Shown here: positions 1 to 33,205 of the stretch, piece after piece | Layout: each line of letters starts with the position of its first letter | Numbering within the stretch: position 1 is the first letter of the stretch | NCBI GenBank assembly: GCA_016788605.1 | Contig: JAEUSO010000006.1 | Coordinates: 1 to 33,205, forward strand | Length of the DNA stretch: 33,205 nucleotides | Direction: 5' to 3' | Source of the DNA: Candidatus Kapaibacterium sp. | Lineage (GTDB): Bacteria > Bacteroidota > Ignavibacteria > Kapaibacteriales > NICIL-2 | Notes under the pieces: generated by a model | What the model saw: the letters and a program-made list of their open reading frames with translations, nothing else | What the model was told of the DNA's origin: nothing | Databases searched by the model: none | Translations under genes and position numbers: made by a program

Positions 1-450
1 CGGCTGATATGCCATGCCCGGTACGCGAATAGCGGCATCGGGATTCAGGTTATGCCCGTAGTTGTAGTTCCACTGATAGAAATCCACCATTGACAAAATG
101 CCAAATATGATAAATGCGTATGTGGCAATGACAAGAAGAAACCGTTTTCCCGCCACTCCTGTAATACTGAACAATAACGCAAATGCAGCAAGAATATAGG
201 GCAGAATAGTGAACTCAATAAAGTCCTCGGTATGTAATGTCTTCATGCCAATATAGTGATTCAATCCATTGATAGTATTGACATCGCCCCCGATATTGTT
301 TGCCGATATAATGAGTGCCAACCCTTCGGGATACTGCGGAGCATCAAGCTCGATACGCCAGAGCGGAACAAAGATTGCAACTGCAATGAGCAGTCCGGCA
401 ATTATACTGAGGATACGTGACAACGGGGTTGTAGTAGCTGTATTTTTCAT
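1..450 (-). CDS. Nos-cluster membrane protein, partial (3' end off the window)
   Basis: Reading the minus strand from the ATG at 448-450 gives 150 residues with no stop before the window edge. The N-terminus (MKNTATTTPLSRILSIIAG) runs into a membrane segment at about residues 11-30. A soluble stretch follows containing DAPQYPEGL and INGLNHYIGMK, and then at least two more membrane segments at about 82-98 and 104-122. I recognise the DAPQYPEGL...GLNHYIGM signature as belonging to a membrane protein found downstream of nosZ in nos clusters of Bacteroidota and relatives, usually near nosL and nosDFY. Its biochemical role is not established; a part in copper delivery or NosZ maturation is inference from neighbourhood. 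It lies 135 bases after nosZ on the same strand, so it is probably cotranscribed. The rest of the nos operon should continue off the left edge. Confidence 0.8.
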   Translation of the reverse strand, partial: MKNTATTTPLSRILSIIAGLLIAVAIFVPLWRIELDAPQYPEGLALIISANNIGGDVNTINGLNHYIGMKTLHTEDFIEFTILPYILAAFALLFSITGVAGKRFLLVIATYAFIIFGILSMVDFYQWNYNYGHNLNPDAAIRVPGMAYQP

Positions 451-498
451 TATGTTATTAGAAAGTTTCTGATGCAATCAAGTACTGTAGTTACACAA

Positions 499-534
499 AA
501 GGGGCGCAACGATGGAACATCGAAGACACCCCTT
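499..534 (-). other. Two-tier hairpin between nosZ and the next nos gene
   Basis: AAGGGG at 499-504 pairs with CCCCTT at 529-534. Inside it CGATG (510-514) pairs with CATCG (518-522) around a 3-base loop. No U-run follows on either strand, so it does not look like an intrinsic terminator. It may be an mRNA-stabilising or processing structure that adjusts expression between nosZ and the downstream gene. Function is inference. Confidence 0.4.
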
Positions 535-585
535 GATGATTATCAAACATTCCGCTACCTGCGTAGTATGCTGTGCAAACCGTTC

Positions 586-2586
586 CTACTTCGCGCTTGC
601 AGTCGGATCAGGAGCAGGTTTGTTTTTGCCCGTACTGAACATAAGCGGTACTGAACTTCCGGCTGGTGATACACGAACATATCCTTGCATTTCTTGGTGT
701 AAAGCACTACAGAAGTCGGTACAGTAAATTGGATAGATACCCACGCGGTCGGGAATCCATTTTAAGGTTGATGTCTCGCCCGGCATGATAAGAAGCTCTG
801 CATTAAGTGCGCCTTTAACAGCAAATCCATGAGGTACATCCCAATCTTGTTCAAGGTTGGTAATATGGAAATACACCTCATCGCCAAGTTTTACACCTTC
901 GATATTATCAGGCGAGAAGTGTGAGCGTATTGAGGTCATGTAAATATGAACTTTATTCCCTTCGCGCACAACTTTCGACTCCGCCTCTCCCTTAGCAGCA
1001 TAGGGGTGCTTATTCTCGTCAATCTTAAAGAACTTCAGAGAGTTCTTTGCAACTAACTCAACCGGACATGCCTGTGCATAATGCGGCTCGCCAATTGTCG
1101 GGAAGTCAAGGATTAGTTGCATTTTATCACCACTGATATCATACAATTGGGCACTTTGAGCAAGCTCAGGTCCGGTTGGTGCATACCTGTCTTTTGTAAT
1201 TTTATTATATGCCACCACATACTTTCCAAAGGGCTTGCGTGAATTGCCACCCGGCACGCATAAGTGTCCGATAGAATAATAGGTGGGAACCCTGTCGAGT
1301 ACTTTAAGATCTTTGATATTCCACTTCACAATTTCGGATGATACGAAGAACGACGTATAGGCATTTCCATTACCGTCAAATTCTGTGTGCAGAGGACCTA
1401 AGCCGGGTTTTTGCACTTCGCCATGCAACGCCGCTTCGTATTTCACCACGGGAATACCGTCGTACTTACCGTCGAACTGCGAGGTACTGATGGCATTTTG
1501 GAGTTTATCAAAACTGAAAACCGGAATCAATGCCGCCAGTTTACCGCTGCCGACAATGTACTCACCAGTCGGGTCAACGTCGCAACCGTGCGGTGATTTA
1601 GGACATGGTATCAAATAGCATATTCCCTCAAGTGACATAGCGTCAAGCACTGTAACACTTGTTTTAATCTCGCTTGTTGCAGTATGTGTACTTTCATTAT
1701 AGACATTATGTGCATAGCGAACCGCTTGTTTTTCGCCTTTACCTTGCTTGATATACTCTTCCGCTTTTTTCCAATTGACTGCGAGCACAAAGTCCTTGTC
1801 TTTTTGCGACGCATTTACTTCCAAAAGGGTGTTTGCCTGTTCGCTGTTGTAGCACGAGAAAAAGAACCATCCGTGGGATTTACCTTTACCAGCGCGGGCT
1901 AAGTCGAAGTTCACACCGGGCAAGCGTAACTGGAATGCACTATCCATTGCACCGGATTGCTTATCCACGCTGATAAAGCTGATATGTCCTTTGAAATTTT
2001 GTTTATATGTATTGATAGGAATATCACCATTCACATTGTCAGGCGGAACACTAAAGCGCGTACCGGCTACAACATATTCTGTGTTTTCGGTAGCAAACGG
2101 CGATGAGTGATTACCGGCACTGTTCGGCAGTTCAATGATCTCCGATGTGCGGAATGTTTTTAAATCAATCCGCGCTACGCGAGGGGTATTGTTGCCATTA
2201 CCAAAAACCCAGCGTCCGTCCACTTCGCCATTGGTTTGCGATAGCTCGGTATGATGCAAGTCATCCCAAGGCACAAATCCATGCGATGTATTGAGCATTG
2301 GTTTTGTTTCTTCGCTGTATCCCCAACCTTTTTCTGGATCAACCGAAAAAACAGGAATAACACGCAAGAGACGACCGCTCGGAAGACCATAGACGCTCAT
2401 CTGACCGCTAAATCCGCCACTGACAAAATTGTAGAACTCATCATATTTTCCGGGCGGCACGTATGCTTTTACAGCTGCATCACCGCTTACAGCTTCCGAC
2501 GCGCCTTTGGGTTTGCATGAGTTGATACCAAAAGAGAGTACACTGATTGCCATAATTGGCATGATGACATTTATCAAGCGTTTCAT
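586..2586 (-). CDS. nosZ: Nitrous oxide reductase NosZ, clade II, lipoprotein-type
   Basis: This is the terminal enzyme of denitrification; it reduces N2O to N2 in the periplasm with electrons entering at a CuA centre and catalysis at CuZ. The CuA motif is plain near the C-terminus (CTDFCSALHQEMQGY). CuZ-region motifs are visible in order: DDLHHTE, HGCDVDP, GPLHTEFDGNGNAYTS, GHLCVPGG, EPHYAQACP and DVPHGFAV. The N-terminus carries a Sec/lipoprotein signal with SFGINSC as lipobox and no twin-arginine motif, which is the clade II hallmark. I chose the ATG at 2586 (MKRLINVIM, 666 residues) because it gives a basic n-region; an in-frame ATG at 2610 adds eight residues and cannot be excluded. A cytochrome c gene sits 57 bases upstream of the chosen start, and a nos-cluster membrane protein gene follows. 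The length is near the usual 630-680 residues and no key ligand is obviously missing. Confidence 0.97.
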   Translation of the reverse strand: MKRLINVIMPIMAISVLSFGINSCKPKGASEAVSGDAAVKAYVPPGKYDEFYNFVSGGFSGQMSVYGLPSGRLLRVIPVFSVDPEKGWGYSEETKPMLNTSHGFVPWDDLHHTELSQTNGEVDGRWVFGNGNNTPRVARIDLKTFRTSEIIELPNSAGNHSSPFATENTEYVVAGTRFSVPPDNVNGDIPINTYKQNFKGHISFISVDKQSGAMDSAFQLRLPGVNFDLARAGKGKSHGWFFFSCYNSEQANTLLEVNASQKDKDFVLAVNWKKAEEYIKQGKGEKQAVRYAHNVYNESTHTATSEIKTSVTVLDAMSLEGICYLIPCPKSPHGCDVDPTGEYIVGSGKLAALIPVFSFDKLQNAISTSQFDGKYDGIPVVKYEAALHGEVQKPGLGPLHTEFDGNGNAYTSFFVSSEIVKWNIKDLKVLDRVPTYYSIGHLCVPGGNSRKPFGKYVVAYNKITKDRYAPTGPELAQSAQLYDISGDKMQLILDFPTIGEPHYAQACPVELVAKNSLKFFKIDENKHPYAAKGEAESKVVREGNKVHIYMTSIRSHFSPDNIEGVKLGDEVYFHITNLEQDWDVPHGFAVKGALNAELLIMPGETSTLKWIPDRVGIYPIYCTDFCSALHQEMQGYVRVSPAGSSVPLMFSTGKNKPAPDPTASAK

Positions 2587-2643
2587 AGGATTGCTCTGAG
2601 TAGAGTACATAGTGATTAGAGTGTTTATAAATTGATGTTCAGC

Positions 2644-3123
2644 TTATTTCACACCATCGTTCTGGCGCATAAACTCAAATACTTGCCGTGCTTCATCATC
2701 CGAAAGATTCTGATTAGGCATACGCATAAGGCATACCTCAAGCTGTACCTGAAGTTCCGGGTCTTTACTAATCATCGGGTCTGGATTGGTAATAAAGTTC
2801 ATCAACCACTCCGGCTTACGGCGCGATGTGACTCCCTGCCACCCCGGACCGACAATCCGATCATCTTTCAGTGAATGACATGCCGCACATTTCACCTCAC
2901 GAACTTCAGCACCCGCTTTTGCCATTGCAACATCAAGGGTAGCTCCCACTTTCACATTCTCGGCAGTAAATTTCCCCTCGCCACGGTGCGGGTCATATTG
3001 ATTTGGATCTTTCTTTTCTACGTCGTTCTTCTGTGCACTCTGTGTATCGGTTTTGGGCGAATCGCCGCATGAACCAAGAAAAATCAGGAATGAGAAGAAT
3101 CCTGCAATGACTATTGCTCTCAT
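2644..3123 (-). CDS. Cytochrome c lipoprotein, likely electron donor to NosZ
   Basis: A 159-residue exported monoheme cytochrome. The chosen ATG at 3123 starts MRAIVIAGFFSFLIFLGSC, a lipoprotein signal peptide whose lipobox cysteine is residue 19. A longer frame upstream adds residues without signal character. After a charged linker rich in Asp and Lys comes the single heme site CAACH, then GPGWQGV, and near the end MRMPNQNLSDDEA, which supplies a probable Met axial ligand. It is first in the nos operon, 57 bases before nosZ. That position fits the NosC-type or donor cytochromes that feed electrons to clade II NosZ; the exact partner is inference. Anchoring to a membrane by lipidation would place it beside lipoprotein NosZ. 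Confidence 0.9.
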   Translation of the reverse strand: MRAIVIAGFFSFLIFLGSCGDSPKTDTQSAQKNDVEKKDPNQYDPHRGEGKFTAENVKVGATLDVAMAKAGAEVREVKCAACHSLKDDRIVGPGWQGVTSRRKPEWLMNFITNPDPMISKDPELQVQLEVCLMRMPNQNLSDDEARQVFEFMRQNDGVK

Positions 3124-3186
3124 AATTGTTTGTGTGTTACGGTAAAACAGTTTTTCTACTGCGAAATTCAGTTGAAGAGCAATCAT

Positions 3187-3205
3187 TGATTTATGACTCA
3201 AATCA
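3187..3205. promoter_or_regulatory. Inverted repeat in the divergent nos / Cys-protein promoter region
   Basis: TGATTT (3187-3192) and AAATCA (3200-3205) form a perfect 6-base inverted repeat with a 7-base spacer. It lies about 65 bases upstream of the cytochrome c start and about 85 bases before the divergent Cys-rich gene. The arms resemble CRP/FNR-family half-sites, but the spacing does not fit the canonical TTGAT-N4-ATCAA box, so the regulator is unknown. Confidence 0.35.
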
Positions 3206-3289
3206 TATAATCAAAAAAAAGAAAAGCATATCTTTGTTCCACGTAATCATGCGTAATCACGCTCATAACAACGTTACAATTACTCTCCT

Positions 3290-3745
3290 TTGTCACCCAA
3301 AGCAGTACATATCGAGCATATATCATTTGCACTTGGTCAGGATAGTCGGGAACGGTGGATTCGCTTTGCTGCCATACTCACATTCATCACGATGCTTGTG
3401 CATGTGCATACATCGCTCATCGTATGGTCATGGTATTGGCTTGATAACGGAAGAACGGCAACACAATATTGCGTGAACACCGAATCGGATTGTTGTAAAG
3501 GAAAATGCTACGTTACAACGGCACTTGAAAAAAGTGAGGATGGTTCCAACTCAACCACTCCGTCGCAAGCGGGACAAAAACCGACTCAAAAAAATGAACG
3601 CGAAGTGCCGTACATAAAACAACCGTACAGCTTTTTCATAGCAACGTTGTATTATAGTCCATCTCGAATGTACGATATATACAAAGGTGAACTTCTACAT
3701 GGATATACACATATACCGACGAAACCACCTGAATCATGCTCATAA
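3290..3745 (+). CDS. Small Cys-rich membrane protein, possibly copper-related
   Basis: The open frame has no in-frame ATG before 3395. The TTG at 3290 is my tentative start because starting at 3395 would cut the hydrophobic segment. That segment (RFAAILTFITMLVHVHTSL, about residues 25-50) is followed by a cysteine cluster, QYCVNTESDCCKGKCY, and a Ser/Thr/Gln/Lys-rich tail. I recognise the CxN...CCxGKCY pattern from small uncharacterised Bacteroidota proteins with one N-terminal membrane helix and a short Cys motif after it. Function is not established. Because it is divergent from nosZ and upstream of mbnP/mbnH on the same strand, metal (copper) handling is a reasonable inference. It is separated from mbnP by 239 bases containing a strong hairpin, so it may be its own transcription unit. 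Confidence 0.6.
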   Translation: MSPKAVHIEHISFALGQDSRERWIRFAAILTFITMLVHVHTSLIVWSWYWLDNGRTATQYCVNTESDCCKGKCYVTTALEKSEDGSNSTTPSQAGQKPTQKNEREVPYIKQPYSFFIATLYYSPSRMYDIYKGELLHGYTHIPTKPPESCS

Positions 3746-3832
3746 GATATTGAGGTAGTGTGCGCTTTCCTGAACATCACAATAGTGTCAGTTTAATACA
3801 TTACAATCAGAGTTAGGTACACTATGTCAATA

Positions 3833-3854
3833 CCCCGAAAGATTTGTTTCGGGG
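3833..3854 (+). other. Perfect 8-bp hairpin upstream of mbnP
   Basis: CCCCGAAA at 3833-3840 pairs perfectly with TTTCGGGG at 3847-3854 around a 6-base loop. It lies 88 bases after the Cys-rich gene and about 130 bases before mbnP. No U-run follows on the plus strand, so an intrinsic terminator is doubtful. It could be an mRNA 3'-end structure for the upstream gene or a leader element for mbnP. The rest of 3746-3984 shows no open frame with coding character. Confidence 0.35.
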
Positions 3855-3984
3855 AATGAGACATGTTGGCTTATTACAACATAAATATATCATCAGGATA
3901 CCGTCATATCTACGCATAACCCGTACGGTGGCAACACGTATTGGCGCATCCTACTTCACAACATTACATTCTCATTTAATCACT

Positions 3985-4791
3985 ATGAAACATCAACTAA
4001 ACATACTCAAGCTCATCATACTCATTGCTATAATATCCGCCGTTATAACCGGATGCTCAAAAGAAACTCCGGTTTCCGCACCTGACCCAACTACAACGGG
4101 GTCGATTGTCTTGGAGTTCGATAATATCGCAGGTGACAGGCAATTAGAACTTAACAGCACAGTGCCATACCAGAACGCACTTGGAGAGAAGTTTTCCGTT
4201 ACAACGTTCTCGTATTACATCAGTAATATCAAGCTCCAAACTGCAACAGGCGAGACCTATACCGTACCGCAAGACAGTAGCTATTTTTTGATAAAAGAGA
4301 GCGACGCCGCCTCACAAAAAATCACATTACGCAATGTTCCTTCCTTAGATTATACCAGTGTTTCATTTACCATAGGTGTTGATAGTATCCGCAACACGAT
4401 GGATATTGCAAAACGCACCGGCGTTCTCGACCCCGCAAACGGTATGTATTGGTCATGGAATTCAGGATACATCTTTGTAAAAGCAGAAGGATCAAGTGCC
4501 TCAAGTAGCAACGGTTCATTCCGTTATCATATAGGTGGTTTCGGTGGTATCACATCACAAACAATCAATAACATCAAATCAATTATAGTTCCGTTTGGAA
4601 ATAGCGCTGCAACAGTGCGCCCTACGGTAAAACCGGAAGTCCACTTGTTGGTTGATGTATTAAAGATATTCAACGGTACGGCGAACGTAAGTATAACGTC
4701 AAATCCGACCGTGATGTTCACTCCATACTCTACAACTATTGCTAACAATTACAGGGGAATGTTCTCGGTGGATCATGTTCACAATGATTAA
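3985..4791 (+). CDS. mbnP: MbnP-like copper-binding lipoprotein
   Basis: 268 residues. The ATG at 3985 begins MKHQLNILKLIILIAIISAV, a lipoprotein signal ending ITGC. Mature-protein motifs match the MbnP family: SYYISNIKLQ near residue 80, SYFLIKE, the Trp-rich MYWSWNSGYIFVKAEG, FRYHIGGFGG, and a histidine-containing C-terminus VDHVHND. MbnP proteins were first described in methanobactin operons, where the partner heme enzyme MbnH oxidises a tryptophan to kynurenine and this enables copper(I) binding. Here the mbnH-like gene follows after 19 bases, so the pair is intact. No methanobactin biosynthesis genes are visible, as is common for MbnP/MbnH pairs outside methanotrophs. The copper role in this organism is inferred from the family and from the divergent nosZ. 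Confidence 0.88.
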   Translation: MKHQLNILKLIILIAIISAVITGCSKETPVSAPDPTTTGSIVLEFDNIAGDRQLELNSTVPYQNALGEKFSVTTFSYYISNIKLQTATGETYTVPQDSSYFLIKESDAASQKITLRNVPSLDYTSVSFTIGVDSIRNTMDIAKRTGVLDPANGMYWSWNSGYIFVKAEGSSASSSNGSFRYHIGGFGGITSQTINNIKSIIVPFGNSAATVRPTVKPEVHLLVDVLKIFNGTANVSITSNPTVMFTPYSTTIANNYRGMFSVDHVHND

Positions 4792-4810
4792 CACTTTACA
4801 TGGAGTATGT

Positions 4811-5920
4811 ATGAAAACAAAACTTCAATATAGCTCTCTTACTTTGATGCCCGCGCAATGCGTGCGGGCATCAGCGGTTGTGTTACGGGTATGTACACTA
4901 ATCCTTTGCTCAGTGCTCTTGGTTTCATGCTCGGACTCTGTACAGAATACTCTTGATACACCAACGGATGTACGCTTAGCCGTACCTTCGAATTTCCCGC
5001 CAATACGATACAACCTTGCCGCTAATCAAATCAGTACCGATGGATTCATCTTGGGAAGAACCCTATTTTACGATGGTACACTTTCCCGTGATGGAACAGT
5101 GAGTTGCGGCTCTTGTCATCAGCAATCATCAGCATTTACGCATCATGGTCATGACCTTAGTCACGGTATTGACGACAAATTGGGAAATCGTAATTCACCA
5201 CCGGTGATGAACCTTGCATGGCAACCGCACTTTTTTTGGGATGGTGGTGTGCATGATTTGGATTTATTCTCTATTGCGCCGATTGAGAATCCGGTGGAAA
5301 TGGACGAGAAGTTAGACAACGTCTTGGCTAAACTCCGCTCATCGCCGAAGTACCGCTCTCTTTTTGCTAAGGCATTCGGCTCGGAAGACATCTCAACAAG
5401 TAGATTTCTAAAAGCACTTTCGCAGTTCATGCTGATGTGTGTGTCGTCGCAATCGCGGTACGATTCCTTTGTTCGTCATGAAGGTGCGGTTTTATCAGAA
5501 CGCGAGCGTTTGGGTCGTACACTCTTTTCCCAAAAATGCGGCGCGTGTCACTCTACCGACCTCTTCACCGATTTCTCGTTCAGAAATAATGGTTTAGAGC
5601 AACGCACACCTTTTGATAGCGGTCGCGCCCGTATTACGTTACAGCATGAAGATATTGGCAAATTCAAAGTGCCGAGTGTTCGCAACATAGCTCTGACGGC
5701 TCCTTACATGCACGATGGTCGAATCCGCACATTGGAAGGTGTTCTGAACCATTACCGTTTTGGTATGAAAGTCACTCCTAACATTGATTCATTCTTCATA
5801 CGGCAGGGTAAGAATCCCGGGATTGACATGACAGACAACGAAGCTCAACTCATAATTGAGTTCTTGCATACCCTGACAGATACCGACTTCACTACACGAA
5901 GAATTTTATCGGAGCAATAA
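4811..5920 (+). CDS. mbnH: MbnH-like di-heme peroxidase (MauG/CcpA family)
   Basis: 369 residues. The ATG at 4811 is preceded by GGAG five bases upstream, which decides it over an in-frame ATG at 4739 that overlaps mbnP. A signal peptide with a probable lipobox (LLVSC) is followed by RTLFYDGTLSRDGTVSCGSCHQQ, the first CxxCH heme site. The second heme site is LFSQKCGACHSTDLFTDF, with the family motifs FSFRNNGL, KVPSVRNIALTAPYMHDGR and LEGVLNHY. This is the bacterial cytochrome c peroxidase/MauG fold. Coupling with mbnP points to MbnH, which uses a high-valent di-iron state to modify a Trp of MbnP rather than simply removing peroxide. A plain CcpA-type peroxidase is the alternative. The next gene starts one base after its stop, so the two are translationally linked. 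Confidence 0.88.
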   Translation: MKTKLQYSSLTLMPAQCVRASAVVLRVCTLILCSVLLVSCSDSVQNTLDTPTDVRLAVPSNFPPIRYNLAANQISTDGFILGRTLFYDGTLSRDGTVSCGSCHQQSSAFTHHGHDLSHGIDDKLGNRNSPPVMNLAWQPHFFWDGGVHDLDLFSIAPIENPVEMDEKLDNVLAKLRSSPKYRSLFAKAFGSEDISTSRFLKALSQFMLMCVSSQSRYDSFVRHEGAVLSERERLGRTLFSQKCGACHSTDLFTDFSFRNNGLEQRTPFDSGRARITLQHEDIGKFKVPSVRNIALTAPYMHDGRIRTLEGVLNHYRFGMKVTPNIDSFFIRQGKNPGIDMTDNEAQLIIEFLHTLTDTDFTTRRILSEQ

Positions 5921-5921
5921 C

Positions 5922-6854
5922 ATGAAAAATCTATTCCGGCTCATCATAGTTTCTATCTTTTTACACTCGCAGGTATATGCGTGTGAAATATGTGGTTGTG
6001 GTGCAGGTTCGTTGACTCAAGGTATATTGCCTCAAGGGGGGACAAATTTTGTCGGTGTGCGGTATCGTTCATCAGCGTTCGATTCTCACGTATTGCACAG
6101 TGCCTCTTTACGAACAAGCGAGCATTTTCAGACAACAGAATTTTGGGGACGATACTATCTATCGCCTTCGCTTCAGATTGTGGTTACATTACCGTATAAC
6201 ATCAATTCGCAACGCACAAGCACGCAAGAGTTCATTCGACGAGGTCTTGGTGATGCTTCGCTTACAGCACTTTATTCAGCATGGGTATCGCAACCTCAAA
6301 GCAGTAACGATACGGTCTGTTCAGTTCCGGCGATCACCCACGCTCTTCTTATTGGCGGTGGACTTAAAATCCCCACAGGTTCGTATCAATTCAATCCATA
6401 TTCTACAACCGAAGTTGCAAATGCCAACTTTCAACTTGGTACGGGTAGTTGGGATATACTCATCAGTGGAAATTATACTATCCGAGGTGAAGTGTATGGA
6501 GCAATGGTTGATGTGCAAGCCCGTATTCCCACGGTGAACTCCAACGGCTACCGTTTCGGTAATCGCGCAATGACAACGTTTGCAGGGTTTGCTTTACTCT
6601 CGCTTAGTAGCGATATCCGTATGATGCCACTTGTTGGAATAAGTTCGGAAATCAGTATGCAAGATATACGGCAAAACAAGACGGTTGCTGAAACAGGAGG
6701 AGTTACCGGATTTGCACTATTGGGTACGGACATCTATTTCATGAACACATTAAGCATCGGATGTACTGTATCAATTCCAGTTGCATCACAGATGGCAGAT
6801 GGCGAGATACGCCCGGCACCACGGGTAACGATTCAAAGCGCGTGGTTGTGGTAA
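5922..6854 (+). CDS. Secreted beta-barrel-like protein with N-terminal CEICGCG cluster
   Basis: 310 residues; ATG at 5922 with GGAG upstream inside the end of mbnH. A signal peptide (MKNLFRLIIVSIFLHSQVYA) is followed immediately by CEICGCGAGS. The remainder is rich in alternating aromatic/hydrophobic stretches typical of outer-membrane strands: VGVRYRSSAF, EFWGRYYLSP, GLGDASLTALYSAW, LLIGGGLKIPTGSY, GTGSWDILISGNY, and a terminal aromatic (AWLW). I recognise a conserved but uncharacterised Bacteroidota family with this CxxCxC start and barrel body, found beside MbnP/MauG-type genes. The Cys cluster at the mature N-terminus could bind metal, or its first Cys could be lipidated (the VYAC site is a poor lipobox). 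A copper-transit role through the outer membrane is inference. Confidence 0.75.
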   Translation: MKNLFRLIIVSIFLHSQVYACEICGCGAGSLTQGILPQGGTNFVGVRYRSSAFDSHVLHSASLRTSEHFQTTEFWGRYYLSPSLQIVVTLPYNINSQRTSTQEFIRRGLGDASLTALYSAWVSQPQSSNDTVCSVPAITHALLIGGGLKIPTGSYQFNPYSTTEVANANFQLGTGSWDILISGNYTIRGEVYGAMVDVQARIPTVNSNGYRFGNRAMTTFAGFALLSLSSDIRMMPLVGISSEISMQDIRQNKTVAETGGVTGFALLGTDIYFMNTLSIGCTVSIPVASQMADGEIRPAPRVTIQSAWLW

Positions 6855-6895
6855 CTCACTGACGCAAACTCTTCTCACTACGCCTCAAGCACGTG

Positions 6896-7558
6896 TTAAT
6901 ATCGAATCACAATATCGCCGCGGATGCGGGCTGCATACCGTTTGTTATCAAAGGAAATGAGTTCGGCGCGACCACCTGCATCGAGGCGCAGTCGAAGCAC
7001 ATTGACTGCGGTGGATTTATAATGGAACATGCTGCAAAACGACCCACTGACATTATTACGAAGCACTACCGTATCCTGCATGATAACAAGATTGCGCTGC
7101 CCCGGTTTGATAACGGGAACAGTAAAAATAAATGAGATTGAACCTTTTGTGAATTCATACGGACGCTCGCCGTCAATAGCAAGTGAATCAAGCAAGAAGA
7201 GAATCCGCGTCAGTCCGCTGCGTTGCTGAACGCCCGTCGAATACCGCGCAACCCACTGGCTTTTCATCGTCAGTCGCGGCACGGGCTGCGAAGTATCCAA
7301 TACGGTTCGAGTATGTGCTGCGGAGTCGTTTGGTGTTGCGACATCGGTGGGCACATAGAATTTTCCCGGTTCATCAAGGTCGTTACATTGTACCGTGATA
7401 CTGTCTATCGAGACAGAAAATGGAACGGGTGGACTAAGTACGGTTTTTCCAGCACCGGATATGGCAGCAGGGTCGCTGCATGAACCAAAGAACATCGCAC
7501 ACCATAATCCGCAACACATGCAGAGAAGATTATGACTATATCTCACGGTGCGGCTCAT
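6896..7558 (-). CDS. Lipoprotein, paralogue of the preceding gene
   Basis: 220 residues, last gene of the sigma-factor operon. The N-terminus (LLCMCCGLWCAMFFGSCSD) is a lipoprotein signal with lipobox FGSC. The mature part has no domain I can name. It shares a layout with the neighbouring 241-residue lipoprotein: DTSQPVPRLTMK against DTSSRIPVLTKL, TRILFLLDSLAIDG against TQRILLALDSIPVTG, and VNVLRLRL against RNVIRAEL. This indicates an old tandem duplication. Its ATG overlaps the upstream stop by one base (TAATG), which implies translational coupling. Cotranscription with a sigma factor and a trans-envelope anti-sigma protein suggests a surface or periplasmic partner of that system; that is inference. 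Confidence 0.8.
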   Translation of the reverse strand: MSRTVRYSHNLLCMCCGLWCAMFFGSCSDPAAISGAGKTVLSPPVPFSVSIDSITVQCNDLDEPGKFYVPTDVATPNDSAAHTRTVLDTSQPVPRLTMKSQWVARYSTGVQQRSGLTRILFLLDSLAIDGERPYEFTKGSISFIFTVPVIKPGQRNLVIMQDTVVLRNNVSGSFCSMFHYKSTAVNVLRLRLDAGGRAELISFDNKRYAARIRGDIVIRY

Positions 7559-8283
7559 TATTTCTTCGGTTCGTAATTGATAAAGAACACTCCGCTTACC
7601 CGTGAACGCACTTCCACTTTACGGTCGCCGATACGTGTGCGGATTTTCCGCTCATACACCAACTGGATTTGCAGTTCTGCGCGAATCACATTGCGGGCAG
7701 TGAATTTCGAGAGTTCAATCATTGCAAAGCTGTCGTCCTTCCGGTAGGGCGGTTGCTTTTGCTGACGAATCGGGACAAGTTCAATACGGGGCGGATTATC
7801 TTCCGTCCGCACACGACATTGTATCTGACCATTGTTCAAAAGAACCGGACCCGCCCCCGTTACGGGAATCGAGTCGAGGGCAAGGAGGATGCGTTGTGTG
7901 GGTGCGAGTGCCGCTTCCGGAGCCGATTGTACTTTAGGCACAAAGGCAAGGCGAAGTTTGGTAAGTACAGGAATGCGCGATGATGTATCAAGCGTGATAA
8001 TCGCGGCATCTGTCCCAACCGGATAATAAGCCGATGCGTCGGCAAGTGTATAATCAAACATACCGTCCGATCCGGTCGCATCATCGTTATCACTGAGAGT
8101 AATATCCTGCGCTGCGAGTGTGACGGCGAATGGTTTTGCAGGTTCAATAGCTATCGGGTCGCCGATGTCACCCGGATTGCTACACGAAGCGAAACAGAAC
8201 GCCACACCGATGAACAACGTAACAAGCATCTTCTGCACACGTGATGCGGCAAGCAATGTACTATGGTTGTGATGTGTGTTCAT
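7558..8283 (-). CDS. Lipoprotein, first of a tandem pair
   Basis: 241 residues. A long n-region is followed by MLVTLFIGVAFCFASC, a lipoprotein signal with lipobox FASC; an alternative start at the inner ATG (8229) is possible. The mature protein begins SNPGDIGDPIAIEPAKPFAVTL and is beta-rich by inspection, with no recognisable catalytic motif. The C-terminus is basic (RKIRTRIGDRKVEVRSR). It starts 24 bases after the anti-sigma gene and ends in a one-base overlap with its paralogue. Together these look like a set of envelope components controlled by or sensed by the adjacent sigma/anti-sigma pair. Confidence 0.8.
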   Translation of the reverse strand: MNTHHNHSTLLAASRVQKMLVTLFIGVAFCFASCSNPGDIGDPIAIEPAKPFAVTLAAQDITLSDNDDATGSDGMFDYTLADASAYYPVGTDAAIITLDTSSRIPVLTKLRLAFVPKVQSAPEAALAPTQRILLALDSIPVTGAGPVLLNNGQIQCRVRTEDNPPRIELVPIRQQKQPPYRKDDSFAMIELSKFTARNVIRAELQIQLVYERKIRTRIGDRKVEVRSRVSGVFFINYEPKK

Positions 8284-8307
8284 GTGCGGTTATCAGGAAT
8301 AGTGACC

Positions 8308-9603
8308 TTAGAATTGGAACAACAGACCGTAGGTAAAACCGACTTTCGGTGTTTGGTATGTTGTGTTCTGATACGTATAGAGTAAATGCGAATATTCAAA
8401 TCCGCCAAGCAAGCGCAGTTGTTTCATCGGCGAATAATATGTTCCGGCGATAACTCTTCCAATAGGTCCGTAGGTTGTGAATCCGGCATTGAGTTGTGCG
8501 AACGGTTGCAGTCCCGAAAACGGCTCCATCCGCACTTGGAACATACCGCTTGCCCAGAGCAGCGAGGGCTGCACATCGTACCTGACTTGAACATTGTTCG
8601 ATACGCCTCGGAAATTCATTGCATACGGCTCGCGTCCGATTTCCACACCAACACCGACGCTTTGGTTGAACCAGTACATTGCACCCACGGCGACATTATT
8701 AAAACCAAAACCACTCTCTGCTTGCGCCGTCACATTCACAAGCGACGAGCCGCTCAACCCGCGCATCGAAAGCAGAAACTTAGGATATGTTTCCGGCACA
8801 TAGTCGGGCATCTGCTCTTGCGATGTGTTCACAATATCGGCGAGCGGTGTTCCTGCGGGTGATAGCAACGATGACCCCGCCGTGCGGCGAACAATCAGCG
8901 GTGCGTAGCGCAGCAGTTCGGGTGTTTGCTCTTCAATAATGTTGTCGGGCTTAGCCGCCGAAGCGAGAAGCGACTGACGGAGCGTTAGCGTTTGCTGACT
9001 GTTATCGGTTTGTTGCTTTGTTGTTTGCTCGCGTGATGAAGGTTGTTGCGTTTGCGATTCCGCAGTTTGTGGTGTGGTATTCACATACACGATTTTTTCC
9101 TGCGGTACGATTTTCACACGAACAACCTCGCGGATGGTTTCTTTCGGTACGAACACCGTGTCGGTACGCACAATCTGTTCGGATGCAAACTGTGGTTGAG
9201 TCACCGGCTGCACTTCTGCTTGATTGAATGTCTGGTTTTGTGCTTGGTCTTGTCCGAAAAAGGTAAAGCCCGCCCACGTGGCAGCCACACCCAATGCCGC
9301 ACTTAACGCCGGAATCCACGCTTTACCAATCCATCCGCTCAGAAATCCGCCTGCGCCGCCAATAACAGCCGGTGCGGTAAAGCCCAGCGTACCGAAAATT
9401 GCAGCCGTGGATGCAAGCGGCGGAGTAAAGGCAACAGCATCGTCGCGCACAGCCCGGCGAAGCGCAATTAACTCGCGCATCTCGGTTTGCAGGTCGGGGC
9501 TGCTGTTCAATGTGGCGAACATCTGCGGCTCCATTCCGGCATCAAGTTCGCCGTCAAGGTAAGCGTGCAGCAGCTCGCTCGGAGTAAGGTTCAGTTCTTC
9601 CAT
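8308..9603 (-). CDS. Predicted dual-membrane-spanning anti-sigma protein
   Basis: 431 residues with an unusual three-part design. Residues 1-55 resemble the cytoplasmic anti-sigma domain (LLHAYLDGELDAG followed by two helices) but lack the zinc-binding Cys residues. Residues about 95-116 (WIPALSAALGVAATWAGFTFF) form one inner-membrane helix. Residues 117-270 are a low-complexity, Gln/Thr/Pro-rich periplasmic linker. Residues about 274-431 show alternating aromatic strands (FNNVAVGAMYWF, VGVGVEIGREPYAMNF, LQPFAQLNAGFTTYG) and end in a terminal Phe (GLLFQF), as in small outer-membrane beta-barrels. One polypeptide would thus link sigma factor and outer membrane, like the Dma (dual membrane-spanning anti-sigma) proteins described in Bacteroides. 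The ECF sigma gene lies directly upstream. The barrel assignment is by eye. Confidence 0.8.
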   Translation of the reverse strand: MEELNLTPSELLHAYLDGELDAGMEPQMFATLNSSPDLQTEMRELIALRRAVRDDAVAFTPPLASTAAIFGTLGFTAPAVIGGAGGFLSGWIGKAWIPALSAALGVAATWAGFTFFGQDQAQNQTFNQAEVQPVTQPQFASEQIVRTDTVFVPKETIREVVRVKIVPQEKIVYVNTTPQTAESQTQQPSSREQTTKQQTDNSQQTLTLRQSLLASAAKPDNIIEEQTPELLRYAPLIVRRTAGSSLLSPAGTPLADIVNTSQEQMPDYVPETYPKFLLSMRGLSGSSLVNVTAQAESGFGFNNVAVGAMYWFNQSVGVGVEIGREPYAMNFRGVSNNVQVRYDVQPSLLWASGMFQVRMEPFSGLQPFAQLNAGFTTYGPIGRVIAGTYYSPMKQLRLLGGFEYSHLLYTYQNTTYQTPKVGFTYGLLFQF

Positions 9604-9672
9604 ATCAATCGCTTATACCGGTCAGGGTATAGCACAATAGTGTGTCAATATCCATGCGTTGGTGTTTATTCA

Positions 9673-10239
9673 TCACTTCTCCAAATCCGCTAAGTATGGA
9701 GCAAGTATTTCGCGGAGTTTATTCTTGGCGCGGAACGAGCGGATTTTCGCCGTTGCCTCGCTGATGCCCACTATCTCACCTATCTCGGCATACGACATTC
9801 CGTCGTATTCGCGCAGCACGAACACTTCGCGGTATTCGGGCGAGAGATAATCCAATGCTTTGGTTATCAAGCCCACAAGTTCTTTGTTTTCCAATTTGTC
9901 GTCGTGGTCGGCATAGTGGTAATCCTCGAACGAGACATGGATGTGTTGCTGATTGTCGCGCTTGGCGTTCAGGCACAGGTTGCGGGCGATTCGCAGCAGG
10001 AACGCGGGGACATTCGTCATCTCGCGCTCTTTTTGCGCGCTGTTGTAAAACCGAACAAAGGTATCTTGAAATACGTCCTGTGCACGCTCGGCATCCGAGA
10101 GGACACGACGGCAATAGGCGTAGATTCTGGGCGAGAGGCGGTTGTAGATTTCCTTAAACGCCGCTTCGCTCACACGCCTGTCTCCGCCGTCCTCCACACG
10201 AAGGAACGCGAACAGTTCAATATCGCTATATGTCTCCAT
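9673..10239 (-). CDS. ECF (sigma-70 family) RNA polymerase sigma factor
   Basis: 188 residues from the ATG at 10239 (METYSDIELFAFLRV); ATGs at 10251 and 10341 are in frame but add sequence not typical for the family. Region 2 is seen as FKEIYNRLSPRIYAYCRRVL, then DVFQDTFVRFY and VPAFLLRIARNLCLN. Region 4 is LSPEYREVFVLREYDGMSYAEIGEIV, then ISEATAKIRSFRAKNKLRE, the helix-turn-helix for the -35 element. The short length and absence of regions 1 and 3 place it in the extracytoplasmic-function group. The next gene encodes its probable anti-sigma factor, with two lipoprotein genes behind. ECF factors commonly control their own operon, but I see no certain matching promoter in the 222 bases shared with the divergent kinase gene. 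Confidence 0.93.
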   Translation of the reverse strand: METYSDIELFAFLRVEDGGDRRVSEAAFKEIYNRLSPRIYAYCRRVLSDAERAQDVFQDTFVRFYNSAQKEREMTNVPAFLLRIARNLCLNAKRDNQQHIHVSFEDYHYADHDDKLENKELVGLITKALDYLSPEYREVFVLREYDGMSYAEIGEIVGISEATAKIRSFRAKNKLREILAPYLADLEK

Positions 10240-10461
10240 ACCCTTGAGCATACGGCGATAATAACCACCAACGCTGGTATTTGGTAACACGGCGTGAAAA
10301 ATTCCCTCAAGGTTCTTCCGCAATAATGCCGGTTCATTCAATTTTTACAGAAAAATGCCGATTATTCACCGTGAAAAACCATTCGTCAATACAGGCGCAT
10401 AGGACAATCATCGGTAATCATATTCTTCATGCAGCGCACCGGCTTCGAACATCATACAACC

Positions 10462-13400
10462 ATGACCACGACGTATCGTGAACGTTTCGCTGTATTGCGG
10501 AGCGGTGGTGGTGTCTTTTGCCCTGTGTTCGCGCTCCTGATATTGATGACTCCTGCCGTCAGCCATGCCCAGGAAAAATCTTCATTCACGTATGCACAGC
10601 AATCCGATTCCACAGTAGCATTGTTGATACTTGCTATGGTCGGTTCCGCCCTTAGTGCCTACGTACTGAGCAGGATGTTTGTTCGCCGCCGAATGGTGCA
10701 TCAACCGCATCTGCTTCCCGATTCGGTAACGCAACAGAATGATACCGCCATAGAGTCAGCCCTTGCTGAGTCATGCGTCAACCACCGCGACATCCTTGAC
10801 GCAATTCCCGGCACGGCGTATGTCTGCGTGTACACCGTATCCACGCGGTGTTTGCGGACAACATACATGAGTAACCGCGCCGAGGAGTTGTTCGGATTTG
10901 CAGCGCGTGACTTTGTTGATGGAAGCCGAAGCATCAGCGAGCGCGTTGGCAACGACTTCACCGAGATTATCCGCTCGCAGGCGGAAGAGTGCTCTTCTTC
11001 AATGAGCCGGTTTGATGTCACGTTTCCGTACTGCCACCCCGATGGCTCTGTGCGGTGGATTCAGGCAGTGGCTACACCAACGGTATTGAATACTGATGAA
11101 ATCCAATGGTCGGGCTACATGTCGGATGTGACACCGGCTATCCTGAGTGAACAACAGAGGTTGGAGTACGAACACACCTTGGTCAATATCACAAATGCAG
11201 TTCCGGGTGTGGTGTTCCAGTTTGTTATGAACAGCGACGGTACGCAATCTTGGTTTCCGTTTATCAGCAAGGCAATCAAAGAATTCTCCGGCATTGACCA
11301 AGATGAATGGATTGACGATACCCGACTTTTCTCGTCACTCATACATCCCGACGATTATCCTCTTGTACAACATAGCATCATCGAATCGCGCGATATGCTT
11401 GAGCAGTGGTGTTGCGAGTTCCGTATGTACAGGCGCGATACCGGCAATCTTGTCTGGGTAAGCGGAAAGTCCATCCCCGAACGGCTGAATGACGGCAGCA
11501 CAATGTGGTATGGCGTGCTTACCGACATTACCATGCAAAAGACAAATGAGGTGCGTGCAGAGAATAGCAAGCAACTTCTGATTGAAGCGCAGAAAGTGGC
11601 GTGTCTCGGTTCGTGGGAATGTGTCCTTGAAACGGAACAGATGGTATGGACAGATCAGATGTTTGAGATATTCCATCGCAATCCGCACAGCGGTGTTCCT
11701 CTTTTCACCGAGTTTATCGCATCGTATTTCCATCCTTCCTCGCATGATGACATTCATGATTCGATACAACTTGCAATTGCCCAACGCGGCGGGCGGTTCG
11801 AGCATGATGTGCGGGCAACAACCGACAACGGGCAACCACTCTATATCCATTTTGTGTGTCAAGTGGTTTGTCGCGCAGGCGAACCCACAATACTCATTGG
11901 TACGGTAATGGACATCAGCGAGCGGAAGAGTGTGGAAGACAAGCTGCGCGATGCAAACAGTGTGATTGAAAAGAGTACATCGGTGTTATTCCGTTGGGCG
12001 ATTACCGAAAACGGCATGTGGAATCTGATGTTTGTATCGGGCAACATCGAGCAGTGGGGCTACGGGGCGGAAGAGATACTTGCCAATCCGGGAGTACTCG
12101 GCTCGATTGTGTATGAATCCGATTTGGAATATCTCACAACGGTTAATGCACGCAACCGCGAACGCCGCATAGCCAACTACTCAATCGAATACCGCATTGT
12201 ATCGCGAAGCGGGAAACAGCGTTGGGTGGAAGAACAAGTATTTTATCAATTCAGTCCTTACGGAATACCAGTCACCTGCGATAGCATCGTCACCGACATC
12301 ACTGCCCGCAAGGAAGCCGAGATTTCGCTCAATGACCACGTGGAAGAACTCAAGTTGCGCGATCACCTTCTCGATACAATTACCTCGACACTTCAAAGAA
12401 TCGTTATCAGCACCGATGCAGAGTCGTCAATTCAAGAATCACTGGGACATATAGCAATTGCATTGGATGCCGACCGGATGTTTGTTGTGGAAACACAGTC
12501 CGACCTTAATACCGGTGAGTCCATCGCATTGAATACGATGCACTGGTACAGCCCGCAATTCGACTTCCGCTCATCGTACACACCACAAGTATCCATCCAT
12601 CGTATTGGATTTGAGAATGTCCTCGGTCAACTACAAAACGGTCACACCGTGCAACATCCCATCGAGGATTATTCCGCACTGACACAACGTGTCCTTCGCG
12701 GTATAGGCGTTCAATCGCAGCTCATTATTCCGGTCTTTCTCCGCAACTCATTCTGGGGGTTTATCGCCTTGCAGAATTGCAGGGAAATACGGACATGGCA
12801 GGACTATGAAGTGAACATCCTGATGGGTGCAGCAACAACGATTGCCGGAGCAATCGAGCGTAGCCGGACTGAACGGAAGTTGGTTGAGTATGCCGAGTAT
12901 CTTGAAGATGCAAAACACCGGTTGGAAGAGCAGGCAACAGAACTGCTCGAAACAAATTTCAAAGTGGAAGTGGCACGCGAGCAAGCGGAATCAGCCAACC
13001 GTGCTAAGTCGGCGTTTCTCAGTTCCATGTCGCACGAACTTCGTACGCCGCTCAATGCCATACTTGGATTCACACAAATCATGCTGCGCGATGCTTTGCT
13101 CAGCGAGATGTACCGCAAGCACCTGAACACAATGCAACGGAGCGGCGAGCATTTGCTTGGCATGATCAACGATATCCTTGACATCTCGAAAATCGAAGCC
13201 GGTCGTCTTGAATTGCAGAATGCCCCTGTCAGCATCGGCGATATGATTGACGACATCCGCGACATGTTCAGCGTCCGCTGCAATGAGAAGAATCTCTCGC
13301 TTGTTATCAGCATCCACCCTCGTGTACCGCAATTCATTGAAGCCGACCTGACACGCCTCCGGCAGATTATCATCAACCTTGTGGGCAACTCCGTCAAGTT

Positions 13401-14415
13401 CACGCCCAACAATGGGGCAATTCATATCATACTTGATTGTGCTGGCACAACGACCCGACCTGATGATACAACTCCACGTGCAACAATACACGTAGGTGTG
13501 TGCGATACTGGACGTGGCATTCCGCAGGAGCAACTGCTCACAATCTTCGAGCCGTTCCGCCAAGTGAATGGAATGCACAGCGAAGGGACTGGACTGGGCT
13601 TGGCAATATGCTCGCGGTTGGTGGCAATGATGGGTGGTGTACTGAAAGTGGAAAGCACGCTTGGCAAAGGAACCACATTCTGGTTCGAGGCAGAGTTTCC
13701 TGTGATAGCGGAACATCTTGCACAAAGCAAAGAGCAGCGGATGCCCGTAACTGGCATAACAAATCCACGACTGCGCACCATACTGCTTGTTGATGATATT
13801 CAAAGCAACCGCGACGTGATAACAGGCATGCTCAGTCCGTTCGGGTTCGAGTTTATCGAAGCAATCCATGGCGCGGAAGCAGTGCAAGAGTTACAGAACG
13901 GATTGATTCCCGACATCATTTTTATGGACTTGTTGATGCCGGTTATGACGGGCGAAGACGCAATGCGCGCCATACGAAGCAACCATGCGTGGAATACCAT
14001 TCCCATCATTGCCATCACTGCCAGCGGCTTCGATGGAAAACGTGAGAAACTTATCAGCAGTGGCTTTAATGACTACATCCGCAAACCGTTCGAGGAAGAA
14101 GACCTCTTCAGCGTCATAGAAAAATATACCGACTGCCGTTTCATGCGCAACAACCCACAGCACACCACAAGCACGCCTGTGATGCCGAAACCACTTCAAA
14201 CCGTTGCAGATATCATTGCCTCCCTTCCCCCAACGACGGCATCTGAACTGACCGAGGCAATCGAGTTACAGGACTTCGATACAGTACGCGACATGCTAGC
14301 CAATATGGATGTGGGCGAGAGCAATCAGCGGGAAGCATTCAGTATTCTTCATACCGCCGCCGTAAGCCATGACTTCAAACTCTTTGTGGAACTGAGCGGT
14401 ATGCTGGCTGAATAA
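10462..14415 (+). CDS. Hybrid sensor histidine kinase with PAS, GAF and receiver domains
   Basis: About 1317 residues from the ATG at 10462, chosen for a normal signal-like start (MTTTYRERFAVLRSGGG); an in-frame ATG at 10429 adds 11 residues. Order: signal peptide, one membrane helix (STVALLILAMVGSALSAYVL) near 52-72, four PAS domains (about 106-226, 236-358, 373-488, 498-617), a GAF domain (630-798), a coiled coil, HisKA with phosphoacceptor His 858 (MSHELRTPLNAILGF), HATPase (N-box NLVGNSVKF, DTGRGIP, GTGLGLAI), and a receiver with Asp 1156 (FMDLLMPVM) and Lys in IRKPF. A helical tail of about 90 residues lacks a recognisable HPt histidine. It is a membrane-bound two-component sensor whose ligand and downstream partner are unknown. 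It is divergent from the ECF operon, and no response regulator gene follows. Confidence 0.92.
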   Translation: MTTTYRERFAVLRSGGGVFCPVFALLILMTPAVSHAQEKSSFTYAQQSDSTVALLILAMVGSALSAYVLSRMFVRRRMVHQPHLLPDSVTQQNDTAIESALAESCVNHRDILDAIPGTAYVCVYTVSTRCLRTTYMSNRAEELFGFAARDFVDGSRSISERVGNDFTEIIRSQAEECSSSMSRFDVTFPYCHPDGSVRWIQAVATPTVLNTDEIQWSGYMSDVTPAILSEQQRLEYEHTLVNITNAVPGVVFQFVMNSDGTQSWFPFISKAIKEFSGIDQDEWIDDTRLFSSLIHPDDYPLVQHSIIESRDMLEQWCCEFRMYRRDTGNLVWVSGKSIPERLNDGSTMWYGVLTDITMQKTNEVRAENSKQLLIEAQKVACLGSWECVLETEQMVWTDQMFEIFHRNPHSGVPLFTEFIASYFHPSSHDDIHDSIQLAIAQRGGRFEHDVRATTDNGQPLYIHFVCQVVCRAGEPTILIGTVMDISERKSVEDKLRDANSVIEKSTSVLFRWAITENGMWNLMFVSGNIEQWGYGAEEILANPGVLGSIVYESDLEYLTTVNARNRERRIANYSIEYRIVSRSGKQRWVEEQVFYQFSPYGIPVTCDSIVTDITARKEAEISLNDHVEELKLRDHLLDTITSTLQRIVISTDAESSIQESLGHIAIALDADRMFVVETQSDLNTGESIALNTMHWYSPQFDFRSSYTPQVSIHRIGFENVLGQLQNGHTVQHPIEDYSALTQRVLRGIGVQSQLIIPVFLRNSFWGFIALQNCREIRTWQDYEVNILMGAATTIAGAIERSRTERKLVEYAEYLEDAKHRLEEQATELLETNFKVEVAREQAESANRAKSAFLSSMSHELRTPLNAILGFTQIMLRDALLSEMYRKHLNTMQRSGEHLLGMINDILDISKIEAGRLELQNAPVSIGDMIDDIRDMFSVRCNEKNLSLVISIHPRVPQFIEADLTRLRQIIINLVGNSVKFTPNNGAIHIILDCAGTTTRPDDTTPRATIHVGVCDTGRGIPQEQLLTIFEPFRQVNGMHSEGTGLGLAICSRLVAMMGGVLKVESTLGKGTTFWFEAEFPVIAEHLAQSKEQRMPVTGITNPRLRTILLVDDIQSNRDVITGMLSPFGFEFIEAIHGAEAVQELQNGLIPDIIFMDLLMPVMTGEDAMRAIRSNHAWNTIPIIAITASGFDGKREKLISSGFNDYIRKPFEEEDLFSVIEKYTDCRFMRNNPQHTTSTPVMPKPLQTVADIIASLPPTTASELTEAIELQDFDTVRDMLANMDVGESNQREAFSILHTAAVSHDFKLFVELSGMLAE

Positions 14416-14435
14416 GCATGCCGCACATCACATGT

Positions 14436-14470
14436 AAAAAAAACGGACTGACCGATAACCGGACAGCCCG
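14436..14470 (-). terminator. Intrinsic terminator of the MscL/DUF3078 unit
   Basis: On the minus strand GGGCTGTCCG (within 14459-14470) pairs with CGGTCAGTCC (14445-14454), with one G-U and one U-U mismatch around a short loop. A run of eight U residues (14436-14443 as A on the plus strand) follows. It lies 25 bases past the stop of the DUF3078 gene. On the plus strand no U-run follows, so it does not clearly terminate the kinase gene. Confidence 0.75.
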
Positions 14471-14494
14471 CGTAGAGAACAGAGTAAAAATCAC

Positions 14495-15394
14495 TTAGAA
14501 CTTATAGCCGAAACCAATCCCGAGAACGTTCCGCACTTGTGTAGCCGGACCGCGGGTTCCGTCGTCGCGGCGAACTTGCAGTTTGGGGTCATACACCACA
14601 TCCACGGCAATCGAGGCATTGATATAGTCATTAACCTTCAGTGTGAGCAGTGTATTCCAGTTCACAAAGTTTTCGGTAATTGTGGCATACGGTGCAAACG
14701 ATGTGAAGGTGGATGCAAGATTGACATTTGTCATCAAATCCTTCTTGAACGTGATATTCATTTGCGCACCCAAATCGCTGCGGATTGTCTTACCGATTTC
14801 GTTACCCAAAAAACCGGTTGTCGAGTTCGGAGCAGACGGTTTATCACGCAGAGCGACATCGCCCACAATAAGCAAACGGTTAGCAATTGGCGCTATCGTA
14901 ATGGTCAAGAAATCTGTCGGCTTATATGTGACACCAAGACCAAGCTGCATATTTGCAGGAGCAAGCAGATTTGAAATTGTATCCTTGATTGTACCATCGG
15001 TATTATAGGTATAACCATAGTGAAACTGCGTACGGAAATCAAGTAACGCCGCATAGCTCAGTTGCTCGTTCACCTTATATCCGTATTTGGAAATAAGAAT
15101 AATACGGTCATCGCTTTTGCGAAACGATTGGTCGCCAAGTTTGGTAAGACCATAGCCCAAATCAAGTGAGTTTTCCCATAAAGATTGCTCGCCGTTGAAA
15201 TTGGCGGTTGCGCTGAAGAGCGATGTAAGACCGATTGTATTCTGACCGCCACCCGCCCAATTTGATAGTCCCACTTGTGTAAAATTCATCCCGACAGTTC
15301 CGGCAGTCGTCCAACCGATTTTCGGCGGATCGGCAGAAAATGCGGACAACGAAATCGCGCAAAAAATTAATGTAAAACAGAGAAAAGAACGCAT
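14495..15394 (-). CDS. DUF3078 outer-membrane protein
   Basis: 299 residues with signal peptide MRSFLCFTLIFCAISLSAFSA. The mature protein matches the DUF3078 family seen throughout Bacteroidota: GMNFTQVGLSNWAGGGQNTI, LWENSLDLGYGLTKLG, RKSDDRIILISKYGYK, LLDFRTQFHYGYTY, ISNLLAPANMQLGLGVTYKP, and a C-terminal strand ending in Phe (GIGFGYKF). It is predicted to be an outer-membrane beta-barrel of unknown function. It begins 27 bases after mscL and ends just before a strong terminator, so the two genes probably form an operon. Whether the pairing has meaning for osmotic or envelope stress is unknown. Confidence 0.87.
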   Translation of the reverse strand: MRSFLCFTLIFCAISLSAFSADPPKIGWTTAGTVGMNFTQVGLSNWAGGGQNTIGLTSLFSATANFNGEQSLWENSLDLGYGLTKLGDQSFRKSDDRIILISKYGYKVNEQLSYAALLDFRTQFHYGYTYNTDGTIKDTISNLLAPANMQLGLGVTYKPTDFLTITIAPIANRLLIVGDVALRDKPSAPNSTTGFLGNEIGKTIRSDLGAQMNITFKKDLMTNVNLASTFTSFAPYATITENFVNWNTLLTLKVNDYINASIAVDVVYDPKLQVRRDDGTRGPATQVRNVLGIGFGYKF

Positions 15395-15421
15395 GATATT
15401 ATACTACGGTAAAGATTGATA

Positions 15422-15841
15422 TTAAGCGCGGCTTTTGAGTACATCACGGATTTCGGCAAGCAGTGTTTCCTGTGGGTTCGGCGCGGGTGGCGGTGCGGGT
15501 GCTTCCGCTTGTTTCTTCATTGCTTTATTCATTGCTTTGATAACAAGAAAAAGTACAAAAGCAATCATCACAAATTGGATGATTGTATTGATAAAATCAC
15601 CCCAGCCGATTTCTACTCCCGGAACCGCCTTGCCTGCTGCATCTACCGACGCTGCCTTGAGTGTGGTTTTGATTTGCGAGAAATCAACCCCGCTCAACAT
15701 CATTCCCAACACGGGATTGAAAATTTTATCTACCATTGCTGCTACAATTTTCCCAAATGCCCCGCCAATAATCACACCCACTGCCAAATCAACAACGTTG
15801 CCTTTCATGGCAAACTCTTTGAACTCCTGCATCATGCCCAT
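15422..15841 (-). CDS. mscL: Large-conductance mechanosensitive channel MscL
   Basis: 139 residues, the usual MscL length. The N-terminal helix and first membrane segment read [20 protein letters not shown] then [22 protein letters not shown], the family signature. A periplasmic loop with [11 protein letters not shown] follows. The second segment is [28 protein letters not shown], and a cytoplasmic helix ends the protein ([13 protein letters not shown]). A Pro/Ala-rich linker ([11 protein letters not shown]) precedes that helix. The channel forms a homopentamer in the inner membrane and opens under high membrane tension to release solutes after osmotic downshock. GGGAG eight bases before the ATG supports the start. 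Confidence 0.97.
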
Positions 15842-15948
15842 GATAAAAACTCCCTACAGTTTAATTAATAAAGAATCGCCAATAATAAATATAGTTTTAT
15901 GGCGATTGAACTCTACAAATATAGGTTTGATATTACAGCAATCAACCT

Positions 15949-15986
15949 CAAAAACAAAAAGCCGGACAAGTGAACTTGCCCGGCTT
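15949..15986 (-). terminator. Intrinsic terminator of the Omp28-like gene
   Basis: A long stem of 13 bases per arm pairs 15959-15971 with 15974-15986. The only irregular position is an A/C on the plus strand that becomes a G-U pair in minus-strand RNA. A U-rich tail (UUUGUUUUUG) follows on the minus strand. It lies 54 bases after the stop of the gene ending at 16040. Confidence 0.85.
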
Positions 15987-16039
15987 GGTTCGGAAGACAT
16001 GCGGTTTTAGCCGCACATCAGAGATTGTGTATGATTAGA

Positions 16040-18466
16040 TTACTTCACGATAACAAGCGGAGCGAATGTGCTCGACGTACCTGTCGAAATAACAACGCGG
16101 TATGAACCTGCTGCAAGTGCACTTGCATTAACCGGTACTGTATGGCTGCCCGGAGCCGACACTTCATTGCGAAGTACCGAAACCGTATTGCCAAGTACGT
16201 CTGTAATGCGGATGTTCACCTGTGACGGAGCATTACCATTAACCGAGTATTTTACAGTTGCATCGCTTGCTGCCGGTGTTGGATATACACCAACACTCAG
16301 TACACCGTCGCCGCTTGTACCCGGTTCAACCGAGTTAACCATGTCGGCAGTAATAATAAGTCCGATAATACCGTCGCCTGATTTAGCATTTGATTGAACA
16401 GTAGCCGACGAAAGAACATCTTCCGCTTTGAGCAATTTTGCTTGGATACCAAGGGCAAGAGTTTGTCCCGGCTTCACTGTTGCAGGGAATGTACCGCCCG
16501 AAACGATAGAGAAGATGTTAGCATCTGAACCAAAATCAACGCCTGTGATAATCAAGTCACCATTCCCTGTGTTTTTCAGGTTGGCGGTCATCGTCTTGGT
16601 TTGATTAATCTTCATCGTACCATAGTTGATGGTGTTATCGCTTGAACCTTCAGCTGTAACTTCAATGCCAGCCGATGGGGCTGCACCCGCGCCTTCAAGC
16701 CAATCAAGGGCTTTCTTAAAGAGACCGTTGACTTGTTGTGCATTCGAGAACATTTCCGGCGTAGGCATGAAGATAACACGTGACTTAGACAGAGTTGAGT
16801 TGAATGCTATCGTCGAATCGAATGCTGATGGACGAAGCAGTGCTTTAGCTACAGTTCCATTTGTAATACGGAACTTCGAGTTGTAATACTGGAATGTTGC
16901 GGCTGATGAAAATCCTTTGGAAATATCATTAGTATTATATCCAATGAATGTTGCATTTCCACTACCCTGACCAACCCAGCAACGACCAAGATATCCAACA
17001 CCCAAATCGTTGTATGCAGCCGAGCTAACACTGCTGATAGTACCAAACGTCGGCTCGCTACCGATAACCATAACATTCACACCGCGATTCCACTGTTGGC
17101 GCATACCTGTAACAATCGTTGCATTGACTTGCGCGCCATAACCGAAGTTCAGAATGATATTTTTCAAGTTCGGCATGTTATTCATTGCGGTATAGGCATT
17201 CAGATACTGTTCGCCGATATAGAGATATTGCTCGTCGTTTCTTCCTGCTTGTTTGATAGCAGATGTGAGTTGACCGCTAAAGCCGAACTCTAATGATTCA
17301 ACATTTTTATGAAGTACCACGAGCGGGCTGACAGGATATGTCATGTCGGGATTACCCTTTTCTGCCATAGTCATTGATGCACCGGCAATAGCAATTTTCG
17401 CATCAGGCGAAAGTTGAAGGGTCACTGTTGATGTTCCGTTTGCGGGAACTGTAACTTCATTACCTTCTTTAACTGTTGCTTTCCAACCTGCAGGAGCATC
17501 CAATGATTTTTTCGCAGCAAAAACATACGTCATCGGATTATTTGTCTTATTGGTAATTGTCAGCGGCATTTCACCGTTTTCATCTTTACCTGCCAATGCA
17601 ATTGACGGTGTTGACTGCACACTAACCGCACCATTAGTATTGACACCGCCTAAGGGTTCTTCGATTGCATTCAGGATTTCACGTTGGCTCGCATCTGCAC
17701 CATCATGGCGTGTTACAACGGCAACAAGCGAAATGCGCTTGGTATTCCAACGTGGGTCAAGTGGAATATGAAAACTTGTTGTGTAGCTTTCACCTGCATT
17801 TACACCTGTTTGCGGTGTTATACCTTCCGCGCCCCATGCACCTGCTGCATATCCACGAAGAACATGACGGTGAACAAAACCGACAATTGGGTCGGGCTTG
17901 CTGTAGTATGGGTGTCCAACAAACTGGGAGTTATTTGCAATGAAGTTACGTTGATTCCAACCAGTGATATTAGGACCAGAGAGAGAATCTTCGATAACCC
18001 ATACATTCATACGAGTTGGACCATCAACAGCACTTGTGAAATCCGCTTTCACTTTTACACGGATAAAACCGCCGTTTTGGTCAACTTCCGACTTAACAAT
18101 CTGAATACCCACCGGAGCTTGAACAGTCAAACGGTCGGATACAGCAGCATCCCATTGACCGCGATCAAGGGCAAGAGTACCACCAACAGGAGTGCGGTCA
18201 ACCGCACCACTCGGATATCCTGAAACAAAACTGAGCAGAGGGGCTGACGCGGGTATTTGCATTGAGTCACCTTGATGGACAGTAAGAACGATAACTTTAT
18301 CGCCTTGCTTTTTCTTGATAGCATCCATCTTAACAAAACCATCCACACACCAGCCGCACCATGCGCCTGTGAATTCTTCAAGAACAACTCGTTTGGTTTG
18401 TGCTTGAATGTGTACGGCAAGCAGTACAAGCGTTGCTACCGCTGCCAACATCGTACGAAATTTCAT
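16040..18466 (-). CDS. T9SS-exported Omp28-like thioredoxin-fold protein
   Basis: 808 residues. GGAG seven bases before the ATG at 18466 supports the start; the signal peptide is MKFRTMLAAVATLVLLAVHI. Directly after it comes VLEEFTGAWCGWCVDGF, a thioredoxin-like CxxC (Cys37, Cys40) as in Omp28-related outer-membrane proteins, and VIVLTVHQGDSMQIP. The middle holds beta-sandwich regions, including a choice-of-anchor/Hydin-like repeat (INYGTMKINQTKTMTANLKN, TGNGDLIITGVDF). The last 85 residues or so are a type A T9SS sorting domain (GVYPTPAASDATVKYSV, RITDVLGNTVSVL, SALAAGSYRVVI). The protein should cross the outer membrane by the type IX system and be attached or released. Redox activity of the WCGWC site is plausible but unproven. 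It is monocistronic. Confidence 0.88.
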   Translation of the reverse strand: MKFRTMLAAVATLVLLAVHIQAQTKRVVLEEFTGAWCGWCVDGFVKMDAIKKKQGDKVIVLTVHQGDSMQIPASAPLLSFVSGYPSGAVDRTPVGGTLALDRGQWDAAVSDRLTVQAPVGIQIVKSEVDQNGGFIRVKVKADFTSAVDGPTRMNVWVIEDSLSGPNITGWNQRNFIANNSQFVGHPYYSKPDPIVGFVHRHVLRGYAAGAWGAEGITPQTGVNAGESYTTSFHIPLDPRWNTKRISLVAVVTRHDGADASQREILNAIEEPLGGVNTNGAVSVQSTPSIALAGKDENGEMPLTITNKTNNPMTYVFAAKKSLDAPAGWKATVKEGNEVTVPANGTSTVTLQLSPDAKIAIAGASMTMAEKGNPDMTYPVSPLVVLHKNVESLEFGFSGQLTSAIKQAGRNDEQYLYIGEQYLNAYTAMNNMPNLKNIILNFGYGAQVNATIVTGMRQQWNRGVNVMVIGSEPTFGTISSVSSAAYNDLGVGYLGRCWVGQGSGNATFIGYNTNDISKGFSSAATFQYYNSKFRITNGTVAKALLRPSAFDSTIAFNSTLSKSRVIFMPTPEMFSNAQQVNGLFKKALDWLEGAGAAPSAGIEVTAEGSSDNTINYGTMKINQTKTMTANLKNTGNGDLIITGVDFGSDANIFSIVSGGTFPATVKPGQTLALGIQAKLLKAEDVLSSATVQSNAKSGDGIIGLIITADMVNSVEPGTSGDGVLSVGVYPTPAASDATVKYSVNGNAPSQVNIRITDVLGNTVSVLRNEVSAPGSHTVPVNASALAAGSYRVVISTGTSSTFAPLVIVK

Positions 18467-18802
18467 ACTGTAACTCCAGTATTAGTGATTGAAAAACGAA
18501 ATAAATACAATTAACTGAATAAATTTATGTGTCAATCTGTGTGTGCGAGGGGTGTGTATTTGTAGGATGTACTGTGTGATTCCCCAATAATTTCGCTCAA
18601 CAGCGTACAAATTGCCTGATTATTGCGTAATAACCAAACGAATTTTCCGCTGTTTCGTTCGTTCTAAGAATTTATATTCTTTTTTTTGATGTTTCAAGGG
18701 TTTCTTGCCAAATGAAAAGTTTTAACATGTGCGGATTTCTGCGATCTTGTTCATTTCAGTATGCAAAGCGTGTGCGTACGGAAGGTCTTTGATTGTCGTG
18801 GT
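18467..18802. other. Intergenic region without a gene
   Basis: About 336 AT-rich bases between the end of the che operon and the divergently oriented upstream side of the Omp28-like gene (both read leftward). No open frame has coding character. A TTGACA (minus strand, near 18530) lies in the right area for a promoter of the Omp28-like gene, but I see no convincing -10 partner. No clear terminator for the che operon is visible. Confidence 0.5.
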
Positions 18803-19234
18803 TTACAGTTCGTCTGTTATTGACGGGTGCATGCCGTCGCCCGCCTGTATGGTTTCAGGTGCAACAAGCTCATCACCATCGTATTCGAGTGTTATCACTG
18901 CGCGCTTACCGCATGAACATAAAATTTCGATTGAGCGGATGTCGGTGTATTCATCGCGGTGCAATAGCACTGTCATCGGATGGTCGTGGTCTATAGTACC
19001 GCTATGGATGCTTTCGGTACTCATAATTGCAACCTTCCCTACGGTGTTATCAACAAATTCCGAGGGTACCATGCTTCCGCGTTGAACAGAGCGGTTGCGT
19101 CCGGTTATAGCTGGTACAACTGCGTAGTCGCAGAATTCTTGTTGCAGCCGCTCTTCTTCGGCAGCACGCGAGAAGCGGGCTATTTCATAGTCCTCATTTG
19201 TAATGATGCTACTGTGTGCGTCGTACTTTTCCAC
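18803..19234 (-). CDS. Small protein of unknown function at the end of the che operon
   Basis: 143 residues from a GTG at 19234, four bases after the cheB stop; the frame offers no closer ATG. I do not recognise a named domain. It starts with a charged helical segment (NEDYEIARFSRAAEEERLQQ), has a central MVPSEFVDNTVGKVAIM region, and near the C-terminus carries IRSIEILCSCGKRAVITLEYD. The two closely spaced cysteines with Gly-Lys could bind metal, but there is only one CxC. The tight spacing means it is probably cotranslated with CheB, so an accessory role in the chemosensory system is the best inference. It has no signal peptide or membrane segment and should be cytoplasmic. Confidence 0.7.
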   Translation of the reverse strand: MEKYDAHSSIITNEDYEIARFSRAAEEERLQQEFCDYAVVPAITGRNRSVQRGSMVPSEFVDNTVGKVAIMSTESIHSGTIDHDHPMTVLLHRDEYTDIRSIEILCSCGKRAVITLEYDGDELVAPETIQAGDGMHPSITDEL

Positions 19235-19238
19235 GGGA

Positions 19239-20471
19239 TTACATTGATGATATTAATGTGGAACGGGTACTTCTATATGCGCCGGCAGATGTCTGAACAC
19301 TATCCGTCATAGCATGTGCAATGTCATCCAAATGCAGAATGTCGTTTGCCGTTCCTTCATCAATCACAGCACGCGGCATTCCATACACAACACATGATTC
19401 TGCATTCTGTGCAATAACATACGCACCCGCTTGCGAGAGTTTCTTGAAACCATCCGCACCGTCGCGCCCCATACCTGTCATCATCACAGCAAGTACATTA
19501 CCGCCATAGACGGCATGTACACTTGATGCAAGAACATCCACCGACGGCTTATAGAGCGATGCTCGCGGTTCCGTTGAGATATGTACTGTTTTCTGGCGCG
19601 TTACGGTCATCTGCATACCACCCGGAGCAATATAGACCGTACCTGCATTGAGCAATTCACCGTCTTCGGCTTCCTTTACCCGCAGACGTGCTATTGAGTC
19701 AAGCCGGTTGGCGAGCGATGCGGTGAACTTCGACGGCATGTGCTGCACAATAATAATCGGCATGGGAAAATCCGCAGGCAGGTCGGGTATCACTTTTTGT
19801 AATGACAGCGGTCCGCCGGTCGAGACACCGATAATTGCTATCTGAGCGTCCGTCTTAGCAGGTCGCTTTCGCAGAAGATCGGCATCATGCACGGACTTCT
19901 GAAGCGACGGTTGCACCGGAGTTGGTTGCATCGGTGCAGTGTGTTCCACCCTGATTGCAAGCGATGGTGAAGGAGTATCTGCCACAGAGCCGGAATTAGA
20001 CGCAGAAACAATATGATTACCATTGTTCCGCAGCAACTTTTGCCGCGTCAGAACATTTCGGAATTCTGTATTGCGTGCAAGTTCTAAAATCTTTGCTGTT
20101 ATATCGTCACGAAGCGTTGCTAACACTGCCGAATTATACGAAGAGTTCTTCAAGACAAAATCAACAGCCCCGTTCGTTAGGGCATCTATTGTGACTTGCG
20201 AACCCTCGGTGGTATGCGTACTGATTACCAAGATAGGTGTGGGGCATACCTCCATGATTATCCGTGTTGCGTCAATGCCATTCATCACAGGCATTTCAAT
20301 ATCCATTGTCACAATGTCGGGTTTCAATGCACAGGTCTTCTCAACGGCTTCTTTGCCATTCAGTGCAGTCCCGACTACTTCGATGTCAGGACATGATTCG
20401 AGCATCTTCTGCAACGTGCGGAGGATGAACACCGAATCATCTACGATGAGGACTTTGACGGTGGATGCCAT
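19239..20471 (-). CDS. cheB: Chemotaxis protein-glutamate methylesterase CheB
   Basis: 410 residues. The N-terminal receiver has DD at 11-12, phosphoacceptor Asp57 (TMDIEMPVMNG) and Thr/Ser switch region LVISTHT. A Gln/Pro/Ser-rich linker of about 60 residues follows. The C-terminal methylesterase domain holds the catalytic triad: Ser217 (GVSTGG), His244 (VQHMPSKFT) and Asp337 (MTGMGRDG). The enzyme removes methyl groups from chemoreceptors or deamidates them, resetting sensitivity after phosphorylation by CheA. Oddity: the receiver motif usually KPS reads KNSS (VLKNSS). No CheR methyltransferase or receptor gene is in the window, so the partner genes lie elsewhere. It follows cheA by 72 bases. 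Confidence 0.96.
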   Translation of the reverse strand: MASTVKVLIVDDSVFILRTLQKMLESCPDIEVVGTALNGKEAVEKTCALKPDIVTMDIEMPVMNGIDATRIIMEVCPTPILVISTHTTEGSQVTIDALTNGAVDFVLKNSSYNSAVLATLRDDITAKILELARNTEFRNVLTRQKLLRNNGNHIVSASNSGSVADTPSPSLAIRVEHTAPMQPTPVQPSLQKSVHDADLLRKRPAKTDAQIAIIGVSTGGPLSLQKVIPDLPADFPMPIIIVQHMPSKFTASLANRLDSIARLRVKEAEDGELLNAGTVYIAPGGMQMTVTRQKTVHISTEPRASLYKPSVDVLASSVHAVYGGNVLAVMMTGMGRDGADGFKKLSQAGAYVIAQNAESCVVYGMPRAVIDEGTANDILHLDDIAHAMTDSVQTSAGAYRSTRSTLISSM

Positions 20472-20543
20472 AGATGTTTCTTTCGTTGTTGTGGATTAGT
20501 TATATACCGTGTGATTATCACGTGTTCGACTGAGCATTAGAGA

Positions 20544-22508
20544 TTATACCAACACTTCGCTACGTTCGCTATACGTATTGCGGATACCATCCATAAGCTC
20601 AGGCACATCAACAATCATCACCACTGTACCGTCGCCAAGTATTGTGGAGCCGGTAATACCGTGGATATGACCTAAGTACGAGCCGAGTGATTTGATGACG
20701 ATTTCCTGCTGACCAAGCAACTCGTCCACCACAAGCCCCACCGATGTTTCGCCAATACCGACTACAACGATGTACTTGTTTGCAAACTGTTTATTGTCAT
20801 TGCCGGCAGCAGTGCCAAGCGTGGTACCAAGCTCAAGCAAGGGCAGTACTTTTTCGCGGATGCGAACAACGGGCTTTTGATTAACTGTATGGATATGGTC
20901 GCAGTCCACACCAACAACTTCAACAACCGAACCAAGCGGAACAGTGTATGTTTCGTTATGAACTTTAACCAACAGCCCTTGAATAATGGCTAGCGTAAGC
21001 GGCAGCTTGATTGTGAATATGGAACCGCGCCCCTTTACGGAGTCAATATCCACAACACCTTTCAACTTTTGGATATTCGTCCGCACAACGTCCATACCCA
21101 CACCGCGCCCGCTGATATTCGATACTGTCTGCGCGGTTGAAAAACCGGGTGCAAAAATCAAATGGAACGCTTCACGGTCGCTCATATTTGCTGCTTGTTC
21201 AGGTGTGATAACACCTTTTTCAAGTGCTTTTGCTTTCAACTTTTCGGGATCCATTCCCTTGCCGTCGTCTTTGATGCGGATGATAATGTTGTTCCCTTCT
21301 TGCTCCGCACTCAGTTGGACTTTTCCTTTACGGAGTTTACCGGAGTCCAGACGCTCTTGGGGTGGCTCGATACCGTGGTCGCATGCATTGCGAATCATGT
21401 GTACAAGCGGGTCGTTCAATTCTTCGATGATGGTGCGGTCGAGCTCCGTTTCCTCGCCCGTAAGCTCAAGCTCGATTTCCTTACCAATTTCGCGGCTGAT
21501 GTCGCGCACGATACGCGGCGCTTTCTGAAACAGTTTTGAAATCGGCACCATTCGCATCCGCATCACACTTGTCTGGATTTCCGATGTGATGTAGTCCACC
21601 TGTTCGGCGGTTTCAAGCAGGTCGCGCACAAGATCGTTATTGTCGAATACCTCGTGAAGTTTGGATGCAATCTGTTGCAGGCGGTTTCTGCCAAGAACTA
21701 ATTCACCGCTCAAATTCATCAGTGTTTCCACGCGCCCCACGTCCACTCGGATTGTTGTGTCGGCGGCGGGTGCTTGCTTTGCTACGGGTTCAGATTTTTG
21801 TGGCGACGCCGATTTAGTTTCCACAGGTCTATCGGCTGCTACCGGTGCTTTAAAATCCGCCTTCGGTTGTTGCGGTTGGGCAGTAGAAGGAGTGGTTTGA
21901 TCGGCTGTTGCGCTTAATGCAGAACTAACGGAAAAACCGCTGTTGATTTGTGCGAACGCCGCTTGCAACGCAGCTTCTTCATCATCGCTGAATGTATCGC
22001 CGTCGCTTTTGCCAAACTCGGGATTATTGATAATGGAACCGATTGCATCGGATGACGCTACATGTACAGGTGCGCTGCTTGCACCCGATACCGCGTTCAC
22101 TCCGCCACCTTGCAGGATTGCCGCGATTTTTCCGGCAGTAACGCCGAAGTCCACTGTTGCGTTGTCGCCGCTTTCGATATTCTCCATCAGCAACACAACC
22201 CAGTCGTACACTTCAAGCAAAACATCAATCACATCTTGATTTACCTGTAGCTCCGACTTTCGGAGTTTGTTCAACAGGTCTTCGCCTTTGTGGGTGATTG
22301 TCTGGATGTTCTCGAATCCCATAAATCCCGCCGTGCCTTTAATCGTATGCACGCAACGGAAAATCCGGTTGAGTAAATCAAGATCGTCGGGTTGCTGTTC
22401 AAGCAGCATTAAATCGCCTGAAAGAACATCGAGCAACTCGCGTGTTTCCACAACGAAGCTATCATAAATCTCCTTCATTTCACCGCTTGAAAAACCTTCT
22501 ACCGACAT
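20544..22508 (-). CDS. cheA: Chemotaxis histidine kinase CheA
   Basis: 654 residues; GGAGG at 22514-22518 precedes the ATG. P1 (HPt) domain has phosphoacceptor His54 (FRCVHTIKGTAGFMGF). A long low-complexity linker (about 130-255, rich in Ala, Ser, Pro and Gln) stands where a P2 domain would be; I see no clear P2. The P3 dimerisation helices start near 258 (RVETLMNLSGELVLGRNRL). The P4 kinase domain shows the N-box (VHMIRNACDHGIEPP), DDGKGMD and SGRGVGMDVVRTNI. The P5 CheW-like domain begins near IQGLLVKVHNETYTVPLGSV and ends close to the C-terminus. It phosphorylates CheY and CheB in response to receptor arrays. A free-standing CheW gene is absent from this operon. Confidence 0.97.
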   Translation of the reverse strand: MSVEGFSSGEMKEIYDSFVVETRELLDVLSGDLMLLEQQPDDLDLLNRIFRCVHTIKGTAGFMGFENIQTITHKGEDLLNKLRKSELQVNQDVIDVLLEVYDWVVLLMENIESGDNATVDFGVTAGKIAAILQGGGVNAVSGASSAPVHVASSDAIGSIINNPEFGKSDGDTFSDDEEAALQAAFAQINSGFSVSSALSATADQTTPSTAQPQQPKADFKAPVAADRPVETKSASPQKSEPVAKQAPAADTTIRVDVGRVETLMNLSGELVLGRNRLQQIASKLHEVFDNNDLVRDLLETAEQVDYITSEIQTSVMRMRMVPISKLFQKAPRIVRDISREIGKEIELELTGEETELDRTIIEELNDPLVHMIRNACDHGIEPPQERLDSGKLRKGKVQLSAEQEGNNIIIRIKDDGKGMDPEKLKAKALEKGVITPEQAANMSDREAFHLIFAPGFSTAQTVSNISGRGVGMDVVRTNIQKLKGVVDIDSVKGRGSIFTIKLPLTLAIIQGLLVKVHNETYTVPLGSVVEVVGVDCDHIHTVNQKPVVRIREKVLPLLELGTTLGTAAGNDNKQFANKYIVVVGIGETSVGLVVDELLGQQEIVIKSLGSYLGHIHGITGSTILGDGTVVMIVDVPELMDGIRNTYSERSEVLV

Positions 22509-22569
22509 TGTTTCCTCCTTGATTGCCGTATGTTATTGATTTAGTGTTTTTATCCTGTGCCGGATACCG

Positions 22570-23673
22570 TTACTTGAAGAGTGCGTCAATATCATCTTGC
22601 GATACTTCATCCATCGGATCTATCCCGTCATCGTGGATAGCCGTCGCAGATTCGGGCTGTGCGGATACTTGCATTGAAGCGAACAGAGCATCAATATCTG
22701 TAGTATCCACAGGGTCGTCAGCATCCAATTCAGTCAGAGCAGCAGCGGATGTTTCAACCGATACCTCAACCGGCGACGCACCCGAAACCGCATCATCAAC
22801 TTCCGGTATGTCAGCTTCATGAAGTGCAAGCGAATTTGAATGAAATGCGTTCAGTAAGTCATCCACTTGGTTTTGCCTGTCAAGTTTTGCCGAGCCAAGC
22901 GAATCAACCGCTTCGGGGTCGAAAGCAATCTCGCGGTGGAGAGTGCTTGAATTCGATGCCGATGAGCGTTGCAAATCTTCCGACGGCATATACTTGTTCG
23001 GTGCTGCCGGTGGCTGCGATTGCACACCGCCGACAATGATACCGACTTCCGAGTTTTGGATATATCCAAGAATGCCGTTCAGTTTTCCCTGAACTGTTTC
23101 AATCACATGATTCACTGCTGCGATTTGCTGCGTGGTAATATCCTGCACCTGAAGTGACAACATGATATTGTTTGTATCAGTGCGGACGCTTTCCATCACC
23201 GATTCGGAATTCGCAAAAAGGACGCTTGAGGTATCGTTGGATGATTCTTCATTTAAGATTGCCTCGATTTTTGTCAGGTACGGATTGCCCATCTGCCCGT
23301 TGCTCAGTCCGGCTTTTGCAATTTCTGCAACCGACGAGCAGGCATGTTGCAACGCATAATACCGTGTTTGCACATCCTTCATGTTTTGGTTCATCACATT
23401 CAGCTTATACGTCATGCCGTCTATGATGTCCATGATTTCGTTGGTGGCAAGCTCGGTTGCCTCCGTCACTTTCGAGAGTTGCTTCGACGCTTTGGGAATG
23501 CGCTTGAGGTTGTCCTGAATCGAGGTGTTGATTTCTTCGAGCGCGGGCGTTACTTCGCGGACGAATATGAAAAGCTCCTCAAGGAACGGGATAACACGTT
23601 GACCAAGCGTAAAGAGTGCTTTCAGCTCCTCGCTTTTCGTCAGCAGTACTTGTATGTCGCGGTCTTTAGCCAT
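22570..23673 (-). CDS. cheZ: CheZ-type CheY phosphatase with an extended C-terminal tail
   Basis: 367 residues, clearly longer than the 214 of E. coli CheZ. Residues 1-205 are long amphipathic helices. The catalytic motif is SLQVQDITTQQI, giving Asp178 and Gln182 with the four-residue spacing of the CheZ active pair (Asp143/Gln147 in E. coli). Residues 215-367 form a disordered acidic tail with three short repeats of one type: NQVDDLLNAF (268-277), DTTDIDALFASM (323-334) and VSQDDIDALFK at the very end. These resemble the C-terminal CheY-binding peptide of E. coli CheZ and the N-terminal CheY-binding peptide of FliM. The gene lies between cheY and cheA. Phosphatase function is family knowledge; multiple CheY docking is inference. 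Confidence 0.88.
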   Translation of the reverse strand: MAKDRDIQVLLTKSEELKALFTLGQRVIPFLEELFIFVREVTPALEEINTSIQDNLKRIPKASKQLSKVTEATELATNEIMDIIDGMTYKLNVMNQNMKDVQTRYYALQHACSSVAEIAKAGLSNGQMGNPYLTKIEAILNEESSNDTSSVLFANSESVMESVRTDTNNIMLSLQVQDITTQQIAAVNHVIETVQGKLNGILGYIQNSEVGIIVGGVQSQPPAAPNKYMPSEDLQRSSASNSSTLHREIAFDPEAVDSLGSAKLDRQNQVDDLLNAFHSNSLALHEADIPEVDDAVSGASPVEVSVETSAAALTELDADDPVDTTDIDALFASMQVSAQPESATAIHDDGIDPMDEVSQDDIDALFK

Positions 23674-23715
23674 GTGCGGTAACTCCGGTAAATGTGTGGT
23701 TATGAATTGGGGGAA

Positions 23716-24090
23716 TTACGCCGCCATTGATTGCATGATGAGGTCAATTTTCTCTTTCAACACCTGTGGTGTGAACGGTTTTACCACGTAGTTGTTCACT
23801 TTGGCTTGCAATGCCTCGATGATGTCTTGCTTCAGTCCGCGGGTTGTGACCATCAAAACCGGAAGCCCCGATGTCGGTCCGTTGCCGCGTATCGCCTTGG
23901 TCAGTTCCAAGCCGTTCATATTCGGCATGTTCCAATCGGTGATAACAAAATTCACCGGCTCGGCTTTCAATTTTTCAAGTGCTTCCGCGCCGTCTTGCGC
24001 CTCCACAATTTGGTCGTACCCGAAGGTCTGTAGTGCATTCACAACGATGCGGCGCATTGTAGGCGAGTCGTCAACTACGAGAAATTTCAT
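23716..24090 (-). CDS. cheY: Chemotaxis response regulator CheY
   Basis: 124 residues, a single receiver domain and nothing else. Acidic pair DD at 7-8, phosphoacceptor Asp52 (VITDWNMPNMNG), the Thr switch (VLMVTTRG) and the conserved Lys in YVVKPFTP are all present. The TDWNMP...KPFTPQVLKEKI pattern is that of true CheY rather than a generic stand-alone receiver. GAGGGAAG upstream of the ATG is a good ribosome site. It is the first gene of the che operon and is followed after 42 bases by its phosphatase gene. The target motor is unknown; no flagellar genes are in view. Confidence 0.95.
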   Translation of the reverse strand: MKFLVVDDSPTMRRIVVNALQTFGYDQIVEAQDGAEALEKLKAEPVNFVITDWNMPNMNGLELTKAIRGNGPTSGLPVLMVTTRGLKQDIIEALQAKVNNYVVKPFTPQVLKEKIDLIMQSMAA

Positions 24091-24133
24091 ACTGCTTCCC
24101 TCTTGATGATTTACTGAAGTACAGGTTGATAAA

Positions 24134-24433
24134 ATGCGTTCTTGGTTTCACGATGCAGCGCGACACTCTATGGATATGTTCCATCCGGCAGCGCACAGTT
24201 TCCTTGATATATCGGCAGAATACAGCGAAAGTTTATCAGAAAAGATTCGGCAGGCGGGTAGAGGAATCACCCCAACTGTGCCGAAGCCACTATTCACGCT
24301 CGGCAGAGAGTGTCTTTTTCCGATATTTGCCATCCGCATCGTTGCCGCAGGTAGCGTACCCATGTTCCCTATGGTCTTTACCATTCCCCGTTGCATAGAT
24401 GCTAATTCACTTGTATTCACCCGCATATCATAA
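24134..24433 (+). CDS. Possible small protein upstream of the serine palmitoyltransferase gene
   Basis: A 99-residue frame fills the 357-base gap between cheY and the palmitoyltransferase-like gene and ends 14 bases before the latter. The first half (FHDAARHSMDMFHPAAHSFL, then AEYSESLSEKIRQAGRG) looks like an amphipathic helical protein; the second half is hydrophobic and less protein-like. No family is recognised and no good ribosome site is seen. A 92-residue frame on the opposite strand over the same bases looks less plausible. It may equally be the leader region of the next gene. Confidence 0.3.
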   Translation: MRSWFHDAARHSMDMFHPAAHSFLDISAEYSESLSEKIRQAGRGITPTVPKPLFTLGRECLFPIFAIRIVAAGSVPMFPMVFTIPRCIDANSLVFTRIS

Positions 24434-24447
24434 GGATTATATAACCG

Positions 24448-25644
24448 ATGGCAGATTTATTTCAACGATGTATCGAGTTCACACGCGCCGACGAAGTAAA
24501 GGCGGCTGGTCTCTATCCCTATTTCCGACCGATTCAAGAAAATGAAGGTCCGGTGGTGCAAATAGAAGGACGGAAAATTGTGATGGCTGGCTCGAATAAC
24601 TATTTGGGTCTTACCGCCCACCCCCGCGTGAAAGAAGCCGCAATCAAGGCAATTGAAAAGTACGGAACGGGATGCTCCGGCTCGCGCTATCTGACGGGTA
24701 CGCTCGATTTGCATATCGAGTTGGAAGAGAAGCTGGCGAAGTACCTCGGCTATGAATCCGTGCTACTGTTCTCGACCGGTTATCAAACCGCGCTTGGTGT
24801 TATCAGTTCGCTTGTAAGCAAAGGCGATTACGTGATTTCCGATAAGGAGAACCACGCTTGCATTATCAACGGATGCATGCTTGCCAAAGGCGGATTCGCC
24901 GAGTTCGTGCGCTACAAACACAATGACATGGACGACCTTGAAAAAGTGCTTGCGCGGCTTCCCGAAAACGCATCAAAACTGATTGTCACCGACGGCGTGT
25001 TCTCCGTATCGGGCGAGTTTGCCGACCTGCCGCGATTACTCGACGCAGCCGAGAAATACGGTGCGCGTGTTTTGGTGGATGATGCCCATGCCACCGGCGT
25101 TGTGGGTAAGGTGGGACGCGGAACAGCAAGCCACTTCGACCTTGTGCACCGCACAGACATGACGATGGGAACGTTCTCGAAAACATTCGCGTCGCTTGGC
25201 GGATTTGTAGGCGGACCGGAGCGCGTTATCAACTATATCAAGCATCACTCGCCCGCACTCATTTTCAGCGCAAGCCCGACACCGGCATCGGTTGCTGCGG
25301 CGATGACGGCACTCGCCATTCTTGAGGAACAGCCCGGCTTGGTGGATCAACTTATCGCCAATGCCGACTATATGCGCGCCGGATTTAAGAATCTCGGATT
25401 CAATGTCTATGAAAGCCGCACTGGTATTGTACCGGTTATTGTCGGTGATGCAGAGAAAGCAATGGTGTTCTGGCGCAAACTCTATGATGCAGGTGTGTTC
25501 GTCAATGCATTTGTGCCGCCCGGCGTTCCGCCAAATATGAGCATGATGCGTACAAGCTACATGGCAACGCACGAGAAAGAGCATCTTGATTTTATTCTTG
25601 ACACATTTGCCACAGTGGGGCGCGAACTCGGCTTTATATCATAA
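24448..25644 (+). CDS. spt: Serine palmitoyltransferase-like PLP enzyme (alpha-oxoamine synthase family)
   Basis: 398 residues, normal length. Family features: LYPYFRPI near residue 22, [27 protein letters not shown], the cofactor-stacking His136 (ENHACIING), the Asp/His pair in [11 protein letters not shown] (near 208-218) and the PLP lysine Lys245 in [13 protein letters not shown]. The N-terminal YPYFR, the [10 protein letters not shown] segment and the MATHEKE end match the Bacteroides-type serine palmitoyltransferase more closely than glycine C-acetyltransferase or BioF. The enzyme condenses serine with a long acyl thioester to 3-ketosphinganine, the first step in sphingolipid synthesis. 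BioF or Kbl activity is the main alternative, but no biotin or threonine genes are nearby. AAGGA lies 11 bases upstream of the ATG. Confidence 0.85.
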
Positions 25645-25671
25645 GCTACAGTTGCTCCAACAGCACACTTT

Positions 25672-25702
25672 AAACGCTGCATCTTTTGATGTGGCGTTTT
25701 TT
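25672..25702 (+). terminator. Intrinsic terminator after the serine palmitoyltransferase gene
   Basis: AAACGC-T-GCATC pairs with GATGT-G-GCGTTT around a TTTT loop and is followed by a run of six T residues. It lies 28 bases after the stop and overlaps the last codon of the convergent glycosyltransferase gene by two bases. On the minus strand only a weak UUU follows. Confidence 0.75.
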
Positions 25703-26987
25703 ATTTCTTCCCGGATTCCCGCTGTTCCACCAACCTCCGGTAGAATTGTGTGATGCGTGTATTGATTGTTTCGGCGGCATATTCTTCTTTAATCAACATT
25801 GCGGCATTCGTCCGCAGCCGTTCCGCCAAGCCGGGTTCGCGGGCAATGCGGATAATCGCGGCGGCAAACTCCCCTGCTGTCGAGGCAACAAGTACGTGTT
25901 CGTTGTGGCGGGCAAGGATACCCTGAACGCCGAGCGGTGTTGTGACAATCACATTACCAGAAGCCAAGCCCTCAATGATTTTCACCCTCATGCCGCCGCC
26001 CGAAAAGATAGGCACAATCATAATGTTGCGGCTTTGCATGAAACCATACGCATCGTTTGTATCGCCGAGTACAGCTATATTTTTTCCTTCGATATGCCGC
26101 ATACCATAATCGCCAATACTATATGAAGTATCATATTCAGTAGGAATATTCCTTCCCACTAACTCAAACACAAGGTCGGGTGCTTCGCGGCGAACCGCCT
26201 GCCACACATTCTCGATGAACCATTCCACCGCCTGCCGGTTAGGCATCCAGCCCAAATCGCCCAAGTGAAACACTGAATCAGGCATTCGCTCAATGTGACG
26301 CGGCGCATACGTATCCTGTTCAATTCCCGTGGGGGCAAGCAGACACCGTTCGGGCGGGAGAAAGGTTGTGAAGTACTCGCGGTCGTCGGGCGTAACGGCA
26401 ATCAGCGCATCAATACGTTTGAGTGTGTCAATCTCGAACCGCTTGTAGCGTGCGGTTTGCAAGCGCAAGTACGATTTCTTCAATGGATTTTTTTCTGCAT
26501 CCGCCACAGTTTGCCATAGTTGATGCTCCACATTCGGAGCGCGAAGAACAACCGCAGCACGGGAGTATTTACGCAACGTTTCCAGATACACCGCCATGTG
26601 GATTCCTTCAATATGAATCACATCATAATCATGCTCCGCAAGATGCTTGTGAAGCATTGCGCGAAAGGCGGGAACATCGAACCGCGCAACCTGATAGGAT
26701 TGCTTCGAGAAGAGATTCTTCAACGCTCCAAGCGGCGTTACAGCCGAATCCACATCCATTGTGTGCAGCGTAATGCGCTTCGTGAACTCATCCCCAAGCG
26801 ATGCAATATCCACATAGTGTTTTCGGGTATTGAACGCCAGCATTGTAACGCTATTGCCTTCGTCGGCAAAGCCCTTCGCCACCTGATACGCACCAATCGA
26901 GCCGCCGTCGTTGGGTGGGTACGTGACGCGGTTGCAGAGGATGAGAATTCTGAGACCCTGCTGAGCAGGCGATGAGTGAGTTATCAT
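25701..26987 (-). CDS. Glycosyltransferase, family 4-like (GT-B fold)
   Basis: 428 residues from the ATG at 26987 (MITHSSPAQQGLRILIL). The open frame extends upstream, but those residues are not protein-like and overlap the intergenic gap. The N-terminal half shows the donor-lacking acceptor lobe start LRILILCNRVTYPPNDGG, typical of sugar transferases that act on cell-surface glycans. The C-terminal half has FHLGDLGWMPNRQAVEWF, FELVGRN, VPIFSGGGMRVKIIEGLASG and TPLGVQGI, with the glutamate of the EGLASG motif as in retaining GT4 enzymes. The substrate cannot be told. It follows the EamA transporter gene by 71 bases on the same strand. Confidence 0.88.
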   Translation of the reverse strand: MITHSSPAQQGLRILILCNRVTYPPNDGGSIGAYQVAKGFADEGNSVTMLAFNTRKHYVDIASLGDEFTKRITLHTMDVDSAVTPLGALKNLFSKQSYQVARFDVPAFRAMLHKHLAEHDYDVIHIEGIHMAVYLETLRKYSRAAVVLRAPNVEHQLWQTVADAEKNPLKKSYLRLQTARYKRFEIDTLKRIDALIAVTPDDREYFTTFLPPERCLLAPTGIEQDTYAPRHIERMPDSVFHLGDLGWMPNRQAVEWFIENVWQAVRREAPDLVFELVGRNIPTEYDTSYSIGDYGMRHIEGKNIAVLGDTNDAYGFMQSRNIMIVPIFSGGGMRVKIIEGLASGNVIVTTPLGVQGILARHNEHVLVASTAGEFAAAIIRIAREPGLAERLRTNAAMLIKEEYAAETINTRITQFYRRLVEQRESGKK

Positions 26988-27058
26988 ACAATATGTTAGG
27001 ATACTATTGCCAGATTCTTCGATGATACGTATGAAATCTACGTTGTGAATGCCCTTCC

Positions 27059-27940
27059 CTACACCACCGGTGTTTCGGTTTGTGTCCGCGCTCCGGTAAC
27101 GCCGCGCAGCAATACAGCTGCAAGAACTATACATCCGCCAATCAATGGCAGAGTGCCGGGCGTTTCACCAATGGCAAGCATCACCCACAGCGGACTTAGC
27201 ACCGGCTCAAGCATGGTTAGCAACACGCCTTCCAATGCCGTGGCATGGCGGAGTGCGCGTGCGTAGAGGATATACGGAATCCCGATTTGCACAACACCGA
27301 GCAACACAAGATACAGCCACTCGCTCTGTGTGGGCGGCTCGCCCGCCAGCATGAAGGGAATACCGATAAGCGCAGTAAGCAGATTCCCAAGCAGCAGCGA
27401 CTCTAACGGCGAGCTGTCCTTTTGCTTGCGAACGAACAATGCCATCCATCCCATCGTTACGCCACTGAGCAAGGCAAGTACAATTCCAAGCAGATTGTCG
27501 TTGCTGAGTTTATCAAAAAAGAACAACGCAATGCCGCACATCACAACAAGCGTTGTCAGTACGTCCGCCGTCCGCAGCCGTTCGTGCAGAAACCATGCAC
27601 CGAACACTGCCACATATACCGGCGCGGTGTATTGCAACACGATTGCATTGGCATTGGTGGTAAAACTGTTCGCCGCCACATAGAGCGAGACCGTAGCCGC
27701 GTAGCAGAGCGCGCCGCCAATCTGGTGTGTATCGAACCGGAACACGGGCTTTCGCCGCAGCACCACACGGAAATAGGCATAGATGGTTGCCGATGCGATA
27801 ACACTCCGCATTCCCGCAAGCGCAAGCGGATGCCACGTGACGGACTTAATAAGCACACCGCCCAAACTCCACAGCAGCGCGGTGGTAAGCAATAAAATAA
27901 TGGCTGTACGATGATGGCTCTTCTCCGTGCCGCTTGTCAT
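27059..27940 (-). CDS. EamA/DMT-family transporter
   Basis: 293 residues from the inner ATG at 27940 (MTSGTEKSHHRTAIILLL); an upstream ATG at 27988 overlaps a terminator and is unlikely. The protein is almost wholly membrane, about ten helices in two EamA repeats. Repeat one: ALLWSLGGVLIKSV, then AAANSFTTNANAIVLQYTAP-like SFTTNANAIVLQYTAP and VYVAVFGAWFLHERL. Repeat two: VTMGWMALFVRKQ, then YARALRHATALEGVLLTML, EPVLSPLWVMLAIGE and IGGCIVLAAVLL. The family exports or imports small metabolites, often amino acids or nucleotide sugars; the substrate is unknown. It is likely cotranscribed with the glycosyltransferase gene. Confidence 0.9.
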   Translation of the reverse strand: MTSGTEKSHHRTAIILLLTTALLWSLGGVLIKSVTWHPLALAGMRSVIASATIYAYFRVVLRRKPVFRFDTHQIGGALCYAATVSLYVAANSFTTNANAIVLQYTAPVYVAVFGAWFLHERLRTADVLTTLVVMCGIALFFFDKLSNDNLLGIVLALLSGVTMGWMALFVRKQKDSSPLESLLLGNLLTALIGIPFMLAGEPPTQSEWLYLVLLGVVQIGIPYILYARALRHATALEGVLLTMLEPVLSPLWVMLAIGETPGTLPLIGGCIVLAAVLLRGVTGARTQTETPVV

Positions 27941-27963
27941 GGATTCATCCCCAATCTGTGGTA

Positions 27964-27998
27964 TAAAAAAGCCCGATGCACAGATCATGCACCGGGCT
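27964..27998 (-). terminator. Intrinsic terminator of the PBCV-adaptor gene
   Basis: On the minus strand AGCCCGGTGCA pairs with TGCATCGGGCT through 11 positions including one G-U. The loop is seven bases and six U residues follow. It lies 23 bases after the stop of the gene ending at 28021 and just upstream of the chosen EamA start. Confidence 0.88.
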
Positions 27999-28020
27999 GC
28001 GAGTCCATTGTGAACAATTC

Positions 28021-28365
28021 TTATTTGTCTTTGATGTATTGCTTTTTGCCGCTTGCGCTGAGTGTGTACCGTCCGCCGCGAGGTCCTTCGTAAATCTCTT
28101 TGCCATCCGCTGTTTTGCCAACAACCTTATCTTTTGCATCCTTCATATCCGACTTTGCTTCTTTCATATCCTTTTTCGCTTCTTTCATATCCGCTTTATC
28201 ACCTTCCTTCTTTGCTTCCTTCATCTCCTTCTTTGCTTCCTTCATGTCCTTTTTTGCTTCCTTCATATCCTGCTTTGCCTCTTTCATCTCTTTTTTCGCG
28301 CCTTGGGCAAAGGACAATGACGCTGCAAACACAAGGCACATCAGTGCCGAAACAAACATTTTCAT
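28021..28365 (-). CDS. Exported repetitive protein with PBCV basic adaptor-like tail
   Basis: 114 residues from the ATG at 28365 (MKMFVSALMCLVFAASLSFA), a clear signal peptide; ATGs at 28377 and 28419 are less suitable. The middle consists of about nine repeats of a 7-residue unit (MKEAKKD, MKEAKKE and variants), predicted to form a highly charged helix or coiled coil. The last 35 residues (VVGKTADGKEIYEGPRGGRY, then TLSASGKKQYI) match the PBCV-specific basic adaptor domain, in which a G..IY.GPRGG.Y motif is followed by GKK.YI. Function of that domain in bacteria is not established. An own terminator shows it is monocistronic. Confidence 0.85.
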   Translation of the reverse strand: MKMFVSALMCLVFAASLSFAQGAKKEMKEAKQDMKEAKKDMKEAKKEMKEAKKEGDKADMKEAKKDMKEAKSDMKDAKDKVVGKTADGKEIYEGPRGGRYTLSASGKKQYIKDK

Positions 28366-28501
28366 AACTGTTCCCATAAAGATTAAATGAATGTACTCGG
28401 GCGGATACCGCTTTGGCAACGCCCTTTACTGCGAACATACACACGCACCCCGACGGATGCAAGGGGAAAAACACCATAACCTGACATGAATAAAAATTCT
28501 T

Positions 28502-28529
28502 TTGCACGCTTCAACGACGGCAGTATTTT
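28502..28529 (+). promoter_or_regulatory. Possible promoter of the tRNA-Leu gene
   Basis: TTGCAC (28502-28507) and TATTTT (28524-28529) are spaced by 16 bases, close to a sigma-70 type pattern. They lie about 60 bases before the tRNA. The match is moderate and unsupported by other data. Confidence 0.3.
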
Positions 28530-28589
28530 TGCGTCCCCTCGTCGCAGAGGGTGGCGGCAAAAACCGCATACCCCGCGACACACCAAACT

Positions 28590-28674
28590 GCGGAAGTGGC
28601 GAAATTGGCAGACGCACCATCTTGAGGGGGTGGCGCCGCGAGGCGTGCGGGTTCAAGTCCCGCCTTCCGCACCA
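28590..28674 (+). tRNA. tRNA-Leu (GAG)
   Basis: 85 bases including an encoded CCA. The acceptor stem GCGGAAG (28590-28596) pairs with CTTCCGC (28664-28670). The D-loop contains TTGGCAGA. The anticodon stem CCATC/GGTGG encloses loop TTGAGGG, giving anticodon GAG that reads CUC/CUU leucine codons. A long variable arm (CGCC/GGCG) confirms a class II tRNA. The T-arm is GCGGG-TTCAAGT-CCCGC. Confidence 0.97.
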
Positions 28675-28687
28675 ACTGCCTGTATAG

Positions 28688-28720
28688 ACCCTGTCAAATC
28701 ATTGATTTGCAGGGTTTTTT
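28688..28720 (+). terminator. Intrinsic terminator after tRNA-Leu
   Basis: ACCCTG (28688-28693) plus CAAAT pair with ATTTG plus CAGGGT across a small loop, with one bulged T. Six T residues follow. It sits 13 bases past the tRNA and closes its transcription unit. Confidence 0.8.
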
Positions 28721-29018
28721 GTTTACATGCATACACAGTGCATACACTTCCATGCTTCATTATGCTTACAAGTATTATGTGTACTGTGTTTTAGTATGGC
28801 AACGTAGCATATATGAATACAGCTTTTAAGATATTCTCATTCGCTCGCATATAATTCGCTATTGTGTAATACATGTATGATGCTGTCACCCTCTTCAAAA
28901 AATTTCATCCCCGAACTGAAATGAAAAAGGCATGGGGGTGGATGTCCGTAACGAAAAGTTCAACGTAAGCTCATGTAAGAAGCACTACTATTTCACGTTG
29001 TGATTTTGTGGTAGCTTT
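28721..29018. other. Intergenic region without a gene
   Basis: About 300 AT-rich bases between the tRNA terminator and the stop of the membrane-protein gene. No coding frame is supported. A 9-base direct repeat TGCATACAC occurs at 28728-28736 and 28739-28747. No clear integrase site or terminator is seen. Confidence 0.5.
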
Positions 29019-29651
29019 TTATTCTGCCAATGATATTTTTTTTCTTTTGAATCGAAGATACATTTGATACATCAGCTTCATGCAAGCATTTGCCATCTGG
29101 TAAAAAATTATGAAGTCAAGGAGTACAAATATCATGAATGGAACTTCTTTGTAAGTATCAGTTGGAAGTTGTATAAGTACTTCTAATAGTTCACCAAATG
29201 ACCTGATGGTAAACAAGATTATATTTAATGGCGAAGTATCACCAAAGTAAAATGCTGGGAGTGTACCAACAGCCAGTACTAAAAAAATGATTGCGGTCTG
29301 ACCTACAAGATACCAAAAGGCAATTAGTGCACTACGGAATTCCACATATCGTAGAATACCATACAACCATACAAGTGGAATTAGTATCAGAAATCCAATA
29401 CCGGAATTAGGATATGGATCGCGTGGATTTGTAGATTCTTTATGCTCTGATGTTAAAAATAAGAGAATACTAAGCGTAACGACGATAGTACTAAGAACCA
29501 CTGTCTCTATCAACACTATAGTAAACGGACTAACCCCCTCCCGTTTATATGTGGCATTACACAATAAAGCAATCATTTGGTGCCATTGATCTTTTCTTTG
29601 TTGTTTCCATGCTTCATATTGTGTTTTGCTCTTTCTTAGATATTCCAGCAT
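29019..29651 (-). CDS. Membrane protein of unknown function
   Basis: 210 residues. A basic amphipathic N-terminus (MLEYLRKSKTQYEAWKQQRK) precedes four or five hydrophobic segments: VLIETVVLSTIVVTLSILLF, GIGFLILIPLVWLYGILRYV, LIAFWYLVGQTAIIFLVLAV, a loop with PLNIILFTIRSFGELLEVLI, and FMIFVLLDFIIFYQMANACM. The tail is basic (LRFKRKKISLAE). I recognise no family. Base composition looks clearly more AT-rich than the host genes to the left, which may mark recent acquisition. It lies 35 bases after the T9SS-targeted gene on the same strand, so it may be cotranscribed. The topology suggests an inner-membrane protein. Confidence 0.7.
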   Translation of the reverse strand: MLEYLRKSKTQYEAWKQQRKDQWHQMIALLCNATYKREGVSPFTIVLIETVVLSTIVVTLSILLFLTSEHKESTNPRDPYPNSGIGFLILIPLVWLYGILRYVEFRSALIAFWYLVGQTAIIFLVLAVGTLPAFYFGDTSPLNIILFTIRSFGELLEVLIQLPTDTYKEVPFMIFVLLDFIIFYQMANACMKLMYQMYLRFKRKKISLAE

Positions 29652-29686
29652 GATCGAATCCCCTTACAATAAGAATGCCCTTCCCC

Positions 29687-31636
29687 CTACCGCACCACGC
29701 TTACCAAGCACTTCACCGGTGCGGTTGCGCCGCGCAAGGTGATGGACACAACATACACGCCTGCCGATAAACCGCTTGTGTTGATGCGTGTAGTTGCGCC
29801 GCTGTTTTGCTCAATGCCGCGAAGGTCGGTCAGCGTGATACTTGTTGCTTCCGCATCGGCGGGTAACGAGACCGTGATGAAGTCCGTTGCGGGGTTGGGT
29901 GTGATAATGATGCGACCCGCTTCCGTCTCCACAACCGATGTGGTTTCTTCCGTTGTGAACCGCCATGTGTCCGACCACACGCCCGCGCCCAATGCACCGA
30001 TTGCACGAACCTGCCACAAGTATGATGTCTTCGGTTCGGCGGTGATGCTGCGCGATAATGCGGTTACACTGCTGTCATCAACTACCACCGTTTGGTCGGC
30101 GGTCTTTTTTACCACCACGTGATACTTCTCGGCATTGACATCGCCCTGCCACACAAGGTTTGTTGCCACAGGTTGCGATTGGCTGTTATCCGGCGGCGCG
30201 CTGAGTTTGAGCTTTGCTGGGACTTGCGGCGCAGTGGTGAACGACCATGTTTCCGACCATGGACTTGCCAACTTTCCATACCGTGTTCGTGAACGCCAAT
30301 AGTACGTAGTGTTAGGTTGCAGTGCGTTTATACGACGCTGTGATGTGCGAATACCGGTATCCAAACGCACATTGGCTGTAAAGTCGGACGTTGTGGATAG
30401 TTGCATATCGAATCCCGTAAATCGGGGTTCCGCCGACCACGCTACATCCACCCTCTCGGATAACTGCTTAACCGACTTATTCGGCGGCTGCGACAGCACA
30501 GGCACGGAGAGTTCAGTCGTGCTGCGTTTGGTTTTGTAGATACCATTGCCAAGTGAACCGACGTATAAAAATCCCGATGTATCAACACACATACTCACGA
30601 GATAATTATTACCCACGCCGTTTGTGTCTATCGCTGTTTCCATCGTTGCGTAGTTGAATATCCGGACACCCCGGAATTTTGTGTGATACACATCGCCCAT
30701 ATAATTCGCACACAGATCCCATGTTAAAGGATTTTCATCATAGGGTATTATGTATCTCTCACCTACTTTCCAAACAGTATCACCCAAATTACTATTTTTT
30801 CCATACAGTTGTAATTGAGCGGCAAACCGTGTCCCTGTACTGTCTCGGCAGTATGCGGTAATATCATCTATTTCACGCTCTATGCCAACCTTCCATGTCC
30901 TGCATCCATCCTTCGAGGTATGGATATTGTATTGGGCATAACAGTACATTTCTTTCGTACGCCTGTCATATTCACAAAACGTATGTGGCACTCCACCTAC
31001 TGCTGCAATCTTCGGTATCGTTTCCCATCGCTTCCCATAATCCGACGACCGGTAAATCTGACCAATAACCGTTGATGCAAAGAGTGTGTCCTTTTCACCA
31101 GCCACTATATCACGAATCTCGTTCACTTGATTTGAATCACTTCTTAGTGTCCATGTGTCGCCATTATCTGTCGAGGCATAGATATTATATCGTGTTGAAA
31201 CAAGCAAATCGCCGCGATGCAATCGTGCGAATCCCAACACATACTGATCTCGAAATTCTTGACTAACTTTCTTCCAAACCGTACCGCCATCCGACGATGA
31301 ATAAAAACCGTTACCCGTTACAGCAAAGAGCTTCCCGGACGGTGCATCATTGTAGAAGTTAAAGACGTATGGATTCATAAGCCCGGTCGAACTGCTTGTC
31401 CATGTTACGCCATTATCAGTCGTCCTGTGAACACTGCCACCGAACGAACCAGCCCATATACTGCCATCGGAGTGTCGCATGAGACGGGTGATATTTTTGT
31501 CTTGCAGTGATGAAGAGTATTGAAAATTTCCTCCGCGTTCCTTTTTTGTACAGAAGTAGCAAATACTATTGTAAATTCCAAAATTATTTGTTTTCTTCTG
31601 TACCCAAAACAAGCTAAAAACAAAGAACCATTCCAA
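29687..31636 (-). CDS. T9SS-targeted beta-propeller/fibronectin III protein, 5' end probably lost
   Basis: Coding character is clear from about 31500 leftward. Residues from SLQDKNITRLMRHSDGSIWA onward are repeats of sortilin/BNR type (TTDNGVTW, SSDGGTVW, STDNGDTW, SSDYGKRW), forming a partial beta-propeller. Two fibronectin type III-like domains follow, each ending WS(E/D)TW(S/R)FTT. The last 75 residues are a T9SS type A sorting domain (ITPNPATDFITVSLP, TSGLSAGVYVVSI). The frame upstream of 31500 is AT-rich, begins at a TTG (31636) and gives no signal peptide, which a T9SS substrate must have. The real start is therefore missing or shifted. The Mu-like element end lies within about 100 bases, so truncation by insertion is likely. 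Treat it as a probable pseudogene. Confidence 0.72.
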   Translation of the reverse strand: MEWFFVFSLFWVQKKTNNFGIYNSICYFCTKKERGGNFQYSSSLQDKNITRLMRHSDGSIWAGSFGGSVHRTTDNGVTWTSSSTGLMNPYVFNFYNDAPSGKLFAVTGNGFYSSSDGGTVWKKVSQEFRDQYVLGFARLHRGDLLVSTRYNIYASTDNGDTWTLRSDSNQVNEIRDIVAGEKDTLFASTVIGQIYRSSDYGKRWETIPKIAAVGGVPHTFCEYDRRTKEMYCYAQYNIHTSKDGCRTWKVGIEREIDDITAYCRDSTGTRFAAQLQLYGKNSNLGDTVWKVGERYIIPYDENPLTWDLCANYMGDVYHTKFRGVRIFNYATMETAIDTNGVGNNYLVSMCVDTSGFLYVGSLGNGIYKTKRSTTELSVPVLSQPPNKSVKQLSERVDVAWSAEPRFTGFDMQLSTTSDFTANVRLDTGIRTSQRRINALQPNTTYYWRSRTRYGKLASPWSETWSFTTAPQVPAKLKLSAPPDNSQSQPVATNLVWQGDVNAEKYHVVVKKTADQTVVVDDSSVTALSRSITAEPKTSYLWQVRAIGALGAGVWSDTWRFTTEETTSVVETEAGRIIITPNPATDFITVSLPADAEATSITLTDLRGIEQNSGATTRINTSGLSAGVYVVSITLRGATAPVKCLVSVVR

Positions 31637-31700
31637 AATTAAGTTAGTGTAGGTATAACGGACATTGTGATATTTTGGTTTTTGGTGCGGTTGGGTTGTC

Positions 31701-31765
31701 GTTTCGCGGGACAGTTGGGACAGTTGGGACAGGTTGTATGCCGTTTCGTGGGACAGTTGGGACAG
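31701..31765 (+). repeat. Clustered GGGACAG repeats at the element end, likely transposase-binding sites
   Basis: Two near-identical 23-base units start at 31701 and 31743, each beginning GTTTCG(C/T)GGGACAG. Within them GGGACAG recurs at 31708, 31717 and 31726, and again at 31750 and 31759, always nine bases apart inside a group. The two groups are offset by 42 bases, roughly four helical turns. Such arrays at the end of a transposable phage usually bind the transposase. Confidence 0.7.
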
Positions 31766-31789
31766 GTTATTTTTAGAATGACAGGGTAT

Positions 31790-32224
31790 TTATGTAAAGC
31801 TACTCGGGCGGTTTATCGTTGTATGCTCTTCTTGTTCGGCAACTTTCTGGAAATGCGGGTGTACTGTCAATGTGTCAGCGACAAGCAAGGTCAGTTTGTT
31901 CTCGCTCAATTCCTTTTCCTTCTTATCTATGAGCGCCTGTATGGTTGCCGACATGGTGCGTAGCGTGCGGAGTTCCTCTTCGTCGGATTCTACTATTTTC
32001 TTTATCTGTAATCGGTGTTCGCGTAACTCTTCAATCTTCTTATCTGTGTCGTCGGTTGAGTACCCTAATTGGCGAAGCCGCTCCCTAATTGCTGGACCAA
32101 ATGGTATAACTCCCTTCCTGTATTGGCTAACAGTAGGTGCGGACACGCCTAGTGCTTCTGCTGCTGTTTTAGCAGAACCCATGTCGGCAATAAACCTTTC
32201 AAGTATTTCTATTTCCTTAACCAC
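31790..32224 (-). CDS. Phage repressor-like HTH protein with coiled-coil tail
   Basis: 144 residues from a GTG at 32224. The N-terminus is an XRE/Cro-type helix-turn-helix (FIADMGSAKTAAEALGVSAP, then TVSQYRKGVIPFGP). Residues about 58-118 are a long charged helix (KKIEELREHRLQIKKIVESD and onward) suited to dimerisation. Reading away from the other early genes, it occupies the position of the Mu c repressor. No protease-like LexA domain is present. Its binding site is probably the inverted repeat in the divergent gap next to it. Whether it represses lytic transposition is inferred from position. Confidence 0.75.
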   Translation of the reverse strand: MVKEIEILERFIADMGSAKTAAEALGVSAPTVSQYRKGVIPFGPAIRERLRQLGYSTDDTDKKIEELREHRLQIKKIVESDEEELRTLRTMSATIQALIDKKEKELSENKLTLLVADTLTVHPHFQKVAEQEEHTTINRPSSFT

Positions 32225-32249
32225 GATGTGGATAAATAATTAGATGAAA

Positions 32250-32278
32250 CCTAAAATTTCCCTTGCTTGGAAATTAGG
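32250..32278. promoter_or_regulatory. Operator-like inverted repeat between the divergent phage regulators
   Basis: AATTTCC (32255-32261) and GGAAATT (32269-32275) are perfect inverted arms around a 7-base spacer, with CCTA and TAGG flanking outside. It lies in the 109-base gap between the repressor-like gene and the Ner/Cro-like gene, where operators of Mu-type switches sit. Confidence 0.45.
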
Positions 32279-32333
32279 CGTTACCTATTTTCGCTGTGTA
32301 ATTATTGTATAACAAATATAACACGGAGGCAGT

Positions 32334-32552
32334 ATGCCAAAGGTGAGTAATACTACGGATGGGTTTGACCCGCGTGTACTATCGAGAAACCCGTATCGAG
32401 GGATAATTCTACAGATAGCCAGAGAGACGGGGGTGACGTATCCATGTGTGTGGGGTAAGTTAAACCGCTTGCACCCAAATCCTGATACAGTTCGACGCGC
32501 GCAAGAGATCATGCGCGAGCGTGATGCACAATTAGCGGGAGCGGCAGCATGA
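32334..32552 (+). CDS. Small Ner/Cro-like DNA-binding protein
   Basis: 72 residues. A strong GGAGG four bases upstream of the ATG sets the start. A putative helix-turn-helix is seen in ILQIARETGVTYPCVWGKLN, followed by a basic helix (PDTVRRAQEIMRERDAQLAG). The size and place, between a divergent repressor and the transposase, match Mu Ner, which damps early transcription. Sequence kinship to Ner is not certain. Its TGA overlaps the next ATG (ATGA), so the two are translationally coupled. Confidence 0.7.
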   Translation: MPKVSNTTDGFDPRVLSRNPYRGIILQIARETGVTYPCVWGKLNRLHPNPDTVRRAQEIMRERDAQLAGAAA

Positions 32553-33205
32553 GTCAGATGTTGAGTGTAGAAGAGGTGGCTGTACAGTTGCATTTGACAA
32601 TAGACGGTGTGCGTAAAACACTTTACCGCAACGCTGTTGGTTACACTCAACACGGGCGGACGCGCCTGTATGATATAGCGGACGTGGTAAAGTGCTATCC
32701 TGCACTTAACGCAATGCTACGCACTGCGGGTGTTCGTGAAGTGGAGAAGGACGACGACCGTAAGCCACGCGCTGACTTCGGTGCATTGCGGAAACACAGT
32801 GCGGAACTGACGGCGATTGCAACGCGCTATGCGTTGGAGTTCTATTTGGACGCTGCTATGCCGGATTGTTACGGGGCTTGCGAGCTTGCGGTGCGGCGGG
32901 TGCATAATGAATACGCCCGCGGCTATCACAGGGAAATCGCAACGCCGGGACAGGTGTCGCGGCTGACAACGAACTGGTTGTATAAAGCGCGTATCAAACG
33001 GCGCGACAACGAGAAATCAGCCACGAAGCAAAAGTACATCGGCGACTACTGGACGGGCGGATGGCAACAGTTACACATGAGGAAGTGGAAGCAGCACACG
33101 GCGGCACTGACCGCTGCGACGGTACGGTATGATATACCTGCGATAATGGAGAGTAGTGGCAATGCGGGTCCGGGTTTTGGGTTTGGCAAACTGATAATGC
33201 TTGAC
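32549..33205 (+). CDS. Probable Mu-type transposase, N-terminal part (runs off the window)
   Basis: 219 residues without a stop to the window edge. The N-terminus is an excisionase/MerR-like winged helix (MLSVEEVAVQLHLTIDGVRK, then GRTRLYDIADVV), as found at the start of transposases and phage DNA-binding proteins. The middle is helical and basic (TTNWLYKARIKRRDNEK; WQQLHMRKWKQHTAALT). The segment ends ESSGNAGPGFGFGKLIMLD, where an aspartate ends a hydrophobic strand, as at the first Asp of a DDE catalytic core. Identification as MuA-like rests mainly on gene order and this strand; the catalytic triad is beyond the window. Other phage replication proteins remain possible. Confidence 0.55.
   Translation, partial: MSQMLSVEEVAVQLHLTIDGVRKTLYRNAVGYTQHGRTRLYDIADVVKCYPALNAMLRTAGVREVEKDDDRKPRADFGALRKHSAELTAIATRYALEFYLDAAMPDCYGACELAVRRVHNEYARGYHREIATPGQVSRLTTNWLYKARIKRRDNEKSATKQKYIGDYWTGGWQQLHMRKWKQHTAALTAATVRYDIPAIMESSGNAGPGFGFGKLIMLD

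Follow-up and report, generated by a model that had tools for sequence, protein, structure and literature searches.

A four-gene copper cassette built around mbnP and mbnH has probably been recruited into the nos regulon of this genome, where it diverges from a clade II nitrous oxide reductase operon across a common intergenic region. We place the probability of this reading, in which the cassette serves copper acquisition in general and was locally co-opted, at about 0.6. The window, by which we mean the whole stretch of 33,205 nucleotides that was analysed, carries the following features.

1..450, minus strand: membrane protein in the NosB position, 3′ of nosZ, truncated by the contig end; a homologue is likewise placed in relatives' nos loci
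586..2610, minus strand: nosZ, Sec-type clade II nitrous oxide reductase (TIGR04246, 929 bits)
2644..3123, minus strand: cytochrome c lipoprotein, nos operon gene 1 (PF00034), found 5′ of nosZ in most relatives
3163..3170, minus strand: candidate −7 box toward nos, TGAATTTC, with 2 mismatches to TAnnTTTG and a spacing of 21 from the palindrome
3192..3207, no strand: palindrome TATGACTCAAATCATA of the Crp/Fnr type, lying between the divergent cytochrome c–nosZ and cassette units
3229..3236, plus strand: Bacteroidota −7 box TATCTTTG without mismatch, facing the cassette, 21 bases past the palindrome
3290..3745, plus strand: CxGKC small membrane protein (C...CCKGKCY), with a TTG start and one apparent membrane helix
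3985..4791, plus strand: mbnP, MbnP-family lipoprotein (PF20243), with WxW (W156, W158) and an invariant H182
4811..5920, plus strand: mbnH, MbnH/MauG-like di-heme enzyme (CCP_MauG, 180 bits), with two CxxCH motifs and Tyr315
5922..6854, plus strand: CEICGCG outer-membrane β-barrel by predicted fold, with conserved cysteines in an N-terminal CxxCGC (C21, C24, C26)

The sequence-only reading had placed a complete mbnP–mbnH pair, a CEICGCG barrel-like protein and a small CCxGKCY membrane protein back to back with cytochrome c–nosZ, and every part of that arrangement is present: the plus-strand order is CxGKC protein, mbnP, mbnH and CxxCGC barrel, divergent from cytochrome c–nosZ. On the far side, the position immediately 3′ of nosZ is that of nosB in clade II (PMC11409646). 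We considered assembly chimerism, the junction being known from a single assembly; G+C content is continuous across it, and the palindrome, with −7 boxes in both orientations, speaks for a junction that exists in nature.

The palindrome is of the type found before Bacteroidia nos operons, and with at most one mismatch it occurs 57–133 bp 5′ of the cytochrome c gene in 24/64 nos loci. Combined with a −7 box, it gives the composite promoter signature TATGA-N6-TCATA-N20-22-TAnnTTTG, which is matched perfectly and at class II spacing toward the cassette and with the less perfect box toward nos. Perfect composites numbered 15 in 2.6 Mb at spacings of 20–22 and 0 at the other spacings from 5 to 40. 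This genome (G000) holds just two such perfect composites of site and −7 box, the second likewise lying in the nos island. Composites stood 5′ of nos in 16/54 loci compared with 0.27 expected, and before 6/87 trio cassettes compared with 0.27 expected (P ~4e-7). On this architecture, nos and the cassette appear to share a Crp/Fnr class II promoter with predicted regulator binding. A palindromic activator site 5′ of nos is also characteristic of control by DNR, NnrR, FixK2 and HcpR, but the window motif, TATGA-N6-TCATA with a TAnnTTTG −7 box, differs from the TTGAC, TGTGA and GTAAC of HcpR (PMC1274295). The generic Fnr motif TTGAT-N4-ATCAA had no match in the window.

The two gene groups have separate histories. 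NosZ scores above the TIGR04246 equivalog cut-off of 625 bits in profile searches, is 78–83% identical to its nearest Bacteroidia relatives compared with 64–70% to its own order, and falls in a 12-row Bacteroidia clade (support 99/95); the nos operon is, on this phylogenetic evidence, of Bacteroidia descent. Plasmid records contained no NosZ above 72% identity. The mbnH gene, by contrast, groups with same-order UBA7675 (support 100/96). Differing phylogenies are what would be expected if an incoming Bacteroidia nos operon had come to lie by chance beside a resident general copper cassette under its own control, as is the absence of mbnPH–nosZ adjacency from the other 12 same-order genomes that carry both in a first survey; a larger survey found one genome with the two 11 kb apart. 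Such a coincidence would, however, have to supply a perfect −7 box that faces the cassette at precisely the class II spacing (for a given site, the probability of having one by chance is ~0.0017), and it would have to be repeated in the Flavobacteriaceae-like genome G298. There (locus L201), one palindrome has perfect composites both ways, toward a cassette and toward the Crp gene of the nos island, and the cassette is phylogenetically distinct from that of the window. We regard mere coincidence as unlikely.

Across 80 named Bacteroidota loci, mbnP was accompanied by mbnH in 77/80, by the barrel in 65/80 and by a CxGKC gene 5′ of mbnP in ~64/80, and these counts argue that the grouping is not due to chance. 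By gene neighbourhood, the four genes are a Bacteroidota-wide cassette that has evolved independently of nosZ. In surveys of 123 genomes of the order and 396 of the phylum, co-occurrence of MbnP and nosZ was not above chance at either level (21 genomes compared with 23.3 expected, and 27 compared with 31.5, respectively). None of the named cassette loci had nosZ in flanks of up to 10 kb (0/80), and no mbnPH was seen among the nosZ neighbours of 20 same-order genomes. These surveys ruled out a dedicated nosZ–MbnPH pair, and with it the general link between the two that had been proposed earlier, a lack of co-occurrence beyond chance having been named with that proposal as grounds for refuting it. 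A dedicated, general MbnPH system for delivering copper to NosZ is also hard to reconcile with NosL/NosDFY, NosZ's own copper route, being encoded in the same genome. The adjacency seen here and a modest excess of proximity elsewhere would fit it (3/39 other genomes have the cassette within 16 kb of nosZ compared with 0.44 expected, P ~0.01; ~11 kb in G298 and G435, 16 kb in G284), yet we consider such a system very improbable.

A stronger competitor assigns the cassette to general copper supply, or to some other copper enzyme of anaerobic or respiratory metabolism, and explains the shared anaerobic regulator in that way. The cassette is common without nosZ, the composite promoter also precedes hemN-like, ScdA/Ric-like and other genes, and 2/6 promoter-bearing cassettes, each with one mismatch (L314 and L316), lie in nosZ-negative genomes. 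Against this, the three perfect cassette composites (the window, L201 and L185), as well as L143 of Chitinophaga niabensis, are all in nosZ-positive genomes. We hold this alternative to be a real possibility, although not the one we favour. Points against recruitment into the nos regulon are that in the other nosZ-positive genomes examined the mbnP locus lay far from nosZ and without the composite promoter, and that the −7 box toward nos in the window is imperfect. The copper route to NosZ suggested by the sequence-only reading survives as a regulatory link in this genome and not as a general or dedicated one; the shared Crp/Fnr-type site, the canonical promoter toward the cassette, the parallel in G298 and the NosA/OprC modules of two further genomes support the part that remains.

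What the cassette proteins do can be approached through their closest known relatives, the MbnP and MbnH of Methylosinus trichosporium (TIGR04052/TIGR04039; 7l6g), with which they have in common the gene pair, the WxW, the two CxxCH motifs and the predicted fold. MbnP scores well above the PF20243 gathering score (193.5 compared with 27 bits) but below the TIGR04052 equivalog cut-off in NCBIfam (52.6 compared with 140 bits), and 52/52 aligned members match the TIGR04052 model at E<=0.001. MbnH similarly falls short of TIGR04039 (209.9 compared with 362.85 bits), although this is the best-scoring of all models. Because the scores lie under these cut-offs, we treat both proteins as a divergent Bacteroidota subfamily; MbnP is classed, on its profile scores, as a divergent PF20243 subfamily rather than an equivalog. 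The window also differs from the Methylosinus system in that no methanobactin genes were seen in it and in the fixed partners of its cassette, the CxGKC protein and the CxxCGC barrel.

Conservation is strong at the expected ligands. W156 is present in 100% and W158 in 99% of 84 MbnP sequences, the sole WxW exception being L148 of Chryseolinea serpens, in which the second Trp is replaced by Lys and the cassette is without mbnH. Neither phmmer nor profile searches matched MbnP to PDB sequences; the fold search with its AlphaFold model (pLDDT 94) alone gave MbnP of 7l6g as the top match, all six matches at E<=0.001 being chains of that entry. In MbnH, C99–H103, C243–H247 and Y315 are conserved in 100% of 78 sequences. 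The best PDB match is the 'Di-heme enzyme' 6e1c, which we take to be MbnH, and in the alignment to MauG the last aligned residue is query 315, equal to MauG 294; Tyr315 occupies the position of Tyr294, the MauG-type Tyr heme ligand. Passages in PMC3621798 and PMC3423442 describe a comparable pairing in the MopE/SACCP and CorA/CorB systems of methanotrophs, a kynurenine-site copper protein adjoining a di-heme peroxidase; these differ in being surface proteins of methanotrophs whose sequence is not markedly MbnP-like (PMC3621798).

The barrel-like reading of the CEICGCG protein is borne out by its AlphaFold model (pLDDT 88), whose 20 best fold matches in the PDB all fall to FapF and COG4313, channels of the outer membrane (TM ~0.6). 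It differs from these in its 13–16% identity, its three-Cys N terminus (96–100% conserved in 67 sequences) and the lack of any visible amyloid operon. A match of the CxGKC protein to a tick-salivary Pfam family (E 0.0014) was under the cut-off and was taken as chance.

OprC-like receptors tie the cassette further to copper. They have invariant CxxxM and HxM ligands in 7/7 sequences, the copper site described for OprC (PMC8610252), and they co-occur with nosZ in 43 genomes compared with 21.7 expected (13 within 12 kb) and with MbnP in 32 compared with 16 expected (17 within 12 kb). The CxGKC family adjoins them at nos loci L087, L212 and L243. At L212 (G084), CxGKC, a YtkA lipoprotein and an OprC-like receptor diverge from cytochrome c–nosZ at the same palindrome; at L243 (G320), CxGKC and an OprC-like receptor lie beside nos with their own site. 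These NosA/OprC TonB-dependent receptors resemble the window's cassette in being nos-linked, in standing divergent to nos and in their CxGKC partner; they differ in being TonB-gated importers with a CxxxM–HxM site. No OprC-like receptor was found in G000 at E<=1e-30, which may reflect incompleteness because this genome is a fragmented MAG (91% complete). The earlier copper-handling reading is upheld by the WxW in all cassette MbnP but one, the MbnP fold match and the OprC-like neighbours in 17 genomes. Detoxification by efflux or sequestration, rather than acquisition, would also suit the Cys-rich motifs and the channel-type fold of the outer-membrane protein. However, MbnP genes adjoin importers, cassette and nos have an anaerobic-type promoter in common, and passages in PMC3912023, PMC3423442 and PMC3621798 describe methanotroph CorA as copper-repressible and MopE as secreted under copper limitation, which makes detoxification quite unlikely.

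Recruitment of a general acquisition cassette can be put as a sequence of steps, drawing on gene content, conserved ligands, predicted folds, promoter architecture and separate phylogenies, all of which are read from sequence. When oxygen is low or nitrogen oxides are present, a regulator of the Crp/Fnr family, for which a candidate gene lies beside nosLDFY on contig C603, would bind the palindrome and activate cytochrome c–nosZ and the cassette together. MbnP would be exported as a lipoprotein, and MbnH would oxidize one Trp of its WxW to kynurenine, completing the copper site. The CxxCGC barrel and the CxGKC membrane protein may then carry copper through the outer membrane and the periplasm, probably inward, enlarging the pool on which NosL/NosDFY draw to load NosZ. 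An anaerobic-type switch apparently common to both suggests that the cassette was borrowed to feed NosZ copper. More tentatively, and with considerable doubt, the MbnPH cassette and CxxCGC channel may in this lineage, and convergently in G298, have taken the place of a NosA/OprC-type receptor in supplying N2O respiration with copper under regulation, giving a kynurenine-based, methanobactin-free supply co-induced with NosZ.

Copper is required by NosZ, the main biological sink of N2O so far known, and the Bacteroidota are rich in clade II N2O reducers whose means of passing copper across the outer membrane are poorly known. Our analysis provides a testable promoter signature, together with a cassette of four genes whose ligands are conserved; next to nos operons, copper modules of the NosA/OprC type and of the MbnPH type appear to be interchanged. 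A function outside methanobactin systems is also suggested for MbnP and MbnH, which have been termed 'mysterious partners' (PMC3621798).

The genes described in the sequence-only reading, which proposed the mbnP–mbnH cassette as a copper route for NosZ, were all found in the window (contig C573), in both the minus- and plus-strand units:

Minus strand: cytochrome c, nosZ and a membrane protein in the NosB position (cut at base 1)
3192-3207, between the nos and cassette units: palindrome TATGACTCAAATCATA
3229-3236, cassette side: perfect -7 box TATCTTTG
Plus strand, in order: CxGKC small membrane protein, mbnP, mbnH, CxxCGC outer-membrane barrel

The genome, G000, comprises 606 contigs and is 91% complete. 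Its MbnP and MbnH in the window are good matches to PF20243 and CCP_MauG, yet score under the cut-offs that NCBIfam sets for TIGR04052 and TIGR04039, respectively. Further MauG/CCP-type di-heme proteins are encoded on contigs C144, C222 and C161, and chemotaxis-type genes (cheB, cheA and a CheZ-like gene) lie in a row at 19239-23673 of the window.

An MbnP alignment run against 84,980 species genomes gave 80 named loci, almost all from Bacteroidota (Chitinophaga, Pedobacter, Runella, Dyadobacter, Spirosoma and others). With mbnH in 77 of these and the barrel gene in 65, mostly arranged as in the window, and an upstream CxGKC gene in around 64, the plus-strand unit is a fixed four-gene cassette. 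Among aligned members, MbnP W156, W158 and H182 are 99–100% conserved; both CxxCH motifs and Tyr315 of MbnH and C21, C24 and C26 of the barrel are likewise conserved. AlphaFold models of MbnP (pLDDT 94) and the barrel (pLDDT 88) resemble Methylosinus MbnP, the only significant PDB fold matches of the former, and FapF and COG4313 outer-membrane channels, respectively. The Chryseolinea serpens cassette (L148) has no adjoining mbnH, and its MbnP has Lys for the second Trp of WxW, the sole case among 83 MbnP proteins; though a single case, this is consistent with W158 being the substrate of MbnH. Two further loci (L173 and L199) keep WxW, with mbnH absent from the fetched stretch. In L077 (G008) and L076 (G012), mbnP has tandem or additional di-heme genes of the mbnH type next to it. 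The four genes form a general unit for copper handling, most probably for acquisition.

A general link between MbnPH and nosZ is not supported by these genome comparisons, because co-occurrence did not exceed chance, either in 123 order genomes (nosZ in 61, MbnP in 47, both in 21 versus 23.3 expected) or in 396 phylum genomes (130, 96 and 27 versus 31.5; Fisher P 0.32), nosZ was found in the flanks of 0 of the 80 named loci, and no mbnPH lay in the nosZ neighbourhoods of 20 same-order genomes, which hold cytochrome c, nosZ, NosB-like, nosL, nosD, nosF and nosY genes. There was a weak proximity signal, with nosZ and MbnP within 16 kb in 3 of the 39 other genomes carrying both (G298, G284 and G435; 0.44 expected, P ~0.01).

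The two units also differ in ancestry. Window NosZ is 78–83% identical to its nearest Bacteroidia relatives versus 64–70% to its own order, and its tree puts it among Bacteroidia, in a clade of 12 rows (support 99/95). The window's MbnH clusters with UBA7675, from the genome's own order (100/96). By these trees, the nos operon of this Ignavibacteria-like genome appears to have been horizontally acquired from Bacteroidia. The end of contig C603 (L206) carries the remainder of the operon, with a cut nosL, nosD, nosF, nosY, globin, fasciclin-like and Crp-like genes, matching the island of the Flavobacteriaceae-like G298; we infer from gene content that C573 and C603 join.

In 24 of 64 nos loci the palindrome found between the window's two units (≤1 mismatch) stands 57–133 bp upstream of cytochrome c, and in most of these TAnnTTTG, the Bacteroidota -7 box consensus, comes about 21 bases after it. 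Across 171 loci (2.6 Mb), all 15 perfect composites of palindrome and box had spacings of 20–22, with none at other spacings from 5 to 40. Their targets, named by eye from sequence, include nos, hemN, ScdA/Ric, an NnrS-like protein, Rrf2 regulators, a Crp gene and fasciclin-like proteins, a predicted anaerobic/NO-type regulon. Fasciclin-like lipoproteins recur in nos islands (L092, L206, L217, L243 and L201), and several of their genes are preceded by a separate composite promoter of the Crp/Fnr type. The window's nos-side box has two mismatches. Composites (≤1 mismatch) precede 6 of 87 trio cassettes versus 0.27 expected (P ~4e-7), three being perfect (the window, L201 of G298 and L185). The genomes of these three and of L143 carry nosZ, which those of L314 and L316 lack. 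In G298 a single palindrome forms perfect composites both ways, toward the cassette and a Crp gene, and since its MbnH lies on a different branch from that of the window, recruitment to the site looks convergent.

At the cassette's position, certain related nos operons have a NosA/OprC-type import module instead. In G084 (L212), CxGKC, YtkA-like lipoprotein and OprC-like TonB receptor genes diverge from cytochrome c–nosZ across the same palindrome; G320 (L243) has CxGKC and receptor genes near nos, with one small cytochrome gene between and a site of their own; and G026, an order member, has CxGKC, YtkA and receptor genes downstream of nosY. C-x3-M and H-x-M, the OprC copper site (PMC8610252), are kept in 7/7 aligned receptors, and the L226 receptor matches only OprC among PDB sequences. 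Such receptors co-occur with nosZ in 43 genomes versus 21.7 expected (13 within 12 kb) and with MbnP in 32 versus 16 (17 within 12 kb); none was found in G000 at E≤1e-30. In 17 of the 396 phylum genomes a second MbnP type adjoins an OprC-like TonB receptor (L202, with the order mbnP, mbnH, YtkA lipoprotein, receptor; G230, G284, G273, G306, G310, G352 and others); this looks like an operon for copper import that is separate from the CxGKC/barrel cassette. NosA was once proposed to supply NosZ, and a later nosA knockout had no effect (PMC8610252), which leaves even NosA unproven in that role.

In G000 the cassette would be tied to nos through putative co-regulation; across genomes there was no excess co-occurrence. 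Here it takes the position that a NosA/OprC-type import module has beside the nos operon in some relatives, and a single Crp/Fnr-type site with a canonical promoter separates it from nos. We put the probability that this site co-regulates cassette and nos operon at roughly three in four; whether the cassette benefits NosZ is an evenly balanced proposition, and it may do so.

Follow-up and report, generated by a model that had tools for sequence, protein, structure and literature searches.

Mu-like transposable phages of an Ignavibacteria order: a probable prophage left end, four-base target duplications and a transposase with a predicted Asp-Glu-Glu site

Introduction

The transposase and its ATPase are treated as the signature proteins of transposable phages, and the Asp-Asp-Glu site is held to be fixed (PMC8705779). 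The same source covers the B3-like phages and the transposable prophages of Leptospira, which, like the family reported here, are diverged phages of Mu type; a few inversions are known among them, Gam is found in almost all, and the Leptospira prophages are given there as having no Mor/C, just as no Mor match was obtained in the present family. In the wider host group, fF4 of Flavobacterium columnare and related Bacteroidetes prophages were described in PMC7761591 as elements of about 32 kb with a DUF935 portal, which they share with our family, and often with a DNA methyltransferase among the last genes. In fF4 the DDE transposase is followed by an ATP-binding protein, of which no counterpart was found in our family, and sequencing of its ends was unsuccessful (same source). 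A preliminary description of the DNA analysed here called transposable phages of this host group poorly described. Literature searches returned none from the host group itself. Transposable phages of Bacteroidetes have been described, fF4 being one, but that phage is reported to have a DDE transposase and an ATPase (PMC7761591).

Phage Mu (AF083977, annotation of bases 1-6000) has the repressor gene directed leftward and ner and the transposase gene rightward, and the locus studied here is arranged likewise. Gam and the Mu-type portal are also common to both, as are TG..CA ends in three of the four genomes of the family. The family differs from Mu by Glu in place of Asp at catalytic position 2, by a target duplication of 4 instead of 5 bp, and in that no MuB was found.

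Layout of the window

The window, i.e. the whole stretch of DNA analysed, is the complete contig C573 (33205 bases) of genome G000, and the phage sequence stops at the contig edge. The nearest named host record was "Ignavibacteria bacterium UBA7675", in agreement with the Bacteroidota/Chlorobiota-type host guessed in the preliminary description. The left end of a Mu-like transposable phage claimed there was borne out, with C573 entering the left end of a prophage in an Ignavibacteria relative. Its start had been placed at 31660; the terminus lies 90 bases further left, at 31570.

Outside the terminus, the C-terminal part of a secreted host protein gene with BNR/sortilin-type repeats and a Por-type sorting domain (29687-31565 on the minus strand, within an ORF at 29687-31636; Pfam Sortilin-Vps10, PSII_BNR and Por_Secre_tail) is interrupted by the phage, and the left copy of the target-site duplication, CTAT, occupies 31566-31569. 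The left terminus with end site L1 (31570-31586, plus strand) is a 17-bp terminal inverted repeat, TGTAAATTCCAAAATTA, and a second end site, L2 (31625-31641, plus strand; core ATTCCAAAATTA at 31630-31641), lies 55 bases from L1. The three frames of the Mu layout named in the preliminary description are all present. A repressor-type HTH protein of 144 aa (31790-32224, minus strand), with a weak top hit to the transcriptional regulators of phrog_409 (E 9e-5), is followed by a putative Ner-like small DNA-binding protein of 72 aa (32334-32552, plus strand), with the position and size of Mu ner and a weak DUF2089-HTH match (E 0.003), and by the N-terminal 219 aa of a MuA-like transposase (32549-33205, plus strand), which overlaps the Ner-like stop and breaks off with the contig, its last residue being the first catalytic Asp (..GFGKLIMLD). 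This transposase piece gave no Pfam or PHROG match below E 0.1, consistent with the earlier remark that the proteins are not close to Mu.

The repeat cluster noted previously is real and above shuffle expectation, though it does not consist of terminal repeats: it is an internal iteron array of 9-bp units, GGGACAGTT, at 31697-31766 (127-196 bases inside terminus 31570; detected by TRF at 31708-31732). The best exact tandem run in 31500-32400 (20 matches at lag 33) was equalled by 0 of 500 dinucleotide shuffles. TRF reported 127 arrays over ten stretches with 309231 bases in total, and all five arrays of period 9 scoring 40 or more were located within about 300 bases of a left end, in the elements of G000, G016, G273 and G388 (the left end position of the last being our own reading). 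The unit sequences of these period-9 arrays are unrelated between elements. An iteron array was present in 4 of 6 L ends examined; at the L end on contig C127 of G029 a 13-bp unit is found instead, and the one on C151 of the same genome has none. In G016 the repressor and early genes face away from L, and the array is still at L. We infer that the array serves the left end in cis, possibly in the manner of an enhancer.

Right end, target duplication and interrupted host genes

Contig C188 was reached by a terminase search of the window's own genome. It carries the right end, TAATTTTGGAATTTACA (18345-18361), the exact inverse of window positions 31570-31586, and outside it the same four bases CTAT (18362-18365); 17 matching bases between the ends were reached by 0 of 300 shuffles. 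Adjoining this right end, C188 holds the N-terminal part of the interrupted host gene, including a signal sequence. When the phage and one CTAT were removed and C573 was joined to C188, the frame of the host gene was open over 953 aa. The two host gene halves and the CTAT copies place the window and C188 in one insertion. Most of what the preliminary description had looked for beyond the contig edge was recovered, namely the remainder of a transposase core and Gam on contig C604, and phage structural genes (Mu-type portal, terminase, capsid and tape measure) together with the matching 17-bp inverted right end on C188. Of the MuB-like ATPase and the 5-base target duplication that it had expected, the former was not found and the latter proved to be 4 bases.

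CTAT stands directly outside both copies of the terminal repeat in G000, and likewise on either side of the element in G016 (outer repeat GGAGCGTTCACTAATTA) and in G273 (terminal repeat TGTCA..). In G029, five ends starting with TGTG.. were found, with GTAT and ATAT outside the two L ends and GTAT, GTAG and ATAT (direct orientation) outside the three R ends; a sixth match, on C48 with two mismatches, was excluded for lack of a second site. Two of the six possible L-R pairings agree in all four bases, leaving the third R end unpaired, and the two matching joins gave open frames of 146 and 579 aa. The latter encodes a peptidase of subtilisin type; its catalytic parts lie on different contigs, and it aligns across the junction with 1wmd. 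Unmatched G029 pairings can be open too (up to 422 aa), and weight was therefore placed on this alignment and not on openness.

Hence the duplication measures 4 bp in all three elements for which both ends are available (G000, G016 and G273) and in the two G029 pairs, and TA forms the middle two bases in 11 of 11 flanks (two each in G000, G016 and G273, five in G029). Known target duplications are 5 bases for Mu and 6 for B3 (PMC8705779), from which the 4 bp of our family differ. The 5-bp sequence AATAC was also considered as the duplication and was dropped, as it occurs in G000 only, while in each of G000, G016 and G273 the perfect repeat is abutted by CTAT, and G029 is also compatible with 4 bp; both G000 joins are in frame (950 and 953 aa), so the reading frame does not discriminate between AATAC and CTAT.

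The ends are TG..CA in G000, G273 and G029 and GG..CC in G016. At L, two sites lie 55 to 57 bases apart in G000, G016, G273 and G029. At R, sites were located at 0, 22 and 74 in G000, at 0, 22 and 88 in G016, at 0, 21 and 56 in two of the three G029 R ends (0 and 56 in the third, at the mismatch level used), and at 0 and 21 only in G273. In Mu, R1 and R2 are 22 bases apart, and the R sites of the family begin with a like spacing; the L-site spacing of Mu differs from that of the family. For the element of G089, ends were searched for and none were found.

Transposase and catalytic residues

A protein search of 61 genomes (the window's own and 60 relatives) gave the transposase in three (own, G016 and G029), with frames of 615 to 678 aa in G016 and G029. 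A profile built from these found C604 in the own genome, whose minus strand starts inside the transposase, about 60 residues further on, and runs for 374 aa. Since the profile search revealed no other N- or C-terminal transposase piece of the family in this genome, one gene with a short gap across C573 and C604 is the simplest reading. Full-length homologues of the window transposase gave short HTH model matches or none at all in Pfam and PHROG.

The gene set aligned for the catalytic residues comprised 41 rows: six family genes and 35 others, the latter being 30 loci (best matches to phrog_310), the outgroups G388, G089, G664 and G576, and MuA. The 30 ordinary loci are the best loci from 157 of 391 genomes that matched phrog_310. 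The window piece was kept outside this set, as it stops at position 1 and residue 2 lies beyond the contig edge. Around catalytic residue 2, the family has MEN or LEN, while the others have D at that place, mostly in DNG. All six family genes have Glu at position 2, where each of the 35 others has Asp. Position 1 is occupied by Asp in all 40 rows that include it (the C604 row does not), and Glu stands at position 3 in every one of the 41 rows. By alignment, the triad of the family transposase thus appears to be Asp-Glu-Glu, unlike the D, D, E of Mu-like phages. With mean pLDDT values of 48 and 43, two predicted structures were too uncertain to use, and the assignment of the triad accordingly rests on the alignment. 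Literature searches brought up no report of a DEE transposase or of Asp replaced by Glu.

A tree calculated from the 41 rows unites the six Glu genes in one group (support 100/99), to which G388 (99/95) and G089 (100/99) are the closest branches; MuA is one of several long branches. When the family was compared with MuA alone, hhalign covered the C-terminal part only, with a probability of 12% or less. The link to MuA runs via the sister branch G089, which matches the PHROG transposase phrog_310 at E 1e-22.

A separate locus of the own genome (G000:C99:8896-10884, L077) holds a canonical Mu-type transposase with the DNG motif and, directly behind it, a 316-aa Walker-A ORF; it probably represents an ordinary Mu-like prophage.

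Early genes and the search for a MuB-like ATPase

Among the ordinary relatives, 24 of 30 loci have a Walker-A ORF directly following the transposase (roughly 1.0-1.55 kb scanned), as compared with 0 of 6 family loci in the corresponding place. The single Walker-A motif within 6 kb of the family transposases is located 5.1 kb downstream in a gpF-like gene (G029 C348), and the Walker-A ORFs in the scanned stretches were confined to terminase, tail genes, the gpF-like gene and short or antisense frames. No Walker-A ORF was seen near the transposase of G388 (2.5 kb scanned) or G089 (6 kb scanned) either, so that the loss of MuB looks old; these two elements resemble the family in this respect and differ from it in having the canonical Asp at position 2. 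When 58 proteins encoded by G016, C604 and G273 were scanned with Pfam, 11 families were matched, with no AAA family and no Mor, and MuB of Mu as positive control was recovered at E 4.9e-34; of the 49 families in the PHROG scan, 25 were covered. As judged from these searches, the family appears to be without a MuB-like ATPase.

Gam was identified on C604 (PF07352, E 9.7e-29) and accounts for 3 of the 58 proteins (G016, C604 and G273). Another C604 gene downstream of the transposase had no Pfam match; the G029 protein in that place matches ParB_N, and from its place and start the C604 gene is taken to be ParB-like. GemA and Mor, the usual markers of the Mu group, gave no Pfam match, and the assignment of a 211-220 aa protein at a possible GemA place as GemA is unsupported (no Pfam match). 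Many small early genes are without a match.

Structural genes, gene order and probable sibling phages

On C188, terminase (phrog_38, E 1.7e-52), capsid (phrog_212, E 1.5e-12), tape measure (phrog_1533, E 5.3e-33) and the Mu-type portal DUF935 (PF06074, E 1.8e-17; 3e-18 in G016) were assigned. The names gpF and gpG are our own, given from place and similarity within the family, and Pfam and PHROG back gpF weakly. In G273 and on C127 of G029 the order is L, repressor leftward, early genes rightward to gpF, gpG-portal-terminase leftward, then capsid and tail genes rightward. Compared with Mu, the terminase-portal-gpG block of the family is reversed, and the tail genes or the early block are rearranged in some elements. 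G000 resembles G273 in its early block, but has a tail gene with the adjoining gene inserted between the early genes and gpG, and R close behind the tape measure. In G016 (C38:18335-51851) the repressor-to-gpF segment, lying between L and gpG, is turned round, owing to which the transposase gene is not adjacent to L, and the ends are intact with CTAT on both sides; the gene order of the G089 element (C1, about 2.72-2.75 Mb) is as in G016. G089 is a one-contig genome, all other element genomes being draft assemblies. A reading of the G016 element as a broken prophage with truncated gpF was dropped, given its intact ends and a short gpF-like stretch also on C604.

Just inside the R end of G016 lies a gene read as an adenine methyltransferase (L014, 18456-19238), and 1 of the 58 scanned proteins matches MethyltransfD12. 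Mu has mom at its R end, the place of this gene.

The ends of C604 and C188 share an overlap of 1418 bases (L022 1-1418 and L043 1-1418) with 88.8% identity. The two G000 variants of the tail gene differ at 9, 4 and 84 sites by codon position, nearly always at the third. From these sequence comparisons, C604 and C188 come from two closely related phages or strains in one bin, under purifying selection. Because the overlap is only 88.8% identical, C604 may derive from a sibling phage or strain and not from the very copy that starts in the window.

Range of the family

The family was found in four genomes of one order (G000, G016, G273 and G029) with six transposase genes. Besides G000, 5 of 391 genomes were hit in the class scan (G016, G273 and G029 with Glu, G388 and G089 with Asp), 2 of 395 in the phylum scan (G576 and G664, both with Asp) and 4 of 123 in the order scan, the class, phylum and order sets overlapping. 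Four loci obtained from a search of named genome contigs proved to be the same G016 and G029 contigs. Scans of viral contigs gave no relative, nor did a phage collection for which sister-branch proteins were also used as queries. G029 alone holds three different Glu genes and at least five ends, with two pairs showing clean duplications, and different elements occupy different host genes. Very probably, then, the window closes on a temperate, transposable Mu-like phage, seen at its left end and inserted in a host gene, which belongs to this family of four genomes in one order. The family is undescribed and extends transposable phages into this host group.

Proposed mechanism and alternative readings

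In the proposed cycle, the repressor would keep the early genes off. The transposase would bind the end repeats, pair L and R and nick the 3' ends. Their joining to the target would take place at TA steps, with a stagger of 4 bases and without the help of a MuB-type ATPase, the Glu presumably serving in the metal site. Gam would protect the ends, lytic growth would proceed by repeated (replicative) transposition as in Mu, and the late genes would package. As to how this state arose, we hold tentatively, and with somewhat less than even confidence, that the lineage lost its target-capture ATPase, shortened the stagger to 4 bases at TA and then swapped the second Asp for Glu while remaining active; in building the transposition complex, the part of MuB or of the Mu enhancer may be taken by the left-end 9-bp iterons together with the ParB-like protein. 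If true, a natural Asp-Glu-Glu, MuB-free family would offer a ready test of the role of the second Asp and would also probe unaided target choice by a MuA-type enzyme.

The uniform Asp at position 2 in the 35 relatives could also mean that the prophage family is real and that Glu leaves its transposase weak or dead, with the elements being relics moved or kept by another enzyme, for which the canonical Mu-type transposase with its Walker-A neighbour on C99 would be a candidate in G000. Against this stand the six Glu genes, all open where sequenced, the conservation of Glu in a clade with long internal branches, and the three different genes, at least five ends and two clean duplication pairs of G029. 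The differences of 9, 4 and 84 between the G000 tail-gene variants point to phages under selection, and end repeats vary between the elements of different genomes, as would be expected if each transposase reads its own ends; we consider an inactive enzyme quite improbable.

A plain Mu-like phage, whose target-capture ATPase is too diverged to be seen or is borrowed in trans, is unlikely as well. Diverged proteins can escape homology search, many small early genes are unmatched, and the canonical locus in G000 could supply MuB; yet the stretches scanned contain no Walker-A ORF beyond those listed above, MuB is easily detected by the same Pfam scan (E 5e-34), and none was seen in the sister branches G388 (2.5 kb scanned) and G089. 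Terminase, capsid and tape measure are not by themselves diagnostic of transposable phages, and they would equally suit a conventional non-transposable prophage or a genomic island merely standing beside a MuA-like gene. That reading is hardly credible, in that a single junction combines end sites of Mu type with the duplication, the restoration of host genes and the order repressor-Ner-transposase, and the host genes hit differ between elements.

Further repressor and operator candidates

A further divergent repressor/Ner-like pair is located on G000:C111 (1414-2096 of L101); its repressor is 32% identical to that of the window, and the pair probably belongs to a further prophage. In G016, a 10-bp tandem repeat, GTACACGACG, lies between the repressor and ner genes (L008, 7054-7084) and is an operator candidate.
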